Below are positions 1 through 64,000 of a DNA stretch of 64,000 nucleotides, piece by piece. Below the pieces are notes generated by a model. That model saw nothing but the letters and a program-made list of their open reading frames with translations, did no database searches and had not been told where the DNA came from. Source of the DNA: an uncultured Collinsella sp. (GTDB taxonomy: Bacteria > Actinomycetota > Coriobacteriia > Coriobacteriales > Coriobacteriaceae); assembly GCA_949288855.1 (NCBI GenBank), contig CASELS010000001.1, positions 1 to 64,000 of the forward strand, written 5' to 3'. Every line of letters starts with the position of its first letter. Within the stretch, counting starts at the first letter, position 1. Made by a program: the position numbers and the translations under genes.

Positions 1-536
1 AGTGTGATCTGCGCGCCGTCGGTCGCGCTCAACCGCGAAATGCTGTCGCCCAGCGGTTTGCCGTCGAGCGTCCAATAGAGGAAGGTATAGCCGGTCATCG
101 ACGGTCTCGGCAGCGCATACGGCTCGGTATAGTCAAGGGTCACGCTGTCGTAGACGGCGTCCGATCTGCTGTCGAACGCGACTGTATAGCGGTTTTCCGC
201 CCATTGGGCGACAAAGGTGACCGTCTCGTCCTTGCCGACGCCGTCGGCGGACACCGTTTCGCCTGCGCCGTAGACCACCTGCGTGTCCTCTCTCTTCCAA
301 CCGCTGAGCGTATAGCCCGTCCTGTTGGCGTCGGGGAGGACAAATTCGCTCCCGACGGGCAGCGGCAGATCGACGGGTACGCCGACAATGCTTTCGCCGC
401 CGTTGAGGTCGAAGTGCGCGGTGAAACTCGCCCAGACCGCGCGGAGAGTGACCTCTCCTTCGCCGACAATGCCGGCGGGATTCTCGTTCTTTTCGAACGT
501 AGGCTCGTCCGCGTCCATGACGCCGTTTTTTGACAC
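1..536 (-). CDS. InlB B-repeat surface protein, internal fragment
   Basis: The minus strand reads open from about 536 to the window edge and gives a run typical of InlB/Listeria-Bacteroides repeats: TAHFDLNGGE, GYTLSGWKRED, TFVAQWAENRYTVAFDS and GYTFLYWTLDGK. Two repeat units of roughly 70 residues can be seen. Such repeats are found in secreted or wall-anchored adhesin-like proteins of Gram-positive gut bacteria. Neither start nor stop is present: the low-coordinate end is cut by the window, and at 537-539 the frame meets a TAG just where a different gene begins on the other strand. Phrasing differs from the rest of the window, so this piece may belong to another organism or locus. The family call is good; whether it belongs here is doubtful. 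Confidence 0.7.
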   Translation of the reverse strand, partial: MSKNGVMDADEPTFEKNENPAGIVGEGEVTLRAVWASFTAHFDLNGGESIVGVPVDLPLPVGSEFVLPDANRTGYTLSGWKREDTQVVYGAGETVSADGVGKDETVTFVAQWAENRYTVAFDSRSDAVYDSVTLDYTEPYALPRPSMTGYTFLYWTLDGKPLGDSISRLSATDGAQIT

Positions 537-540
537 CTAT
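517..540. other. Abrupt junction between two broken genes
   Basis: The minus-strand InlB-repeat frame and the plus-strand transketolase frame both lose their expected sequence within this short interval. Left of it the plus strand does not resemble a transketolase; right of it the match is immediate (FDTYPEQ then GIAEQ). No insertion-sequence end, att site or tRNA lies here. This is what an assembly chimera or a recent illegitimate recombination would look like. Confidence 0.7.
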
Positions 541-1347
541 CCCGAGCAGGCCGTGGAGGCGGGTATTGCCGAGCAGGATGCGGTCGGTATGGCCGCGGGT
601 CTTGCCGCTTGCGGCAAGAAGCCGTGGGTTGCGTCGCCGGCGTGCTTCCTCACCACGCGCAGCTACGAGCAGACCAAGGTCGACTGTGCCTATTCGCGCA
701 CCAACGTCAAGCTGCTCGGCATCTCGGGCGGCGTCTCGTACGGGGCACTCGGCATGAGCCACCACTCCGCGCAGGATATCGCTGCTATGGCGGCCATCCC
801 CGGCATGCGCGTCTACCTCCCCTCCGACGAGTGGCAGACCGAGAAGCTCACCCGCGCCCTCATGGCCGATGACCAGTGCGCCTACATCCGCGTGGGCCGC
901 AACGCCGTGGCGGACGTGTACACCGCAGACGATTGCCCCTTTGAGATGGACCGCGCCACGTGGTTGCGCGAGGGCTCTGACGTTGCAATCATCGCCTGCG
1001 GCGAGATGGTGCGCCCCGCGCTCGATGCTGCCGAGGCCCTGGCTGCCGAGGGCATCGAGGCAACCGTTATCGACATGTACTGCGTAAAGCCGCTCGACGT
1101 GGACGCCGTGGTGCGCGCTGCAAACGGGGCGTGCGCTGTGGTGACGGTGGAGGAGGCGGCGCCTACCGGCGGCCTCGGCTCCATGGTCGCTCAGGTGCTG
1201 GGTGCCTCGTGCCCGCGTCCGCTCACGTGTCTGTCGCTGCCGGATGCTCCCGTTATCACGGGTACCTCGCCGGAGGTCTTTGCCCACTACGGGCTCGACG
1301 CCGCAGGCATTGCCAAGGCGGCTCGCGAGACGTTGGCGCGCGCGTAG
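529..1347 (+). CDS. Transketolase C-terminal subunit, 5' truncated
   Basis: About 272 residues of a split-transketolase C-terminal subunit remain: the thiamine-diphosphate pyrimidine-binding domain and the C-terminal domain. The catalytic glutamate lies in GIAEQDAVGMAAGLAA, and the family stretch SYGALGMSHHSAQDIAAM follows. A full subunit of this type is about 310 residues, so roughly the first 40 are replaced by unrelated sequence at the 5' junction. The stop is followed after 69 bases by an FGGY kinase. Split transketolases with an adjacent sugar kinase occur in pentose, tetrose and D-apiose pathways (apulose-4-phosphate transketolase subunit B, AptB, is one such protein). Given the apiosidase-like genes downstream an AptB role is attractive but inferred; an ordinary transketolase subunit is the alternative. 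Confidence 0.85.
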   Translation, partial: FDTYPEQAVEAGIAEQDAVGMAAGLAACGKKPWVASPACFLTTRSYEQTKVDCAYSRTNVKLLGISGGVSYGALGMSHHSAQDIAAMAAIPGMRVYLPSDEWQTEKLTRALMADDQCAYIRVGRNAVADVYTADDCPFEMDRATWLREGSDVAIIACGEMVRPALDAAEALAAEGIEATVIDMYCVKPLDVDAVVRAANGACAVVTVEEAAPTGGLGSMVAQVLGASCPRPLTCLSLPDAPVITGTSPEVFAHYGLDAAGIAKAARETLARA

Positions 1348-1416
1348 CGCAACGTAGGAGTACGTATATGGCCCAGGAGGCAACTTCTGGGCCGTTTGAT
1401 AAGAAACGAGCAAACC

Positions 1417-2907
1417 ATGGGTCGCTACATCATCGGTATCGATCAGTCGACGCAGGGCACCAAGGCTCTGCTGGTGGATGAGGCAGGCCGCCTCGTGCAT
1501 CGCGCCGACCGCAGCCACGAGCAGAAGGTGAACGAGGACGGCTGGGTGAGCCATGACCCGGCAGAGATCGCAAAGAACGTCCTCGCGGTGGCGCGCGCCG
1601 TTGTGGATGAGCAGGGGATTGACCCCGCCGAGGTCGCGGGCATCGGTATCTCCAACCAGCGCGAGACCACCGTTGCGTGGGATGCGCGCACGGGCGAGCC
1701 CATCTGCGATGCCATCGTGTGGCAGTGCGCCCGCGCTCAGGAGGTGTGCGACCGCATCGCGCAGCGCGAGGGCGCCGCGGACATCATCTGCGAGCGCACG
1801 GGCTTGGCGCTTTCGCCCTATTACCCTGCTGCCAAGATGACGTGGATCTTAGAGAATGTGCCGGCGGCGCGCGAGCTCGCGCGTGAGGGTGCGCTGCATC
1901 TGGGTACCATCGACGCCTGGGTGGTCTGGACGCTTACCCACGGGGCGGAGTTTCGCTGCGACTACTCCAACGCAAGCCGCACGCAGCTTTTTGACATCGA
2001 GAAGCTCAAGTGGTCCACACGCTGCTGCCGTCTTTTTGGCATTGACCCCGCGTGGCTGCCCGAGGTGACCGACTCCGACGCCTGCTTTGGCATGACCGAC
2101 CTCGACGGCTTTTTGCCCGCGCCGGTGCCCATCCATGGCGTCATGGGCGACTCGCACGCCGCGCTCTTTGGTCAGGGTTGCTACACATCCGGCCAGGCCA
2201 AGGCCACCATGGGCACGGGTTCGAGCGTGATGATGAACGTCGGCGGCGAGCTTACGCGCTCGACCGCGGGCCTGTCGAGCTCGCTCGGCTGGCGCCGCCA
2301 TGGCGAGACCGTCTATGTGCTCGAAGGCAACATCAACTACGCGGGTGCGGTCAAGACGTGGCTGCGCGACGATATGGAGATGATCGAGGGCCCTGCCGAG
2401 ACGACCGACCTCTGCTTTGCGGCCAATCCCGCAAGCCGCGTGTACCTGGTGCCTGCGTTTACGGGCCTGGGTGCGCCGCACTGGCACGCCGAGACGCGCG
2501 GTGCGGTCTTTGGCATGACGCGCACCACGGGGCGTGCCGAGTTTGTGCGCGCCACGGTGGAGTCGATCGCCTTCCAGATCTTTGACGTTGTCGACGCCAT
2601 GCAGCGCGACTCTGGCGTGGGCTTGGCCGAGCTCCGTGTCGACGGCGGCCCCACGCGCGACGCCTACCTCATGCAGTTTGTGGCCGATATGCTGCGCGTA
2701 CCCATTGTGGCCGCGGGCAACGACGAGATGAGCGGCCTTGGCGCGGCTTGGTGCGCCGGCATCGCGCTCGGTCTCTATCCCGAGGACGTTGCCCACAGCG
2801 TGGTGCCCCGTGCGAGCTGGGATGCCAAGATGCACGAGAACGACCGGATCGCCCGCATCAAGGGCTGGCGCCGTGCTGTTAAGGCGGCGATTGCCTTCGC
2901 GGGGTAG
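1417..2907 (+). CDS. FGGY-family carbohydrate kinase, glycerol kinase-like
   Basis: A 496-residue kinase with both FGGY halves (about 3-248 and 258-450). It phosphorylates a polyol or ketose with ATP in the cytoplasm. Glycerol-kinase-like motifs are GIDQSTQGTK near the N-terminus, GISNQRETTVAWD, DYSNASRT and GDSHAALFGQ. The Arg-Glu pair and the Asp that bind glycerol in GlpK are kept, but the Gln after that Asp is Ser here, so the substrate may differ. The ATG at 1417 is chosen over an in-frame TTG at 1396 because the protein then begins MGRYIIGID as in relatives. It follows the transketolase subunit and probably shares its transcript. A D-apulose (or tetrulose/pentulose) kinase role is inferred from context; plain glycerol kinase is the alternative. 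Confidence 0.85.
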   Translation: MGRYIIGIDQSTQGTKALLVDEAGRLVHRADRSHEQKVNEDGWVSHDPAEIAKNVLAVARAVVDEQGIDPAEVAGIGISNQRETTVAWDARTGEPICDAIVWQCARAQEVCDRIAQREGAADIICERTGLALSPYYPAAKMTWILENVPAARELAREGALHLGTIDAWVVWTLTHGAEFRCDYSNASRTQLFDIEKLKWSTRCCRLFGIDPAWLPEVTDSDACFGMTDLDGFLPAPVPIHGVMGDSHAALFGQGCYTSGQAKATMGTGSSVMMNVGGELTRSTAGLSSSLGWRRHGETVYVLEGNINYAGAVKTWLRDDMEMIEGPAETTDLCFAANPASRVYLVPAFTGLGAPHWHAETRGAVFGMTRTTGRAEFVRATVESIAFQIFDVVDAMQRDSGVGLAELRVDGGPTRDAYLMQFVADMLRVPIVAAGNDEMSGLGAAWCAGIALGLYPEDVAHSVVPRASWDAKMHENDRIARIKGWRRAVKAAIAFAG

Positions 2908-2927
2908 AAGCTGCACCTCTCAGGAAC

Positions 2928-3004
2928 GGGCCCCGGGGTATCCCCCGGCGAACGTCCTCGGCCTTTGGCCTGCGGAATGTTCGCCGGGGGATGCCCCGGG
3001 GCCC
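2928..3004. repeat. Long hairpin repeat, copy 1
   Basis: Arms of about 26 bases (GGGCCCCGGGG then ATCCCCCGGCGAAC) pair with one G-U wobble around a loop containing TCCTCGGCCTTTGGCCTGCG. The same loop core recurs at 8985, 18253 and 32550 with different stems. It lies between the convergent kinase and LacI genes, so it could act as a two-way terminator, although no T-run follows. Confidence 0.8.
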
Positions 3005-3090
3005 TTCTGGTTGGATGCTGTTTCAACGCGGGAAAACGGTCTTTGCTTCGACGTGTTTCTCGGTGCCCGCGAGGGTGCGCGCTCGTGCCC

Positions 3091-4080
3091 TTACGATGAG
3101 GCGCGGGGAATGAGCGATACGCCTACCTCGATGGTGAGCGGGTGGTGCTCGCCCTCATGCAGGGTCTCGATAAGGCGCCGTGCGCCGATGGACCCCATGT
3201 AAGCAGCGGGGACATTGATGGTGGTGAGCGGCGGCGTGGAGCGCGCGGATTCCGGCGCATTGTCGAACCCTATGAAGGCGACGTCTTCTGGAATGCGATA
3301 GCCACGCTCAAGAAAAGCCTGCATGGCGCCTTGCGCGATGGTGTCGAAGTCGCAAAAATACGAGCGTGCAACCGGTTCTCCCGCATCGATGATGGCGAGC
3401 ATGTCTTGCTTGGCTCCGGCAACGTCGGCGGCGAGCTCGTGGACGATGGCGCGACGTGCCGAGGCGCCGTTGCGCTGTACGGCGAGAAAGTAGCCATCTT
3501 CCCGGTCCTGGAAGTTGCTGATGCGATTGCTGCATGTGAGGAGTCCGGGCATTTCTCCATAGCGGCTAAAAAGGTATTCCACGGCAATATGAGCGCCCTC
3601 GTGATTGTTGATCTGTACGCGGTCGAGCCCACAGGAATGGCACGTATCAAGAAGCGTGATGGGCAGGTCGAGGGCTGCAAACGGCATGAAGTCATTCATG
3701 CCCATTTCCGTGGCGAGTAAGAGCACGCCAGCGGGCTGTAGCTCTACGAGATGTTGAATTTGAACTGCGATGTCTCGAAACGATGCGATCTCGGTGGTAA
3801 TGAAGCGGTAGCCTGCCTCTTCTGTAGCTTCCTTAGCGCCGCGCGCCATTTGCGAGAAAAACGCGGTGTCGAAAATCTTGTGACGGTTGTAGTACACGAA
3901 AACGATGGTGCCGGACTCCGCTTCCCGTGTATCGGGAAACTCATATCCCAGGGCGCGTGCCGCTTTCAGAACCCGGGCACGCGTTTCGGCAGAAACGCCG
4001 GGTCGTCCGTTGAGGGCGAAGGACACTGAGGCGGCGGAAAGTCCCAGCTGACGTGCGATTTCTTTTGCGGTCACTGCCAT
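3091..4080 (-). CDS. LacI-family transcriptional regulator
   Basis: The 329-residue protein has an N-terminal LacI helix-turn-helix (TAKEIARQLGLSAASVSFALNGRPGVS, about residues 3-30), a hinge helix, and a periplasmic-binding-like sensor domain ending with GFDNAPESARSTPPLTTI, the usual Peripla_BP_3 layout. It would bind a sugar or sugar phosphate and repress neighbouring genes. A GAAGGAG site precedes the start. It is transcribed away from the alpha/beta hydrolase and glycosidase genes at 4285-8782, sharing a 204-base intergenic region with them, so it is probably their local regulator. A GTTT-TGCT-AAAC palindrome at 4198-4209 in that region is a weak operator candidate. The effector is unknown. 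Confidence 0.95.
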   Translation of the reverse strand: MAVTAKEIARQLGLSAASVSFALNGRPGVSAETRARVLKAARALGYEFPDTREAESGTIVFVYYNRHKIFDTAFFSQMARGAKEATEEAGYRFITTEIASFRDIAVQIQHLVELQPAGVLLLATEMGMNDFMPFAALDLPITLLDTCHSCGLDRVQINNHEGAHIAVEYLFSRYGEMPGLLTCSNRISNFQDREDGYFLAVQRNGASARRAIVHELAADVAGAKQDMLAIIDAGEPVARSYFCDFDTIAQGAMQAFLERGYRIPEDVAFIGFDNAPESARSTPPLTTINVPAAYMGSIGARRLIETLHEGEHHPLTIEVGVSLIPRASS

Positions 4081-4284
4081 GCGATGACGGACTCCTTCGC
4101 CGCGTGTTTCTTGTTTTCGAGGACATTGTACCGAGTGGAGCTGGTTCGATAAAGACGCGCGGCAACCACTCGCGGGGTGTCTGCTACCGCTTAAGTCGTT
4201 TTGCTAAACATTTCGTTCCAATTAAGTGCCCACAAAAGAAAAATCAACAACTAAGCTCAGCAAACGTCCATGGACGGAGTTCAT

Positions 4285-5757
4285 ATGATCAGTGCCATCA
4301 ACGAGATTCCCGTCACATCGAATTCGTATCCGTTTTCCAGTGCGGAGCGTTACTGTCATCTTTCCGCTCGCGGATACGTGGAGCGCGAGTACTATGTGCG
4401 CGGAACGGCGAACGTGTATCGTTCCATCAACGATGCCGGTGCGGTCGAGGTGCTCACTCCAGAGGCGCCGTATGTGAATCGTATCGTCGTGCGCGCTCCC
4501 ATCGATCCTGAGCAGGCAAGCGGCAACGTGGTGGTGGAGATCATCAATCCCACTTCGTTTATGGAAATCGAGCGCATGTGGATCTTGGGTCATGGGGAGT
4601 TCCTGCGTTCGGGCGATATCTACGTTGGAATCACCAGCAAGCCCAACACCATTCCAAAGCTTGTCGAGTTTGATACGCGCCGGTATGCGGCGCTCTCGTG
4701 GGCGAACCCCACGCCGGAAACGCCGTTTCTGTTCGATCCCGCCGAGCTCGTGCGCGGGGGCGCTCTGCCCGACATCGACATCATCTACGAGCCCGGTCTC
4801 TTTTGGGACATGCTCACCGATCTTGCCTGGAAACTGCGCTCCAATGACGCGGATAATCCGCTTGCCGCCTATCGTCGCGACTGCCTGTGCCTTACGGGAT
4901 GGTCGCAGTCTGGCGCCTATCTCTTCCGCTATCTCAACAGCTTTGCCTACCGCGAGGACGTGGCGCGTGGGTCGCGGGTGTTTGACGGCTACCTCTCGGG
5001 TGGGGGCATTCATTCCATGGTGATTCCCGTGAATCAGTATGAGAGTGCCCGCGCCTATGCACCGGAGCTCCGCCGCGTCGAGCGCTGCAGCGAACCGTTC
5101 ATCGCGGTGCAAACAGAGAGTGAGAACGGGCGCTTCGAATCGTGGCGTTGCATGCTGCCCGACAGCGATCGGCCCGATTTCAAGTATCGGCTCTACGAGG
5201 TGACGGGTGCGAGCCACGACACCAAGTGGAGTTACTTGGACTACTACCAAAACGACCCCGACCTTAAGCGCATCAATCACCTGCCTGTTTACACCGGGCT
5301 TCACGACGAGCCCAACGACTACCCCTCGCAGCTTCTGTTCCACGCAGCGTTTCGCAACCTCTTCCGCTGGGTGCGCACCGGTGCGGCGCCTGCGTCCTGT
5401 TCGCGGATTCCGGTGGACTGCCACGGCGAGAACGTGAAGGACGCGTTCGGCAATTCCAAAGGGGGTCTCCGTACGTGCCTGCTCGAGCATCCCGTGGCGC
5501 GTTATTCCAACACGAGTCGTGTGGTGCCTGGGTCGGGCACGGTGGACAAAACCGCCGATACGGATGGGCTTTTTGGGCACCAGGAGACTTTCTCCGCCGC
5601 GATGCTCTCCGAGTTGTACGGCACGCTCGCCCATTACCGCGAGCTGTGCGAGGACGACACCGCGCAGCTGGTGAGCCAGGGCTTCCTTTGCCAAGAAGAC
5701 GCGCCCCTGCTCGTTGACCTTGCGGTTGCCCATGCACGCCGCGCGGGGCTTGAATAG
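4285..5757 (+). CDS. Alpha/beta hydrolase domain protein (Abhydrolase_10-like)
   Basis: About 490 residues. The motif GWSQSG puts the probable nucleophile at Ser207, and the protein resembles the large alpha/beta hydrolase family seen near polysaccharide-utilisation genes, presumed carbohydrate esterases. There is no signal peptide, so it is probably cytoplasmic. ATG 4285 is preferred to ATG 4270 because GGAG sits five bases upstream of it. It is the first gene of a plus-strand run with an apiosidase-like glycosidase (30-base gap) and a PTS EIIC, divergent from a LacI regulator. It may remove acyl groups from an imported glycoside; the substrate cannot be read from sequence. Confidence 0.8.
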   Translation: MISAINEIPVTSNSYPFSSAERYCHLSARGYVEREYYVRGTANVYRSINDAGAVEVLTPEAPYVNRIVVRAPIDPEQASGNVVVEIINPTSFMEIERMWILGHGEFLRSGDIYVGITSKPNTIPKLVEFDTRRYAALSWANPTPETPFLFDPAELVRGGALPDIDIIYEPGLFWDMLTDLAWKLRSNDADNPLAAYRRDCLCLTGWSQSGAYLFRYLNSFAYREDVARGSRVFDGYLSGGGIHSMVIPVNQYESARAYAPELRRVERCSEPFIAVQTESENGRFESWRCMLPDSDRPDFKYRLYEVTGASHDTKWSYLDYYQNDPDLKRINHLPVYTGLHDEPNDYPSQLLFHAAFRNLFRWVRTGAAPASCSRIPVDCHGENVKDAFGNSKGGLRTCLLEHPVARYSNTSRVVPGSGTVDKTADTDGLFGHQETFSAAMLSELYGTLAHYRELCEDDTAQLVSQGFLCQEDAPLLVDLAVAHARRAGLE

Positions 5758-5787
5758 AGGGCCTTTTGCCCTAGAAAGGAGTATTCC

Positions 5788-7413
5788 ATGAGCGAAGCAA
5801 CGCCTGTCTTTGAGCTATGGCGCGCTGGCATCCTCACGTTTGAGGCAGCGGGCACGTATGACAATCCGTTTTTGGATGTGGAGATCTGGGCTGCGTTCAC
5901 GGCGCCCTCGGGACGTGTCATTCGTCGCGAAGCCTATTGGGACGGCGGCAACGTGTGGCGCGTGTCGTTTGCCCCCACCGAGACCGGTGTGTGGGCATAC
6001 ACGCTTGAGGCGCCCGAGGTGACGGGGCTCGACGGCTGTACCGGTGCGCTTGAGGCGGTGCCTTACGAAGGAGAACTCGCCATCTACCAGCATGGTTTTC
6101 TTAAAGTGTCCGCCGACGGTCGGTATTTCGAGCATGCGGACGGTACGCCGTTTTTCTGGTTGGGAGATACGCACTGGGAGGCTTCGTGGGGCGAGCGCTG
6201 GGATGAATCCAATCACCCCGGCATGCAGAGCCAGTTCTGTGGCATGGTCGATAAGCGCGTGGCGCAGGGTTATACCGTCTACCAAACCAACCTGCGCTCC
6301 GACATGGGGCCGGGGGTAAACCACTTCTGGGTGGAAGGCGAGCATCCCGGTGAGAACGGCGAGCGCGATCTTCCTAATGTCGCGTTTTACCAGAACGAGC
6401 TGGACCGCCGCATGGCCTATATCGCGGATGCCGGCTTGGTAAACGCGCTGGGGCAGGCGTGGTGCTTTGCTATCAATCGAGAGGGTGGCATCGAGCATCA
6501 GAAGCATCTTGCTCGTTATATCCTGGCGCGCTATGGCGCGCTGCCCATGGTCTGGACGCTCGCGGGCGAGACGGCCGGGTACGACCTGACGCCCGAGGTT
6601 CACCAGCGTCATGTTGATCGTTGGCGTGAGGTGGCGCTCGAGATTGAGCGTCGAGATGGCTACGGCACGCTTCAGACGGCGCACTACACCAACGAGCGCC
6701 CCTTCCCGGACTACTACCAAAACGAGTCCTGGTTTGACTTCACCTTAAACCAGGCGGGGCACGGTGACTATCTAATCACGGCAGAGGACTATGCGGACTT
6801 CTTCGCAAAGCACCCGGGCAAGCCCTTCGTCGAGGGCGAGGCTATGTACGAGCTGTGCTCCACGCTCGAGGAGATGGGCACGCGTCTGTGCACGGCGGAT
6901 TTGCTGCGCCGTGTGGCGTATATGTCCATCCAGCTTGGTGGCGCCGGTTTCACCTACGGTGCCCAAGGCATTTGGGACAACGTGTGGGAGAAGGTAAAGG
7001 AGATGAACCCCTTCTTTGCCATCTTCAACCGCTTCAACGTCACGTGGGTCGAGGCCGTAGATGCACCCGGCGCCACGCAGATGGGATACATGCGTCGCTT
7101 CTACGAGGACGTGCACTTCTGGGAGCTCGCACCTGTGACCGTGGGCGACGGGGGCAATCTCTTCGCCAACAAGGCGCCGCTCGCTACGGCGACGGCCGAC
7201 CGTGCGCGCATCGTTGCCTACTACGGCGACACGGCGCGGCGCTCACTCAAGATCGACGGCATCGACGATGCCGCTGTCTACCGGGCGCGGTGGTTTGATC
7301 CGCGCGAGGGCACCTACGCAGAAGGAGAGGAGGTTCGCGCCCAAGAGGGCACCCTCACGCTTCCCGCGAAGCCGAATTTGGGGGATTGGCTCGTGGTGCT
7401 CGAGCGCGTGTAG
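5788..7413 (+). CDS. DUF5060/DUF4038 glycoside hydrolase, apiosidase-like
   Basis: The 541-residue protein starts with a DUF5060 beta-sandwich (about 7-80; RVSFAPTETGVWAYTLEAP) followed by a DUF4038-type TIM barrel beginning at FFWLGDTHWEASWGERWD. Candidate catalytic acids are Glu261 (WTLAGETAGYD) and Glu351 (FVEGEAMYE). DUF4038 proteins include the GH140 apiosidases. There is no signal peptide, so it acts on an imported glycoside. An AAAGGAG site precedes the ATG. Two relatives lie at 11367 and 21651. Apiosidase activity is a family-level inference; another pentosidase or a glycosidase of a related clan GH-A family is possible. Confidence 0.8.
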   Translation: MSEATPVFELWRAGILTFEAAGTYDNPFLDVEIWAAFTAPSGRVIRREAYWDGGNVWRVSFAPTETGVWAYTLEAPEVTGLDGCTGALEAVPYEGELAIYQHGFLKVSADGRYFEHADGTPFFWLGDTHWEASWGERWDESNHPGMQSQFCGMVDKRVAQGYTVYQTNLRSDMGPGVNHFWVEGEHPGENGERDLPNVAFYQNELDRRMAYIADAGLVNALGQAWCFAINREGGIEHQKHLARYILARYGALPMVWTLAGETAGYDLTPEVHQRHVDRWREVALEIERRDGYGTLQTAHYTNERPFPDYYQNESWFDFTLNQAGHGDYLITAEDYADFFAKHPGKPFVEGEAMYELCSTLEEMGTRLCTADLLRRVAYMSIQLGGAGFTYGAQGIWDNVWEKVKEMNPFFAIFNRFNVTWVEAVDAPGATQMGYMRRFYEDVHFWELAPVTVGDGGNLFANKAPLATATADRARIVAYYGDTARRSLKIDGIDDAAVYRARWFDPREGTYAEGEEVRAQEGTLTLPAKPNLGDWLVVLERV

Positions 7414-7501
7414 CGCCCGGAATGGATTTGCGTACCTCGGCATATCCGCTTACTTGAATGGTTGGAAGGTTCGAACAGAACAGGAAAGGATTGGTGAAAT
7501 C

Positions 7502-8782
7502 GTGGGCATCCTCAACACCATACAGGGCTTTCTAGAAAAGTACGTCAGTCCTGTCGCCCAGAAATTCTCTTCGTTTAAGGTAGTTCAAGGCCTCATGGCG
7601 GGCATGATGTCCACCATGCCCGTGACCCTGGGCGTGGCACTGCTCTCCATTTTGGTCGGCCTGCCCATCCCGCCGCTGCAGGATTTCCTAAACAGCACAG
7701 GGCTTGCCTCTGTCATCAACGATGTGCTCGTGGTGACCATGAACTTGGGCGCGCTCTACATGTGCGCTTCGGTTTCCCATTCGTTCGGCGAGGTGCTCGG
7801 TAACAAGGGCATGGCTTCCGTGGTGGCTTCCATCGGTGTCGCTCTTCTGCTCATTCCGCTTGGCCGCACCGAGGACGGTATGACCTTCATCCCCACGACC
7901 TATATGGGCAGCAACGGCCTGTTCGTTGCCCTCGTGGTTGCGCTCGTAGTCCCCGCGCTGCTTCACTTCCTCATGAAGCACATTGCCGTGCCGCTGCCCG
8001 ATAGCGTGCCGCCGTTCGTGTCCAACTCGCTGTCGCCGATGCTGTGCGCCATTGTTATCTTCACGAGCTTCACGCTGCTTAAGTGGGGTATGACGTTCAC
8101 TGCATGGGGCGATATCTACACTGCGGTCAACGCCATTATCTCCACGCCTGTCATGGGCCTGGGTTCCTCGCCTGCGGCAGTGCTCATCTACTTCACCCTG
8201 TGCAACGTGCTGTTCTTCTTCGGTATCCACCCCAGCGTCCTTATGAGCGTCTACATGCCTGTGATGGCCGCCTGCGGCCTTGCCAACACCGAGGCGTTCC
8301 TCGCTGGTGATCCGATGCCGTACCTGCAGTTCTCTATCCTGATGGCTATCGGTTCGTCCGACGCCCTTGGTATGGAGCTGGCGCTGCTTACCGGAAAGTC
8401 CGAGAGCCTCAAGGCCCTCTCCCGCATCGCGCTCGTGCCCGCTATCTTTAACATCTCCGAGCCCATCATGTTCGGTACCCCGATCGCGATGAATCCCTAT
8501 ATGTTCATCCCCTACATCCTGCTCAAGCCGGTGGCGTGGCTGTGCGCCTTCGTTGGCTTCTATCTGGGCCTTGGCAATGCCTTTAACCCCACCATCTCCA
8601 TGCCCTTCGTGGTGCCCCTGCCCATCAGCAACTTCTTCACGGGCGGCATCGGTCTGGTGCTTATCGTGGTCGCATCCATTCTCGCTATCGCCTTGCTGTT
8701 CATCCCCTTCGTCCGCATTGCAGACAAGAAGGCGCTGAAGGATGAGGCAGAGGCGCGTGCTGCGAAGGCGGCCGAGGCGTAA
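7502..8782 (+). CDS. PTS EIIC permease, lactose/cellobiose type
   Basis: A 426-residue, roughly ten-helix membrane protein of the lactose/cellobiose EIIC superfamily (features: MAGMMSTMPVTLGVALLSILVG, SVPPFVSNSLSPMLCA, FGIHPSVLMS, NISEPIMFGTPIAMNPYMFIPYILL). NISEPIMFG is the conserved sugar-binding loop. It imports a beta-linked glycoside or disaccharide with phosphorylation. The GTG at 7502 is chosen: longer upstream reading is only the out-of-frame end of the glycosidase, and AGGAAAGG stands 13 bases before it, somewhat far, so an ATT start at 7490 cannot be excluded. No EIIA or EIIB gene is adjacent; these must be supplied elsewhere. It closes the operon with the hydrolase and apiosidase-like genes. 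Confidence 0.92.
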   Translation: MGILNTIQGFLEKYVSPVAQKFSSFKVVQGLMAGMMSTMPVTLGVALLSILVGLPIPPLQDFLNSTGLASVINDVLVVTMNLGALYMCASVSHSFGEVLGNKGMASVVASIGVALLLIPLGRTEDGMTFIPTTYMGSNGLFVALVVALVVPALLHFLMKHIAVPLPDSVPPFVSNSLSPMLCAIVIFTSFTLLKWGMTFTAWGDIYTAVNAIISTPVMGLGSSPAAVLIYFTLCNVLFFFGIHPSVLMSVYMPVMAACGLANTEAFLAGDPMPYLQFSILMAIGSSDALGMELALLTGKSESLKALSRIALVPAIFNISEPIMFGTPIAMNPYMFIPYILLKPVAWLCAFVGFYLGLGNAFNPTISMPFVVPLPISNFFTGGIGLVLIVVASILAIALLFIPFVRIADKKALKDEAEARAAKAAEA

Positions 8783-8832
8783 AGGCTTCTTCCGTACTTG
8801 GCGGTTTGTCCGCCCATCTCCCCTCCGGCATT

Positions 8833-8870
8833 TGCGTAGCCCGCGTGTCCCCCTATGTGCGGGCTACGCA
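8833..8870 (+). repeat. Inverted repeat after EIIC gene
   Basis: TGCGTAGCCCGC and GCGGGCTACGCA form a perfect 12-bp stem with a 14-base loop, 50 bases after the EIIC stop. No T-run follows directly; it probably protects or helps end the transcript together with the next hairpin. Confidence 0.7.
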
Positions 8871-8902
8871 TGCCAAGAGCTGGAATAATGTGGCTATTGC
8901 CG

Positions 8903-8930
8903 AGCCGACCTTCTGGGTCGGCTTTTCTCT
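8903..8930 (+). terminator. Rho-independent terminator of the hydrolase-GH-EIIC operon
   Basis: AGCCGACC, loop TTCT, GGTCGGCT, then TTTCTCTTTT: a short GC-rich hairpin with a T-rich tail. Confidence 0.9.
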
Positions 8931-8984
8931 TTTGGTTTTATCGTTCTTGATGGACGGCAGATTGGTCCTATGCAGCTCCGGAAA

Positions 8985-9037
8985 AGCCCCCGGCGAACAT
9001 TCCGCAGGCTAAAGGCCGAGGACGTTCGCCGAGGGCT
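8985..9037. repeat. Long hairpin repeat, copy 2
   Basis: Arms AGCCCCCGGCGAAC and GTTCGCCGAGGGCT pair around a loop with CCGCAGGCTAAAGGCCGAGG. This is the reverse complement of the inner part of copy 1 at 2928, with only a few substitutions. It lies just after the convergent tetR stop codon. Confidence 0.8.
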
Positions 9038-9066
9038 ATGCCGAAACTACTGCTTATGGGTGGTGC

Positions 9067-9717
9067 TTACCGGTAACCCTCCCACAGAGGCAGTGGGAAG
9101 AGCACGTCCTCAAAACGAGCCCACTCCGCCTCGTAATCGATCTCGTCGGGGCGGGCGAGCCAGCGGCCCTCCAGGCCGTACATGGCGGCAAGGGCAACCG
9201 ACAACGTAAGGCCGGCATCAACGCCTTTGGGCACTGACCAGTTGTGCTTGTCCGCCTGCCGCTCTGTTACCCGGCGCGTGCGGTCAGCAAAGTAATCGTG
9301 TGCGGGATGGGTGCGAGAAATCGCCTCGGTGTTAAGGGTTTGAAAAAGCATGACCATTTCTGGCTGGTGGGCGTTTTCCGCCACGATGAGGCGCATGTAT
9401 TCGGGGATCTTGGGGCGCTTGCCAAACAATGCGCCGCCGGGTTCAAAGAGCGAGAAATAGTCGCTGTCCGTGCTCGTGCGATCGTAGTAGTGCTCGACGA
9501 CCTCAAACAGAAGGCCCTCTTTGTTGCCCACGTAATGCAAAACACCCGCCTGCGTGATGCCCACTTTGTTGGCGACGGCTTGCAGTGACATGCCGTTGTA
9601 GCCGCGCTCGTTGATGATGTCCACGGCGGCAAGCACGATCTCGTGTAAGCGTTCCTCGGCAGCGGCCGAGCGCTTTTTGGTGGCAACAACAGGCGGTTGC
9701 TTTTTGGTGGCAGCCAT
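9067..9717 (-). CDS. TetR-family transcriptional regulator
   Basis: 216 residues with a lysine-rich start and a TetR helix-turn-helix at about 22-68 (IVLAAVDIINERGYNGMSLQAVANKVGITQAGVLHYVGNKEGLL, in which the recognition helix is the ITQAGVLHYV part). The C-terminal ligand domain is variable, as usual. RBS AAGGAGG precedes the ATG. The gene is divergent from an MFS transporter; a near-perfect 22-bp palindrome at 9870-9891 in the shared 276-base intergenic region is the probable operator, and a matching half-site (TACTTACTA, 9782-9790) sits near its own start. It therefore probably controls itself and the transporter-glycosidase pair at 9994-12905. Confidence 0.93.
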   Translation of the reverse strand: MAATKKQPPVVATKKRSAAAEERLHEIVLAAVDIINERGYNGMSLQAVANKVGITQAGVLHYVGNKEGLLFEVVEHYYDRTSTDSDYFSLFEPGGALFGKRPKIPEYMRLIVAENAHQPEMVMLFQTLNTEAISRTHPAHDYFADRTRRVTERQADKHNWSVPKGVDAGLTLSVALAAMYGLEGRWLARPDEIDYEAEWARFEDVLFPLPLWEGYR

Positions 9718-9869
9718 AGGGGCCTCCTTGCGCGCGAAGGGAAGGCGAGCAGATTCGCACGCTACTACCGTAGCATATAACTACTTACTAACCACTAACC
9801 GAATGATTACGACCGTTCACCGCCCTCAGACGGGGCGTTACTGCCGCTGAGCGTATATTGCAGTCGAAG

Positions 9870-9891
9870 TTACTTACTAGTTAGTAAGTAA
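9870..9891. promoter_or_regulatory. Probable TetR operator palindrome
   Basis: Ten-base arms TTACTTACTA and TAGTAAGTAA match perfectly around a central GT. It lies 103 bases before the MFS start in the region divergent from tetR. Length and symmetry suit a TetR dimer site. The half-site TACTTACTA is repeated at 9782-9790. Confidence 0.8.
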
Positions 9892-9993
9892 TCAGCAATT
9901 TGAGGAGCCGGGGCAGCGGAGTGTCCCCAACCGCCCATCCCCGGCTCCCCCTGCACGGTGCGGGTGCAACGCCCGCGGAAGAAGGGAGAGGCT

Positions 9994-11283
9994 ATGGCTC
10001 AGAACAGCGCCACAGCAGCGGTGGAAACCAATACCATCGCACCTGACACGGGCAAGCCCATGTCCAAGTCCACGTTCTATCGTTTCTGCATCGGCTTCAT
10101 TATCTTCGGTGTTATGTGGATGATGTCTGGCACCATCGGCTCCGCGGTCCTGCTGCCGCAGCGCTTCAACGACCTGTTCCCGGGCAACTCCGAGGCAGTG
10201 CTCGGTTCCATGCAGGCGGCGGGCAGCATCTTCGCCCTCATCTCTAACCTCGTTTTTGGTGCGCTTTCCGACGCGTGCCGCTCGCGTTTTGGTCGCCGCT
10301 CGCCCTGGATTGCCATCGGCGGCATCTTTACCGGCGCCGCCTTCTGGTTCACCTCGGTTCAGACGACGGTCTCCGGCATCGTCATCGGTTGGTCCGCGCT
10401 TCAGGTCGGCCTGAACTGCATGCTCGCTCCCGCTGTGGCCGTGCTCTCCGACCGCGTTCCGCTTAACCGTCGCGGTACCATCTCGGCCTTCTACGGCGCT
10501 GGTGCTACCTGCGGTCAGTCTATCGGCACCATCATCGGTTCCGCGTTCATCACCAACCCCATCCCCGGCTTCCTCTTTGGCACCGTGTCCTGGCTCTTCA
10601 CCGGCATCATCGTGCTGCTCATCTGGCCGCGCGAGAAGTCCGCTAAGGACGAGACCTCCGGCGAGCCCTTCAGCATCGTGCGCCTGCTCAAGAGCTTCAT
10701 CCCGCCCACCAAGAACTGCCGCGACTTCTACGTCGCCCTTGTGGGTCGTCTGCTCTTCATCTTTGGTTACTTTGTCATCACCGGCTATCAGCTCTACATC
10801 CTGCAGCGCTACATCGGCCTCGACGACGTTGCTGCCGCTGGCGTGCTCTCCACGATGTCGGTCATCATCATGGTCGTGTCGCTCGTGACCTCGCTCATCT
10901 CCGGCGTTATCTCCGACCGCATCGGCAAGCGCAAGCCGCTTATCGCTGCTTCGTCGTTCATCATCTGCATCGCCTTCGCCGTGCCGTGGCTCATCCCCTC
11001 CGCTATGAGCATGTATATCTTCGCTGCGCTCTCCGGCTTTGGCTACGGCATCTACTCCGCCGTCGACCAGGCACTCAACGTCGACGTCCTGCCCTCCAAG
11101 GAGGAGGCCGGCAAGGACATGGGCATCCAGAACCTTGCCAACACGCTCGGCCAGGCTGTTGCTCCCGCTGTCACCTCGGGCATCGTCGCCAGCACTGGTT
11201 CGTACTTCCTGACCTTCCCGGTCGCGATCGCGCTCGTTCTCGCCGGCGTCGTCTTCATTATGATGGTGAAGAAGGTCAAGTAA
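9994..11283 (+). CDS. MFS sugar transporter, GPH/SLC45-like
   Basis: About 429 residues and twelve hydrophobic segments. The first intracellular loop contains GALSDACRSRFGRRSPWIAIGG, the D-R-T/R-F-GRRRP-type signature of glycoside-pentoside-hexuronide symporters and their SLC45 relatives; a second copy is SDRIGKRKPL. It should import a glycoside or sugar by cation symport. The ATG at 9994 is selected over an earlier GTG because AAGGGAGAGG stands just upstream and the N-terminus is then of normal length. It is divergent from tetR and followed, after 83 bases, by a DUF5060 glycosidase that probably acts on what it imports. Confidence 0.88.
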   Translation: MAQNSATAAVETNTIAPDTGKPMSKSTFYRFCIGFIIFGVMWMMSGTIGSAVLLPQRFNDLFPGNSEAVLGSMQAAGSIFALISNLVFGALSDACRSRFGRRSPWIAIGGIFTGAAFWFTSVQTTVSGIVIGWSALQVGLNCMLAPAVAVLSDRVPLNRRGTISAFYGAGATCGQSIGTIIGSAFITNPIPGFLFGTVSWLFTGIIVLLIWPREKSAKDETSGEPFSIVRLLKSFIPPTKNCRDFYVALVGRLLFIFGYFVITGYQLYILQRYIGLDDVAAAGVLSTMSVIIMVVSLVTSLISGVISDRIGKRKPLIAASSFIICIAFAVPWLIPSAMSMYIFAALSGFGYGIYSAVDQALNVDVLPSKEEAGKDMGIQNLANTLGQAVAPAVTSGIVASTGSYFLTFPVAIALVLAGVVFIMMVKKVK

Positions 11284-11296
11284 CTTCGTTCGGCCC

Positions 11297-11328
11297 GCCG
11301 CCGTGGGCGTGTGCTCACGGCGGCTTTC
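11297..11328 (+). terminator. Intercistronic hairpin
   Basis: GCCGCCGTG and CACGGCGGC form a stem followed by TTTCC, between the MFS and glycosidase genes. The weak T-tail suggests partial termination or mRNA processing rather than a full stop. Confidence 0.6.
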
Positions 11329-11366
11329 CGGGCAGCGCCCGGACCGTTTGAGAGAGGAGCTCAACT

Positions 11367-12905
11367 ATGCAGACCGTTGAGCAGTATCGCGTGCTCGACC
11401 TTGTGCTCGAGGGCACAGCGGAAGGGAACCCCTACGTAGACGTCACGCTGACGGCACTCTTTGAGCGCGCCGACGGCACCGATGCCGTCGAGGTCCGCGG
11501 TTTCTACCGTGGGGAGGGGCACTACGGCATCCGCTTTATGCCGCGCTCCACAGGTGCGTGGACCTATCGCACCGCGTCGAGCGACCCCGCGCTTGCCGGC
11601 ATCACCGGCGAGGTCGAAGTCACGCCCGCAAGCGAGGGCAACCACGGCCGCGTCCTTCTGACCCGTGACGTCAAGCACGGCGACACGCCCTTTGACACCC
11701 ACGGCGACAACACGTTCTCCTACGAGGACGGTACGCGCTTTTTGCCCTTTGGCACCACCGCCTACGCTTGGACCAACCAGGAGCCGGAGTGCCAGGAGCA
11801 GACGCTCGAGACGCTCGCCCATGCGCCCTTTAACAAGATTCGCATGTGCATCTTCCCCAAGTTCTACGACTACAACCTCGAGAACCCCGCGATGTATGCA
11901 TATGAGGGCTCGATCGAGGAGGGCTTTGACCACACGCGCTTCTATGAGCCGTTCTGGGAGAACCTCGACCATCGCATCGCCCAGCTGGACGAGCTTGGCA
12001 TCCAGGCCGATATCATTCTGCTGCACCCCTACGACAAGCCCGAGTGGGGCTTCTCCAAGATGACCCGCGACGAGGATGCCTTCTATCTGGCGTACGTTGC
12101 GCGCCGCTACAGCGCCTACAAGAATATCTGGTGGAGCCTCGCCAACGAGTTTGACCTCATGCCGTGGAAGCCGGTCGAGGATTGGGATCAGTACGCGCGC
12201 ATCGTTATGGCAAACGACCCGTACGGCCATTTGCGGAGCATCCACAACTGCCGTACGCTCTTTGACCATAGCCACCCGTGGATCACGCATGTGAGCTGGC
12301 AGCGCTGCGACCTGCAGCGCACCGCCGAGTGCGTGACGGAGCTGCGCGCTGCCTACGGCAAGCCGGTTCTGGTGGACGAGGTAGGCTACGAGGGCAACGT
12401 CACCTGGGGCTGGGGCAACCTGACCGCTCAGGAGGAGACGCGCCGTTTCTGGGAGGGGTGCCTCCGCGGCGGATACGTCACCCACGGCGAGACCTTTGTG
12501 GACCGCGGCCCCAAGATCTGGTGGGCGCACGGCGGCAAGCTCTACGGCGAGAGCCCGGAGCGCATCGCGTTTTGCCGTCAGTTCATGGAGAGCCTGCCGG
12601 AGGACATGGACCTCGTTCCGTACGACCGCGGGTTCTGCCTGGGCACCATGAACTGGGATATTGCCTGCACGGCAAACGACTGGAGCGAAGGCACCGACGA
12701 CGTGGTCATGTACTTTGGGTTCTTCCGTCCGGCGTACCGCGACCTCACCCTGCCCGAGGGCAAGACCTACACGATCGACGTGGTGGACACGTGGAACATG
12801 ACGGTTGAGACCCTGCCGGGCACCTACGAGGGCCAGGTGCGCGTGGATCTGCCGAGCCGCCAGTACATGCTGTTGCATATCAAGGCGGTCGACAAGGCTG
12901 CATAA
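11367..12905 (+). CDS. DUF5060/DUF4038/DUF5605 glycoside hydrolase
   Basis: 512 residues: DUF5060 sandwich (about 4-90), TIM-barrel domain starting at FLPFGTTAYAWTNQ, and a C-terminal DUF5605-like sandwich (about 430-505). Clan GH-A style catalytic residues can be proposed: Glu261 in SLANEFD (acid/base) and Glu338 in VLVDEVGYEG (nucleophile). There is no signal peptide. A GAGAGGAG site precedes the start. It is coupled to the MFS transporter under TetR control. Related to, but clearly distinct from, the proteins at 5788 and 21651, so the locus carries three different members of this superfamily. The exact linkage attacked is unknown. Confidence 0.82.
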   Translation: MQTVEQYRVLDLVLEGTAEGNPYVDVTLTALFERADGTDAVEVRGFYRGEGHYGIRFMPRSTGAWTYRTASSDPALAGITGEVEVTPASEGNHGRVLLTRDVKHGDTPFDTHGDNTFSYEDGTRFLPFGTTAYAWTNQEPECQEQTLETLAHAPFNKIRMCIFPKFYDYNLENPAMYAYEGSIEEGFDHTRFYEPFWENLDHRIAQLDELGIQADIILLHPYDKPEWGFSKMTRDEDAFYLAYVARRYSAYKNIWWSLANEFDLMPWKPVEDWDQYARIVMANDPYGHLRSIHNCRTLFDHSHPWITHVSWQRCDLQRTAECVTELRAAYGKPVLVDEVGYEGNVTWGWGNLTAQEETRRFWEGCLRGGYVTHGETFVDRGPKIWWAHGGKLYGESPERIAFCRQFMESLPEDMDLVPYDRGFCLGTMNWDIACTANDWSEGTDDVVMYFGFFRPAYRDLTLPEGKTYTIDVVDTWNMTVETLPGTYEGQVRVDLPSRQYMLLHIKAVDKAA

Positions 12906-12915
12906 GGCAGTTTTT

Positions 12916-12959
12916 GGAGGGGTGGTCGGCGCGAGACGGCCGCCCCTCCGTCGTTTTTT
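12916..12959 (+). terminator. Rho-independent terminator after the MFS-GH operon
   Basis: GGAGGGG arm pairs with CCCCTCC through additional G-U pairs, followed by GTCGTTTTTT. It begins 11 bases after the glycosidase stop. Confidence 0.9.
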
Positions 12960-13003
12960 CAAGTATTCAACAGTTTTACCAAGAAGGGTTGAGTAGCCTT
13001 TTT

Positions 13004-13020
13004 GTCAGGGAGGCCCTGAC
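13004..13020. promoter_or_regulatory. Small palindrome before rhamnosidase gene
   Basis: GTCAGGG-AGG-CCCTGAC, a perfect 7-bp inverted repeat. A wider inverted pair, TATTCAACA at about 12964 and TGTTGAATA at about 13074, flanks it. These may be operator sites for the gene at 13191, but no regulator is assigned. Confidence 0.4.
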
Positions 13021-13190
13021 CTGCGGTTTTATGAACAGGAAAAGCGTCTCTACATGCCGAGGCTCTCTCAGATTGTTGAATAACTGAAAAACAATCTCGC
13101 AGCCCAGAGAAAGGCGCCTAACGTGTGCGGGTATGCATGGATTCGGGGCGCAATCAGGCGGCGCGATGTCGCTGAAGCAGGGGAGGGATT

Positions 13191-15452
13191 ATGACGGACA
13201 CAATTTCTGCAGTAGAGCTGCTTGCCGGTGCACACATGATCGGGGCCGAGGCCTCGCGTGGCCAGGCAATAGCGCTGACCTGCGATGTTGAGCTTGAGGG
13301 ACCGGTCAGCGCGGTGACATCGGCGCGCCTAGTGGCGACGGCGCACGGCATCTACGAGGCGCGCGTGAACGGCGTCTCGGTGGACGACGCGGTGCTGAAC
13401 CCCGGTTGGACGGCATACGAGTGGCGTCTCGCTGTGCAGGAGGCAGACGTCACCGACCTTGTGCGCGCGGGTGGCCGCGCGGCAAAGATCGAGGTTTTGC
13501 TTGGTAATGGCTGGTGGCGCGGCGAGCTCGGCTTCGACCTTATGAAGATTGATTACGGCGAGGAGCTCGGCTTCATTGGCGCGCTGGAGATCGTCTACGC
13601 CGATGGATCGCGCCAGGTTGCGGTGACCGCTGCCGATGGCACGGCCCACGCCTGCGCGACGCCGATCACCGAGAACTCCCTCTACAACGGCGAGACCATC
13701 GATGCGCGCATCGATCCCGCCGAGCATCCGCTCGAGGTGCGCGAGGTCACCTTTGACCACTCGACGCTCTATTCCCAAACGACGCCGCCCGTGCGCCGGA
13801 CCGAGACGCTTCGCCCGGTCCGCATCTGGCAAAGCCCCGCGGGCAAGACGCTCGTGGACTTTGGTCAGAACATCGTGGGTTGGGTGCGCGTGCGTGTCTC
13901 GGGCCCGCGCGGCACCGAGGTCGTTGTGCGCCATGCCGAGGTGCTTGAGCACGAGGAGCTGGGCACGCGTCCCTTGCGCGCCGCCAAGGCGACCGACACC
14001 TTTATTCTCTCGGACGGCGAGGACGTCTTTGAGCCCACGCTGACCTTCCACGGATTCCGCTATGCCGAGGTCACGGGTTGGCCGGGCGAGCTTAACGCGG
14101 ACGATATCGAGGCCGTGGCCATCAGCTCCGACCTGCCGCGTACGGGCTGGTTCTTGTGCTCGAACGACGACGTGAACAAGCTGGTCTCGAACACGCTCTG
14201 GAGCCAGCGCGACAACTTTGTGAGCATCCCCACCGACTGTCCGCAGCGCGACGAGCGCATGGGTTGGACGGGTGACATCGCGGTCTTTGCGCCCACGGCC
14301 GCCTTTCAGTACGACTGCTCGGCGTTTTTGGGCGACTGGCTCGAAACCCTCATGGCCGAGACCGCGCACAACGCGCTTTCCTGCGTACCCGTGGTGGCAC
14401 CCGATGTGGTCAAGTACAGCGACCACTTCTGGAAGACGGTGGGCGAGCTGGCGCTTTGGGGCGACGCGTGCTGCTGGGTGCCCTGGACGCTCTGGCAGGT
14501 CTACGGCGACAAGGATGCGCTTGCCGCGCAATATCCCGCCATGGGGATGCACCTGCGCGCCGTGGAGGAGCGCCTCTCCGATACGGGCCTGTGGGACACG
14601 GGCCTGCAGCTTGGCGACTGGCTCGATCCGGCCGCCCCGCCCGAGGCCCCCATGGATGGCAAGACCGACAAGTACCTCATCGCGCAGGCGTGCCTCTGCC
14701 GTAGTGCCCGCATCGCGGCAGACACGGCCGAGATTTTGGGCCTTACCGAGGACCGCGCGTATTGGGAGGAGCTCGCAGAGCGCTCGCGTGCGGCGTTCCG
14801 TCGCACGTATGTGCTCGAGGGCGGCCGTCTGACCTCCGACGCGGTTGCGGCCTATGCGCTGGCCCTCCACTTTGGCCTGCTTGAGGGCGACGAGGTGGCA
14901 CCCGCGGCCGACCGCTTGGCCGAGCTCGTGCGCGAGGGCGACTACAAGGTTGCGACCGGCTTTGCCGGCACGCCGTATGTGACCTGGGCGCTTTCTGAGA
15001 ACGGGCACGTGGCGGAGGCGTACCGCCTGCTTCTGGAGGACGAGTGCCCCAGCTGGCTCTATCCGGTGCGCATGGGCGCCACCACCACGTGGGAGCGCTG
15101 GGACTCGATGCTGCCGGATGGCTCCATCAACCCGGGCGATATGACGAGCTTCAACCACTATGCGCTGGGCGCGGTGTGCGACTGGATCTATCAGGTCATC
15201 GGCGGCATCTCGCCGGCGACGCCGGGGTATGCGCGCGTGCGCATCGCGCCCAAGCCGGGCGAGGGCATCACGTGGGCTCGCTGCGCCTTCGAGTCGGTGC
15301 AGGGGCGCATCGAGGTCTTCTGGCGCTGCGAGAACGGTCGCTTTGACCTCGAGTGCACGGTGCCCGAGGGCGTCTCGGCAGACGTGGAGCTCCCCGACGG
15401 TACGGTGTGCGCGGTTGCCGGTGGCACGCACCGCTTTGGCTGCGCCGCGTAG
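13191..15452 (+). CDS. Alpha-L-rhamnosidase, GH78
   Basis: 753 residues with the GH78 order: an N-terminal beta domain (substrate-binding, about 15-190), a second beta domain (about 200-305, TLVDFGQNIVGWVR), the (alpha/alpha)6 catalytic barrel (about 315-655) and a C-terminal beta domain. The GH78 signature DCPQRDERMGWTGD starts at Asp349, with Glu355 and Asp362 as conserved acids, and the base candidate is Glu635 in TTWERWDS. It removes terminal rhamnose from plant glycosides (e.g. rutinosides) or pectic side chains. No signal peptide, so intracellular. A GGGGAGGG site precedes ATG. It stands alone between terminator-like elements, upstream of the ROK gene. Confidence 0.95.
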   Translation: MTDTISAVELLAGAHMIGAEASRGQAIALTCDVELEGPVSAVTSARLVATAHGIYEARVNGVSVDDAVLNPGWTAYEWRLAVQEADVTDLVRAGGRAAKIEVLLGNGWWRGELGFDLMKIDYGEELGFIGALEIVYADGSRQVAVTAADGTAHACATPITENSLYNGETIDARIDPAEHPLEVREVTFDHSTLYSQTTPPVRRTETLRPVRIWQSPAGKTLVDFGQNIVGWVRVRVSGPRGTEVVVRHAEVLEHEELGTRPLRAAKATDTFILSDGEDVFEPTLTFHGFRYAEVTGWPGELNADDIEAVAISSDLPRTGWFLCSNDDVNKLVSNTLWSQRDNFVSIPTDCPQRDERMGWTGDIAVFAPTAAFQYDCSAFLGDWLETLMAETAHNALSCVPVVAPDVVKYSDHFWKTVGELALWGDACCWVPWTLWQVYGDKDALAAQYPAMGMHLRAVEERLSDTGLWDTGLQLGDWLDPAAPPEAPMDGKTDKYLIAQACLCRSARIAADTAEILGLTEDRAYWEELAERSRAAFRRTYVLEGGRLTSDAVAAYALALHFGLLEGDEVAPAADRLAELVREGDYKVATGFAGTPYVTWALSENGHVAEAYRLLLEDECPSWLYPVRMGATTTWERWDSMLPDGSINPGDMTSFNHYALGAVCDWIYQVIGGISPATPGYARVRIAPKPGEGITWARCAFESVQGRIEVFWRCENGRFDLECTVPEGVSADVELPDGTVCAVAGGTHRFGCAA

Positions 15453-15498
15453 AAGAGGCTTGACGACAGCGCGGCGCGTCGTGCTCATCTGTTGTTCA

Positions 15499-15535
15499 AA
15501 CGGCGTTGGCAAACAGTTCGTTTGTTAACGCCGTT
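15499..15535. promoter_or_regulatory. Large imperfect palindrome before ROK gene
   Basis: AACGGCGTTGGCAAAC and GTTTGTTAACGCCGTT pair at 14 of 16 positions around AGTTC. There is no T-run, so an operator is more likely than a terminator. The CAAAC/GTTTG core resembles the other AAAC/GTTT palindromes of this region (19714, 19992, 24325). Confidence 0.55.
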
Positions 15536-15663
15536 CCCCGATTAACCTGCCCGTTTCTCTTTTTACAGGTTGAAGAAAGGGCGGGCTGACGTAAGCTGAA
15601 TAGTAAGCGTGCGGCGCCCCTGCCGCGCGGCAGCATCTGATTTCGATTCTTGAGGAGCAAACA

Positions 15664-16575
15664 ATGAAGCAGTACTTCGGCATTGACGTGGGCGGCACCG
15701 AGGTCAAGTGGGCCATTATGGACGAGGACTTCAACTTCGTCGGCGACCGTGGCTCCATCAAGACGGACTTCTCCTCTGCCGAGGAGGCGGTCGAGGCCTT
15801 TGCGTCGCTCGTCGAGCCGTATCGCGACCAGGTCGCGGCCATTGGCATGAGCGTCCCCGGCTCTGTCATGGAGGACGACCCGGACGGCACCATCCACCGC
15901 GGCGGCGCCCTCACCTACATGGATCAGTGCCCGCTCGCCAAGCTCATGCGCGAGCGCTTTGGCATGCCCGTTGCCGTTAACAACGACGGCAAGTGCGCCG
16001 GTCTTGGCGAGTACGCCGCGGGCGCCCTCAAGGGCACGCGCTTTGGCGTGACCATCGGCATTGGCACCGGCATTGCCGGCGGCATCATTATCGACGGCAA
16101 GGCCCTGCGTGGCGCGCACTGCTTTGCAGGCGAGTTCAGCTTCCTCAACAACAACACCGCCGACCCCGTGACGCCGGGCACGTGGTTTGCCCAGACCGCA
16201 GGGTGGATGGCGCTGCGCGAGCGCATCTTCGAGGAGAAGGGCGAGCCGGTGGACGAGTCGGTCGACGGCCGCATTTTCTTCAAGTGGATCGAGGCGGGCG
16301 ACGAGGCGGCTATTCGCGGTCTCGACCGGTACGCGCTTGCCTTTGACAACTGGCTCATTAACCTGCAGGCCGTGCTCGACCCCGAGGTCTTTGCCATCGC
16401 GGGCGGCATCAGCTGCCATCCGGAGCTCTTCGACGCGTTCGAGCGCATGATGGACAAGGCCCTCGAGCACATGCTCCCCGGCTTCCCGCGCCCGGTTATC
16501 AAGCGCGCGGAGCTCGGCAACGACGCTAACATCTACGGCGCCGTGCTGGAGGCCAAGCGTCTGGCAGAGGCGTAA
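15664..16575 (+). CDS. ROK-family protein, probable sugar kinase
   Basis: 303 residues. The N-terminal phosphate-binding segment GIDVGGTEVKWAIMD and the catalytic-Asp motif VNNDGKCAGLGEY are clear, and GIGTGIAGGIIIDG follows. No DNA-binding domain is present, so it is a kinase-type rather than an XylR-type ROK protein. The cysteine-rich zinc motif CxCGxxGCxE of most ROK hexokinases is absent (the segment reads RGAHCFAGEFSF), which is a feature of a subset of the family. RBS GAGGAG. It probably phosphorylates a hexose released by the local glycosidases; the substrate is unknown. Confidence 0.9.
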   Translation: MKQYFGIDVGGTEVKWAIMDEDFNFVGDRGSIKTDFSSAEEAVEAFASLVEPYRDQVAAIGMSVPGSVMEDDPDGTIHRGGALTYMDQCPLAKLMRERFGMPVAVNNDGKCAGLGEYAAGALKGTRFGVTIGIGTGIAGGIIIDGKALRGAHCFAGEFSFLNNNTADPVTPGTWFAQTAGWMALRERIFEEKGEPVDESVDGRIFFKWIEAGDEAAIRGLDRYALAFDNWLINLQAVLDPEVFAIAGGISCHPELFDAFERMMDKALEHMLPGFPRPVIKRAELGNDANIYGAVLEAKRLAEA

Positions 16576-16618
16576 AAATTCGCCCCTCTTTAGGGGAGTG
16601 CTGAGCCCGAATACGCAA

Positions 16619-16660
16619 GCGGTGCGGGATGCCACGTAAGGCGCCCGCACCGCTTTCTTT
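16619..16660 (+). terminator. Rho-independent terminator after ROK gene
   Basis: GCGGTGCGGG and CCCGCACCGC form a ten-base stem followed by TTTCTTTT. It lies between the convergent ROK and nucleoside-hydrolase-like genes. Confidence 0.9.
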
Positions 16661-16688
16661 TGGTCCGTTTGCGCTTATTCGCCTCCGC

Positions 16689-18203
16689 TTAAACCACGGT
16701 TATGGCTACCTGTGCATAGCGCGTGCAGGGGCGCTTGGCGGCGTCTTGGATGCGCAGGGTGAGGACGATGCGGTCGCCCGGGGCGGCGTCGACGGGCACG
16801 GTGAAGTACGCGGTTGCACTCTCGGCGCGCCACATGGCGAGGTCGTGCGCCCCGCTGTAGGCGCTCGAAAGTGTGTCGACTGCCCAGCGGCAGGTAAGCA
16901 CGTCGCCGTCGGGGTCCGATACCCAAGCGGTGGCCTCAACGGTCTCGCCGGGAGCGGCGCTCATGTCGGGCGTGACGCCCTCAATCACGGGGGCGTGGTT
17001 GCATGCGGCGGGCTCGTGCGCGCACCACTGGGCGCGAACAGCAAAATCCTCCTGGTAGGCGCGTAGATACGGGCTGGGGTTATCTTCTGGCGCGCGCCCA
17101 AGGTCGGCAAAGCTCATGCCGTCGCCCGTGTCCTCGTCGCTATCGCGGAAGAACGGGCCCAGCACGGTCGAGAAGCCCGGCTCCTCAGCTCCGCGCAGGC
17201 CAAAGGGGATGAGCGGGATGTAGGTCATCGAGTCGCCCTCGGCCATAAAGTCGCCGGGCGTGAAGTGGATGGGCTGCATGCCGTCGAGCCCCCAGTCGAG
17301 CGTCGCGTGGCGGCCAAACTGGAAGCGCTCGGGCTCGTTCTTGTATACCTTGCCGTCGCCGTAGAGCATGTAGCGCGCCATAAGCGGGCCGTTGTTTTGG
17401 GTGAGGTGCTCCTCCGGCCAGGGCGCGCGGAAGAGGTCGATGCTATCGGGCTGCGCCGCCACGGCGTCCACGTACCCGCCGTACATGAAGGGCACGCGCA
17501 AAAAGACGAGGTCGGGAAAGAGCGGCTGGCCGTGATCGAGCCAGGAGTTGTCTTGTCCGATACCGTTGGTAACGCCCAGCACGCGAACCTTGGTATAGAT
17601 GCGCGAGCGGACCTCATCCCAAGCATCGGTTGCTTGGTAGTCCTCGGCAATCGACATAAGGGCGCGCACGATGGTGTTCATGCCGCCCCATGAGAGGAGC
17701 CAGAGCGTGCGCGGGTCGTCGTCGAGTATGGCCTGCTTGATGACGTTGGACCCGACGGTGTCGGCGCGTACGTCGCCCTCGAAGGCAACGTTTCCCTCGT
17801 AAGTGCGCGCGAGCATCTGCGCGGGGGTGGGGAAGGGCGGCTCACCGGCCGCTGCGGCGTTCTCGCTGAGATGGGGCCAGGCTGCGGCGTACTCGTGCGT
17901 CCAAAGGTCTTGAACCCATGTGCGCGGGAAGGGGCGGTAGCTCGTGAGCGAGCCTGCCTCGGGGTCGGGTTCGTGAGGAACGACCTCCCACGTGCAGGAG
18001 CGCATGCCCTTGGTGCGCCAATGTGGAGTGACCTCGCCGAGCGTATGCTCGCCGTCGCCCAAAAAGTGGTACTGAGAGGCGGTGGTGACAATGGCCTCCA
18101 CATCCAGCAGGTTGAGATACAGCGCCAAGTGGATGAGCGAGTTCATATCGTCCACCTCAAGATCGGTGGTGACAATCACCCGCGGCAGCTCGCTGTTGGC
18201 CAT
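16689..18203 (-). CDS. DUF1593 nucleoside hydrolase-like protein with Sde182-type C-terminus
   Basis: About 504 residues. The N-terminal domain (about 5-330) has the nucleoside-hydrolase-like Asp cluster VIVTTDLEVDDMNSLIHLALYL, a divergent form of the DxDxxxDD calcium site, and matches DUF1593. A C-terminal Ig-like domain (about 400-504, TVEATAWVSDPDGDVLTCRWAVD) is of the cellulose-binding Sde182 type. Secreted relatives attack polysaccharides, but no signal peptide is seen here. The second ATG (18203) is preferred because GGAAAGG abuts the first ATG (18212). It forms a minus-strand pair with the esterase at 18337. The reaction is presumably cleavage of a ribosyl or other glycosidic bond; uncertain. 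Confidence 0.8.
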   Translation of the reverse strand: MANSELPRVIVTTDLEVDDMNSLIHLALYLNLLDVEAIVTTASQYHFLGDGEHTLGEVTPHWRTKGMRSCTWEVVPHEPDPEAGSLTSYRPFPRTWVQDLWTHEYAAAWPHLSENAAAAGEPPFPTPAQMLARTYEGNVAFEGDVRADTVGSNVIKQAILDDDPRTLWLLSWGGMNTIVRALMSIAEDYQATDAWDEVRSRIYTKVRVLGVTNGIGQDNSWLDHGQPLFPDLVFLRVPFMYGGYVDAVAAQPDSIDLFRAPWPEEHLTQNNGPLMARYMLYGDGKVYKNEPERFQFGRHATLDWGLDGMQPIHFTPGDFMAEGDSMTYIPLIPFGLRGAEEPGFSTVLGPFFRDSDEDTGDGMSFADLGRAPEDNPSPYLRAYQEDFAVRAQWCAHEPAACNHAPVIEGVTPDMSAAPGETVEATAWVSDPDGDVLTCRWAVDTLSSAYSGAHDLAMWRAESATAYFTVPVDAAPGDRIVLTLRIQDAAKRPCTRYAQVAITVV

Positions 18204-18252
18204 AACCGGCATCCTTTCCTCTTGTCTGTGTGCACAGGGGCGCTACGCGCAT

Positions 18253-18327
18253 GCGGGGGCGGGGCTTCCCCCGTGCGTGGTCCTCGGCTTGCCTGCGGGA
18301 ACCGCACAGGGGAACCCCCGCCCCCGC
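18253..18327. repeat. Long hairpin repeat, copy 3
   Basis: Arms of 25 bases starting GCGGGGGCGGGG pair with CCCCGCCCCCGC apart from two or three mismatches. The loop has TCCTCGGCTTGCCTGCGGG, the conserved core of the family. It is placed between two minus-strand genes of one probable operon. Confidence 0.75.
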
Positions 18328-18336
18328 CGGGAAGGA

Positions 18337-19689
18337 CTACGCCCGCTGGCGCGCCGCCCACTCCCACATGCCCACCGGCTCGCGGTCGATCATGACGTTT
18401 GTGCCATCGATGTCGGTGCGGCAGAAGTCGTTGAATACGTGAATCCACACGCCGTGGTTGAACGTCTTCTTGGGCGAGCCATCGGCCTCGCGATACACGC
18501 CGGTAAGGTCCTCGACATGGTCAAAATAGGTGACATGCGCGGTCGCGCCGGCATCTTCGAGCGCTCGGTAGAGCGGAAGCACCGTCTCCTCGGGCGGCAC
18601 AAGCTCATCGCCCTTGCTGTGCGTGAACCACAAAGGCGTCTTGGCCAGAAGCTCGACGTCCTCGGCGGTCGCGTTGTACCACGGCGCGCAGCAGGGGAGG
18701 CCCGCCGCAAAGAAACCGGGATAGTCGCGGCACATGCGCAGCGTCATAAAGCCGCCGTTGGAAAGGCCGCCGACGACGATGCGCGACGTATCGATGCGGT
18801 CGGCGTGGCGCGCGATGAACTCGTCAATAAGTGCCTTGAGCGCGCGCACGTAGATACTCTGGTTGCTGTGGCCGAGCTGCTCGATGCCGGTGTCCATCCA
18901 GAACGTGGGGCTTTGGGGAACGAGCACCCAGGCAGCTCCGTCGAAGTAGCCTTGGATCTTTTTGCCGGAAAGCGCCGTTACACGGTTGCCCGTGTAGGAA
19001 CGCTCGGGGCCCTCGGGCACGAGGGGGCCGCCCTGGGCCTCAAGGCCCTCGCCTTTGCCCTCGCCCGCGCCGTGCAGGTAGATGATGAGTGCCGCCTTCT
19101 CGGGCTTCTCTTGCGCGGGGCCAAAGGGACCTGCAGGCGCCGGCGAGAAGTCGGGCTCAAAGTAGCCGTACGCCATCTTGATGCCCTCGACGGCCTCCGC
19201 CATCTCGGCCGTATGCCAGCCATCGAGCTCGGGGCAGATATCGCCCGCGCAGGAGGTAAAGACCATGCCCGCGATGGGGTCGGCGCTGCCGGGGATGGCG
19301 ACCGTCTGCGTTACGCGGAAGCGATTCTCGATAAGGCGCGAGCCCATGACGCCGCCCTCGACATGCTTGGTAAGGCGCGTCTCGGGCAGCTCGAGAGCGA
19401 CGTGAGATCCGCGGGCCAGGCGCTCGCCCGTTGCGGTTGCCGGGTAGGCGGCCAGCACCGGGACGTAGCCAACCGAGGGGGCGGCGTGGTCCGCGCCGCG
19501 CTCGCGACGCATGAGGACCGCTCCGGTGCGCTCGTGGCGAGCGCAGAAGACGTTAAACGTTGCGGGCCTGACGTCGTTTACCCCGACTTCGTCGGGTAGC
19601 TCGAGCACGAGCTTTGAGATCCAAGGGCCAAAGTCGCCGAGCCTGGTCACTGTTTTGTAGGTGAGTGTTGCGAGGTCGGTTTCTGCCAT
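18337..19689 (-). CDS. Alpha/beta hydrolase esterase with N-terminal beta domain
   Basis: 450 residues. An N-terminal Ig-like region (about 1-180) is followed by a hydrolase of the PHB-depolymerase/acetyl-xylan-esterase type: YLHGAGEG oxyanion region, nucleophile elbow GGLSNGG (Ser310), Asp in HSKGDELVPP and His in FNHGVWIH. This architecture is common in carbohydrate esterases near glycosidases. No signal peptide. It is divergent from the EIIBC gene at 20070; a 12-bp palindrome TAAACATGTTTA lies 25 bases before its start. It probably deacylates a glycoside taken up by the neighbouring transporters; the acyl group is unknown. Confidence 0.82.
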   Translation of the reverse strand: MAETDLATLTYKTVTRLGDFGPWISKLVLELPDEVGVNDVRPATFNVFCARHERTGAVLMRRERGADHAAPSVGYVPVLAAYPATATGERLARGSHVALELPETRLTKHVEGGVMGSRLIENRFRVTQTVAIPGSADPIAGMVFTSCAGDICPELDGWHTAEMAEAVEGIKMAYGYFEPDFSPAPAGPFGPAQEKPEKAALIIYLHGAGEGKGEGLEAQGGPLVPEGPERSYTGNRVTALSGKKIQGYFDGAAWVLVPQSPTFWMDTGIEQLGHSNQSIYVRALKALIDEFIARHADRIDTSRIVVGGLSNGGFMTLRMCRDYPGFFAAGLPCCAPWYNATAEDVELLAKTPLWFTHSKGDELVPPEETVLPLYRALEDAGATAHVTYFDHVEDLTGVYREADGSPKKTFNHGVWIHVFNDFCRTDIDGTNVMIDREPVGMWEWAARQRA

Positions 19690-19713
19690 GACTATCCTTC
19701 CTTAGACACTGTA

Positions 19714-19725
19714 TAAACATGTTTA
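19714..19725. promoter_or_regulatory. Palindrome near esterase start
   Basis: TAAACATGTTTA is a perfect 12-bp palindrome 25 bases upstream of the esterase ATG. It is a candidate LacI-type operator with AAAC/GTTT arms. The rest of this 380-base divergent region is AT-richer than the genes and holds two further palindromes. Confidence 0.5.
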
Positions 19726-19775
19726 GTATATAAATCTAGACGATATACCCAACGAGAGAACGGTAAGCGTGCTGT

Positions 19776-19795
19776 TTTACCTGTTAAACGGTAAA
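19776..19795. promoter_or_regulatory. Inverted repeat in esterase/EIIBC intergenic region
   Basis: TTTACC and GGTAAA arms around TGTTAAAC. Weaker than its neighbours; a candidate regulator site. Confidence 0.35.
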
Positions 19796-19991
19796 GAATT
19801 GTGAAGAAAAGCTTAGGTGAGGACAGTGCCCGTCCGCTGTAAACAAAAAGGTATGCAAAACCGGCTGTTTATGTTTTGCGGAGGGGTATTCTGTTACGTT
19901 TACCTGACGCTCACCTGATAATTCCTACCGTTCGCCGGACATGTTGTGCATGGAGGCGGGCTGGGCTCGTACTATACATGACATAAACATT

Positions 19992-20010
19992 CAGTAAACA
20001 CAGTTTACTG
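19992..20010. promoter_or_regulatory. Palindrome before EIIBC gene, probable LacI-type operator
   Basis: CAGTAAAC and GTTTACTG, perfect 8-bp arms around ACA, 60 bases before the EIIBC start. It lies about 13 bases after a TATACA (19973-19978) that may be a -10 box, a position suited to repression. The LacI gene at 23172 is the likely partner. Confidence 0.6.
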
Positions 20011-20069
20011 GTAGGAACGACCAAGATGTACAGGACGGCAACTTGGTCACGGCAATGGGAGGGGACCCT

Positions 20070-21524
20070 ATGGCAATTGACAACAGGCAAATCGCCGAAA
20101 ACGTCCTTGAGCTCGTAGGAGGTGCGGCCAACGTCACGACCGCAACCAACTGCATGACGCGTCTGCGTCTCACGCTCAAGGACAACAACCTCGCTGACAT
20201 CGAGAAGATCAAGAAGGTCAAAGGCGTGCTCGGTGCGCAGTTTGCCGGCACCCAGCTTCAGGTCATCATCGGCCAGAACGTGCCGAAGGTGCTCGACGAG
20301 TTCATCGCCATCTCCGGTGTCGCGCGCGGTGCTGAGGTCAACGAAAACCTCGACGCACCCAAGGAGAAAATCACCCTCAAGCAGATCCCGGGCATCATCC
20401 TCGACTACCTGTCTGGCTCCATGACACAGCTCATCCCGCTGCTCATGGCCGGCGGTCTGTTCCGCACCTTTGCGGTCATCCTGGGTCCGCAGCTTCTGAA
20501 CGTCATCTCGGAGACCGACCCGACCTACACGTTCTTCTACACGACCCTCTACGAGGCAACGTTCTACTTCCTGCCCATCTACCTCGGCTACGCTGCTGCT
20601 AAGAAGATCGGCGCAAGCCCGGTCCTCGGCATGCTCACCGGCGGCCTCATGATCGCCCCGAGCATTGTCTCCGCGGCTTCCGCCGACCCGACGGGCATCG
20701 TGAGCGTCTACGGCATCCAGATCACTGCTGCCAACTACAGCCAGACGGTGCTGCCGATCATCCTCACCATCCCGGTGCTCTACTTCGTGGAGAAGTTCTT
20801 CAAGAAGATCATGCCCGACACGCTCTCCACGGTCTTCACCCCGTTCTGCACCATGATCGTGGTCGTGCCTATCGCGCTCATCATCCTCGCCCCCATCGGC
20901 GGCGAGCTCGGCAACCTCGTTGCCAACGCGCTCTTTGGCCTTGCTGATCTCGGTGGCATCGGTATCTTCCTGGTCATGGCTGTCCTCGGTGCCTTCTGGC
21001 AGCTCTTCGTGGTCGCCGGTATGCATATGCCCGTCATCATGATCGCCCAGGTGCAGATCATCGCCGCCGGTTACGACCCGTTCGTCTTCGTTTCCACCAA
21101 CTGCGCTATGACGGCGGTGTGGGGCTGCGCCTTCGGTGCATTCCTGCGCATGAAGAATAAGGACGAGAAGGGCCTCGCTCTCGGCTACGTCATCTCCGCC
21201 ATCGCCGGCGGCGTGACCGAGCCCGCCCTCTTCGGTATCCTTATGCGCTTCCGCCGCACCATGCTCGGCATGTTCATCGGCGGCGCCATCGGCGCGGTGC
21301 TCTCCGGCATCCTCGGCGTTACCTACTACATGGCTGGCGGTTCCTCCAACTTCATGGTCATCTTGAACTACCTGCAGGGCGGCCAGTGGAACGTCATCGC
21401 TGCCGTCATCGGTATGGCCGTGTCCTTCGTGGTCGCCGCCATCGTGGTCTTCCTCACCGGCTTCACCAAGGAGGAGCTCGCCGAGATGGAGGACGAGGAC
21501 GAGGCCGAGCTCATCGGCGCGTAG
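20070..21524 (+). CDS. PTS EIIBC permease, glucose/sucrose/beta-glucoside superfamily
   Basis: 484 residues: an EIIB domain (about 4-80) with the phosphorylated cysteine Cys28 in TNCMTRLRLTL, then an EIIC domain of about ten helices (GAAFxxFxxS-type regions; GGVTEPALFGILMRF is the conserved sugar-site loop). No EIIA domain is fused, so a general EIIA must serve it. ATG 20070 is chosen over 20043 because GGAGGGG precedes it. It is followed by a DUF4038 glycosidase and a LacI regulator, suggesting import of a beta-glucoside-like plant glycoside that is then cut inside the cell. C-terminal tail is acidic (EMEDEDEAE). Confidence 0.92.
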   Translation: MAIDNRQIAENVLELVGGAANVTTATNCMTRLRLTLKDNNLADIEKIKKVKGVLGAQFAGTQLQVIIGQNVPKVLDEFIAISGVARGAEVNENLDAPKEKITLKQIPGIILDYLSGSMTQLIPLLMAGGLFRTFAVILGPQLLNVISETDPTYTFFYTTLYEATFYFLPIYLGYAAAKKIGASPVLGMLTGGLMIAPSIVSAASADPTGIVSVYGIQITAANYSQTVLPIILTIPVLYFVEKFFKKIMPDTLSTVFTPFCTMIVVVPIALIILAPIGGELGNLVANALFGLADLGGIGIFLVMAVLGAFWQLFVVAGMHMPVIMIAQVQIIAAGYDPFVFVSTNCAMTAVWGCAFGAFLRMKNKDEKGLALGYVISAIAGGVTEPALFGILMRFRRTMLGMFIGGAIGAVLSGILGVTYYMAGGSSNFMVILNYLQGGQWNVIAAVIGMAVSFVVAAIVVFLTGFTKEELAEMEDEDEAELIGA

Positions 21525-21650
21525 GCGACCTTCACACTCCACACGGGTATATCCCATGTAGGTTAGTCACCGGGTGCGCGGGTCGTCCTGACCGTGCACC
21601 CGGTTTGCTCTTATCGAGCGCGGTTTTCGGGACAAGAGAGGACAGACGTC

Positions 21651-22949
21651 ATGGCTTTGGGGACGCTCACGGTAAACGAGAAGGGCGACGGGTTCCTTTG
21701 CGACGGTAAGCCCTGGTTCTGGTTGGCGGATACCTGCTGGAGCGCGTTTACAAGCATCACGCTCGAGGATTGGGACTACTACCTGGCCCGCCGTGCCGAG
21801 CAGGGCATCAATACGCTGCAGATCAACACCTTGCCGCAGTGGGACCGCTGCCGCCCGGACCTCGGCATGTACCCGTACGCTAGCGAGGACGGAACCGTCT
21901 TTGATTGGAGCCAGCCCAATCCCGCGTATTGGGAGCGCGCTCGCGAGATGTGCCGCATGGCGGTCGAACACGGCATCCGCCCGGCGCTCGTGCTTATGTG
22001 GTGCAACTACGTGCCCGGCACCTGGGGTGCTGCCATTGCCGAGCGTACCGGCGCCTCGACCATGCCGCTCGACGAGGTGGCGTGCCACGTGCGTCGCGTG
22101 GTCGAGTATCTCGACGAATTTGACCCTGTGTACGTGGTGACGGGCGACACGGATTGGAAGGCCGACGAGTGCCTCGCCCACTACGAGGCGGCCCTCGCAA
22201 CCGTGTGCGAGCTTGCACCCACGCGGCTGCGCACCATGCACATCAACCGCGCGAACCGCACCATCCCCGAGCAGTTTGTCGACCGCCTGGACTTCTATAT
22301 GTACCAGCCCGGCCATAACGCGCTTGCGCAGGACGAGGCGTGGAAGCTCCCCGAGGACTTCCGAGCGAACTACCCCAAAAAGCCGCTCATCAACTCCGAG
22401 CCCTGCTACGAGATGATGGGCGCGAGCCGCCACGTGTACGTGCGTTTTAACGACGAGAACTGCCGCGCGTCTGCGTGGGCGGGCATCCTCGCCGGCGCGA
22501 CCGCGGGTGTGACCTACGGTGCGCACGGAATCTGGAACTGGCAGACGTCGCGGAGTCAGGGGTCGGTCCTTGGCGAGGGCTTTGACGCGCCTTTCCGCTG
22601 GCAGGAGGCCCTGCAGCTGCCGGGCGTGTGGGACTTCTGTATGATTGAGCCTCTGCTCGATGCGCTTGGCTGCCGCACGCTTGTGCCGGCGCAGGACGAG
22701 CTTGCAGACGACCGCGAGCAGATCCGCGTCGCGCATAACGAGGCGGAGCGCCCGACCTACCTTGCCTATCTGCCCCGTGCGACGGCGCTCAAGCTCGGTG
22801 TGGCGCTCGAGGGCTATACGGCCCGAGCCATCGACCTCGCCCAGAAGCGCATCGCGCATCTGCCGGTTACGGTTGGGGATGGCAGCACTCGCGTGGCGCA
22901 GCACCCCTTCTGCGCGGACGCGCTCATCGTGCTGGAGCCGGTCGCGTAA
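21651..22949 (+). CDS. DUF4038 glycoside hydrolase, GH140-like (candidate apiosidase)
   Basis: 432 residues, the closest of the three local relatives to GH140: a TIM barrel opening with DGKPWFWLADTCWSAF, the acid/base Asp candidate Asp166 in VVTGDTDW, and the nucleophile candidate Glu250 in INSEPCYEMM. GH140 apiosidases use an Asp/Glu pair in equivalent motifs. No DUF5060 domain and no signal peptide. ATG 21651 fits AGAGAGGAC upstream. It lies 126 bases after EIIBC and ahead of a LacI regulator, so the transporter-glycosidase-regulator set forms a small catabolic unit. Apiosidase function is inferred, not shown. Confidence 0.85.
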   Translation: MALGTLTVNEKGDGFLCDGKPWFWLADTCWSAFTSITLEDWDYYLARRAEQGINTLQINTLPQWDRCRPDLGMYPYASEDGTVFDWSQPNPAYWERAREMCRMAVEHGIRPALVLMWCNYVPGTWGAAIAERTGASTMPLDEVACHVRRVVEYLDEFDPVYVVTGDTDWKADECLAHYEAALATVCELAPTRLRTMHINRANRTIPEQFVDRLDFYMYQPGHNALAQDEAWKLPEDFRANYPKKPLINSEPCYEMMGASRHVYVRFNDENCRASAWAGILAGATAGVTYGAHGIWNWQTSRSQGSVLGEGFDAPFRWQEALQLPGVWDFCMIEPLLDALGCRTLVPAQDELADDREQIRVAHNEAERPTYLAYLPRATALKLGVALEGYTARAIDLAQKRIAHLPVTVGDGSTRVAQHPFCADALIVLEPVA

Positions 22950-22999
22950 CGCCTGTCAGCTAAGCCTGCCCAGTGGGCGGGCGACATAAAACCTGTTTG

Positions 23000-23037
23000 G
23001 AGGAGCTACCGGGAACATTCCCAGCGGCTCCTCTTTG
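23000..23037 (+). terminator. Rho-independent terminator after EIIBC-GH unit
   Basis: GAGGAGC and GCTCCTC arms with an inner GGGAA/TTCCC hairpin, followed by TTTGTT. Confidence 0.85.
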
Positions 23038-23171
23038 TTGATGGCGCCAGATTTGGTCAAATTGCCCCGCGCGAAGTTGAAACGCTCGCTGCCAACCTCA
23101 TATCTCGCGACCGCGCGCGTCGTCATTCGTGGTACCGTGGAGTGAGGTCAAAGCGACAGGGGAGGTCGGCG

Positions 23172-24191
23172 GTGCCCAAGGTAACGCTTAAAGAGATTGC
23201 GCGCGAGGCGGGGCTTTCCGTCTCGACGGTATCTCTGGTGCTTAACAACCGGCCGTGCCGCATCACGGAGGAGAACCGCCGCCGCATCAAGGCAATCGCC
23301 GCCGCCAAACACTACGTGCCCAACCAGATCGCCCGAAGCCTCGTGACGCAGCGCTCGAACACCCTGGGCCTTATCGTTCCGAACATCGAGAGCCGCTTCT
23401 TCTCACGTCTGGCGAAAAACCTCGAGCAGCGCTGCCGCGAGCGCGGTTTTGCCCTGTTTATCACCACGTCTGACGACCTGGCTGTCAACGATATCGAGCT
23501 GCTTTCCACGCTCGTCAACCGAGGGGTAGAGGGGCTCTTTATCGTCTTGGGCAACCAGACCGAGGGCGGCGAGGACCTGCCTGAGCGCATTGCGGCCCTT
23601 CCCGTTCCCTATGTGATGATCGACCGCGTGCTCGATGACGCCGCCTGCGACAAGGTGCTGTTCGACAACGAGCTCGGCGGTTACATGGCAACGCGCCATC
23701 TGCTCGAGCACGGCCACCGTCGCATCGCCTGCATCGTGAACGCCTCCCGGTCCAATACGGGTCGGCACCGTCTTGAGGGGTATCGCAGGGCGCTCGATGA
23801 GTTTGACGTGCCGTTCGACAAGAACTTTGTTTTTGACAGCGACTACTACATCCCCGATGCCTACGAGGCAGCGGCGGGTATCACCGCGACCGATGCCACG
23901 GCGGTCTTCGCGAGTTCTGACAACATCGCGCTCGGTCTGCTCAAGCGCCTGTATGAGGAGGGGCGCCGCGTCCCGCGTGATTACTCGGTCGTAAGTTACG
24001 ACAACTCGGCGGCCGACTCGCTCTTTGAGCCGGCGCTCACCGCTATCGACCAGGATGTCGCGGTTCTTGCCGAGGAGGCGCTCGCCCTTATCGTGCGTCG
24101 CCTAGATGCCGCCGCCCCCGAGGATGTTGAGGCGGAGACGCGCCTGCTCGAGCCCCGTCTGGTTGAGCGCGATTCGGTGCAGCAGCGGTAA
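23172..24191 (+). CDS. LacI-family transcriptional regulator
   Basis: 339 residues from a GTG start (GGGGAGG just upstream; the longer frame from 23142 adds a non-conserved tail). Helix-turn-helix at about 3-25 (VTLKEIAREAGLSVSTVSLVLNN), hinge, then a Peripla_BP-type ligand domain with YDNSAADSLFEPALTAIDQD near the C-terminus. It lies between the EIIBC-glycosidase unit and phosphoketolase and is the obvious candidate to bind the AAAC/GTTT palindromes at 19714, 19992, 24301 and 24325. It probably links sugar uptake with the phosphoketolase pathway; ligand unknown. Confidence 0.95.
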   Translation: MPKVTLKEIAREAGLSVSTVSLVLNNRPCRITEENRRRIKAIAAAKHYVPNQIARSLVTQRSNTLGLIVPNIESRFFSRLAKNLEQRCRERGFALFITTSDDLAVNDIELLSTLVNRGVEGLFIVLGNQTEGGEDLPERIAALPVPYVMIDRVLDDAACDKVLFDNELGGYMATRHLLEHGHRRIACIVNASRSNTGRHRLEGYRRALDEFDVPFDKNFVFDSDYYIPDAYEAAAGITATDATAVFASSDNIALGLLKRLYEEGRRVPRDYSVVSYDNSAADSLFEPALTAIDQDVAVLAEEALALIVRRLDAAAPEDVEAETRLLEPRLVERDSVQQR

Positions 24192-24300
24192 CAGCGCACA
24201 GGAAGTTTGCCCGACCCCTGTCGCAATCTAAGCAAACACCGTTCATACGCGTTTTCCTACCGTTCACCGGCTAAATTGCTCAACATTTACGAAATCTGAA

Positions 24301-24347
24301 ACAAAAACGTTTTGTTAACAATGCTAAAACGTTTTATCACCTATACT
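24301..24347 (+). promoter_or_regulatory. Phosphoketolase promoter with two LacI-type operators
   Basis: Two palindromes with the AAAACGTTTT core stand side by side: ACAAAA-ACG-TTTTGT (24301-24315) and the perfect TAAAACGTTTTA (24325-24336). A TATACT -10 box is at 24342-24347, so the second palindrome fills the spacer. This is the CcpA/LacI operator style. No good -35 is visible, suggesting an activated or weak promoter. Confidence 0.7.
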
Positions 24348-24409
24348 GCTCTCAGTAAAACGAGCGGCTTGCGGCCGCGCTCGACCCCAAAAGCAGATAG
24401 GAGTGCCTT

Positions 24410-26962
24410 ATGTCTCATCCGGTAATCGGGACGCCTTGGAACCGCGGGAGCGGTGATGTCTCCGCGCAGGAGCTCGCCGGTGTCGAGCGCTACTGGCGTG
24501 CGTCTAACTACCTGTCCGTCGGCCAGATCTACCTGCGCAGCAACCCGCTCATGCGCTCCGACTACCCGGACACCAAGACCGGCGAGCCGCGCGACTTTGG
24601 CCGCGCCGACGTCAAGCACCGTCTCGTGGGCCACTGGGGCACCACGCCGGGTATCAACTTCCTTTTTGGCCACGTGAACCGCCTTATTGCCGATCACGGC
24701 CAGAACGCCATCTTCCTCATGGGCCCCGGTCACGGCGGCCCGGCCGGCACCGCGCAGAGCCTGCTCGACGGCACCTACCGCGAGATTCGCCCCGACATCA
24801 CCAATGACGAGGCCGGCCTCGAGAAGTTCTTCCGCCAGTTCTCCTATCCCGGTGGCATCCCCAGCCACTTTGCGCCCGAGACCCCCGGCTCTATCCACGA
24901 GGGCGGCGAGCTTGGTTACACGCTCTCCCACGCCTACGGTGCGGTGCTCGACAACCCGAGCCTGCTCGCGGTGGCCGTGGTGGGCGACGGCGAGGCCGAG
25001 ACGGGACCTCTCGCCACAAGCTGGCAGTCCAACAAGCTCGTGAACCCCGCGACCGACGGCATCGTGCTGCCGATTCTGCACCTGAACGGCTACAAGATTG
25101 CCAACCCCACCATCCTCGCGCGCATCAGCGACGAAGAGCTCACCAAGTTCTTCGAGGGCATGGGCTACGAGCCGCACATCTTTGTCGCCGGTTTTGATGA
25201 CGAGAGCCACGAGTCTATCCACGCACGCTTCGCGGCGCTGCTGGAGGAGGTCTTTGGCAAGATCTGCACCATCAAGGAGCACGCCGCCGCGCAGCTCGCG
25301 GCGGGCGAGGAGGTCACACGCCCGGTCTACCCCATGATCGTGTTCCGCACGCCCAAGGGCTGGACCTGCCCCAAGGTCATCGACGGCAAGAAGACCGAGG
25401 ACTCCTGGCGCGCGCACCAGGTGCCGCTGGCGAGCGCCAAGGACACCCACGAGCACTTCCGCGTGCTGCGCGATTGGCTGCGCTCCTATGGTCCCGAGGA
25501 GCTCTTCACGCCTGAGGGCCAGATTCGCCCCGAGGTGACGGACTGGATGCCCACGGGCGATCTGCGCATCGGCGCCAATCCCAACGCCAACGGCGGCCGC
25601 GTGCGTGAGAACCTCAACCTCCCCGACATTCACGCCCACGAGGTGCCGGTGGCCGAGCGCGGCCATGGCTACGGCCAGACCGAGGCGGCCCGCGTCTTTG
25701 GCGCCTACACGGCCGACGTGCTCGCCGCAAACCCCGAGAACTTCCGCATCTTTGGCCCGGACGAGACCGCCTCTAACCGTCTGCAGGATGCCTATCAGGT
25801 CACCAAAAAGCAGTGGGAGGCGGGCGACGCCTACGCCGACGAGGCCAACGACGAGCTGCTGGCCCCCTCGGGCAAGGTGATCGAGCAGCTCTCCGAGCAC
25901 CAGTGCGAGGGTTTCCTCGAGGCGTACGTGCTCACCGGTCGCCACGGCGTCTGGTCGAGCTACGAGAGCTTCGTGCACGTGGTCGACTCCATGGTGAACC
26001 AGCACTGCAAGTGGCTCGAGGCCACCAAGCGCGAGATCCCGTGGCGCGCGCCCATCGCCGGCCTCAACATCCTGCTGTCGAGCCATGTTTGGCGCCAGGA
26101 CCACAACGGCTTTAGCCATCAGGACCCGGGCTTTATCGACCTGCTCCTCAACAAGGCGAACGACACGCACATCGTCAACGCCTACTACCCCTGCGACGCC
26201 AACATGGCGCTCGCCGTTGCCGAGCGCGCCTACACCTCGACCGACTGCGTGAACGCCATCTTCTGCGGCAAGCAGCCCGCGCCCACGTTCATCACGGTCG
26301 ATGATGCAAAGGCGGAGCTCGAAGAGGGTCTCGCGGTGTGGGAGTGGGCGTCCACCGCGCCCTCGCTCGCTGAGGCGGACCTCGTGATCGCCACCTGCGG
26401 CGACGTGCCCACGCTCGAGGCGCTTGCCGCTGTTGACCTCCTGCGTGAGCAGGGTATCAAGGTCTGGTTTGTGAACGTGGTCGATCTTCTCAAGATCCAG
26501 AACGCCTGCGAGAACGACCGCGCCATTACCGACGAGCGCTTCGTCGAGTTCTTTGGCGATGGCTCCCGCCCCGTGCTCTTCTGCTTCCACGCTTATGCGG
26601 GCACCATCCGCCGCCTCATCTGGGCACGTCCCGGCCACGACGCGTGGTGCGTGCACGGCTACGAGGAGAAGGGCTCCACGACCACGCCGTTTGACATGCT
26701 GCGCCTGAACGACATGGACCGCTGGGCGCTCGCCGCCGAGGCCCTGCGCCTGGTGGATGTCGCCGCCGGCACCTCTGCACACGTCGCACAAGCCAAGGCG
26801 TGGGACGCCTTCCGTGAGGAGGCCTTCCGCTTTGCCGTGGAGGAGGGCTACGATCACCCCGCCTTTACCGATTGGGTCTGGCCCGATGCGCGCGCTGCAA
26901 CCGAGGCGGACGCTGCCTCCGGTCTCTCTGCTACCCAGATGACCGCGGGCGACAACGAGTAG
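24410..26962 (+). CDS. xfp: Xylulose-5-phosphate/fructose-6-phosphate phosphoketolase
   Basis: 850 residues, slightly longer than the usual 790-825 through a C-terminal tail. All three domains are present: XFP N-terminal (about 10-370; GPGHGGPAG and GDGEAETGP bind thiamine diphosphate), the central domain (about 380-590; [13 protein letters not shown]), and the C-terminal domain (about 595-800). It cleaves xylulose-5-P (and often fructose-6-P) with phosphate to acetyl-P plus glyceraldehyde-3-P (or erythrose-4-P). RBS AGGAG. The LacI gene upstream and two operators before it indicate sugar-dependent control. It would take the xylulose-5-P made by the transketolase at the left end of the window. 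Confidence 0.97.
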
Positions 26963-26984
26963 ACGAACAGCATAAATAATGAAG

Positions 26985-27025
26985 GGCGCCGCCCGCTGTC
27001 AAGAGAATGCAGCGGGCGGCGCTTT
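26985..27025 (+). terminator. Terminator of xfp
   Basis: GCGCCGCCCGCTG and CAGCGGGCGGCGC form a perfect 13-bp stem with an 11-base loop, followed by TTTGG. Strong hairpin, short T-run. Confidence 0.85.
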
Positions 27026-27029
27026 GGTA

Positions 27030-27185
27030 TGAAATAGGGCATGAGGGGACATAGTCACGCGTTTGCGCGCCCCTCGCGAGTACACCCCAATCGCCCCATT
27101 TTTATTTGCGCAGGTAGACGGCTTATGGCGAGTAGCCGCTGCGCCTTGGTTACTTGAGGGGCGGTCCAAAACTGGTGACTAAGTC
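27030..27185. repeat. Possible degenerate copy of an inverted-repeat element
   Basis: TGAAATAGGGCATGAGGGGA at 27030 resembles the left arm at 59920 with one gap and three changes. Inner arms GACATAGTCAC (27048) and GTGACTAAGTC (27175) match at 10 of 11 positions. No ORF fits. It fills the spacer between xfp and the convergent peptidase gene. Confidence 0.35.
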
Positions 27186-27204
27186 GGCTGCAGCCGCAAA
27201 TATC

Positions 27205-28719
27205 TTAGAGGCTGTACAGCTCGGTGAACTTCTTCACCAAGTAATTGCAGTAATACGTGGCGTCAAAAGGCGCCCCGCAAGAGTCGCGGATGAGCTCGGG
27301 CGCGTCCTTGGAGCGGCCCCAACGCCAGATGTTTTCGCAAAGCCAGCCGCGCACCGGCGCCAAGTCGCCCGCCGCGCAAGCCGCATCCACGTCAATGCCC
27401 GTGCGGGCCATGGCGTCAACGTACTGGGCGCCGTAGGCGCTGCCGAGGGCATAGCTCGGGAAATAGCCAAAGCTGCCGCCCGACCAGTGCGTGTCCTGCA
27501 GGCAGCCGAGGGCGTCGTTGGGCACGTCCACGCCCAGATAGCTCTTCATGAGGTCGCGCCAGAGCGTGGGGATGTCGGCCACGCGTGCCTCGCCGGCAAA
27601 AAGTGCCCGCTCGATGTCGTAGCGCACCATAATGTGGAGCGGATAGGTGAGCTCGTCGGCCTCCATGCGGATGAGCTGCGGGTGGGCAAGGTTGGCGGCG
27701 CGGTAAAAATCGTCCTCGGTCACCTCGCCGTAGGCCTCGGGCGCGTGCGCGCGCAGCACGCCAAGGAGCGGACCGGCAAAGGCGCGGGAGCGGCCGATGA
27801 TGTTCTCAAAGAAGCGGCTCTGGCTCTCGTGTATGCCCATCGAGGTGCCCTCGTCAAGGCAGGTCCAGGCATAGGCCGGATCGACGTTCTGCTCGTAGAT
27901 GGCGTGGCCGCCCTCGTGCAGGATGGAGAAGACGTTGGAGAGCGCGTCGTTTTCGTAGATGTGCGTCGTCACGCGAACGTCCCCAGGGGCAAACCCGTCC
28001 GAGAACGGATGCTCGACCTCGGCCAGCGCGCAGCCCGCCATGTCGAGGCCCTCGAGCGCAAGCAGGTCGCGCGACAAAGCGAGCTGGACAGGGCGGGCGA
28101 CATGCGCCGTGCGGAAGGGGAGATCGGGCGCTGGCATAGCGGCAATCTCGTGCACGAGCGGGACGACGCTTTCTTTCACCTGCGCAAAAAACGCGTCGTA
28201 GGCAGCGGTATCCATGCCGCGCTCGTATTGGTCGAGCAGGACGTCGTAGGCGTCACGCGTGGGGTCGAGCTGGGCGGCACGACGGCGGAGCGTCTCGACG
28301 ATGCGCTCGACATACGGTTCAAAGGATGCCCAATCGTCCGCCTGCTTTGCGTCGTGCCAGACGGCGTTCGCCTCGCTCGTGAGGCGGCTCCAGGCAATCT
28401 CCTCGTCGGTGGGGATGGCGCGTGCCTCGCGCTGATCGCGCGCAAAGACGCGGAGCTCCGCAGCGGTCTGGGGGTCGAGGGGCTCGGCCGCTGAACCCTC
28501 CTGCAGGGCAGAGACGAGCTCGACTGACGCCTCGCTCGTCAAAAGCTCGTGCATCTCGCCCGCGAGCGCACCCATCGCCTCGGCGCGCGCGGCGGCGCCG
28601 TTTGCGGGGGCGACGGTCTCGCCGTCGAACTCGAGCACGCTCATGAGGTAGCGCTTTGTGCGAATCTGGCGCTGCAGGTCTTTGAACGAGGCGATGTTCT
28701 CGCCGGTGATGCTGCCCAT
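27205..28719 (-). CDS. M32 family metallocarboxypeptidase
   Basis: 504 residues, the normal size for the Taq carboxypeptidase family. The zinc motif HEGGH is at His268-His272 (SILHEGGHAIYEQNVDP) and the family motif GIHESQSRFFEN follows, giving the third ligand. It removes C-terminal amino acids from cytoplasmic peptides. ATG 28719 has GAAGGG upstream. It converges with xfp and diverges from the Ntn hydrolase gene at 28918, so it is probably monocistronic. Confidence 0.95.
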   Translation of the reverse strand: MGSITGENIASFKDLQRQIRTKRYLMSVLEFDGETVAPANGAAARAEAMGALAGEMHELLTSEASVELVSALQEGSAAEPLDPQTAAELRVFARDQREARAIPTDEEIAWSRLTSEANAVWHDAKQADDWASFEPYVERIVETLRRRAAQLDPTRDAYDVLLDQYERGMDTAAYDAFFAQVKESVVPLVHEIAAMPAPDLPFRTAHVARPVQLALSRDLLALEGLDMAGCALAEVEHPFSDGFAPGDVRVTTHIYENDALSNVFSILHEGGHAIYEQNVDPAYAWTCLDEGTSMGIHESQSRFFENIIGRSRAFAGPLLGVLRAHAPEAYGEVTEDDFYRAANLAHPQLIRMEADELTYPLHIMVRYDIERALFAGEARVADIPTLWRDLMKSYLGVDVPNDALGCLQDTHWSGGSFGYFPSYALGSAYGAQYVDAMARTGIDVDAACAAGDLAPVRGWLCENIWRWGRSKDAPELIRDSCGAPFDATYYCNYLVKKFTELYSL

Positions 28720-28835
28720 GGATGCATTCCCTTCTCTTGTGTTGCGCGGAGCGCGTCAATTGTTTCGTTGGATAGCATACCCCGCTTCGCACGCCCGGGG
28801 GAGCGCAACCGGGCTCTTGCGTTGCCGCCTATTAG

Positions 28836-28860
28836 TTGACGAAATTGTAAAAAACGTCAA
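28836..28860. promoter_or_regulatory. Inverted repeat in peptidase/Ntn-hydrolase spacer
   Basis: TTGACG and CGTCAA arms around 13 AT-rich bases in the 198-base divergent region. Could be an operator or contain a -35 hexamer; no regulator is adjacent. Confidence 0.4.
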
Positions 28861-28917
28861 ACCATGCAAGAGGTCTGGTAGCATGGGGCGCGCTCTATCG
28901 AAGACAGGAGGGGACTC

Positions 28918-30051
28918 ATGGAGAAAAAGCCTATGAGCAGGGCAAAAAAGATTGTTCTGGGCGTTGTTGTTGCTGTAGCCGTGCTTGTTGTTGCGGCCGT
29001 GGTCGCGGTGTTCGCCCTCTTTGGGCACGAGCTCAAGACGCTCGGTTCCATTGAGAAGGTCGACGACTATCCGCTCTACACCATGACTTACGACGGGGAT
29101 TACGGTATCGATGCGTTTATCGAGCAGGGCGGCGCTTCTAACGACGCCGAACTCATTCAGTTCGTGGTGAGCCGCATCATGAAGGGCCTGCCGATCACCA
29201 TCGACCTGCCCGATCTTGCGTGCTCGACCTTTAATGCCACCACGGCCGAGGGGGACGCGATCTTTGGGCGCAACTTTGACCTCGAGTACTCGCCTGGCAT
29301 GCTCGTGCGAACGAATCCGGCGGATGGCTACGCCAGCGTGTCCATGGTGAACCTTGGGTTCCTCGGCTACGGCGAGGATAAGATGCCCGAGGACCTTATC
29401 TCGAGCCTGACGGCGCTTGCTGCGCCCTATGCGCCGCTCGATGGCGTCAACGAGGCGGGCCTTGCCGTGGGCGTGCTGCTCATCGACACCGAGCCCACCA
29501 ACCAACAGACCGATAAGGTCGATATCACCACCACGACCGCCATCCGCATGATGCTCGACAGCTGTGCGACGGTGGACGAGGCAGTGGCGCTGCTCGGTCA
29601 GTACGACATGCATTCGAGCGCCAACAGCTGCTACCACTTCCAGATTGCGGACGCCTCAGGCGCCTCGGTGATTGTCGAGTACATCGGCGGCGAGATGAGC
29701 GTCCTCGAGCCCGGCGACGCAACGACCATGGGTGCACTCTCCGGCGAGGCGGGTGTGACCTATCAGGCGGCAACGAACTTTTTGCTCACGCCGGGTGAGT
29801 ACGATTTTGGCGGCGGTCAGGACCGCTACCAGGTGCTTATGGAGACTCTTGCGGCCGCCGACGGCGTGCTGTCTGAGGACGAGGCCATGGACCTGCTCCA
29901 GAGTGTCTCGCGCGAGGTGCAGATTCGCGACGACGGCAGCGTCTTCCAGACCCAGTGGTCGGTCGTCTACAACCTCGACGACCTTACCGCGTCGATCATC
30001 ATGGGCGGCAAGTACGACGAGCCCGCCTTTGAGGTGAGCCTCGCCTCGTAA
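28918..30051 (+). CDS. Membrane-anchored linear amide C-N hydrolase (Ntn type)
   Basis: 377 residues. A short positive N-terminus and one membrane helix (about 11-36, IVLGVVVAVAVLVVAAVVAVFALF) would put the enzyme outside the membrane. The body matches the choloylglycine-hydrolase/acyltransferase-like (C45-type) fold: the motif CSTFNATTAEGDAIFGRNFDLEY gives a candidate nucleophile cysteine and the substrate Arg-Asn-Asp cluster. In classical members the cysteine becomes N-terminal after cleavage; here that would release the enzyme from its anchor, an unusual point. Activity could be on N-acyl amino acids, penicillin-like amides or bile salts; it is not a typical cytosolic bile salt hydrolase. 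RBS AGGAGGGG. Confidence 0.8.
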   Translation: MEKKPMSRAKKIVLGVVVAVAVLVVAAVVAVFALFGHELKTLGSIEKVDDYPLYTMTYDGDYGIDAFIEQGGASNDAELIQFVVSRIMKGLPITIDLPDLACSTFNATTAEGDAIFGRNFDLEYSPGMLVRTNPADGYASVSMVNLGFLGYGEDKMPEDLISSLTALAAPYAPLDGVNEAGLAVGVLLIDTEPTNQQTDKVDITTTTAIRMMLDSCATVDEAVALLGQYDMHSSANSCYHFQIADASGASVIVEYIGGEMSVLEPGDATTMGALSGEAGVTYQAATNFLLTPGEYDFGGGQDRYQVLMETLAAADGVLSEDEAMDLLQSVSREVQIRDDGSVFQTQWSVVYNLDDLTASIIMGGKYDEPAFEVSLAS

Positions 30052-30094
30052 GCCCGCGGGCCCACCGGTGCCGGTTCAGCCAAACGTTTCTAGC

Positions 30095-30126
30095 AAGCGC
30101 CTTCGCTTCGCGGCGAAGGCGCTTTT
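30095..30126 (+). terminator. Rho-independent terminator
   Basis: AAGCGCCTTCGC, loop TTCGCG, GCGAAGGCGCTT, then TT. A perfect 12-bp stem, ending the Ntn-hydrolase transcript. Confidence 0.88.
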
Positions 30127-30210
30127 GGTATGCTGGTTAAACTCTATCCACGGGGCCCACGCAGAATGCGCGCGCCTTCGCCCCGTGCGCTTTCAACAGA
30201 AAGGATGCGC

Positions 30211-30417
30211 ATGTCGTATCTTCCCCTTATCGTCGCAGTCCTCGCCATCGCGGCGGTCATCTCGCTTGTCCTCTCGTTTTTGGGCATCCTCGTGGTAGGG
30301 GCGCTTCGCCTGCTGCCCATCGTCTTTATCGTCCTGCTCGTTCTCGTGTTGCTTGGCAAGATCCGCATCAACATCACGCGTAGTGACGGCGGCCGTAGCC
30401 GTTGGCTCGACGACTGA
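30211..30417 (+). CDS. Small hydrophobic membrane protein
   Basis: 68 residues: two closely packed membrane segments (about 4-28 and 30-52, [20 protein letters not shown] and [20 protein letters not shown]) and a short basic tail [19 protein letters not shown]. Start 30211 is chosen since AAAGG is six bases upstream; an ATG two codons earlier abuts that site. It precedes glyA by 23 bases and may be co-transcribed with glyA and proC. Function not recognised. Confidence 0.7.
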
Positions 30418-30440
30418 CGCCTTCGTTAAAGGGGGTTTCC

Positions 30441-31691
30441 ATGGCACTCGAACATCTCGCCCAGACCGATCCTGCGCTCGCCGCAGCGCTTGATGCCGAG
30501 CTTTCGCGCCAGCGCGCAACCATCGAGCTCATTGCGTCAGAGAATTTCGTGTCCCCCTCGGTGCTCGAGGCAGTGGGAAGCGTCCTCACCAACAAATATG
30601 CTGAAGGGTATCCGGGGCATCGGTATTACGGCGGATGCGAGCGCGTGGATGTGGTCGAGGACCTCGCTCGCAGCCGTGCATGCGCGCTGTTTGGGTGTAA
30701 CTTCGCCAACGTGCAGCCCCATTCGGGCGCCAACGCCAACCTCGCTGCCTACACCGCGCTGCTGGAGCCGGGCGATACCGTGATCGGCATGCGCCTTGAC
30801 CAGGGCGGGCACTTGACGCACGGCTCGCCGGTCAACTTTTCCGGTAAGCTCTATCGCTTTATCTCCTACGGGCTTGACCCGGCGACAGAGACCATCGACT
30901 ACGACGGCCTCGAGGCCCTGGCCGCAGCCGAGCGCCCCAAGCTCATCGTCGGCGGCGCCTCCGCCTATCCGCGCACGATTGATTTCGAGCGTCTCGCCGC
31001 CATCGCCCACGGCGTCGGCGCACGCCTCATGGTGGACATGGCCCACATCGCCGGCCTGGTGGCGACGGGCGCGCACCCCTCGCCCTTCCCGCATGCCGAC
31101 GTGGTGACCACGACCACGCACAAGACGTTGCGCGGCCCGCGCGGCGGCCTCATTCTCGCCAACGACGCCGAGCTTGCGCGCGCCATCGACAAGGCGGTGT
31201 TCCCGGGCACGCAGGGAGGCCCGCTCATGCATGTCATCGCGGGCAAGGCCGCGTGCTTTGCCGAGGCCGCCACGCCGGCGTTCACGAACTATATCGCGCA
31301 TGTGGTCAAAAACGCCGCCGCGCTTGGCGAGGGGTTGGTCGCAGGTGGACTGCGCCTTGTGTCCGGTGGGACGGATAACCATCTCTGCCTCGTGGATCTT
31401 AGCGCTTCGGGCGTGAACGGGCACGACGCCGAACTTCTGCTCGACGCATGCGGGCTTACGGTCAACAAGAACGCCATCCCGGGCGATCCGTTGCCGCCCA
31501 CCAAGACGAGCGGCATCCGTGTGGGCTCCGCCGCGGGGACCACGCGCGGGTTCAGCGAGGACGAGTTCCGCGAGATCGGCGGGCTTATCGCGCGCGCGGT
31601 CTTTGGTGCGGGCGATAAACGCGTGCAGGCGGCCGTCCGCGCGCGGGTTGACGAGCTTCTGGCGGCCCATCCGCTCTATCCAGAAATGTAG
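30441..31691 (+). CDS. glyA: Serine hydroxymethyltransferase
   Basis: 416 residues, normal length. The PLP lysine is Lys228 in [14 protein letters not shown], with [11 protein letters not shown] and the folate-site [11 protein letters not shown] motif near the N-terminus. It interconverts serine and glycine and supplies methylene-tetrahydrofolate in the cytoplasm. ATG 30441 follows AAAGGGGG; the longer frame from 30402 overlaps the preceding small gene. proC follows after 26 bases. Confidence 0.98.
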
Positions 31692-31717
31692 ACGCTTCCG
31701 CACGAGGGGAGAGGGAA

Positions 31718-32509
31718 ATGTCGAACGCAGACGATTGTAAGATCGGCTTCATTGGCTTTGGCAACATGGCGAGCGCCATGGCGGACGGCTGGATTGCATC
31801 AGGCACGGTGCCGCCGGCGAACCTCTATGCGTGCGCCAGCCGTTACGAGGCGCTTCTCGAGCGCACGGACGCGCGCGGCATGAATGCTTGCCAAAGCGCC
31901 GCGGATCTGGTGGACGCCGTCGATGTGGTGGTTATCGCCATCAAGCCCCATCTCATCGACGAGGTGCTCTCACCGCTTGCGGAGCGCCTGGCTGCCAAGC
32001 CCATCCTCTCGGTCGCGGCGGGGTGGGACTGCGCGCGCTACGAGGCGCTTCTGCCTGGGACCCGCCACATCTCGACCGTTCCCAACACGCCCGTGTCAAT
32101 TTGCGAGGGCGTTATCGCCTGCGAGCGCACCCACACGCTGCGCGATGACGACTATGCGTCTGTTCGCGCGTTGCTCGATGCATTTGGCAGCGTGGTCGAG
32201 GTCGAGAGCCGCCTGCTCTCGGTCGCCGGTACCGTTGGCGGCTGCGGACCGGCGTTCATTGCGATGGTGATCGAGGCCTTGGGCGACGCGGCGGTAAAGC
32301 ACGGCATCCCGCGCGCGGACGCCTACCGCATGGTGAGCCAGATGGTGGCGGGCACCGCCAAGCTCCAGCTCGAGACCGGAGCGCACCCCGGCGTGATGAA
32401 AGACGCCGTCTGCTCGCCCGGCGGCACCACCATCAAAGGCGTCGCCGCGCTCGAGCAGGCCGGATTGCGTTCGGCGTTCATTCAAGCGATCGACGCTATC
32501 GAGGGGTAA
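31718..32509 (+). CDS. proC: Pyrroline-5-carboxylate reductase
   Basis: 263 residues. N-terminal Rossmann fold starts KIGFIGFGNMASAMADGW; the C-terminal dimer domain has the ProC signature from GVMKDAVCSPGGTTIKGVAALE. It makes proline from pyrroline-5-carboxylate with NAD(P)H. GAGGGGAGAGG precedes the ATG. It lies 26 bases after glyA and probably shares its mRNA. A family hairpin repeat follows at 32550. Confidence 0.97.
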   Translation: MSNADDCKIGFIGFGNMASAMADGWIASGTVPPANLYACASRYEALLERTDARGMNACQSAADLVDAVDVVVIAIKPHLIDEVLSPLAERLAAKPILSVAAGWDCARYEALLPGTRHISTVPNTPVSICEGVIACERTHTLRDDDYASVRALLDAFGSVVEVESRLLSVAGTVGGCGPAFIAMVIEALGDAAVKHGIPRADAYRMVSQMVAGTAKLQLETGAHPGVMKDAVCSPGGTTIKGVAALEQAGLRSAFIQAIDAIEG

Positions 32510-32549
32510 CGTTTTTCGAATAGGCGCGTTAAAGGGAAGCCGCTTCGGG

Positions 32550-32618
32550 GCGGGGGAGGTCCCTCCGGGCGCCTCGCAGGCGCGAAGCGCCGAGGATGGC
32601 ATCCGGAGGGACCTCGCC
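32550..32618. repeat. Long hairpin repeat, copy 4
   Basis: GAGGTCCCTCCGG (32556) and CCGGAGGGACCTC (32603) are perfect 13-base arms. The loop, read on the minus strand, has ATCCTCGGCGCTTCGCGCCTGCG, of which TCCTCGGC and GCCTGCG are the family core. It separates the convergent proC and PRD genes. Confidence 0.75.
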
Positions 32619-32647
32619 AGCGCCGCCAGGGTCCTTGAGGCGCCGGC

Positions 32648-33487
32648 TTACCGGGCCCCGGTGACGCGCGCTATGTGCATGGCAAGGTAGCCGACTTCGA
32701 GCTCGCTTACCGCAGTGCCCAGCATCCGTTCCATCTCGGCGCACACGGCTGCCGCGGCGCGATAGCTCTCCGGCGCGCCTGACTGGATGGCGGCATTCAC
32801 GTCGATCGCGAGGCGCTCTTCGTTCAGGATGCGCGTCACCATGTACTTCACGTGCGTCATAAGCCGGTTGTAGTCCATAGACGACACATCGATTTCGGCC
32901 CCGGTGATCCGCTCCACCGCATCGATGCAGGCGCGCGTGAGCTGGGCGACCTGCATCGCCTGCTCCACGTGACTCGCATCGAGGGCGGAGTGCACGTGCA
33001 GGGCGATAAGCCCCGTCTCGTCGTCGCCGAGGACGATGCCGCACCGGTTTTCCAGATCGCGCACGCCGCGGTCGGCGACCTCAAACTCCCGGGGAAAGAG
33101 CGCCCGGATGTCCTCGGTGAGGGGGTTGCTCAACGCGCCGCCGCCGCGCACGCGCTCCACGGCAAACGCAAGATGGTCTGCGAGCGGCAGCAGCATGTTT
33201 TGGTCCACGTGCCCAAAGGTCGCGCAGGCATCCTCGTAGATATCCTCCGCGACATCGAGCACCACGGGGTCGATGCGCTCAACAAGGTCGCGCGCCGTCC
33301 CACGGCTGCCGTTTTGCTGTGAGAGCAGATACAGCTGGACGGACCCCGCCTCACCCAAGTTGTCCACGCGCTCGCCCGGCTTCCGCGCAAAGCCAACGCC
33401 CTTCCCGACCACCAGGTATTCCCGCCCATCGTCGGTGTTGAACGCGAGCACGGCGTTGTGGTTCAGCGGTTTGGTGATGCGATACAT
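32648..33487 (-). CDS. PRD-domain transcription antiterminator, LicT/SacY type
   Basis: 279 residues: a CAT RNA-binding domain (about 1-55, MYRITKPLNHNAVLAFNTDD and VVGKGVGFARKPGE), PRD1 (about 65-170, with FGHVDQNMLLPLADHLAFAVER) and PRD2 (about 175-279, MDYNRLMTHVKYMVTRIL). It binds a ribonucleic antiterminator in its target leader and is switched by PTS phosphorylation of PRD histidines. Start 33487 has GAAAGG upstream; the longer frame from 33565 runs through the spacer. It lies 95 bases downstream of the EIICBA gene on the same strand, and a RAT is found before that gene, so the target is clear. Confidence 0.95.
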   Translation of the reverse strand: MYRITKPLNHNAVLAFNTDDGREYLVVGKGVGFARKPGERVDNLGEAGSVQLYLLSQQNGSRGTARDLVERIDPVVLDVAEDIYEDACATFGHVDQNMLLPLADHLAFAVERVRGGGALSNPLTEDIRALFPREFEVADRGVRDLENRCGIVLGDDETGLIALHVHSALDASHVEQAMQVAQLTRACIDAVERITGAEIDVSSMDYNRLMTHVKYMVTRILNEERLAIDVNAAIQSGAPESYRAAAAVCAEMERMLGTAVSELEVGYLAMHIARVTGAR

Positions 33488-33582
33488 GTGCAGCCTTTCG
33501 GACGGGCGCAAGCAAGGGCGCGCGGTGGCCCCGCAGCGGACGGGGCGGGGCCACCGGCAGTGCAAAACGAGCGGAATCTGCC

Positions 33583-35723
33583 TTACGCCTCGTAGATATC
33601 GACGGCGAGCAGATCGTCGCCCTGATTCACTCGGCCAAACGCCAGCTGGCGCACCTCGTGCTTGCCGTCGGTGGTGGTCACCAGAACCGGGGTGGAGATG
33701 CTCGGGGCGTTCTCGCGGATGTAGTCGAGGTCGAACGTCAACAGTGTATCACCGCGCTTGACCTCATCGCCCTGGGCAACGCATGCGGTAAAGCCCTTGC
33801 CGCCCAGCTTGACGGTGTCGATGCCCACGTGGCAGAGGATGCCCGTGCCGTCGGGCAGCTCGAGGCCCACGGCGTGTTTGGTGTCGAACACGAAGGCGAC
33901 CTTGGCGTCGCACGGCGCCACGAGCTCGCCGGTCGCGGGCACCACGCAGGCGCCGTCGCCCATCATCTTCTGGGCAAAGACCGCATCGGGGCACGCGGTG
34001 ATGGAGAGCGCCTCGCCGGTGAGCGGGCTGCCGAGCGTGACGGTCGCCACCGGTTTGCGCGGCCCCTGCGCCTCGGCGGGCTGCTCGGAGTCGGCTTTGG
34101 TCGCTGCCTCGGGTTCGGCGGCGCCGTCGGCTGCGGGCCGCGCTGCCAGGTACGCCTCGAGGTTCGTCTTGATGACGTTCACCTGGGGCCCGTAGACCAC
34201 CTGTACGCCCTCGCCGCGGCGGATGACGCCGGCGGCTCCCGTGGCCTTGAGCTCGGCCTCGTTCACCTTGTCGCCGTCGTGCACCGTCACGCGCAGGCGG
34301 GTGGCGCAGCAGTCCACGTCGCGAATGTTGGCGGCGCCTCCAAGGCCGGCCGTGATTTGCACGGAGCGCTCGTCGCCCTCGGGGGCGTCGGCCGTGGCGC
34401 TCACCTTCTCGCCCTCCTTGCGGGCGTTGTAGTCGGCCTTGGTGTAGAGCTTGGTCTCGGCATCGCCCTCCTCGCGGCCGGGCGTTGCAAAGTTGAACTT
34501 CTTGATGAGGAAGGTGAACAGCGCAAAGTACACGGCAAAGAACGCAAGGCCGAGCGGGATGATGAGCATCCAGCTCGTCTTATCGTTGCCTTGCAGGATG
34601 CCGAACATAAAGAGGTCGAGCAAGCCGCCGGAGAACGTGAGGCCGACGGTGATGTTCAGAAGGTAGCAGAGCATATACGCGAGACCGGCAAAAACGGTGG
34701 AGATGCCAAAGAGCACCGGCGCCACGAACAGGAACGAGAACTCAAGCGGCTCGGTGATGCCAGTGAGGGCAGACGTCAGCGCGGCAGAGAGCAGAAGACC
34801 GCCCACCGCCTGCTTGCGCTCGGGCTTGGCGGCCTGGTACATAGCGAGCGCCGCGCCCGGGAACGCGAAGATGTAGAGCACGAACTCACCGGTGAAGCAC
34901 CAGGTGCCCGCGGTGGAGAAGTGGGTGACGGTGGGATCGGCCAGCTGGGCGAAGAAGATGTTCTGAGCGCCGGAGACCATGGTGCCGGCCACCTCCATGG
35001 TACCGCCCACGGCAGTCTGCCAGAAGGGGAGCCAAAGGGGATGAGCAGGCGCTTGATCATGCCAAACAGGAACACGCCGACGGGTCCGGCGCTTGCCACC
35101 GCGTAGCCGAGCGCGTTGATGCCCGTCTGGACCGGCTGCCATGCGAAGAACATGGCGATGCCCACGAAGGTGAACACCACGGTGGAGATGATGGGTACAA
35201 AGCGCGACCCACCGAAGAACGAGAGCGCTTGCGGCAGCTGGATCTTGTAGAACCTGTTATGCAGCGCCGAGGTGCCGAGGCCCACGATGATGCCGCCAAA
35301 GGCGCCCATCTGGAGCGACGTGATGCCAAGGACGCTCGCCGTCGCGCCGTCCATGAACTGCTCCACGCCGCCGGTGAGGTCGATCATGGCCGAGATGGCG
35401 GAATGCATAACGAGAAACGCCACGCCCGCGGAGAGAGCCGCGACCTCCTTCTCGGCGCGCGCCATGCCGATCGCCACGCCGATGGCAAAGATGAGTGGCA
35501 GGTTGTCAAAGATGACGCCGCCGCACGCAGAGAGCACCGTGAAAACATCCCAGGCGATGGTGCCGGGCCCCATGATGCCAAGCAGGTTGTACGTGGCAAG
35601 GGTGGTCTCGTTGGTAAACGAGCTGCCGAGGCCCATGAGCAGGCCCGCCACCGGCAGCACCGCGATGGGGAGCATGAACGAGCGCCCCACGCGCTGAAGG
35701 ATCCCAAAGATCTTGTCCTTCAT
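33583..35723 (-). pseudogene. PTS EIICBA of glucose/GlcNAc family, frameshifted
   Basis: Two overlapping frames together make one permease. 35723 down to about 35035 gives EIIC start MKDKIFGILQRVGRSFMLP through GMIKRLLIPFG; the second frame resumes at LWLPFWQTAVGGTM and continues through the rest of EIIC, EIIB (phosphocysteine region DVDCCATRLRVTV) and EIIA (KHAVGLEL and LCHVGIDTVKL, the two active-site histidines). At 35030-35040 the conserved IPFG-LHH-PFW segment lacks its LHH residues and the frame changes. CTTTGG at the break fits a deletion of about 16 bases between short direct repeats. As read, only a truncated EIIC is made; sequencing error is possible. RBS AGGAGG precedes 35723. It would import glucose or a related hexose. 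Confidence 0.88.
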
Positions 35724-35852
35724 ATACGCCTCCTAGCGTCCGAGCACCCGTGCGGGTGCAGGTATTCCCGGGGGGATCCCGGGCGGTACGTCGCAGACTT
35801 TTGGGGAGGGACGCGCTGTATAGCGTGCGGGACGATGCAATCTGCCGGCATG

Positions 35853-35937
35853 AAAAAAGCACCGACCCACGACAGCCGGACGACGTGCGTGCCGCCCCAA
35901 AGCCGAAGGTTAGTGCCTGCCTACCAGTTACACACCC
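35853..35937 (-). promoter_or_regulatory. Ribonucleic antiterminator (RAT) and overlapping terminator
   Basis: On the minus strand 35937-35908 reads GG, TGTGTAACTGGTA, GGCAGGC, ACTAACC, matching the RAT pattern of LicT/SacY targets (GG..TGT.ACTG....GCAGGC...ACC). Its 3' part GCACTAACC pairs with GGTCGGTGC at 35867-35859, followed by TTTTTT (35858-35853), so antiterminator and terminator compete. The leader runs on about 130 bases to the EIICBA start and contains further GC hairpins (CCCGGG pairs and GCACCC/GGGTGC). Upstream, TTTTCA and CATAAT with 17-bp spacing (35986-35958) form a plausible promoter. Rest of 35938-36151 shows nothing else. Confidence 0.85.
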
Positions 35938-36151
35938 TGCATATGCGATTGCAGTGCATTATGCCGATTTGTTTCGCTTCTGAAAAGAGGCGGACGGCAA
36001 ACGGTCGAAATCCCAAGGCCAGCGGCTCGAGGGTGCAGCGGTCTGCTGGGCTCGTGCGCCTCATGCAGCGCCGCTCATCCGCCCATGACGCAACCTTGAC
36101 CCAAACCTGCTATCCTTGGACCATCTGTTCCGGACCTAAAGGAGGTCTCGT

Positions 36152-37105
36152 ATGAGTGGCATCATCGGCGGGCTGGTCTGGCTCATCATCATCGTGGCGA
36201 TCGTGATTGCCATTCTCGCCAACACGCTCTTTGTGGTGAAGCAGCAGCACGCGGTCATCATCGAGCGGCTGGGCAAGTTCAACCGCATCGTGGGCGCGGG
36301 CTTTCACGCCAAGATCCCCGTTATCGACCGTAAGGCCGCAACGGTCTCTCTCCGCACGATGAAAAACGGCTTCGATATCGACGCCAAGACGGAGGACAAC
36401 GTCACCATCGGCCTCGAGGTCTCCGCTCAGTATCACGTCTCGTACGACATGGGTGCGGGCCCGGCTGACTCCGGTGTCTACAAGAGCTACTACATGCTGC
36501 AGCAGCCGGTAGCCCAGATGCGCGACTTCATTACCGACGCGCTGCGCTCCTCCATCCCCGTTTACACGCTCGACGAGGTCTTTGCCAAGAAGGATGACAT
36601 CGCCAAGGACGTCAACGCCACCGTGTCCGAGCAGATGGCCGCCTACGGCTTCACGCTCGTGTCGACGCTTATTACGCGCATCGCGCTGCCCGCCGAGGTC
36701 GAGGACTCCATGAACCAGATCAACGCCGCCCAGCGTACCAAGGCGGCGGCCCAGGACCTCGCCGAGGCGGATCGTATCCGTCGCGTTACCGAGGCACGTG
36801 CCGAGGCCGAGGCCATGGAGAAGGCGGGCGAGGGCATCGCCAACCAGCGCAAGGCCATCGCCGTCGGCATCAAGGACTCGCTCGAGACCATCCAGGAGAC
36901 CGGCGTCTCCAACGACGAGGCCAACCAGCTCTTCATGTTCACGCAGTGGAGCGAGATGATGACCGAGTTCGCGCGGACCGGTAAGAGCTCCACCGTGGTG
37001 CTCCCCGCCGATTTTAAGGCCTCTGCCTCTATGTTCGAGCAGATGCTCACGGCGGGCGAGGCTGACGAGCAGGGCAAAGTCCCGCCTGCGGCCCCGGAGG
37101 CGTAA
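36152..37105 (+). CDS. SPFH/Band 7 (stomatin-like) membrane protein
   Basis: 317 residues. One N-terminal membrane helix (about 5-27, GGLVWLIIIVAIVIAILANTLFVV), an SPFH domain (about 30-200) and an Ala/Glu-rich coiled coil (about 195-245, AQRTKAAAQDLAEADRIRRVTEARAEAEAMEKAGEG in sense). Stomatin-like proteins scaffold membrane microdomains and regulate proteases. RBS AAAGGAGG. bioY follows after six bases with its Shine-Dalgarno inside this gene's end, so the two are translationally close. Confidence 0.92.
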   Translation: MSGIIGGLVWLIIIVAIVIAILANTLFVVKQQHAVIIERLGKFNRIVGAGFHAKIPVIDRKAATVSLRTMKNGFDIDAKTEDNVTIGLEVSAQYHVSYDMGAGPADSGVYKSYYMLQQPVAQMRDFITDALRSSIPVYTLDEVFAKKDDIAKDVNATVSEQMAAYGFTLVSTLITRIALPAEVEDSMNQINAAQRTKAAAQDLAEADRIRRVTEARAEAEAMEKAGEGIANQRKAIAVGIKDSLETIQETGVSNDEANQLFMFTQWSEMMTEFARTGKSSTVVLPADFKASASMFEQMLTAGEADEQGKVPPAAPEA

Positions 37106-37111
37106 GCGCCC

Positions 37112-37648
37112 GTGTCATCTCAAAGAATTGCCCGGTGCGGGCTCTGTTGCGCGCTCCTTGCCGTGAGCGCGTGGGTGAGCATTCCCTTAGGGCCCGTTCC
37201 CTTCACGCTGCAGACAATGGTGCTTGCCATGTTGCCGGGCGTCCTCGCTCCGCGTGACGCGGTCATGACCGTCGCCGTCTACCTGGTGCTTGGCATTGCG
37301 GGCCTGCCCGTCTTTTCCAACATGATGGGCGGCCTCGGCGTCATCGTCGGGCCCACGGGCGGGTTTCTTTGGGGCTTTCTTGTCGGTATGGTTGCCGCAG
37401 GTGCCGTTAGCCGCATCAAGAGTCTGCCCGAGTCCGTGCGCGAGGTGCTCTCGCGCGCAGCCCTTTTGACTATCTCCTACGCGTTTGGCACCGCTCAGCT
37501 CATGATCGTTGGCAGCATGGCGCTGCCCGCAGCCCTCGCCGCGGCGGTGTTGCCGTTTATCGTGCCCGATATCGTCAAGATGTCGGTCGGCGCTATCCTT
37601 GCGCGTGCGGTTGCCCGGGCGCTTCCCGCCCCTGCTCAGTCGAGGTAG
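37112..37648 (+). CDS. bioY: Biotin transporter BioY, ECF S component
   Basis: 178 residues from a GTG start, with five to six membrane helices. Family features are SIPLGPVPFTLQTMVLAML near the N-terminus and GLPVFSNMMGGLGVIVGPTGGFLWGF. BioY binds biotin outside the cell and works with the general ECF module (EcfA, EcfA', EcfT), which is not encoded here. GGAGG at about 37096 lies within the end of the SPFH gene. The stop overlaps the convergent gene at 37636 by 13 bases. Confidence 0.95.
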   Translation: MSSQRIARCGLCCALLAVSAWVSIPLGPVPFTLQTMVLAMLPGVLAPRDAVMTVAVYLVLGIAGLPVFSNMMGGLGVIVGPTGGFLWGFLVGMVAAGAVSRIKSLPESVREVLSRAALLTISYAFGTAQLMIVGSMALPAALAAAVLPFIVPDIVKMSVGAILARAVARALPAPAQSR

Positions 37649-38760
37649 TCGTAGGCGCCCACCATGCCCGCAAAGTTGTCGAGCCAGTCTTCCGAGTCGA
37701 GGACGGGGCCCTCGAGGATCGCACCCTCGGCATCTGCCGTGGCAGCGAACTCCATGGAGCTGTAGTTTTCAAAAACCTCTGCCTGCTCGAGCTCCTGCTC
37801 AACGTAGGCCTTGACGGCAAGCTGATCGTCGACCGAAAGCGATGGGCTTGCCGAGGCGTCGGGCACGAGTCCTAAGACAAACTCGCCCACTTGATAGCCG
37901 AGGTCTCGGGCGGAGGGGATGGTGAAGTCAAAATACGACGAGCAGCTAAAGATGAAGCCGTCCTCGGTCGCATCTCCAAAGGCGTATATCGAGTCAATGT
38001 CATAGGTGATGTTGGAGAGTATGAGCTCTGAGATCTCGAGCGTGTCGAGGCCGATGCTCTCTGGCTCAACGCCTGAGGCACTGGTGAATGCATCGGTGAA
38101 TGCCGACGCGACGATCTCGCGGTAGGTGACATCTCCCTCACGCGCCGCTTCAAGCGCAGAGGCGGTTACCTCTTCAGTTGCTATCTTTAAGTCGTCTTGC
38201 GCAAGCCAATAGGCGTCGGAATCGTAGTCGTAATACGTATCGTCGTAATTGTCTTCGTAGGTATCGTCAAAAAAGACGGAGTCCACGCAGCTGGAGCAGC
38301 TCTCAAGAAGTGTGCTCACTATGCCGGAAAAGGACAGCATAAAGATGAAGGCGATAAGGCAGCCGAGGCGGGAGGAGCGCTTCTTCCAGCCGGAGCCATC
38401 GCCAGAACGACGCTTAGCGGCCTTGCGTGCCCGCCAAGCGTTTGCGCTGCTCTCGAGGTCTTGCTGTTTGCTTTGCGCGCGGCGCGCCCCGTCCTCATCT
38501 TCCTGAATGGGGGAGACAGGGCCGCTTTCGGCAGGGCTCTGCGCGCTGTCCGAGGAGCGCCAAGTGCGCTGCGGACGATGCTTGCCGTGACCGGGTTCTT
38601 TGCGCTCGTTGCGCCGAACCATCCTGCCGATGCCGTCGTCGGCATCGGGGCGTTCGCGCGGCGGCTCAAAATCGGGCTCGCCGCCCGGCATAATGGGATC
38701 AGGGGCGTTAAAGGGGTCGATGTTCGGTTCGCGTTCTGGTGTACGCGGCTTCCAAGCCAT
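37636..38760 (-). CDS. Hypothetical membrane-anchored protein
   Basis: 374 residues. A proline- and charge-rich cytoplasmic N-terminus (about 1-128), one membrane helix (about 132-152, LGCLIAFIFMLSFSGIVSTLL), then an acidic Tyr/Asp-rich linker (FDDTYEDNYDDTYYDYDSD) and an exterior domain with many Ser/Thr/Asp/Glu residues. No known domain recognised. GGGAAGG precedes ATG. It overlaps the end of bioY tail-to-tail. It may sense or bind something at the cell surface, but no function is proposed. Confidence 0.8.
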   Translation of the reverse strand: MAWKPRTPEREPNIDPFNAPDPIMPGGEPDFEPPRERPDADDGIGRMVRRNERKEPGHGKHRPQRTWRSSDSAQSPAESGPVSPIQEDEDGARRAQSKQQDLESSANAWRARKAAKRRSGDGSGWKKRSSRLGCLIAFIFMLSFSGIVSTLLESCSSCVDSVFFDDTYEDNYDDTYYDYDSDAYWLAQDDLKIATEEVTASALEAAREGDVTYREIVASAFTDAFTSASGVEPESIGLDTLEISELILSNITYDIDSIYAFGDATEDGFIFSCSSYFDFTIPSARDLGYQVGEFVLGLVPDASASPSLSVDDQLAVKAYVEQELEQAEVFENYSSMEFAATADAEGAILEGPVLDSEDWLDNFAGMVGAYDYLD

Positions 38761-38819
38761 GTGATCACCTTCCCGAATGCCTGAGGCTCCTTATGCGCGG
38801 GCGCACCTGATGATTGGCG

Positions 38820-38990
38820 CTAGAGGATCCAACCGTCCTCGTCTTCGCTCGCCGGTCCACGGTCCACGTACATCTTGTGCGTACGCTTCTCGGTTACAAA
38901 TGCAATGATGCCGATAACAGCGATGCCGCCAAAGAACAGCACCGCCAAACCGGCGCGGGTGTTGAAAAGAAAGGTAAAAATACCGTCCAT
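38820..38990 (-). CDS. Small single-pass membrane protein
   Basis: 56 residues: a membrane helix (about 15-35, GLAVLFFGGIAVIGIIAFV) followed by a charged tail ending PASEDEDGWIL. The inner ATG at 38990 is chosen because the upstream part of the frame is not protein-like and relatives of this size begin MD.IFTFLF by my recollection. It is 59 bases upstream of the hypothetical membrane gene on the same strand and may be co-transcribed. Function unknown. Confidence 0.65.
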   Translation of the reverse strand: MDGIFTFLFNTRAGLAVLFFGGIAVIGIIAFVTEKRTHKMYVDRGPASEDEDGWIL

Positions 38991-39118
38991 GACTTGTTTG
39001 CTTCTCGCCTTCTCCCTAGGGGTCTGGATGCAATAAGTATATACTTGCCAAAGTGCCACGGACGCAAGGGCCGTGCAAGTAGTGATTGAGAAACAGGAGC
39101 ATACGACCGGGAGGAACC

Positions 39119-40402
39119 ATGCTCGATATCAAATTTGTCCGCGAGACGCCCGATGCCGTCGACAAGGCCATGGCCGATCGACAGACCTCGTGGGACCGCG
39201 AGCGCTTCTTTGCCCTCGACGACGAGCGCCGCTCCGTTATTACCGAGGTCGAGGAGCTGCAGGCCACGCGCAATGCCGAGTCGAAGAAGATCGGCGCCCT
39301 CATGCGCGAGGGCAAGCGCGACGAGGCGGAGGCCGCCAAGGAGGCCGTCCGCGAGGTGAACGAGAAGATCGACGGCCTTGCCGAGCGCCGCGCCGCTCTT
39401 GAGGCCGAGCTTAACGACTTCATGGCCCATCTGCCCAACATCCCCTGCGACGCCACGCCCGTGGGTGTGGACGAGTCCGAGAACCCCGAGCGTCGCCGCT
39501 GGGGCACCCCACGCGATTTTGCGGCCGAGGGATTCGAGGCCAAAGCGCACTGGGACCTCGGTACTGACCTCGGCATCCTCGACTTCGACCGCGGCTCCAA
39601 GCTCTCCGGCGCGCGCTTCACGGTGCTCGCCGGCGCCGGCGCGCAGCTCGACCGTGCTCTCGAGAACTTCTTCCTGAACACGCATATCGCCCGCGGTTTC
39701 AAGGAGTTCATCCCGCCGGTGATCGTCAACCGCGAGATTATGTACGGCACGGGCCAGCTGCCCAAGTTTGAGGACGACGCCTATCACACGGGCGAGGATC
39801 AGTTCCTCATTCCTACGGCCGAGGTCGCGCTCACCAACCTGCATGCGGGCGAGATTCTGAACGCCGCCGATCTTCCGCTCCGCTATACTGCGGGCACGCC
39901 CTGCTTCCGCGAGGAAGCGGGTTCTGCCGGCCGCGACACCCGCGGCATCATCCGTCAGCACCAGTTCACCAAGGTGGAGATGGTCAAGTTCGCCAAGCCC
40001 GAGGAGTCCGACGACGAGCTGGAGAGCATGGTCGCCGAGGCCGAGTATATCCTCCAGCAGCTGGGACTCCCGTACCGCGTGATTTCGCTCTGCACGGGTG
40101 ACCTTGGCTTCTCCGCGCGTCAGACCTATGACATCGAGGTTTGGCTGCCGAGCTACAACGCCTATAAGGAGATTTCGAGCTGCTCCAACTGCGGCGACTT
40201 CCAGGCGCGTCGCGCCAACATCCGCTACCGCGACCCGGAGAACTTCAAGGGTACGCGCTACGTCCACACCCTGAACGGCTCTGGTCTGCCCACGGGCCGC
40301 ACTATGGCTGCGATTATGGAGAACTACCAGAACGCCGACGGTTCCATCACGGTGCCCGAGGTCCTGCGTCCCTACATGGGCGGTCTCGAGGTCATCCGCT
40401 AA
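39119..40402 (+). CDS. serS: Serine--tRNA ligase
   Basis: 427 residues, normal length. N-terminal coiled-coil arm (about 1-110, with the long charged heptad region) binds tRNA-Ser; the class II core has motif 2 ([24 protein letters not shown]) and motif 3 ([20 protein letters not shown]). It charges tRNA-Ser in the cytoplasm. GGGAGGAACC precedes ATG 39119. No T-box is visible in the short leader. It ends against a 29-bp perfect inverted repeat. Confidence 0.98.
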
Positions 40403-40422
40403 CGGCATTTCTCTTGCCGCGC

Positions 40423-40500
40423 AGGCCCCGACCCCTTTTCCAGAAAGACGAGCGCTTCGCTCGTTGCACGATCGTCTTTCTGGAAAAGGGGTCGGGGCCT
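40423..40500. repeat. 29-bp perfect inverted repeat between convergent genes
   Basis: Arms AGGCCCCGACCCC...GACGA (40423-40451) and their exact complement (40472-40500) enclose a 20-base loop containing GCGCTTCGCTCG. TTTTG follows on the plus strand, so it can terminate serS. The stem is far longer than a terminator needs, and the loop resembles that of hairpin copy 4. Confidence 0.85.
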
Positions 40501-40554
40501 TTTGCTGTCGAGAGGAAGCAAGCCCTGAGATTGCGAACCCTGGAGGACGAGGCC

Positions 40555-41568
40555 TTAACGGGCCCGGCGCTCGAAGAAGGTTAGTGCGTTTTCGGCACAG
40601 AGTTTGGCGGTAAGGCGCGCGCCAAAGCGAGCCTCGAGTCTTTGCTGGAATGCGGGCATCTCGGCTGCCGTCTCGATTACGGGCGGGGTGTCGCAGCCGT
40701 CAAAATCACTGCCCAGGGCGATGGCGTCCTCACCGCCGAGCTCAAGCCAATGGTCGATGTGGCGCGAGATATCGTCAAACGAGGGCGGGGTGGCAGGAGC
40801 TGCATCGCTCAAGAAGATATCGGCAAAGTTCAGCCCTACGATGCCCCCGCGGTCGCGAATCTCGGCAAACTGGTCGTCAGTGAGGTTGCGGCGGTGTCCG
40901 TAGACGCTGCGGCTGTTGGAATGGCTCGCCACAAACGGGCGCTCGGTGAGCGAGGCAACTTCTGCAAAGCAGCGATCGTTCAAGTGAGACACGTCAAGAA
41001 CCATGCGTTCGTGCTCCATCTCGGCGATTACGGCGCGGCCGGTCGCGGTAAGACCGCGCTCCGGGGCGTCGTGCCCGCTTGCGAGGGGACCGGGTGCATT
41101 CCAGCTGAGCGATGCCATGAGTACGCCCAGGTCAGATGCGGCAGCTACGAGGCGAGGATCCTCGGCAAACAGCGTCGCGTTTTCGATGGTGCGAATCGCC
41201 ACGGCATGCCCTGCACGGAGCGCGGGGCGGATGTCCGCGGCGCTTTGCGCCAGTGTGATGTGCGGGGCGTTGCGCTCGACCTGCTCGCCTAGATAGGTGC
41301 TTACGTGGTCAAAAAACGCATGCGCCTGCGCTGGCGTGAGCTCATCGGGGATGTAGCACGCAAAACATTGTGCCCAGCTCAGCTGCCCAATCTTTTCGAG
41401 CGAGATGTGCCCGTGGTTGCGGGCCAGCTGGGTGATGCCGGCGGGATCGTTCTCGTCGCCCGGTCCGTAGGTGTCCATGCTTAGACGCTCGCGCAGGGCG
41501 GCGGGAAGCGATTGCCAGGCGAGGCGGTCGGCGGTATCGCAATGCAGATCAAAAACCGGATAGGGCAT
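40555..41568 (-). CDS. Membrane dipeptidase-like enzyme, M19 family
   Basis: 337 residues. FDLHCDT near the N-terminus gives the HxD zinc ligands; further metal ligands are in LDVSHLNDRCF and VASHSNSRSVYGHRRNLTDDQ, and GSDFDGCD is the C-terminal family motif. It hydrolyses dipeptides, often with broad or D-residue tolerance, in the cytoplasm. AAGGAG precedes the start. Single gene between convergent serS and a spacer of 164 bases. Confidence 0.95.
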   Translation of the reverse strand: MPYPVFDLHCDTADRLAWQSLPAALRERLSMDTYGPGDENDPAGITQLARNHGHISLEKIGQLSWAQCFACYIPDELTPAQAHAFFDHVSTYLGEQVERNAPHITLAQSAADIRPALRAGHAVAIRTIENATLFAEDPRLVAAASDLGVLMASLSWNAPGPLASGHDAPERGLTATGRAVIAEMEHERMVLDVSHLNDRCFAEVASLTERPFVASHSNSRSVYGHRRNLTDDQFAEIRDRGGIVGLNFADIFLSDAAPATPPSFDDISRHIDHWLELGGEDAIALGSDFDGCDTPPVIETAAEMPAFQQRLEARFGARLTAKLCAENALTFFERRAR

Positions 41569-41732
41569 AGGGGCTCCTTCAACGCGTGCTTTCTGCCATT
41601 GTAGCCGTGCTATTCATATCACATCGTGCGGACAAAGCCCGAAAACAAGCGAACAAAAGTTCCACGAACAGATGTTTGCATATTGCCGTACACTGATGCC
41701 ATCAGATGGGCCGGATGAAGGAGGCAAGCAAC

Positions 41733-42089
41733 ATGGGTGAGCGGAACGAACTAGTTGTGACGGCGATGCTGTTTGAGAACGAGCCGGACGAGGAGCGCCT
41801 AAAGATTGAGGCATCCCTTTTGGGTGACGGCAGTCTGTTGATCCATCAGGAAAGCGAGGGGGATTTGACGCGCTGGTGCTTTGAGGAGTCCCCGCATACG
41901 GTCGATACGCTTGTGGATGCTCCCGGGGTGCGAGGCCTTGGCGATTACTTCCATGTCGATACGCCCGAGCAGGTGCTGGAAGTGCTCGTGATGGGGTTCA
42001 CCGGATACGATGCGGGCGTGAGAATCCGAGAGCTTCTAAAGCGTTTGGAGCTCTCTTACGAGGTGCATGAGCAAGCAATCGTGCGCTGA
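41733..42089 (+). CDS. Hypothetical protein
   Basis: 118 residues, acidic and soluble, no recognised domain. Alternating strands in the first half (LVVTAMLFENEPDEERLKIEASLLGDGSLLIHQES) and a helical C-terminus. The start at 41733 follows AAGGAGG; an ATG nine codons earlier lacks it. It begins a short plus-strand run of small genes with lower GC than the surroundings that ends at tRNA-Arg, which suggests acquired DNA. Confidence 0.7.
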   Translation: MGERNELVVTAMLFENEPDEERLKIEASLLGDGSLLIHQESEGDLTRWCFEESPHTVDTLVDAPGVRGLGDYFHVDTPEQVLEVLVMGFTGYDAGVRIRELLKRLELSYEVHEQAIVR

Positions 42090-42140
42090 GATTCTGACCG
42101 TAATCTACCTCTTAAAATATTACGAAAGTAGGACGGATGT

Positions 42141-42410
42141 ATGGAGTGCACGACTATAATTCATAGCAGAGTGATGAAAAGGCATCCTAATCTAGGGGAA
42201 TGCGAGGTCGCATTTGCCTGGGAGGGATATCTTTGTTCGGCTATTCGCATCCCTGGGGAACGGGAGGTTCGTTTGGGATTTGACCAGCAGGGCAGACTGA
42301 TTGAAATGGTCGGCGTTCATACCATTGACGGTTGGCTGGTCTTTCATGCAATGACGCCTCCCTCAAATAAGACTATTGACGAGATGCGGCGTGCAATGAG
42401 GAGGTTGTAA
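42141..42410 (+). CDS. Candidate toxin of a type II-like pair
   Basis: 89 residues: RHPNLGECEVAFAWEG, RLIEMVGVH and DGWLVFHAM are the regular features. It resembles small uncharacterised BrnT-like proteins that precede ribbon-helix-helix proteins. The next gene starts two bases after the stop, with its AGGAGG inside this one, an arrangement typical of toxin-antitoxin pairs in the toxin-first order. The nuclease role is inferred from size, order and partner, not from catalytic residues. Confidence 0.55.
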   Translation: MECTTIIHSRVMKRHPNLGECEVAFAWEGYLCSAIRIPGEREVRLGFDQQGRLIEMVGVHTIDGWLVFHAMTPPSNKTIDEMRRAMRRL

Positions 42411-42412
42411 TT

Positions 42413-42661
42413 ATGTCGGAATATCATCTTTCAAACGGAACGGTCATCACCGATGAGGATCTAGAGAAAGAGGCACTGGAGTATGAAAAGGGGGAGTGGG
42501 ACGGGCATCTCGTGAACGCTCGTTCTGGTCGCCCGAGAATATCGGATGAGGCGTTGGTGACGGTGCCTGTCAAATTTCCGGTGTCCATGGTCGCGGCCAT
42601 AGATCGCAAGACCAATAACCGTTCCGATTACATTCGCAAGGCGGTTGCCGCAACGTTGTAG
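42413..42661 (+). CDS. Ribbon-helix-helix antitoxin-like protein
   Basis: 82 residues. The C-terminal half (about 42-82) has the CopG/RHH pattern: strand VTVPVKFPVSMVAAID, then helices ending NRSDYIRKAVAATL, after a GRPRISDEA linker. The N-terminal acidic part would contact the partner. It probably neutralises the upstream protein and represses its own promoter. No operator was identified. Confidence 0.7.
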   Translation: MSEYHLSNGTVITDEDLEKEALEYEKGEWDGHLVNARSGRPRISDEALVTVPVKFPVSMVAAIDRKTNNRSDYIRKAVAATL

Positions 42662-42720
42662 CAACACAGCTGCCCGCTCGTAGCGGTTCGATGGTGTCAG
42701 GTGTACCTGGTTTAGATAAC

Positions 42721-42743
42721 AAAAGAGGGCCCTCGGGCCCTCT
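42721..42743 (-). terminator. Terminator of tRNA-Arg
   Basis: On the minus strand AGAGGGCCC, GA, GGGCCCTCT, then TTTTGTT: a perfect 9-bp stem 16 bases past the tRNA 3' end. Confidence 0.9.
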
Positions 42744-42758
42744 CGCAATTCGTTGTGG

Positions 42759-42832
42759 TGCGGCATGTAGGATTCGAACCTACGACCTTTTGATTCGTAG
42801 TCAAACGCTCTATCCAGCTGAGCTAATGCCGC
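42759..42832 (-). tRNA. tRNA-Arg (anticodon ACG)
   Basis: The acceptor GCGGCAT/ATGCCGC, D arm (TTAGCTCAGCTGGATAGAGC), anticodon stem-loop with CTACGAA, and T arm (GTAGGTTCGAATCCTAC) fold normally; discriminator A. CCA is not encoded. The anticodon ACG reads CGU/C/A arginine codons after adenosine deamination. No direct repeat of its 3' end was found nearby, so integration here is unproven. Confidence 0.97.
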
Positions 42833-43059
42833 AGCGCATGGGATATAATCGCACGCTCCCCGCCCGGCGTCAAGAACTTTCTCAAATTCTTTTTTACGGC
42901 ACAAGAATGGTGAGTAAAGGGAGGGGGATACGACGAGCGGCGAGCGTGAACGTATGCAGCTGGCGTATGTTTGGCCATGAGGTATGGGTATTATTCTCGG
43001 GTCGTCGAATCCGCCATAATAGCCATGTACGGTTTTGCGTTATCAGGGGAGGATTGCAT

Positions 43060-44253
43060 ATGACCGCGACTGAGCCCGCGAAAGTCTATTTCACTAACTT
43101 GCGCACGCACGCAAAGGAGAGTCAGCTCGACAAGCTGAAGCGCCTTATCAAGCGTGCCGGTATTGAGCAGATTGATTTCCAGAACAAGTTCGTCGCCATC
43201 AAGATTCATTTCGGCGAGCTTGGCAACCTGTCGTTCTTGCGCCCCAACTATGCTCGCGCTGTTGCCGATGTGGTAAAAGAGCTCGGTGGAAAGCCGTTCC
43301 TCACCGACTGCAACACGCTTTATGTGGGTAGCCGCAAAAACGCGCTCGAGCATATCGACTGCGCCTATCAGAACGGCTTTACGCCCTATGCCACAGGCTG
43401 CCATGTGATCATTGCCGATGGTCTTAAGGGCACCGATGAGACACTCGTTCCCGTCAAGGGCGGCGAGTACGTGAAAGAGGCAAAGATCGGCCACGCGCTC
43501 ATGGATGCCGATATCGTCATCTCGCTCACGCATTTCAAGGGGCATGAGCAGGCAGGCTTTGGCGGCGCCATGAAGAACCTCGGCATGGGTGGCGGTAGCC
43601 GTGCGGGCAAGATGGAGCAGCATGCCGCCGGCAAGCCGAGCGTGAAGGTTGATCGGTGCATCGGCTGCCATGCATGTGAGCGCATCTGCGCCCATGGCGC
43701 GGTCTCGTTTGACGAGACGCGCGAGCGCGAGCTTGCGAACGGTACGGTCCGCACCGTGCATGTGGCTCATATAGATCACGACCGCTGCGTGGGCTGCGGC
43801 CGTTGCATCGGTGCGTGCAACCAGGATGCCATCGAACCCGATTACGACCAGGCGGTAGAGGTGCTCAACTACAAGATTGCCGAGTACACCAAAGCGGTTG
43901 TGCAGGATCGCCCGAGCTTCCACATTTCGCTTGCGATTGATATTTCGCCTAACTGCGATTGCCACCCCGAGAACGACACGCCGATTGTGAACGATATCGG
44001 TATGTTTGCGAGCTTCGATCCGGTTGCCATCGACCAGGCGTGCATCGACGCCGCGCTTGCGCAGGCGCCGCTGCCTAACACGGAGCTCACCGACCAGCGT
44101 GCCAAGCTCGAGGAGGCGGGCGAGCTCGACGAGGAGCATGCGCACGACCACTTCTATGTGACGCACCCCGATACCGACTGGAAGAGCATGATCGAGCATG
44201 CTGAGAAGATTGGGCTCGGTACGAGCAGCTACGAGCTCATCGAGGTCAAGTAG
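43060..44253 (+). CDS. DUF362 protein with two [4Fe-4S] ferredoxin motifs
   Basis: 397 residues. DUF362 domain (about 8-175; KIHFGELGNLSFLRP, TDCNTLYVGSRKN, FKGHEQAGFGGAMKNLGMG) then a ferredoxin insert with CIGCHACERICAHG and CVGCGRCIGACNQD (two CxxCxxCxxxC sets), then the DUF362 C-terminal part. It probably moves electrons in an anaerobic redox reaction; the partner is unknown. ATG 43060 follows GGGGAGG; the long frame upstream reads through the tRNA. Single gene. Confidence 0.92.
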   Translation: MTATEPAKVYFTNLRTHAKESQLDKLKRLIKRAGIEQIDFQNKFVAIKIHFGELGNLSFLRPNYARAVADVVKELGGKPFLTDCNTLYVGSRKNALEHIDCAYQNGFTPYATGCHVIIADGLKGTDETLVPVKGGEYVKEAKIGHALMDADIVISLTHFKGHEQAGFGGAMKNLGMGGGSRAGKMEQHAAGKPSVKVDRCIGCHACERICAHGAVSFDETRERELANGTVRTVHVAHIDHDRCVGCGRCIGACNQDAIEPDYDQAVEVLNYKIAEYTKAVVQDRPSFHISLAIDISPNCDCHPENDTPIVNDIGMFASFDPVAIDQACIDAALAQAPLPNTELTDQRAKLEEAGELDEEHAHDHFYVTHPDTDWKSMIEHAEKIGLGTSSYELIEVK

Positions 44254-44281
44254 TCACTAGGGCACATATTGTCGTTATACG

Positions 44282-44320
44282 AGATGGCTGGGGCGCTTTT
44301 ATTGCTCTGGCCATCTTTTT
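44282..44320 (+). terminator. Rho-independent terminator
   Basis: AGATGGC and GCCATCT arms with inner GGGC/GCTC pairing, followed by TTTTTC. Confidence 0.85.
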
Positions 44321-44444
44321 CAAAGCGTTGTGGGCGCGCAGCCCTAGGAGCGTGCTGCCATCCTTCTTTTTATGTCTCTTACGTTAGCGGGGGAGCTATC
44401 TGCTATAGTTATGAGCAGTCTATGTTGGAGGATTGACTCAGTAC

Positions 44445-45263
44445 ATGTCTGCTTCTAGCGACAGTTCTTCACCGCGAAGTACCTCGGGCGCTGCCAATGC
44501 GCCCGTGTCCATTCCGCTTGAGGATGGCGCAACTCCCTCCGGGGAGGTTGACGTATGCGCCACGTGCCGCAAGCGCCGCAAATCCTGCCCTAAATATCCC
44601 CGCGTCGAGGACGCCTCTGCAAAGGGGCTACCTCTTTATACGCTGGGGGAGGAGATTGCCAATTCCATCACGCACGGCATCGGCGTTCTGCTTGCTATTG
44701 CAGGTCTCGTCCTTCTGATTGTTAAGGCCGCGCTCGGCGGTGCCGAGTCCACGCACATTGCCTCGGCGATTGTGTTTGGCGTGACGCTCATCCTCGAGTA
44801 CCTCGCCTCCACGCTCTATCACGCTATCCAGGTGCCTGCCGCCAAACGTGTCTTCCGCATTATCGACCACAGCAGCATCTACCTGCTTATTGCAGGCAGC
44901 TATACGCCGTTTTGCCTCGTTACCTTGGCAGACGCCGGCGGCATCGTGATGTTTGTGGTCGTGTGGGCGCTCGCTTTCGCTGGGATCTCGTTTGAGATCA
45001 TCGGCCGCCAGCGTCAGCCGCGTTGGGTCACTATCATCATCTACCTCTGCATGGGTTGGCTCGTGGTCTTCCGCCTGCCGCAGCTCATCGCCGCGCTCGA
45101 TCCCGTTGCGCTCGCCCTGCTTACCGTGGGCGGTCTCTGCTACACCATCGGCTGCGCCTTCTACGTTATGAAGAAGGTTCGCTATATGCACAGTGTCTGG
45201 CACCTGTGGGTGCTTGCCGGCAGCATATTCCAATTCATGGCGGTGATCTTGTACGTGATCTAA
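44445..45263 (+). CDS. Hemolysin III/YqfA (PAQR-like) membrane protein with N-terminal extension
   Basis: 272 residues: seven membrane helices of the HlyIII/PAQR family (about 70-272) with LYHAIQVPAAKRVFRIIDHSSIYLLIAGSYTP, where the His and Asp of the family metal site appear, and HSVWHLWVLAGS near the end. Family members without extension are about 210 residues. Here about 65 extra residues include CATCRKRRKSCPKYP, four cysteines amid basic residues. ATG 44445 is taken; a TTG at 44433 is too near the GGAGG. The protein may modulate membrane lipid or metal homeostasis. Confidence 0.88.
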   Translation: MSASSDSSSPRSTSGAANAPVSIPLEDGATPSGEVDVCATCRKRRKSCPKYPRVEDASAKGLPLYTLGEEIANSITHGIGVLLAIAGLVLLIVKAALGGAESTHIASAIVFGVTLILEYLASTLYHAIQVPAAKRVFRIIDHSSIYLLIAGSYTPFCLVTLADAGGIVMFVVVWALAFAGISFEIIGRQRQPRWVTIIIYLCMGWLVVFRLPQLIAALDPVALALLTVGGLCYTIGCAFYVMKKVRYMHSVWHLWVLAGSIFQFMAVILYVI

Positions 45264-45354
45264 TGTGACTCCGCGCGCTCTGCGCGCCCACGCCGCTCGC
45301 CGGAACAGCTCCGGCACTTATATCCACCAGACCTGGGAGGTTTGATTTCGCCTT

Positions 45355-46758
45355 ATGGGCATTGCGATATCCATTGTTGCCACGCTTCTTCTCACCCTGC
45401 TGAACGGCTATTTCTCCATGTCGGAGATGGCGCTCACCACCGCAAAGCGCGCCAGCCTCGAGCACGATGCCGAGGAGGGCGACAAGCGCGCGACCGCCGC
45501 TCTCGAGCTTGCCGCAGACTCGACGGACTTCCTCGCGACCATCCAGGTCGCCATTACGCTCGTCGGCTTCTTCTCGGCGACGGTGTCGTCCAACACGCTT
45601 TCTGACCCGCTGACGACGTGGGTCGAGTCCTTTGGCATCGCCCCGCTTTCCGCGATCGCCCCGGTTGCCTCGCCCATCGTCATCACTCTTATCGTTTCGT
45701 ACCTCTCGATCGTCATCGGCGAGCTCGTGCCCAAGCGCATCGGCCTCTCTGACGCCGAGGGCATGGCCAAGTCCGTCGCCGGCCCCATCATGTTCTTCCG
45801 CAAGATCGCCCGCCCGCTCGTGTGGCTCACCCAGGCGTCTGCCAACGGCATTTCGGCGCTGCTTGGCATCAAGAGCGCTGACGACCGCCAGAACGTGTCC
45901 GAGGAGGAGATCAAGTACATGGTCTCCGAGCAGGATGGCATGCGCGACGAGGAGAAGCGCATGATCCACGAGATCTTTGACCTTGGCGACGCTGTGGCAC
46001 GCGAGGTCATGGTCCCGCGTGTGGACGTGGAGATGGTCGAGGATACCGACACGGTCGAGCAGGTGCTCGACGTCATGCGCAAGACCGGCTTCTCACGCGT
46101 GCCGGTCTACCACGAGGATCCCGACAACGTCGTGGGTATCGCGCACATCAAGGATCTGATTGAGCTCGCACTGTCGAGCGAGGGTAAGCGCCCGGTGAGC
46201 ACGAGCCTGCGCGACGTTACGTTTGTGCCTGACACCAAGGACATCCTGCCCTTGCTCTCTGAGATGCAGACGGCGCGCGAGCGCATGGTCGTGGTGGTGG
46301 ACGAGTACGGCGGAACGGCTGGCGTCATCACCATCGAGGACATCGTCGAAGAGGTCGTGGGCGAGATTGAGGACGAGTTCGATCCCGACAACAAGTACCT
46401 CACGCGCCTCTCGCGCCGCGAGTGGCTGGTGGACGGTCGCTTTAGCTGCGACGATGCCGCCGAGCTTGGCTGGCCCATTGAGGAGAGCGACGATTACGAG
46501 ACCATTGCCGGCTGGATCATGGATTTCTGCGACTCGGTGCCGAGCATCGGCGAGATCTTTGAGCAGAACGGTTACAAGTTCAAAGTCCAGTCCATGCGCG
46601 GACAGCGTATCTCGCTTATCCGCGTGACGGCCCCCGAGGAGAGCGAGACGCCTGCTGAGCAGGGCAATGTAGCCAACACGAACGACTCTGGCGACGCGGC
46701 GTCGGCGGGCGTCGCACACGAGGCGCGCTCCGATGAGGCCGCGGGCGATGCCCGATAG
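45355..46758 (+). CDS. CNNM/HlyC-type CBS-domain transporter
   Basis: 467 residues: an N-terminal DUF21/CNNM membrane domain (about 1-190; LNGYFSMSEMALTTAKRASLEH, ITLVGFFSATVSS), a CBS pair (about 205-335; RVPVYHEDPDNVVGIAHIKDLIEL, VVVVDEYGGTAGVITIEDIVEEVVGEI) and a CorC_HlyC domain (about 350-435). Such proteins are linked to Mg2+ or Co2+ efflux. GGAGG lies 14 bases before ATG. The C-terminal 30 residues are low-complexity acidic. It follows hemolysin III by 91 bases. Confidence 0.93.
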   Translation: MGIAISIVATLLLTLLNGYFSMSEMALTTAKRASLEHDAEEGDKRATAALELAADSTDFLATIQVAITLVGFFSATVSSNTLSDPLTTWVESFGIAPLSAIAPVASPIVITLIVSYLSIVIGELVPKRIGLSDAEGMAKSVAGPIMFFRKIARPLVWLTQASANGISALLGIKSADDRQNVSEEEIKYMVSEQDGMRDEEKRMIHEIFDLGDAVAREVMVPRVDVEMVEDTDTVEQVLDVMRKTGFSRVPVYHEDPDNVVGIAHIKDLIELALSSEGKRPVSTSLRDVTFVPDTKDILPLLSEMQTARERMVVVVDEYGGTAGVITIEDIVEEVVGEIEDEFDPDNKYLTRLSRREWLVDGRFSCDDAAELGWPIEESDDYETIAGWIMDFCDSVPSIGEIFEQNGYKFKVQSMRGQRISLIRVTAPEESETPAEQGNVANTNDSGDAASAGVAHEARSDEAAGDAR

Positions 46759-46839
46759 GTCGACTGCGCTAGAATATCGAGCATAGAGCCGCGAGATGTG
46801 CCCGCCGCGAGGCGCGTAGGGCAGAAAGGTCGGACAGCC

Positions 46840-47487
46840 ATGGCAGACCTGTTCAACATCATGAAGATCCATGTGGGCGAGGACAAGCTTCGCGCCCGCG
46901 TCCTGGTGAACCCCGGCATGCCGGTGCGCACCTCCGAGGATATTGAGGCGACGGCGCGCGTCTACTATCTGGCTCCGGCCATCGCTCAGCACGCCTGCTA
47001 CGGAGACGCGGGCGAGAAGTTCCAGGACTGCATGGGCGATACCGAGCTCGCGCACCTGCTCGAGCACCTCACCGTTGAGATCATGAACCAGACGGGGCTC
47101 GCGGGCGATATCTCCTTTGGTCGTACCCGTGGCGTTGCGGAGGATCCGCGCCTCTTTGACATCGAGCTCGGGTGCCCCGATGATGCGCTTACCATTGGCG
47201 CCCTGTCTTCGGCGGCGTTCATGATGCAGTGGGCGTTCGTCAACCCCGATGCCCCCGCGCCCGACTTTGAGGGCACGGTTGCCGCGCTCACCCAGTTGGT
47301 GTCGAGCTTGCGTGGGGAGGGCGCGCCCGAGGGCGACGAGCCCGCTGCCGAGGAACTCGCCGAGGGCATTGTCGCCGATGAAGAGGCTGCCGAGCCGCTC
47401 GCCGATGAGGCCGAGGATGCCCCGCATACCGAGGACATCGCGAGCGACGCCGTCTTTGGTGGTGCCGCTGCGGCGCACGTCGAGTAG
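46840..47487 (+). CDS. Stand-alone protein like the cyanophycin synthetase N-terminal domain
   Basis: 215 residues. Segments DTELAHLLEHLTVEIMNQTG and ISFGRTRG, then a pattern like (P)xxFDIELGCPDDALTIGALSSAAFMM, correspond to the HVxEHxALELQxxAG...FGRTR region of the cyanophycin synthetase N-domain. The ATP-grasp and Mur-ligase-like domains are absent. The last 75 residues are an acidic Ala/Glu-rich tail. RBS AGAAAGG. It precedes ytxH- and PRC-like genes by 118 bases. A role in binding a poly-amino-acid or peptide is only a suggestion. Confidence 0.6.
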   Translation: MADLFNIMKIHVGEDKLRARVLVNPGMPVRTSEDIEATARVYYLAPAIAQHACYGDAGEKFQDCMGDTELAHLLEHLTVEIMNQTGLAGDISFGRTRGVAEDPRLFDIELGCPDDALTIGALSSAAFMMQWAFVNPDAPAPDFEGTVAALTQLVSSLRGEGAPEGDEPAAEELAEGIVADEEAAEPLADEAEDAPHTEDIASDAVFGGAAAAHVE

Positions 47488-47605
47488 CATACGTTCATAG
47501 GGAGCAGACGGGATGCGCCGTTTATCGGGCGCATCTGCTCGATGCCGCGCTATGCGGGTATAATGAAGCGCACCTGTAGATATGAATCTCACGGAAGGGA
47601 TCGAC

Positions 47606-47980
47606 ATGGGTAAGACGTTCAGCTTTGTTGCCGGTGCCGTCATCGGCGCCGCCGCCGGTACGATCATCGGCATCCTCACCGCCCCGCGTTCGGGTGCGGA
47701 GACCCGTGCGATGGCGAGCGATATGGCCAACGACGCGTGGGATAACGCCCGCGATTTCTACGAGCAGGGCACCGAGCAGGTCCGCTCCGCCATGAACGAC
47801 TTCGGTCCCATGGTCGATGCCAAGACCGATGAACTCCGCGCCAAGGTCGACCTCGCCCGCGAGCGCATGGATCAGCTGCGCGAGACCATCAACGAGGCCG
47901 TCTCTTCCGGCAACGTGACGCCCGCCATGGACGTCGAGGTCGAGGTCGCTCCAGCCGCAGAGGCTGCTGCCGAGGCGTAA
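47606..47980 (+). CDS. YtxH-domain membrane protein
   Basis: 124 residues: an N-terminal glycine/alanine-rich membrane helix (about 5-25, FSFVAGAVIGAAAGTIIGIL) with the YtxH motif LTAPRSGAETR, then a long amphipathic helix (about 45-105) and an Ala/Glu tail. YtxH proteins are general-stress-linked envelope proteins of unclear function. GAAGGG precedes ATG. Its stop overlaps the next start (TAATG), so the two are translationally coupled. Confidence 0.85.
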   Translation: MGKTFSFVAGAVIGAAAGTIIGILTAPRSGAETRAMASDMANDAWDNARDFYEQGTEQVRSAMNDFGPMVDAKTDELRAKVDLARERMDQLRETINEAVSSGNVTPAMDVEVEVAPAAEAAAEA

Positions 47981-48738
47981 TGCGCGCACAGGATTTTCAG
48001 GGCATCAAGCTCTACCGCGTGCCGCCTCAGGGCAAGCGTACCGCTAAAGACGGCACGCCGGTGCGCCCGAAGAAGATGGGCAAGCTCCATTTTCCCGTCT
48101 TCACCCCCGAGGGTTCGCGCCTCGTGGGCTTTATGTGCACCCCGCCCGAGATAGCCGGCATGGTCAAGCGACCGGACTTCTTTGTGGCATACGACGCCCT
48201 CGAACCGTTCGAGGGCGTCCTTTGTGCCGTCGATGAGAAGGCGTCTTTCGACAAAGCCGCGGCAAAGCGGTTGGGCATCGATTTGGATCGCTGCCTCATC
48301 TGGACGGGCATGGACGTCCGCACCCAATCCGGGAGCTCGCTGGGGTATTGCGCCGATGCGACCTTCGATCCCAAGACCGGCAAGGTCTCCCATTACGCGC
48401 TGACGCGCGGTGCCACGGCAAGCGTTCTTTTGGGCGATGTCGAGATGCCCGCTCAGTATCTGCGCGGCTACTGCGACGGTTACATGATTGTTGACGACGC
48501 CGTGGCCGACCTCGAGGTCTCGGGCGGTGCCGCTGCGCGAGCCGCGGAGGTCACCGTCAAGGTGAGCGCAAAGGTAAAAGAGGGAGCCAAGGTCCTTGAC
48601 GACCACGGTTCGGTTGCCGTAGAGAAGGGCACCCGCGCCGTTGGACGCCAGCTTGGCAAGACTAAGGGTATGTTCCGGGCCTTCAAGAGCGAATTCAAGA
48701 AGGCTGCGGGCACCGATACCAAGAAGAAGGGCAAGTAG
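47980..48738 (+). CDS. Hypothetical protein, possible PRC-barrel domain
   Basis: 252 residues. Residues about 3-75 (DFQGIKLYRVPPQ, GKLHFPVFTPEGSRLVGFM) and 90-170 have PRC-barrel-like alternation of strands with GYCADATFDPKTGKVSHYAL. A basic Ala/Lys-rich tail ends in GTDTKKKGK. It overlaps ytxH by one base. It may be a cytoplasmic adapter that binds RNA or protein; the assignment is weak. Confidence 0.65.
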   Translation: MRAQDFQGIKLYRVPPQGKRTAKDGTPVRPKKMGKLHFPVFTPEGSRLVGFMCTPPEIAGMVKRPDFFVAYDALEPFEGVLCAVDEKASFDKAAAKRLGIDLDRCLIWTGMDVRTQSGSSLGYCADATFDPKTGKVSHYALTRGATASVLLGDVEMPAQYLRGYCDGYMIVDDAVADLEVSGGAAARAAEVTVKVSAKVKEGAKVLDDHGSVAVEKGTRAVGRQLGKTKGMFRAFKSEFKKAAGTDTKKKGK

Positions 48739-48824
48739 CGCTCACGGCGCCGACGACGGGACGCGGCGTCGCGCGCTTGCCTCACACATACGGGGTCCCG
48801 TCCCCATGGCGAGGAGGAGAACCA

Positions 48825-50207
48825 TTGCCTAAACGTAGAACCTCCTACTCATCGCCCCGCCCGACGATGCGCACGGGCAAAAGGGGCTATCAGCTACCGC
48901 AGGGGCGCGCGCGTGCGCGTCGCCGCCCGGGTGCCACGTACCTCAACCATTCTCAGGGCTTCGGTAGGCGCCGGAGCGGTTTTCGCGCGAGCGGTCCCAA
49001 CACACGCAAGCCCTACGCCTACCTGGCGATTGGCTGCGCCTTCCTGTTCTTTTTAGCGACTGTCATCTGGTACCTCAACCGCTCGGTGGACATCACCTAT
49101 AACGGTGAGCCCGCGAGCGCGCGCATCAACTCGACAATCGCGCAGTTTATCGAGGACAACGGTCTTGCCGAGGAATACGATTCCGGCAATCTTTTGGCCG
49201 TTGACGACTCCGTGCTCGAGCGCGGGGCGGGTGCGCGCTATACCGTCACGCTGAATGGGGAGGAAGTCCCGGCCGACGCCTATGAGACGACAAAGCTCAC
49301 CGGCGGCGAAGAGCTTACCGTCGACGACGGCGCCGACGTGTATGAGGAGCACGACGTCCAGGCAACCGATATCATGCCCACGGTCACTATCGACGGCACC
49401 GGCGCCATCCAGTACGTGAAGACGTGGGGCCGGCCCGGTCGCTCCGAGATTTGGACAGGTAAGGTCTCGGGCATCACGGCCGACCGCGGCATTGTGCAAG
49501 AGGTCGTCAACTGCGAGATTGCCCAGGCCTCGGTCTTTACCGAGGACAGCGAGAAGCTCGTTGCCCTTACCTTTGACGAGGGACCGAGCTCCTATACCGA
49601 GCAGATCCTTTCCATCCTTACCGAGAAGGGCGTCAAGGCGACGTTCTTCTTGCAGGGTGATGCGGCGGAGGCGAACCCGGCTGCCGCGCGCGCCATTGCG
49701 GATGCGGGTTGCGAGATAGGCTCGAACACCTATAGCGACACCGACCTCACCGGTCTTTCCGCAGATGAGGTCCGCTCTCAGATCGAGCGCGGTGCCGATG
49801 CGATCGAGGCCGCCTCTGGCGTGCGCCCGACGGTTCTGCGCGCGCCGTACGCCTCCTTCAGCCTCGAGAACTGGACGCAGGCGATGGATTTGGTCAGCGC
49901 CGTGGTCTCGTGGAACGTCGACTCGGGCGATTGGCTTGTCCCGGGCGCCGACGAGGTCACAGACACGGTGGTGGGCTCCGTTCGGGCGGGCAGCATCGTC
50001 CTTCTGACCGACGGCGATGCAACCGGCGAGCAGACGCTCGAGGCGCTTCCTCAGATTATCGATCGTCTGCAGGAGGAGGGCTTTACACTCGTTACGCTCT
50101 CCGAACTCATCAAGAGCGACGTCGACCTGCGGGAAGAGGTTGACCTTACCAAGGTGGGCATGCCCGAGGGGGCATCGCTTCCGGTTATCCCCGAAGAAGA
50201 GGAGTAG
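48825..50207 (+). CDS. NodB-like polysaccharide deacetylase, catalytically degenerate
   Basis: 460 residues from a TTG start with a strong GAGGAGGAG site (the 5' frame from 48777 lacks one). Basic cytoplasmic tail, one membrane helix (about 65-85), a YabE/DUF348-like beta domain (about 88-150) and a NodB domain (about 240-430). The metal and catalytic residues are changed: TFDEGP has Glu252 for Asp, NTYSD has Asn301 and Asp305 for the two His ligands, and LLTDGD has Thr395 for the His of motif 5. The active paralogue follows at 50352 and lines up residue for residue. It is likely a binding or regulatory pseudo-enzyme of the cell wall. Confidence 0.88.
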   Translation: MPKRRTSYSSPRPTMRTGKRGYQLPQGRARARRRPGATYLNHSQGFGRRRSGFRASGPNTRKPYAYLAIGCAFLFFLATVIWYLNRSVDITYNGEPASARINSTIAQFIEDNGLAEEYDSGNLLAVDDSVLERGAGARYTVTLNGEEVPADAYETTKLTGGEELTVDDGADVYEEHDVQATDIMPTVTIDGTGAIQYVKTWGRPGRSEIWTGKVSGITADRGIVQEVVNCEIAQASVFTEDSEKLVALTFDEGPSSYTEQILSILTEKGVKATFFLQGDAAEANPAAARAIADAGCEIGSNTYSDTDLTGLSADEVRSQIERGADAIEAASGVRPTVLRAPYASFSLENWTQAMDLVSAVVSWNVDSGDWLVPGADEVTDTVVGSVRAGSIVLLTDGDATGEQTLEALPQIIDRLQEEGFTLVTLSELIKSDVDLREEVDLTKVGMPEGASLPVIPEEEE

Positions 50208-50351
50208 CGGGGTTGCGTGCAAGTTTGCCTAGAGGAACAACGTATGATTGATAGGGGAGCAACTCACGATTGAGTCACTTGCGATGAGCTGGGCAAACAA
50301 CTACGCTGAGCGCAGCTCGATGTCATTGGATTGCCGGGGAAGGTGGATTTC

Positions 50352-51719
50352 ATGTCCCATAGGGACCATGTAGAAATCGGTAAGGCGACAAACCTCCATT
50401 ACGGCAAGCGCCGTCATGGGTCGGGTGGTGCTGTCGCGCCAACATACCGGCCACAGACCATCTACTCCACCATCAAGGAGACCCGCCGCCCCACGTCGCG
50501 AACGTCTTCTACCCGTCCGCCGCGCCGCGGCGGCTCTGCGGCGATCGCGGTGGTTGCGCTCTTTGTCGTACTGCTTTTGGGTGCAGGCATTGGCGGCTGG
50601 TATTTCTTCTTGCGCGATATCAAGCTGACCGTGAACGGTCAGGATATGACCGCACGCATCAACACGCCGCTTGCCAATCTGCTTGCCGATACCGAGTACT
50701 TGGGTGTGCAGCCCGGACGCCTTCTTTCCATCACGGGCAATGTCATCGACGAGCAGGGCGGTGTGCTTTGCACTGTGACCTACAACGGCGAGAACGTTGC
50801 CGAGCAGGATTTTGCCGGAACGCTTCTTAAGGACGGTGACGAGGTTGCCGTGGGAAACGGGACCGACGTCGAGGAGCCGAGCCACGAGGAAGAGGCCTCG
50901 CTTGCCCCGGGTGTTCAAAAGGAACGGGGCGGCGCGGTGCAGTTTGTCTCGCAATGGGGCAAGGCAGGCAAAAAGACGGTGCGCCGGGGCGAGCGCTCGG
51001 GCGAGACCGTCGACGTGGAAGTTGTCGAGCCTGCGACCGATATGATTGTGAGTTCCATCAATCTGGAGCCCGCGGGCGGCCCCTACATTGCGCTTACCTT
51101 CGACGACGGCCCGAGCAAATACACGCCCGAGATTCTGCGCATCCTCAAGGAGAAGAACGCGGTGGCGACCTTCTTTAACTTGGGAAGCCAGGCGAGCGGC
51201 AACCAGGACGGGTGCCGTGCGATCGTGGATGCGGGCTGCGAGCTCGCCAGCCACACCAACGCGCACCAGAACCTCCCCACGCTCGATCGCGATGCGCTCC
51301 GCCAGGAGATTACCTCTGCCGCCGATGCCCTCGAGCAGGCGTCTGGCGTGCGCCCACAGATGATGCGTGCCCCCTATGGTGCGTTTACCGAGGTGGAGTG
51401 GGCGCGTGCGGGCGACATCATCTCGACGAACGTCCTCTGGAACATCGACACGCTCGACTGGGAGCGCCCGGGTGCTGCGGCCATCACCAGTGCGGTGCTG
51501 AACGGCGCGCGCAACGGCTCCATCGTCCTCATGCACGACGGCGGCGGTAACCGCGAGCAAGATATCGAGGCTCTGCCTGGCATTATCGACGGGCTGCGCG
51601 AGCGCGGCTACACGCTGGTTACCGTGAGCGAGCTCATGCGTCTTGACGGACGCGTGCCCGAGGAAGTTATTAAGGGCACCGTGTCGCTGCCCGAGGGCGC
51701 GGTCATGCCCGAGGTGTAG
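50352..51719 (+). CDS. NodB-like polysaccharide/peptidoglycan deacetylase
   Basis: 455 residues: basic N-terminus, membrane helix (about 65-87, SAAIAVVALFVVLLLGAGIGGWYFF), YabE/DUF348-like beta domain (about 90-150) and extracellular NodB domain (about 240-435). All signature residues are intact: TFDDGP (Asp251, Asp252), SHTNAH (His301, His305), RAPYGAF and LMHDGGG (His395). It removes N-acetyl groups from peptidoglycan or another wall polysaccharide, giving lysozyme resistance. AAGGTGG precedes ATG. It pairs with the degenerate upstream copy by tandem duplication. Confidence 0.93.
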   Translation: MSHRDHVEIGKATNLHYGKRRHGSGGAVAPTYRPQTIYSTIKETRRPTSRTSSTRPPRRGGSAAIAVVALFVVLLLGAGIGGWYFFLRDIKLTVNGQDMTARINTPLANLLADTEYLGVQPGRLLSITGNVIDEQGGVLCTVTYNGENVAEQDFAGTLLKDGDEVAVGNGTDVEEPSHEEEASLAPGVQKERGGAVQFVSQWGKAGKKTVRRGERSGETVDVEVVEPATDMIVSSINLEPAGGPYIALTFDDGPSKYTPEILRILKEKNAVATFFNLGSQASGNQDGCRAIVDAGCELASHTNAHQNLPTLDRDALRQEITSAADALEQASGVRPQMMRAPYGAFTEVEWARAGDIISTNVLWNIDTLDWERPGAAAITSAVLNGARNGSIVLMHDGGGNREQDIEALPGIIDGLRERGYTLVTVSELMRLDGRVPEEVIKGTVSLPEGAVMPEV

Positions 51720-51789
51720 CGCCTCCGGGCTCGTCAGCAATCTGTTCAAGGCCGAACGGGGCGCTCCGCACGTGCGGGTGCCTCGTTCG

Positions 51790-51873
51790 TGCTATAGTGA
51801 CAAGGCTGTCTCTAAAGGGTTACTAGAAAGGGCTATGGTGAAATCCAAACCTCGACCTCATAGTCGGTAACCC
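51790..51873 (+). promoter_or_regulatory. Promoter and structured leader of the magnesium operon
   Basis: TGC-TATAGT (51790-51798) is an extended -10 element. The leader then has nested stems: GGGTTAC (51817-51823) with GTAACCC (51867-51873) outside, and GGCTATG (51831) with CATAGTC (51859) inside, holding the start codon of a short ORF. About 220 bases separate it from the coding gene; downstream to 52023 only GC-rich weak hairpins are seen. No known magnesium riboswitch sequence fits. Confidence 0.6.
51835..51870 (+). CDS. Leader peptide MVKSKPRPHSR (candidate)
   Basis: An 11-codon ORF with AGAAAGGG a few bases before its ATG. The peptide is basic with prolines at positions 6 and 8 (Pro-Arg-Pro). 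Start and stop lie within the two halves of nested stems, so ribosome position would alter folding. Proline-containing leader peptides that stall at low Mg2+ or low proline are known for mgtA of Salmonella (MgtL). Placement before a magnesium-transport operon makes a similar role credible but unproven. Confidence 0.5.
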   Translation: MVKSKPRPHSR

Positions 51874-52023
51874 CTGCGAGTGCTTCTTCGGCGCGCGCAC
51901 GGGGTGCCCACCCGCACGAGGGCCCGTTGTGCCGGCCCGTCGCTGCGCGTCTCATATGGGCGGGGCCTGACTCCGCGTCCCGGTGCTTGCGGTGCCCGGG
52001 AGATTTGCCGTGAAGGAGCGCTA

Positions 52024-53874
52024 ATGAACTATTTATCCGAGATGCTCAAGCTCCCCGTCGTCGATGTGGCGGGGGAGAAGCTCGGTGTCGTTAACGATTT
52101 GGGCATCGCCACCGGCGAGGTCTTTCCCCATGTCACCTCGCTTGCGTTCCAAGGGCCGGGCAAGACGCCCTTTATGATCAGCTGGCGCAAATACGTCGAC
52201 CATATCGACGAGACCGGCGTTTACCTCAAAGCGGTGAGCACCGATGTGCGCTTCTCGTACCTGCAGCCCGACGAGGTGCTGCTTGCCCGCGATATCCTGA
52301 ACAAGCAGATCGTCGACACGCAGGGCATGAAGGTCGTGCGCGTGAACGACATCAAGCTCTCCGCCACCGGTGAGAACCAGCTGCGTCTGCTGGGCGCCGA
52401 GGTGGGCGCCCGCGGCCTTCTGCGTTCGCTCCATCCGGCGTGCGAGCGTATCGTCACCACGCTCGCCAAGTGCCTAGGGCGCCCCTTAAAAGAGGAGATC
52501 ATCGCGTGGTCCTATATGGACCTGCTTGACCGCTCCACGCGCGACATCAAGCTCTCGGTCTCGCACAAGACCTTAGACGAGCTCCATCCTGCCGACATCG
52601 CCGATATTATCGAGCAACTCGACCCGCGCCTGCGCGCCCAGGTTTTCAACCAGCTCGATACGGCGCAGGCGGCCGAGGCCATCGGCGAGATTGATGACGA
52701 CGACCTCGCGGCAGAGGTCCTCGAGGGCATGAGCGACCGCGACGCGTCCAGCATGCTCGCCCTCATGGACCCGGACGACGCCGCCGCGCTCATTGAGGAA
52801 CTCGATTACGAGAAGGCCGAGAAGCTCCTGCGCCTCATGGGCGTTAAGGAGGAGAAGGCGATTCGTACCCTTCTGGGGTATGAGGAGGACACGGCCGGTC
52901 GTATCATGACCTCCGAGTTTGTGGCCCTTCCCGCAACCGCTACGGTAGCCGACGCCATCGAGGCCATCCGCGCGCTCGACGAGGACTTCGAGAGCATCTA
53001 CTACGTTTATACGCTGGACCCCGCGGGCGCGCTCACGGGCGTGCTCAGCCTGCGCGCGCTCATCGTTGCCGAGGCGGACGCGCGCCTCTCTGGCCTCTCG
53101 TATCGCGACGTGGTCTGGGTCGCTCCCGACCTCGACCAGGAAGACGTTGCCGACGAGATGACCAAATACAACCTCGCGGCGATCCCGGTCTGCGACGACG
53201 CCCGCCACATCTTGGGCATCGTCACCGTCGACGACGCCCTCGACGTCATTGCCGAGGAGCACGAGGAGGACCTGCAGATTGCCGGTGTGGGCGCGACCGA
53301 GGGCGGTTCGGGAGAGCCCGTGCACGTCTTTGGCTGGTTTGCGCACCGCCAGTACTGGCTGCTTGTCTGGGCGGTGGCCTCGGGTATCGTCGCGAGTGTG
53401 CTCGGCGCGCTCGGCGGGGCGCCGGAGCTCTTCATCTACCCCATGTGCGTCATGCCCGTGGTACTGCTTGCTGCCAACCGCGCGGTCGCTTTTGTGAAGA
53501 ACTACTACCTCGAGTACAGCGAGCCGGAGGACGGGGGCAAGCCCTACCTCGGCTTCTTTGTCCAGACGGCATTTGTGGGCCTTGTGCTCGGTGCGGTCAT
53601 CTACCTCTGCGGCCAGCTCGTCATCGGCGCGGCGTATCCCGATGGCACCGCTGCTTCGGTTATAGACGAGCTCCTCAGTGCGTGCTTTGCCTGCGCGGCG
53701 CTGGTGGCATTCTTGAGCTGCGCCACGTCGGTGGCGTATCTGGCCATCCTTTTCTGGCGCGATGAGCACGATCGCAACACCTCCGGAAACGCCCTGTCCG
53801 TTACGGCGATGCTCGTCGCTTGTGCTCTTTATAGCGCCGCCTCCGTTGCGGCGACGCTCGCGGTTGTGGCGTAG
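52024..53874 (+). CDS. PRC/MgtE_N/CBS protein with divergent membrane domain
   Basis: 616 residues: PRC-like region (about 3-75, LPVVDVAGEKLGVVNDLGI), a second related segment (about 80-150), MgtE N-terminal superhelix (about 185-295; ELHPADIADIIEQLDPRLRAQVF and EELDYEKAEKLLRLMG), a CBS pair (about 300-420), and five membrane helices (about 433-616). Soluble part matches the Mg2+ sensor of MgtE channels, but the membrane part lacks the GNxGxQ-type pore motif of MgtE. It is either a far-diverged channel or a sensor coupled to the next gene. GAAGGAG precedes ATG. 20 bases separate it from the Nramp-like gene. Confidence 0.82.
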   Translation: MNYLSEMLKLPVVDVAGEKLGVVNDLGIATGEVFPHVTSLAFQGPGKTPFMISWRKYVDHIDETGVYLKAVSTDVRFSYLQPDEVLLARDILNKQIVDTQGMKVVRVNDIKLSATGENQLRLLGAEVGARGLLRSLHPACERIVTTLAKCLGRPLKEEIIAWSYMDLLDRSTRDIKLSVSHKTLDELHPADIADIIEQLDPRLRAQVFNQLDTAQAAEAIGEIDDDDLAAEVLEGMSDRDASSMLALMDPDDAAALIEELDYEKAEKLLRLMGVKEEKAIRTLLGYEEDTAGRIMTSEFVALPATATVADAIEAIRALDEDFESIYYVYTLDPAGALTGVLSLRALIVAEADARLSGLSYRDVVWVAPDLDQEDVADEMTKYNLAAIPVCDDARHILGIVTVDDALDVIAEEHEEDLQIAGVGATEGGSGEPVHVFGWFAHRQYWLLVWAVASGIVASVLGALGGAPELFIYPMCVMPVVLLAANRAVAFVKNYYLEYSEPEDGGKPYLGFFVQTAFVGLVLGAVIYLCGQLVIGAAYPDGTAASVIDELLSACFACAALVAFLSCATSVAYLAILFWRDEHDRNTSGNALSVTAMLVACALYSAASVAATLAVVA

Positions 53875-53894
53875 CTGATCGGCTGGTGTGTGCG

Positions 53895-55136
53895 ATGGCT
53901 CGCGACCATACGGACAAACTGACGCTTGCCGCGGTGCTCGGCGCCATGGGGCCGGGCCTTTTGGCGGCGCTTGCCGGCAACGACGCCGGTGGCATTGCCA
54001 CCTATTCGAGCGCCGGCGCCACCTATGGCTACCGGACGCTGTGGATCTTGCCCATCATGGCGGTGCTGCTCATTGTGGTGCAGGAGACGGCGGCGCGCTG
54101 CGGGTGCGTGACGGGTAAGGGCTTTGCGTCCCTCATCCGCGAGAAATTTGGTATCCGCCGAAGCGCCCTTGCCATGGCGGCGCTGCTTATCGCCAACACG
54201 GCGGTCACCATCTCCGAGTTTGCAGGACTTGCGAGCGGCCTTGCGCTCTTTGGGGTGCCCAAGACCATTTCTGTCCCGCTCATGGGCCTTGTGATCTGGC
54301 TGCTCACCATGGCGGGGAGTTTCCGACGCATCGAGCGCGTGCTGCTGGCGGTGAGCTGCGTGTTTGTGACCTACGTGGTCGCTGCGTTTATGGTGGGGCC
54401 CAACTGGGGGGACGTTGCTACCTCGACGGTGGTTCCCCACCTGGTGGCGAGCCCCGACTACGTGTCGCTTCTGGTTGCCACTATCGGTACCACCATTGCC
54501 CCGTGGATGATCTTTCTCGCGCAAAACAACGTGGTCGATAAGAACGCCGACGAGTCCGACATCCCGCTGCAGCGCGTGGACACCGTGTCGGGCTCGGTGC
54601 TCGCCTGCGCCATTGCCTGGTTCATCATTGTGACCACGGGGTCGGTGCTCTTCCCGGCGGGCATCGGGGTCTCCGATGCCGCTGACGCGGCGCTTGCCCT
54701 CGAGCCTATCGTGGGTCCGTGGTCGACGGTGCTTTTTGCGGCCGGCCTCGTGGCGGCGAGTTTTCTTGCCGCCTGCGTGCTGCCGGGCGTGACGTCGTCT
54801 GCCATCTGCGAGGCCTTTGGCTGGGAGCGCGGCGCCGACCGCAGCTGGGATGAGGCGCCCGTCTACCGCGGCATCATTACCGCTGTCATCATCTGCGCGG
54901 CGCTGCTCGTCATCCTGCCCGGCGTGAACCTCTTTGAGATTATGATGTCGGCGCAGGTCATCAATGGTGTGCTTCTGCCAGTGCTGCTCGTGTTTTTGGT
55001 CTTTATCGCAAGCGACAAGATCATCATGGGGACGTATCGCAACGGGCGCGTGTGGAACATCCTCACGTGGGCGACCATCGCCCTCATCACGGTGCTCACC
55101 GTAGTCATGTTTGCGCTCATGCTCTTGGGGTTCTAG
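53895..55136 (+). CDS. Nramp-related magnesium/divalent-metal transporter (NRMT type)
   Basis: 413 residues and about eleven helices of the Nramp fold. The Nramp DPGN motif on helix 1 reads Asp30-Ala-Gly-Gly (AGNDAGGIATYSSAGATYGY) and the helix-6 MPH motif reads Ala202-Pro-Trp (GTTIAPWMIFLAQNN). Loss of the helix-6 Met is a marker of NRMT proteins, which move Mg2+ rather than transition metals; the one studied in detail is from Eggerthella lenta, a relative. No strong RBS is visible, so translation may be coupled to the upstream gene. It should take up Mg2+ under control of the MgtE-like partner. Confidence 0.85.
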   Translation: MARDHTDKLTLAAVLGAMGPGLLAALAGNDAGGIATYSSAGATYGYRTLWILPIMAVLLIVVQETAARCGCVTGKGFASLIREKFGIRRSALAMAALLIANTAVTISEFAGLASGLALFGVPKTISVPLMGLVIWLLTMAGSFRRIERVLLAVSCVFVTYVVAAFMVGPNWGDVATSTVVPHLVASPDYVSLLVATIGTTIAPWMIFLAQNNVVDKNADESDIPLQRVDTVSGSVLACAIAWFIIVTTGSVLFPAGIGVSDAADAALALEPIVGPWSTVLFAAGLVAASFLAACVLPGVTSSAICEAFGWERGADRSWDEAPVYRGIITAVIICAALLVILPGVNLFEIMMSAQVINGVLLPVLLVFLVFIASDKIIMGTYRNGRVWNILTWATIALITVLTVVMFALMLLGF

Positions 55137-55278
55137 CACAAGGGCAAGCCCAGTACGGTCTGTTCCTGAGCTTTTGATTGAGACGGGTGCGTTTGGGCGG
55201 TCCTCGGTCGCGCAGGCAGGGTGCAGGTATTACAGTAGGTGGGCTGTAGAGTCTGAGAAACGGATATACCTGCCGCCT

Positions 55279-57633
55279 ATGTTGCCTTTTTCTTTCCAAC
55301 CCGATTCACGTCGTCGCCCGTCTACGTCCCCGCGCGCACCGCAGCGCCGCGCGGGCGCGGGGCGCCCTGTTGCCGGCCAAAGACCTGTTGCCTCCCAGAG
55401 CGGCTCCGCTCGCCGCGCTGGCGCAACTTCCCGCGGCACCGGCGCTCGTCCTTCTGCCGCCCCTGCTGTTGCGGCGGCTGCGCCTGCGTCCGCACCGCGC
55501 CGTATGCGCTACATCCCCGCCCTCGATGGTATCCGCACGCTCGCCGTCATCGCAGTGGTGCTCTACCACCTGCATCTGCCTTGGGCACAGGGCGGCCTGC
55601 TTGGCGTGACGATGTTCTTTGTTCTGTCCGGTTACCTCATCACGCGTCTTCTTATCGCGGAGTTTGACCAGTCGGGCAAGATTGACCTCAAGAGCTTCTG
55701 GCTGCGCCGCATCCGTCGTCTGCTGCCGGCAATCGTGACCGTTGTGGTTGTCACCATCGTGCTCTGCACTATCTTCAACCACGTCATGCTCACCAAGATG
55801 CGTCCGGACATCATCCCGTCGCTTTTGTTCGTCAACAACTGGTGGCAGATCTTCAACAACGTCTCGTACTTCAACGCGCTCGGCGACCCCTCACCGCTCA
55901 CGCACTTTTGGTCGCTCGCCATCGAGGAGCAGTTCTACCTCGTCTGGCCGCCGGTTCTTCTGGTGATGCTGCGCGTCGGCACCCGTCACCGCGTGGCGCG
56001 CCGCTTTGTGCTTGTGCTCGCCATCGTCTCGGCCGCGGCGATGACGCTTCTCTATGATCCGGCGGCCGACCCGAGCCGCCTGTACTACGGAACCGATACC
56101 CGGGCGTTCTCGCTGCTGTTGGGTGCCTGGCTCGCGTTCATTCCCGAGGGGTCCATGCGCCCCGCGCGCCTGGTGCGCGTGCTCGGCCTTGACCGCTTCC
56201 TCCCGGCGCTTGCAGAAAACGATGCCGACGCCGAGGCGCTCACGCCCGAGGAGCTCGCTGCGCTTAACGTGGCCACGCCGAGCACATACGGCGCTGCCGC
56301 ATCGCGCCCCTCGCGCCGCGGCGCTGCGGGGGCGGCCGAGAGCGACAAGGTCTGGCAGCTCGATGTGATTGGCCTTATCGGCATCGTCGGTCTTGTGCTC
56401 ATGGTGCTCTTCACCAACGGATACACCGCGTTTCAGTACCAGGGCGGCACGCTGTTCGCCACCGTGTTGACCCTGATGGTCATCGCCGCCGCCGTCCAGC
56501 CGGGCGGCATGGTCGCCCGTGCGCTCTCGCTGCCGCCACTCGTGTGGCTCGGCCAGCGCTCGTACAGCATTTATCTTTGGCACTACCCGTTGCTTCTGCT
56601 TATGAATCCGGTTTCCAACATCAACGAGACCCCGTGGTGGATGCTCATCATCCAGGCGCTGGTTGTGGTGGCGGCGGCCGAGATCTCCTACCGCTTCATC
56701 GAGACGCCGTTCCGCAAGGGTGCCTTTGGTGCCTTCCTGCGCCGCGTTCGTGCCGAGGGTGCGACGCCGGCGGGGATCGTGCGCGCCCATCCGGTGCGCG
56801 CGGGCGCCCTGGCGCTCGTGCTCGCTGTTGCTTTGGGTGGTCTGGTCTTTGTGCCGGACACCTCGGCGCTCTCTGCCGAGGGCGCGGCGGTGCTCAACAC
56901 CGAGGAGGATGCCGCGACGGATGCCGACGCGGCGGACACCACCGGTGATACCGAGGGCGCAACCGAGTCCTCCGATCAGGGCACGACGGAAGATCCTTCC
57001 ACCGATGCGGTCGTTGCGGGGGAGGACGGGTTCCCGGAGGGCTCCTACGACGTGGTCATGGTGGGCGACTCCGTGTCGCTGCGCGCCGTGCCCGACTTTG
57101 AGTCGACCTTCCCGCACGGGCACATCGATGCGGCAAAGAGCCGCCAGTTCTCTGCCGGTGCGGAGTCCTATGCAAGCTACGTCCAGCAAAACCTTGCCGG
57201 AAAGATCGCCGTGTTTGCCCTCGGCACCAATGGTCTGGTGACCGACGAGGCGATCGACGGCCTTATGGCGACGGTGGGGGAGGATCGCATCGCCGTGTTC
57301 GTGAACACGCGCAGCCCCCAACCCTGGGTCCAGGCGACCAACGACGCCATCGGCCGCGCGGCTGAGCGCTATGCCAACGTGCGCGTTATCGACTGGTACG
57401 GCTACTCGGCGGGGCGCAACGACCTCTTTGACGGCGACGGCACCCATCTCTCGTCCTCGGGCGCCAAGGAGTACATCAACCTGGTTTACGACGCAATCAA
57501 GAACGACCTGCCGCTCCACCCCGAGGATCATACCGATGATCCGGCGGTCGTGGCGGTGCGCGACGCAATGACCAAGTTCTGCGCGGCGCTCGCGCCCGAC
57601 GTGCACCCGCTCAACCCAAAGGACGACCAGTAG
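55279..57633 (+). CDS. OatA-like membrane O-acyltransferase with SGNH domain
   Basis: 784 residues: Pro/Arg/Ala-rich disordered N-terminus (about 1-75), an acyltransferase-3 membrane domain of about ten helices (about 77-505; RYIPALDGIRTLAVIAVVLYHL, FFVLSGYLITRLL, LTHFWSLAIEEQFYLVWP) carrying a cytoplasmic insert, a Thr/Asp-rich linker, and an extracytoplasmic SGNH esterase domain (about 585-755; VVMVGDSVSLRA with nucleophile Ser, and DGTHLSSSGAKEY giving the Asp/His). OatA acetylates MurNAc O-6 of peptidoglycan, blocking lysozyme. The ATG at 55279 is a best guess: the upstream frame is out of character and RBS is weak. Confidence 0.9.
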   Translation: MLPFSFQPDSRRRPSTSPRAPQRRAGAGRPVAGQRPVASQSGSARRAGATSRGTGARPSAAPAVAAAAPASAPRRMRYIPALDGIRTLAVIAVVLYHLHLPWAQGGLLGVTMFFVLSGYLITRLLIAEFDQSGKIDLKSFWLRRIRRLLPAIVTVVVVTIVLCTIFNHVMLTKMRPDIIPSLLFVNNWWQIFNNVSYFNALGDPSPLTHFWSLAIEEQFYLVWPPVLLVMLRVGTRHRVARRFVLVLAIVSAAAMTLLYDPAADPSRLYYGTDTRAFSLLLGAWLAFIPEGSMRPARLVRVLGLDRFLPALAENDADAEALTPEELAALNVATPSTYGAAASRPSRRGAAGAAESDKVWQLDVIGLIGIVGLVLMVLFTNGYTAFQYQGGTLFATVLTLMVIAAAVQPGGMVARALSLPPLVWLGQRSYSIYLWHYPLLLLMNPVSNINETPWWMLIIQALVVVAAAEISYRFIETPFRKGAFGAFLRRVRAEGATPAGIVRAHPVRAGALALVLAVALGGLVFVPDTSALSAEGAAVLNTEEDAATDADAADTTGDTEGATESSDQGTTEDPSTDAVVAGEDGFPEGSYDVVMVGDSVSLRAVPDFESTFPHGHIDAAKSRQFSAGAESYASYVQQNLAGKIAVFALGTNGLVTDEAIDGLMATVGEDRIAVFVNTRSPQPWVQATNDAIGRAAERYANVRVIDWYGYSAGRNDLFDGDGTHLSSSGAKEYINLVYDAIKNDLPLHPEDHTDDPAVVAVRDAMTKFCAALAPDVHPLNPKDDQ

Positions 57634-57643
57634 CGCACCCGCG

Positions 57644-57672
57644 GCGTCCCCGGCGCCAAAAACCGGGGACGC
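57644..57672 (+). terminator. Hairpin after the acyltransferase gene
   Basis: GCGTCCCCGG, loop CGCCAAAAA, CCGGGGACGC. A perfect ten-base stem 11 bases past the stop. There is no clear T-run, so termination strength is uncertain. Confidence 0.7.
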
Positions 57673-57722
57673 AACGAAGGCGAAACATCCGCAACAGGCT
57701 CGTAACATGCGACGCCCCTGCG

Positions 57723-57751
57723 TTGACTCCATCAAACTAAAGCGCGATACT
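57723..57751 (+). promoter_or_regulatory. Promoter of the cstA leader
   Basis: -35 TTGACT (57723-57728) and -10 GATACT (57746-57751) with a 17-base spacer. The expected start is near 57758, about 60 bases before the leader peptide. Confidence 0.75.
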
Positions 57752-57816
57752 GCCCTTCGTTGGAACGAGACGTGTCGGCGTGGAGCCGGCACCCGATACC
57801 AAAAGGATCGCGCAAC

Positions 57817-57861
57817 ATGAACGTACGTCACCTATCTATCGCTATTGAGATTATTGCCTAG
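57817..57861 (+). CDS. cstA leader peptide (candidate)
   Basis: MNVRHLSIAIEIIA, 14 codons plus TAG, with AAAAGGA eight bases before the ATG. It has four Ile and one Leu codons, three Ile codons close together near the end (ATT GAG ATT ATT). It ends 16 bases before hairpin 1 of the attenuator. Layout is that of amino-acid biosynthesis leader peptides; here it would make cstA expression respond to isoleucine (or translation rate). No homologue is known to me. Confidence 0.65.
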   Translation: MNVRHLSIAIEIIA

Positions 57862-57877
57862 CGCGGATAGGTGCCAT

Positions 57878-57953
57878 ACCGGTCCGCGCTACAGAGGCGG
57901 ACCGGTCCTTTGCGGGGCCGTCGACCGAATGCGACGGCCCCGCGTTTTGTTTG
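57878..57953 (+). terminator. Transcription attenuator of cstA
   Basis: Four pairing segments are seen. 1:2 is ACCGGTCCGC (57878) with GCGGACCGGT (57897). 3:4 is the terminator GCGGGGCCGTCG (57912) with CGACGGCCCCGC (57932), followed by GTTTTGTTTG. An alternative 2:3 antiterminator, CGGTCC with GGGCCG around TTTGCG, is possible. Together with the leader peptide this is a classical attenuator. Confidence 0.8.
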
Positions 57954-57984
57954 CGTTGCGATGGTTCTGAAGGGGGCATTTCGT

Positions 57985-59823
57985 ATGAACGGTTTGTTGG
58001 TTGTGCTTGCCGCGGCGGTGGTGCTCGCCGTCGGCTATCTGCTCTACGGGCGTTGGCTCGCCCGTACCTGGGGTGTGGATGCCGAGGCGCTCACCCCTGC
58101 GCGCCGCATGGAGGACGGGAAGAACTTCTCGCCCGCGTCGTGCTTCACGGTGTTCTCGCATCAGTTCAGCTCCATCTGCGGCGCGGGCCCTGTCACGGGC
58201 ACCATCGCCGCCATGATGTTTGGCTGGCTGCCGGTGCTTCTGTGGGTGCTCGTGGGCGGCATCTTCTTTGGCGCGGTGCACGACTTCGGTGCGCTGTACG
58301 CGAGCGTGAAGAACAACGGCAAGTCCCTCGCCCAGCTTATCGAGAAGTACATCGGTCGCACCGGCCGCAAGCTCTTCTTGCTCTTCAGCTGGCTTTTCAC
58401 CATCATCGTGATCGCTGCTTTTGTCGATATGGTTGCGGGCACCTTCATGACGGTGACTGACGCCTCGGGTGCCGTCGACACGGCCGCCTCGTACTTTGGC
58501 GGTACGGCGGGTACCATCTCGATCCTCTTCACGTTTGTTGCCATTGCCTTTGGCTGGGTGTGCCGCCGTTTCAACCTCACCGGCTGGCGTGAGCTTGCGG
58601 TGGGCGTCGTGCTCTTTGTGGCCATGTTTGCCGTCGGCATGCAGTTCCCGGTGTACCTCGACAAGATGGGCTGGTTTGCGGTCATCACGGTGTACCTGCT
58701 CTTTGCGGCGGCCATGCCCATCCAGGTGCTCAAGCAGCCGCGTGACTACCTCACGAGCATCATGATGCTCGTCATGATCGGTTGCGCCGTGGTGGGCATC
58801 TTTGTGCTCGCGCTCGGTGGCAATGCCGAGATGACTGCCCCGATGGTCGCCGATTTTGGCGCGCTCGCCGAGGGCGGAAGCTACGTGTTCCCGCTGCTGT
58901 TTGTATCCGTCGCCTGCGGTGCGCTCTCGGGCTTCCACAGCCTCGTCTCCACCAACACCTCCTCCAAGCAGGTGGAGAAGGAGCAGGACATGGTCGTGGT
59001 GGGTTACGGCGCTATGGTGCTCGAGTCCTTTGTGGGCGTGCTCGCCATCGTGTTTGCCGCCATCATGTTCACGACCATGAATACCTCCGGTGCGGGCGGT
59101 GCGCTGGTGGGCACCCCCTTCCAGATCTTCAGCCAGGGCGTTGCCCGCGGCATGACCGCCTTTGGAGTTGATTCGACGCTCGCTACGGTCTTCATGACCA
59201 TGTGCGTCTCCGCGCTCGCCCTTACCTCGGTTGATGCCGTCGCACGTATCGGCCGCCTCTCCTTCCAAGAGTTCTTTGCCAAGAGCAATGACGCGCTCGA
59301 GGATGAGCAGGCTGAGCTCGCTGGTGTGCCTAAGGTTCTCTCCAACACCTGGGTCGCCACCGTGCTCACGCTCGTCCTCGGCCTCGCCCTCGCCTTTGGC
59401 GGCTACACCAACATCTGGCCGCTGTTTGGCGCTTCCAACCAGCTTCTTGGCGGTATGACCATGATCACGCTCGCGGTCTTCTGCAAGTGCACCGGTCGCC
59501 GCGGCTTCATGCTCTACGTGCCCGTGGTCTTTCTGCTGTGCTCCACGTTCACGTCGCTCGTGCAGTCCACGCTCGGCTGCATCACCGCGCTTCAGACGAG
59601 CGGCGTTGCCGTTATCGCAACGTCCGGCCTGCAGCTCGTGTTTGCGATTCTGCTGATGGTCCTTGGCGTGATTGTGGCGTACAACTGCCTGAAGGAGTTC
59701 TTCACCAAGGGGGCGGGCTCGCTTCCCGACGAGGAGCCCGAGTGGACCGAGCTCGGTCGCGCTCATTGCGCGCGCCCCGACGCAGCGGACGCTCCCGCAG
59801 AGGGTGCCAGCGCCCGCGCGTAG
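57985..59823 (+). CDS. cstA: Carbon starvation protein A family transporter
   Basis: 612 residues with about 16 membrane helices. CstA features are NFSPASCFTVFSHQFSSICGAGPVTGTIAAMMFGWLPVLLW in the first third and YTNIWPLFGASNQLLGGMTMITL in the last. It takes up peptides or pyruvate during carbon limitation. Start 57985 has AGGGGGC upstream; the longer frame starts inside the attenuator hairpin. It is monocistronic, bounded by terminators at 57912 and 59863, and has the leader described above. Confidence 0.95.
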   Translation: MNGLLVVLAAAVVLAVGYLLYGRWLARTWGVDAEALTPARRMEDGKNFSPASCFTVFSHQFSSICGAGPVTGTIAAMMFGWLPVLLWVLVGGIFFGAVHDFGALYASVKNNGKSLAQLIEKYIGRTGRKLFLLFSWLFTIIVIAAFVDMVAGTFMTVTDASGAVDTAASYFGGTAGTISILFTFVAIAFGWVCRRFNLTGWRELAVGVVLFVAMFAVGMQFPVYLDKMGWFAVITVYLLFAAAMPIQVLKQPRDYLTSIMMLVMIGCAVVGIFVLALGGNAEMTAPMVADFGALAEGGSYVFPLLFVSVACGALSGFHSLVSTNTSSKQVEKEQDMVVVGYGAMVLESFVGVLAIVFAAIMFTTMNTSGAGGALVGTPFQIFSQGVARGMTAFGVDSTLATVFMTMCVSALALTSVDAVARIGRLSFQEFFAKSNDALEDEQAELAGVPKVLSNTWVATVLTLVLGLALAFGGYTNIWPLFGASNQLLGGMTMITLAVFCKCTGRRGFMLYVPVVFLLCSTFTSLVQSTLGCITALQTSGVAVIATSGLQLVFAILLMVLGVIVAYNCLKEFFTKGAGSLPDEEPEWTELGRAHCARPDAADAPAEGASARA

Positions 59824-59862
59824 CGCTTGACGTACAGCCTTTCCTCTCTAGAACGAGGTTGA

Positions 59863-59900
59863 GAACGGGCTCCGGCGATACGACCGGAGCCCGTTCTTTG
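59863..59900 (+). terminator. Rho-independent terminator of cstA
   Basis: GAACGGGCTCCGG, loop CGATACGA, CCGGAGCCCGTTC, then TTTG. Perfect 13-bp stem. Confidence 0.92.
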
Positions 59901-59916
59901 TTCATTGTGAGCTTTC

Positions 59917-60090
59917 TGGTCAAATAGGGCCATGAGAGGGCATTCCTCGAAGCTCCACGAAGCGTCTGGGTACGGTTTGAAGCCTGCCTCTAGCGCATTA
60001 TGTCGCGGATTGCGGTGAATCGTCGTCACAGAGCAAGGAAAGTGAAAAGCTGGATGAAGAGGACTGCCCTCTCACGGGGTGATTTGACCA
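59917..60090. repeat. 174-bp element with long terminal inverted repeats
   Basis: Ends TGGTCAAAT (59917) and ATTTGACCA (60082) and inner arms TGAGAGGGCA-T-TCCTC (59933) and GAGGA-C-TGCCCTCTCA (60060) are inverted copies, with a mismatched stretch between. The 110-base interior has no ORF. It looks like a miniature inverted-repeat element or a structured RNA. A similar left arm is at 27030. Confidence 0.55.
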
Positions 60091-60450
60091 AAGCGGTAAA
60101 TGCGAACGTCTAAACCTCTGCGCGTGTGTTACCGTGAGGAAGGCGGGTGTCCCGTGCCAGCGGTCCGGCTCCGTCTCACGTTTTCAGCGCTGGTAGCCTC
60201 GTTCGGCGTCAGTCGGGCGGGGCTACCCGCGTTTCCGGCATGCCTCTTTTCCGTCCAACTAAAGCCCTCATGGGTCACTAGCAAACGGGGCCCATGGGGG
60301 GACCGGCGCGAGGAGTTAAATAAAGAAGCGCGGCATTTTTTTAAAACGCTGATTCTCGATGCGCGGCGCATCAGCGGAGGTGTTTTGCGCCGTGTTTTCT
60401 TTGAATTTGGCTCACGTTTGGCTTACATCCTTAGCTCAAAGAGAGAAAAG
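60091..60450. other. Non-coding stretch without clear content
   Basis: About 360 bases between the inverted-repeat element and the tRNA-Gln terminator. One open frame (60100-60528) runs into the tRNA and has no homology or RBS. A small inverted repeat (CGCTGAT at about 60348, ATCAGCG at about 60370) and AT-richer tail are the only structure seen. Confidence 0.6.
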
Positions 60451-60486
60451 AAAAACAGCTCAGGCCGTGTTATAGGCCCTGAGCTG
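60451..60486 (-). terminator. Terminator of tRNA-Gln
   Basis: On the minus strand CAGCTCAGG and CCTGAGCTG arms around a GGCC-rich middle, followed by TTTTTCTTTTC. Confidence 0.85.
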
Positions 60487-60499
60487 CTATCTTTCGTGG

Positions 60500-60570
60500 C
60501 TGGGGCAGAGGGATTCGAACCCCCGTAACCGGCACCAAAAACCGGGGTCCTGCCGCTGGACGATGCCCCA
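60500..60570 (-). tRNA. tRNA-Gln (anticodon TTG)
   Basis: The acceptor TGGGGCA/TGCCCCA, anticodon arm CCGG-T-TTTTGGT-GCCGG with TTG at the anticodon positions, and T loop TTCGAAT fold normally; discriminator G. CCA is not encoded. Divergently placed between cstA and the CwlM-like gene. Confidence 0.95.
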
Positions 60571-60613
60571 CTATGCTGCGCTAACCGTATGCGGCGCGCG
60601 TCAGACAGTGTAC

Positions 60614-61516
60614 CTAATTGCTCAGCGCATCGCAAACGCCGTCGAGCAGCTGCACGGCGAGCGCCTGCGCATCGCTGGTGGTAAACGAACCGATGCGCGT
60701 CATGCCCGTGAGCTCGATGCGAATGCGCGCGGGTGCTTTCTCCGCAGCGGCAAACGCGGTGCGCAGACGCTGCGAAAGGTTCGCGCAGGTGGAGAGGTCA
60801 ATAGTTGCGCGCGGCTCGGCATCCTCGGGAAGCTCGGTCGATGCGATCTCGAGGATAAGGTCTGCGTCCTCGGGAGCGGTGTCGTCGCAAAGCGTGAAAC
60901 CGCTACCCTCAGTTGTGGCAGAAGCGATGTTCCACATGCGTGAGGCAACGTTGCGCGAGATGGGGTCGTCGCCAATAACGGCGATGCGGTAGCGCTCGAG
61001 CACGCTTGCGGCGCGCGCAAAGCCGGTGCGGACCTCGGACTCGCTTACCGAGGGCTTGCCGCCCCACACGTGATGCAGGCGCTTGATGTAGCTAAACGTA
61101 TCCTGAAAAGCCATGCCATCGGCAAAAAGGCCAACGTTCTCTTGGAACTGTTGCAGGGCTGCTTCCGTATGCGGGCCAAAGTAGCCGTCCGCCTCTCCGC
61201 ACGAGAAGCCAAGGGCGTTAAGGGCGTTTTGCAGCGTCTGCACGTCGGCGCCGTGGAAATTGGGGAGGCGGAGGTAGAGGGTGCGATCGCCCAGACGATA
61301 GGAGGCATCCACGAGCTTGCTCCAGCAAGCGAGATCGACGGCGCCCTCGGCGGCGAGACCCTGCTGGACGCGGAACGAGCGGACCGCCTCCTCAGTTGTG
61401 GTGCCAAAGCTGTGCTCGGCCACCTCGCCCGCGTCGAGCGTAAACCCGAGGGCGGCAAGACGGGTCTGGACGTCCTCTACGGCGGGACCCTGCATACCAC
61501 GCGTAATCGGTTCCAT
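60614..61516 (-). CDS. CwlM-like protein with two peptidoglycan-binding domains and degenerate amidase region
   Basis: 300 residues. Two PG_binding_1 repeats (about 6-70, 75-145; ASYRLGDRTLYLRLPNFHGADVQTLQNALNALGF in sense matches mycobacterial CwlM closely) are followed by a C-terminal part (about 175-300) that occupies the Amidase_3 position but lacks its zinc motifs. CwlM in mycobacteria is an inactive amidase that activates MurA. The start is taken at ATG 61516 (AGAGG upstream) rather than a TTG two codons earlier. No signal peptide, so cytoplasmic, in line with a regulator. MurA is not in the window. Confidence 0.75.
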   Translation of the reverse strand: MEPITRGMQGPAVEDVQTRLAALGFTLDAGEVAEHSFGTTTEEAVRSFRVQQGLAAEGAVDLACWSKLVDASYRLGDRTLYLRLPNFHGADVQTLQNALNALGFSCGEADGYFGPHTEAALQQFQENVGLFADGMAFQDTFSYIKRLHHVWGGKPSVSESEVRTGFARAASVLERYRIAVIGDDPISRNVASRMWNIASATTEGSGFTLCDDTAPEDADLILEIASTELPEDAEPRATIDLSTCANLSQRLRTAFAAAEKAPARIRIELTGMTRIGSFTTSDAQALAVQLLDGVCDALSN

Positions 61517-61737
61517 GGACAACCTCTTCGTATCGAAGCGCCCGCCTCGCGCAGCACGATGCGAGCGAAAAACGGCATAACTGGCTATTAGTCTAGCAAT
61601 TCGGGGTCACTCATGCTGGCGGAGCCGGCTATAGGGGGTCGCTTCAAGAAAGATTCCACGGTAGGACAGCCGTAGGAAGAAACTCGACAAATGCCTGCCA
61701 GAATACAATCGACAGAAGCAATCGATCGGAGGCCGGC

Positions 61738-62472
61738 ATGAACGAAGGCGCGCGTCTGCTTATTGTGGATGATGAACCGGATATTGTTCGCATGTTGGGT
61801 GCATATTTTGAGAGCGAGGGATATCGATGCACTTGCGCCACGAGTGCCGCCGAGGCCCTGGACGCGATTAACGCTGCACTTGCTGAGGGCGGCGCCTCGC
61901 AGAAGGCAATCGACCTAGCGCTGCTCGATGTGAATATGCCGGGTATGGATGGGTTTGCGCTCTGCCGAAAGATTCGGGAGCACGTGAGCTGTCCCATCAT
62001 CTTTCTGACGGCGCGCGTGGAAGACGCCGACCAGCTCGACGGCTTTGCCGCAGGAGCGGATGACTATGTGCTCAAGCCCTTCTCGCTCGCCGTGTTGGGC
62101 GGTCGCGTTCGCGCCCATCTTGCCCGAGAGGCGCGCCGGCCTGCCGCGACGGAAAGCGTGCGCATGTTCTCGGAGATCACCGTCGATTACGGGCGGCGCG
62201 CGGTTTCGATCGAACGGCCGGACGAGGCAGCCGCTGCGCTCGACCTTACGCGGACGGAGTTTGACATCGTGGCGATGCTCTCCAAGAACCCGGGGCGCGT
62301 GTATGACCGCCAGCAAATATACGAGCAGGTGTGGGATTGGGACGCTGAGGGCGATTCTGGCATAGTGCGTGAGCATGTGAGGCGTATCCGGCGCAAGTTT
62401 GCCGATGCGGGATGTGCGCAAGATCCCATAGCAACGGTGTGGGGCGTCGGGTACAAGTGGGAGGCGCGATGA
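61738..62472 (+). CDS. OmpR-family response regulator
   Basis: 244 residues. Receiver domain (about 6-122; LLIVDDEPDIVRML, phosphorylated Asp in LALLDVNMPGMDGF, Lys in DYVLKPFS) and a winged-helix DNA-binding domain (about 145-244; LTRTEFDIVAMLSKNPGRVYDRQQIYEQVW, VWGVGYKW). Its stop overlaps the kinase start (ATGA). It is divergent from the CwlM-like gene. Target genes are not evident. Confidence 0.95.
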   Translation: MNEGARLLIVDDEPDIVRMLGAYFESEGYRCTCATSAAEALDAINAALAEGGASQKAIDLALLDVNMPGMDGFALCRKIREHVSCPIIFLTARVEDADQLDGFAAGADDYVLKPFSLAVLGGRVRAHLAREARRPAATESVRMFSEITVDYGRRAVSIERPDEAAAALDLTRTEFDIVAMLSKNPGRVYDRQQIYEQVWDWDAEGDSGIVREHVRRIRRKFADAGCAQDPIATVWGVGYKWEAR

Positions 62473-64000
62473 GTGAGAGAAGGGGCGAGGTGCGCGTAAC
62501 GGGCGGCGGACGCCATGGGGGCGCCGCTGGAGCCGGTGCCGCTGATCCGTTGCGGGTAAGGGCGTCTGTGTGGTGGAGGAATCTCCCCCTTATGCGCTCG
62601 TTTGCCTGCTATACGGCAATCTGCCTGGCGCTTTCCATTGTGATCTCGGTGGCGTTCATGGTGGCGTGCCTTGAGGGATATCGCTACCTGGACCGCGTGG
62701 AGAACGAAGGACGCACCGAGGTGGACAGCGGCCCTTATATCTATGATGTTGCATCGGGCGAGCTCGTTCCGGCGGTTTCCGTTGATCTGGGTAGCGGAGT
62801 TGGCGACCGCATGGTGTATGTGGGGATGCGCCGGGGTACGGGCCGTGCAAGCGTGGAGACAGATAAGGGGTCGCCGCAGGTCATTAACGCTTCCACCGAG
62901 CGGCCTGTTGTGTACGCGACGCTTGAGCGGATTGCCTCAGACGACGGCCTCAAACTGTATGACTGGGGAGGCAACTATACCGAGGCAGACTATATTGAGG
63001 CAGGTGGGAATCCCTACAACCCTAAACCCATCGCGGCGGACGAGCTTGCGCACTACGACGAGCGCGAGCGCCGCGAGCGGATATCGACCACAGGTGAGCT
63101 GGGGAGTGCGATAGAGCAGCTTGGCGCGGCGAACGATGAGATTCTTACCTCGAACATCGGCTATTACGTGTCGCAGGCGCAGACGAGTACCGAGACCGCG
63201 CCCATGTTTGCCCTGCGCATCGCGGCGGGGCTCGCGCCTTTTGTGGTGCTGGGTGTCCTGGCAACGGTGCTCTTTAGACAGTTTTACCGGGTTCGTCTTG
63301 CTGAGCCTTTGGGGTCGCTCCATCACGCTGCGGAGCGTATTGCCGCGCAGGATTTGGATTTCACGGTTGGCACGGTAGCGGGCAGGGAGTTCGCAGGTCT
63401 GGCCTCTGCTTTTGAACGTATGCGCGCGTCTCTTGAGGAGGCCCAGCGCGAGCTGTTTGAGACGGCAGAGGAGCGTAGGCGCTTAAACGCTGCCTTTGCG
63501 CACGATCTCCGCACGCCGGTAACGGTGCTCAAGGGCACGCTCGAGATGATGGAGGATAAAGAGCCGTCGCCGCATATCGCGACCTTACAAGGGCAAGTCG
63601 AGCGTCTCGAATCCTATGCTCAAGCCATGACGGGGATAACCAAGCTGGAAGATCGCGAGGTGGAACGCGGCTCGGTTGCTTTCTCGGTACTTGCCGGCGA
63701 TTTGGGCCGCACCGCGCGCACGCTTGCGTCCGAGGCGGGAATTGCCTGCCATGTGTCAGTGCGCAACGAGCTTGCCGACGTGTGCGGCTCCACCGGTGCT
63801 GCAGAGCTTTGCGTAGACGCGTCGCTTGTCGAGGAAGTTCTGGGCAACGTGATGTCAAATGCGTGCCGGTTTGCCAGGCAGAGGGTGTCGCTGGCTGTCT
63901 GCCTGCGCCGTCGGTGCGAGACGGACAGCGAGAAGGCGTCTGCTCAAGACGAGACGGAAGGGGCTCTGCCCGCCGTGCTTGATCTGACGGTCACCGATGA
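62469..64000 (+). CDS. Sensor histidine kinase, 3' end cut by window
   Basis: About 510 codons are visible. After a Gly-rich cytoplasmic tail there is a membrane helix (about 46-68), an exterior sensor region (about 70-245), a second helix (about 246-270), a HAMP domain, a HisKA domain with phosphorylated His in AHDLRTPVTVLKG (about 340), and the start of the ATPase domain with the N box EVLGNVMSNACRFA. The G boxes lie beyond 64000. It overlaps the response regulator by four bases (ATGA), so the two form an operon and a cognate pair. The signal is unknown. Confidence 0.93.
   Translation, partial: MSERRGEVRVTGGGRHGGAAGAGAADPLRVRASVWWRNLPLMRSFACYTAICLALSIVISVAFMVACLEGYRYLDRVENEGRTEVDSGPYIYDVASGELVPAVSVDLGSGVGDRMVYVGMRRGTGRASVETDKGSPQVINASTERPVVYATLERIASDDGLKLYDWGGNYTEADYIEAGGNPYNPKPIAADELAHYDERERRERISTTGELGSAIEQLGAANDEILTSNIGYYVSQAQTSTETAPMFALRIAAGLAPFVVLGVLATVLFRQFYRVRLAEPLGSLHHAAERIAAQDLDFTVGTVAGREFAGLASAFERMRASLEEAQRELFETAEERRRLNAAFAHDLRTPVTVLKGTLEMMEDKEPSPHIATLQGQVERLESYAQAMTGITKLEDREVERGSVAFSVLAGDLGRTARTLASEAGIACHVSVRNELADVCGSTGAAELCVDASLVEEVLGNVMSNACRFARQRVSLAVCLRRRCETDSEKASAQDETEGALPAVLDLTVTD

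Follow-up and report, generated by a model that had tools for sequence, protein, structure and literature searches.

The enterobacterial his attenuator is built on two alternative sets of RNA pairings, A:B, C:D and E:F versus B:C and D:E. Leader peptides rich in codons for branched-chain amino acids have been described for biosynthetic genes in other bacteria, including the ilvBNC attenuator of Corynebacterium glutamicum, with the leader MTIIRLVVVTARRLP and three hairpins (PMC11857589), and, in Staphylococcus aureus, an ilv attenuator that is rich in Leu (PMC5794164). For Actinobacteria, both leader-peptide attenuation and translational T-boxes that sense Ile-tRNA upstream of ileS have been reported (Seliverstov et al. 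2005, PMC1262725); the text of that study mentions neither Collinsella, Atopobium nor cstA. The literature searched contained no account of attenuation for cstA or for Collinsella, although Vitreschak et al. 2008, which was outside the scope of the search, may list one.

Here, we describe a leader located upstream of cstA in a 64,000-nucleotide stretch of Collinsella DNA, referred to as the window. The leader is very probably a ribosome-mediated transcription attenuator, which, as judged from comparative sequence data, would couple cstA to the charging of tRNA-Ile and probably also of the CUA-reading tRNA-Leu.

Organization of the cstA Leader Region

The promoter, the ribosome binding site, the 14-codon Ile-rich leader and the U-rich tail that the initial annotation had recognized ahead of cstA were all found in place (table 1). 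The terminator hairpin spans positions 57912-57943 and is accompanied by TTTTGTTT. Since cstA is followed by a terminator of its own, it represents a single-gene unit. The leader RNA folded with a z-score of -5.3 relative to dinucleotide shuffles, and when the 351-nt region was shuffled 3000 times, only 8 of the shuffled sequences contained an ATG-initiated ORF of 8 to 24 codons with at least 4 Ile codons.

Table 1. Features identified at the cstA leader locus, with positions in the window.
Feature	Position	Strand	Evidence
Sigma-70-type promoter, TTGACT-17-GATACT	57723..57751 (TTGACT 57723-57728; GATACT 57746-57751)	+	Sequence reading
5' UTR hairpin GTGTCGGC/GCCGGCAC, upstream of the leader ORF	57772..57792	+	Sequence reading
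Ribosome binding site of the leader ORF, AAAAGGA	57801..57807	+	Sequence reading
Leader ORF, 14 codons, MNVRHLSIAIEIIA and stop; Leu CTA at codon 6, Ile at codons 8, 10, 12 and 13	57817..57861 (ATG 57817 to TAG)	+	Sequence and relatives
Arm A CACCTATC, within the leader ORF	57829..57836	+	Pairs with arm B, swap test z = -5.1
Arm B GCGCGGATAGGTG, starting at the stop codon	57861..57873	+	Pairs with A or C
Arm C ACCGGTCCGCGC	57878..57889	+	Pairs with B (z = -7.5) or D (z = -5.9)
Arm D GCGGACCGGT	57897..57906	+	Pairs with C or E
Arm E GCGGGGCCGTCG, 5' arm of the terminator	57912..57923	+	Terminator call, swap test, covariation
Arm F CGACGGCCCCGC and U-rich tail, intrinsic terminator	57932..57952	+	E:F swap test z = -11.2, covariation
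Ribosome binding site of cstA, AAGGGGG	57970..57976	+	Sequence reading
cstA, 612 aa, ATG at 57985	57985..59823	+	Pfam PF02554 CstA, E = 5.7e-140
Terminator downstream of cstA	59861..59898	+	Terminator call

Of the 37 dereplicated relatives, 34 had the promoter element TTGAC at a distance of 71 to 109 nt upstream of their leader ATG. The promoter pattern with a TAAAG spacer occurred once in the genome from which the window was taken. The spacer motif CTAAAG was considered as an operator and rejected; it was unique in this genome, yet missing from several relatives. A stable hairpin of about -12 to -27 kcal/mol was present between the promoter and the ribosome binding site in every relative, with a variable sequence, and may possibly have a role in pausing or RNA stability.

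Conservation and Codon Content of the Leader

A family-wide search identified cstA in 64 of 67 Coriobacteriaceae genomes (65 copies in total), and the leader was present upstream of all 65 copies. The initial annotation had named a lack of conservation of the Ile codons between species as an observation that would speak against attenuation. Each of the Coriobacteriaceae cstA leaders was found to contain an ORF of 11 to 16 codons with 2 to 6 Ile codons, in agreement with the prediction. The encoded peptides, which included MNVRHLSIAIEIIA, MFTHQLNIISVVII, MRTDQLAIISEIIS, MHAYLLISGEIIS and MSMSRHELLTIIEII, varied between species in their N-terminal residues and number of codons, as did the surrounding sequence, while the Ile codons were retained. 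Alignment gaps within the leader ORF came in multiples of three.

In the 37 dereplicated leaders, 150 of 466 codons (32%) encoded Ile, compared to 5.0% in the genes of the window (P = 5e-77). The choice of Ile codon also differed, with 100 ATT and 50 ATC codons in the leaders, whereas ATC was four times commoner than ATT in the genes. The Leu codon CTA was as conserved as the Ile codons, an addition to the initial annotation: it was present in 37 of 37 leaders and accounted for 43 of their 56 Leu codons, but for only 1.0% of the Leu codons in the window genes. CTA was retained irrespective of whether the leader ended with TAG, TGA or TAA, and its conservation is therefore not simply explained by pairing with the stop codon.

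Six Arms with Alternative Pairings

The leader contains six arms, A to F, in which the pairings A:B, C:D and E:F (the terminator) compete with B:C and D:E (the antiterminator). The pairings were examined with a swap test, in which native arm pairs were set against arms exchanged between species, by duplex energy and in 2000 permutations. The z-scores for A:B, B:C, C:D and E:F (table 1) were each matched in 0 of 2000 permutations, in a comparison from which the effect of relatedness is not fully removed. No signal was obtained for the control pairs A:C, B:D, C:E, B:E and A:E. A z-score of -5.0 was obtained for A:D, which is explained by arm A being complementary to B, while D, like B, is complementary to C.

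With energies of -11 to -19 kcal/mol, the D:E helix was stable in all sequences, and so close to invariant within the cstA set that the swap test was not informative (z = -0.7). When diverged members with a changed arm E were included, with arms delimited by hand, D:E had a z-score of -2.9 (24 of 10000 permutations), and again no signal was seen for the C:E control. An example is the symporter leader at locus L182, in which arm D GGCAGCUUUGG pairs with arm E CCCGGGGCUGC. Changes on both sides of the helix were observed for 13 of 19 base pairs in C:D and E:F and for 6 of 8 base pairs in B:C (0 of 500 shuffles). Four of the five helices thus covary across species, and D:E joins them once the diverged members are added. 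RNAalifold gave no result for the A:B region alone because the register of arm A shifts between species, and the per-sequence swap test was used instead.

With native pairs outperforming swapped arms, the data indicate two mutually exclusive states, namely A:B, C:D and E:F for termination, and B:C and D:E for read-through. All five pairings that characterize a his-type layout with six arms scored above the swapped controls. The 1:2 hairpin in the initial annotation corresponds to A:B, formed by the leader ORF and the bases after its stop codon, and the 3:4 terminator corresponds to E:F. The proposed antiterminator was recovered, but the four-arm scheme with a single 2:3 pairing had to be replaced by one with six arms, since arms C and D intervene and the antiterminator consists of B:C plus D:E. 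The layout is hence his-like rather than trp-like. Sequence analysis shows the component parts of the cstA leader and the fact that they are conserved, together with covariation among the arms and a bias in codon use.

Ribosome Position and Predicted Folding

The influence of the ribosome was modeled by folding each leader to the end of arm E with the ribosome masked from -18 to +12 relative to the A-site, a single assumed width to which all of the following numbers refer. When the A-site held the first Ile codon, D:E was favored over C:D in 28 of 37 leaders, and not in the other 9. When it held the stop codon, C:D was favored in 35 of 37 leaders, and B:C in none. For the window leader, the outcome was unambiguous, and the folding predicted 13.6 expected pairs in A:B and 8.9 in C:D in the absence of a ribosome, 12.9 in B:C and 7.1 in D:E with a stalled ribosome, and 10.5 in C:D with the ribosome at the stop codon.

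When the mask was moved codon by codon along the window leader, antitermination was predicted for A-site codons 2 to 11, which include Leu-6, Ile-8 and Ile-10, and termination from codon 12, so that the last two Ile codons fall outside the predicted control window. Across species, the permissive A-site positions ranged from about -10 to -4 codons from the stop. This range takes in the CTA codon, which most leaders have at -9 or -8, as well as the first pair of Ile codons, located between -7 and -5. The most conserved Ile codon was the one at -2 from the stop (57853-57855 in the window), which was present in 36 of 37 leaders; a stall at this position was predicted to terminate.

The following features by which a leader-peptide attenuator may be recognized were identified at the locus: a short ORF with a start codon, a ribosome binding site, enrichment in codons for one amino acid and conservation across species; an intrinsic terminator between the leader ORF and the gene; and an exclusive antiterminator chosen by the position of the ribosome, as indicated by covariation and folding. 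The helix covariation and the masked-ribosome folding support the suggestion in the initial annotation of a leader-peptide attenuator that would respond to Ile-tRNA.

Distribution of the Element and Its Downstream Genes

A covariance model of the leader, R1, was built from 37 dereplicated sequences, including that of the window. It matched every cstA-bearing Coriobacteriaceae genome at full length. In the genome of the window, the single match was at cstA (E = 9e-23, with the window sequence being one of the 37 used to build the model). In a sample of 396 genomes from the phylum, 17 genomes had matches at E <= 1e-4, all of which belonged to Coriobacteriales, and full-length copies were also identified in Coriobacteriales outside Coriobacteriaceae.

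Six-arm elements were also found upstream of other genes. These were, in other Coriobacteriales, a gene for a PanE/ApbA-like 2-dehydropantoate reductase (L173, leader MLSIRAIKIIGIIEII), a 2-oxopent-4-enoate-hydratase-like gene (L174, L178 and L179) and genes for TIGR00883-family metabolite/H+ symporters (L176, L177, L180, L182, L185 and L186). An Ile-containing leader was present at each of these ten loci. At L179, the hydratase-like gene was located about 4 kb upstream of cstA. Leu-rich versions of the leader were observed at L081 (MLIGLLDMLVLLIS, located at cstA) and L175 (MLIGLLDILVLVIS, at a contig end), which suggests an apparent change of the sensed amino acid.

The leader was absent from a distant CstA homolog (about 42% identity) in another family of Coriobacteriales and from most cstA genes in Olsenella and Thermophilibacter. 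Four close cstA homologs from the latter two genera (L078, L082, L086 and L091) lacked the leader and shared a different conserved upstream stretch, gtgaacggtatgtttc ... ggttagcggtcggaaactatgt, which is perhaps a DNA operator. The ilvDBNC operon of the family had no match to R1, and no similar ORF or structure was seen by eye. The genome of the window contained ilvC, which was missing from most genomes of one genus, g3; the leader has therefore been kept both with and without Ile synthesis.

The CstA Subfamily and Its T-Boxes in Lachnospiraceae

Both peptides and pyruvate have been named as substrates of CstA, mostly based on work in Proteobacteria. CstA of E. coli and Salmonella takes up pyruvate (PMC9504724). 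The window protein matched the broader Pfam CstA family (PF02554) and scored 176.8 bits against the model for the pyruvate/proton symporter CstA (NCBIfam NF011590), for which 1188 bits are required. No solved structure matched CstA in sequence.

The nearest CstA relatives outside Coriobacteriales belonged to Lachnospiraceae, with 54% identity in Falcatimonas and 51% in Roseburia porci, and in both of these a T-box was located upstream of cstA (RF00230, E = 2e-19). Further CstA homologs were obtained from a search of 299 Lachnospiraceae, and 31 loci were inspected, 30 from the search plus the Roseburia locus. The T-box core motif was present within 700 nt in 22 of the 31 loci, and all 13 of these 22 that were scanned matched the Rfam T-box model at E <= 6e-16. 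The T-boxes at L267 and L268 were missed at the Rfam gathering threshold and retrieved at 86 bits by an E-value search. The specifier codon in the Rfam alignments was AUC in 9 of 10 cases and CUC in 1 of 10; when read by eye at 20 loci, it was AUC (Ile) in 17 and CUC (Leu) in 3. T-box leaders with mostly AUC specifiers were seen in the cstA upstream regions L267, L268 and L285-L312.

In the literature searched, T-boxes at cstA in Lachnospiraceae were not found. A T-box has been listed upstream of cstA1 in Bacillus methanolicus, although the authors doubted that it regulates the gene (PMC4342826), and cstA is absent from the T-box survey by Wels et al. 2008.

Discussion

Based on these observations, we infer the switching of the leader, its kinetics and its physiological reason to be as follows. 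When tRNAs are charged, the ribosome would reach the stop codon and cover arm B, so that C:D forms and E is left free to pair with F and terminate transcription. Under a shortage of Ile (or Leu), it would stall at codon 6, 8 or 10, covering A and not B; B:C could then form, leaving D free to pair with E ahead of the synthesis of F, and RNA polymerase would read through into cstA. In the absence of a ribosome, A:B and C:D are favored in the window sequence, which would also lead to termination. Since E:F is stronger than D:E by about 13 kcal/mol on average, read-through must presumably be kinetic and set by the order of synthesis, and D:E would have to form and hold until F is made. The physiological reason would be a greater import of some compound that helps against a lack of branched-chain amino acids.

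Ile sensing by a conserved attenuator is well supported by the comparative data, and the conservation of CTA on a par with the Ile codons implies that Leu may be sensed too. That the leader instead senses mainly Leu via the rare CUA codon, with the Ile codons being secondary, is an unlikely reading. It draws on the presence of CTA in all leaders, where it dominates among the Leu codons and occupies the best predicted stall position, on the higher sensitivity conferred by CUA codons in the Salmonella leu attenuator (PMC1183508), on the Leu-rich cstA leader at L081 from another family, and on the few T-boxes with a CUC specifier. However, Ile is the commonest leader residue, the leaders of other genes at L173, L174, L178, L179, L182 and L185 contain Ile and lack CTA, and the large majority of the T-box specifiers are AUC.

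The readings that dispense with tRNA charging have much lower probability. Arrest by the nascent chain, with the leader peptide itself stalling the ribosome in response to a metabolite, would account for a peptide core, QLxII..II, that is recognizable across species, but is very improbable given that residues other than Ile and the CTA-encoded Leu vary, N-termini are unrelated, lengths differ by whole codons, and the leaders of other genes share only their richness in Ile. We consider it marginally less probable still that the terminator is constitutive or controlled by a protein, with the Ile-rich ORF serving only for general coupling of translation and transcription. The terminator is indeed strong and the end of the ORF is tied to arm B, but such a terminator needs neither six arms with five covarying alternative pairings nor an enrichment in Ile and a conserved rare codon. 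Many hairpins are expected in GC-rich DNA; however, the conservation, the covariation and the single significant match in the genome refute, for practical purposes, the idea that the likeness to an attenuator is due to chance, or that the hairpins are just the usual terminator of the acyltransferase gene upstream. Attenuation in response to Ile-tRNA, probably along with CUA-reading Leu-tRNA, hence remains the preferred explanation.

The occurrence of two unrelated RNA devices at one CstA subfamily ties this subfamily to Ile, and less often to Leu. The simplest reading is that it imports a compound able to relieve branched-chain amino acid shortage. This compound could be the amino acid, a peptide or the 2-oxo acid; the 2-oxo-acid reductase and the symporters behind the element may slightly favor organic acids. 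A broader scenario, which we regard as tentative and leaning somewhat to the doubtful side, is that an undescribed family of attenuators in Coriobacteriales governs a small regulon for branched-chain amino acid shortage, composed of CstA, metabolite/H+ symporters, a PanE-like 2-oxo-acid reductase and a 2-oxopentenoate-hydratase-like enzyme, that the CstA subfamily imports a source of Ile or Leu (the free amino acid, an Ile- or Leu-containing peptide, or the corresponding 2-oxo acid), and that Lachnospiraceae reached the same control independently via Ile T-boxes. That RNA devices reading Ile-tRNA are found at the same CstA subfamily in two phyla of gut bacteria suggests that its substrates belong to a class connected with branched-chain amino acids, an idea that the paired devices make directly testable.

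No T-box (RF00230) or riboswitch was matched by Rfam in the window leader, and none of the leader families in Rfam, including that of his, matched at E-values up to 5; the leader codons are for Ile and Leu, with no run of His codons. The T-boxes at the nearest cstA relatives in Lachnospiraceae have the same output, Ile-tRNA-dependent read-through, but bind uncharged tRNA directly. With the attenuators of C. glutamicum ilvBNC and S. aureus ilv, the element shares a short leader peptide rich in branched-chain amino acids and a choice between terminator and antiterminator set by ribosome stalling, whereas those systems control biosynthesis and the Coriobacteriaceae element would control cstA. The likeness in layout to the general architecture of the his attenuator is in the six arms, the leader ORF over arm A, the stop codon at arm B, the alternating pairings and the intrinsic terminator. 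The cstA leader differs from the his attenuator in containing Ile (and Leu CUA) rather than His codons, and in its probable control of a transporter gene in Coriobacteriales (Actinomycetota) rather than a biosynthetic operon. It also extends leader-peptide attenuation to Coriobacteriales, for which we found no description, and to a transporter gene, and represents, outside the current Rfam families, a known mechanism, ribosome-mediated attenuation, in a new form and in a new place.
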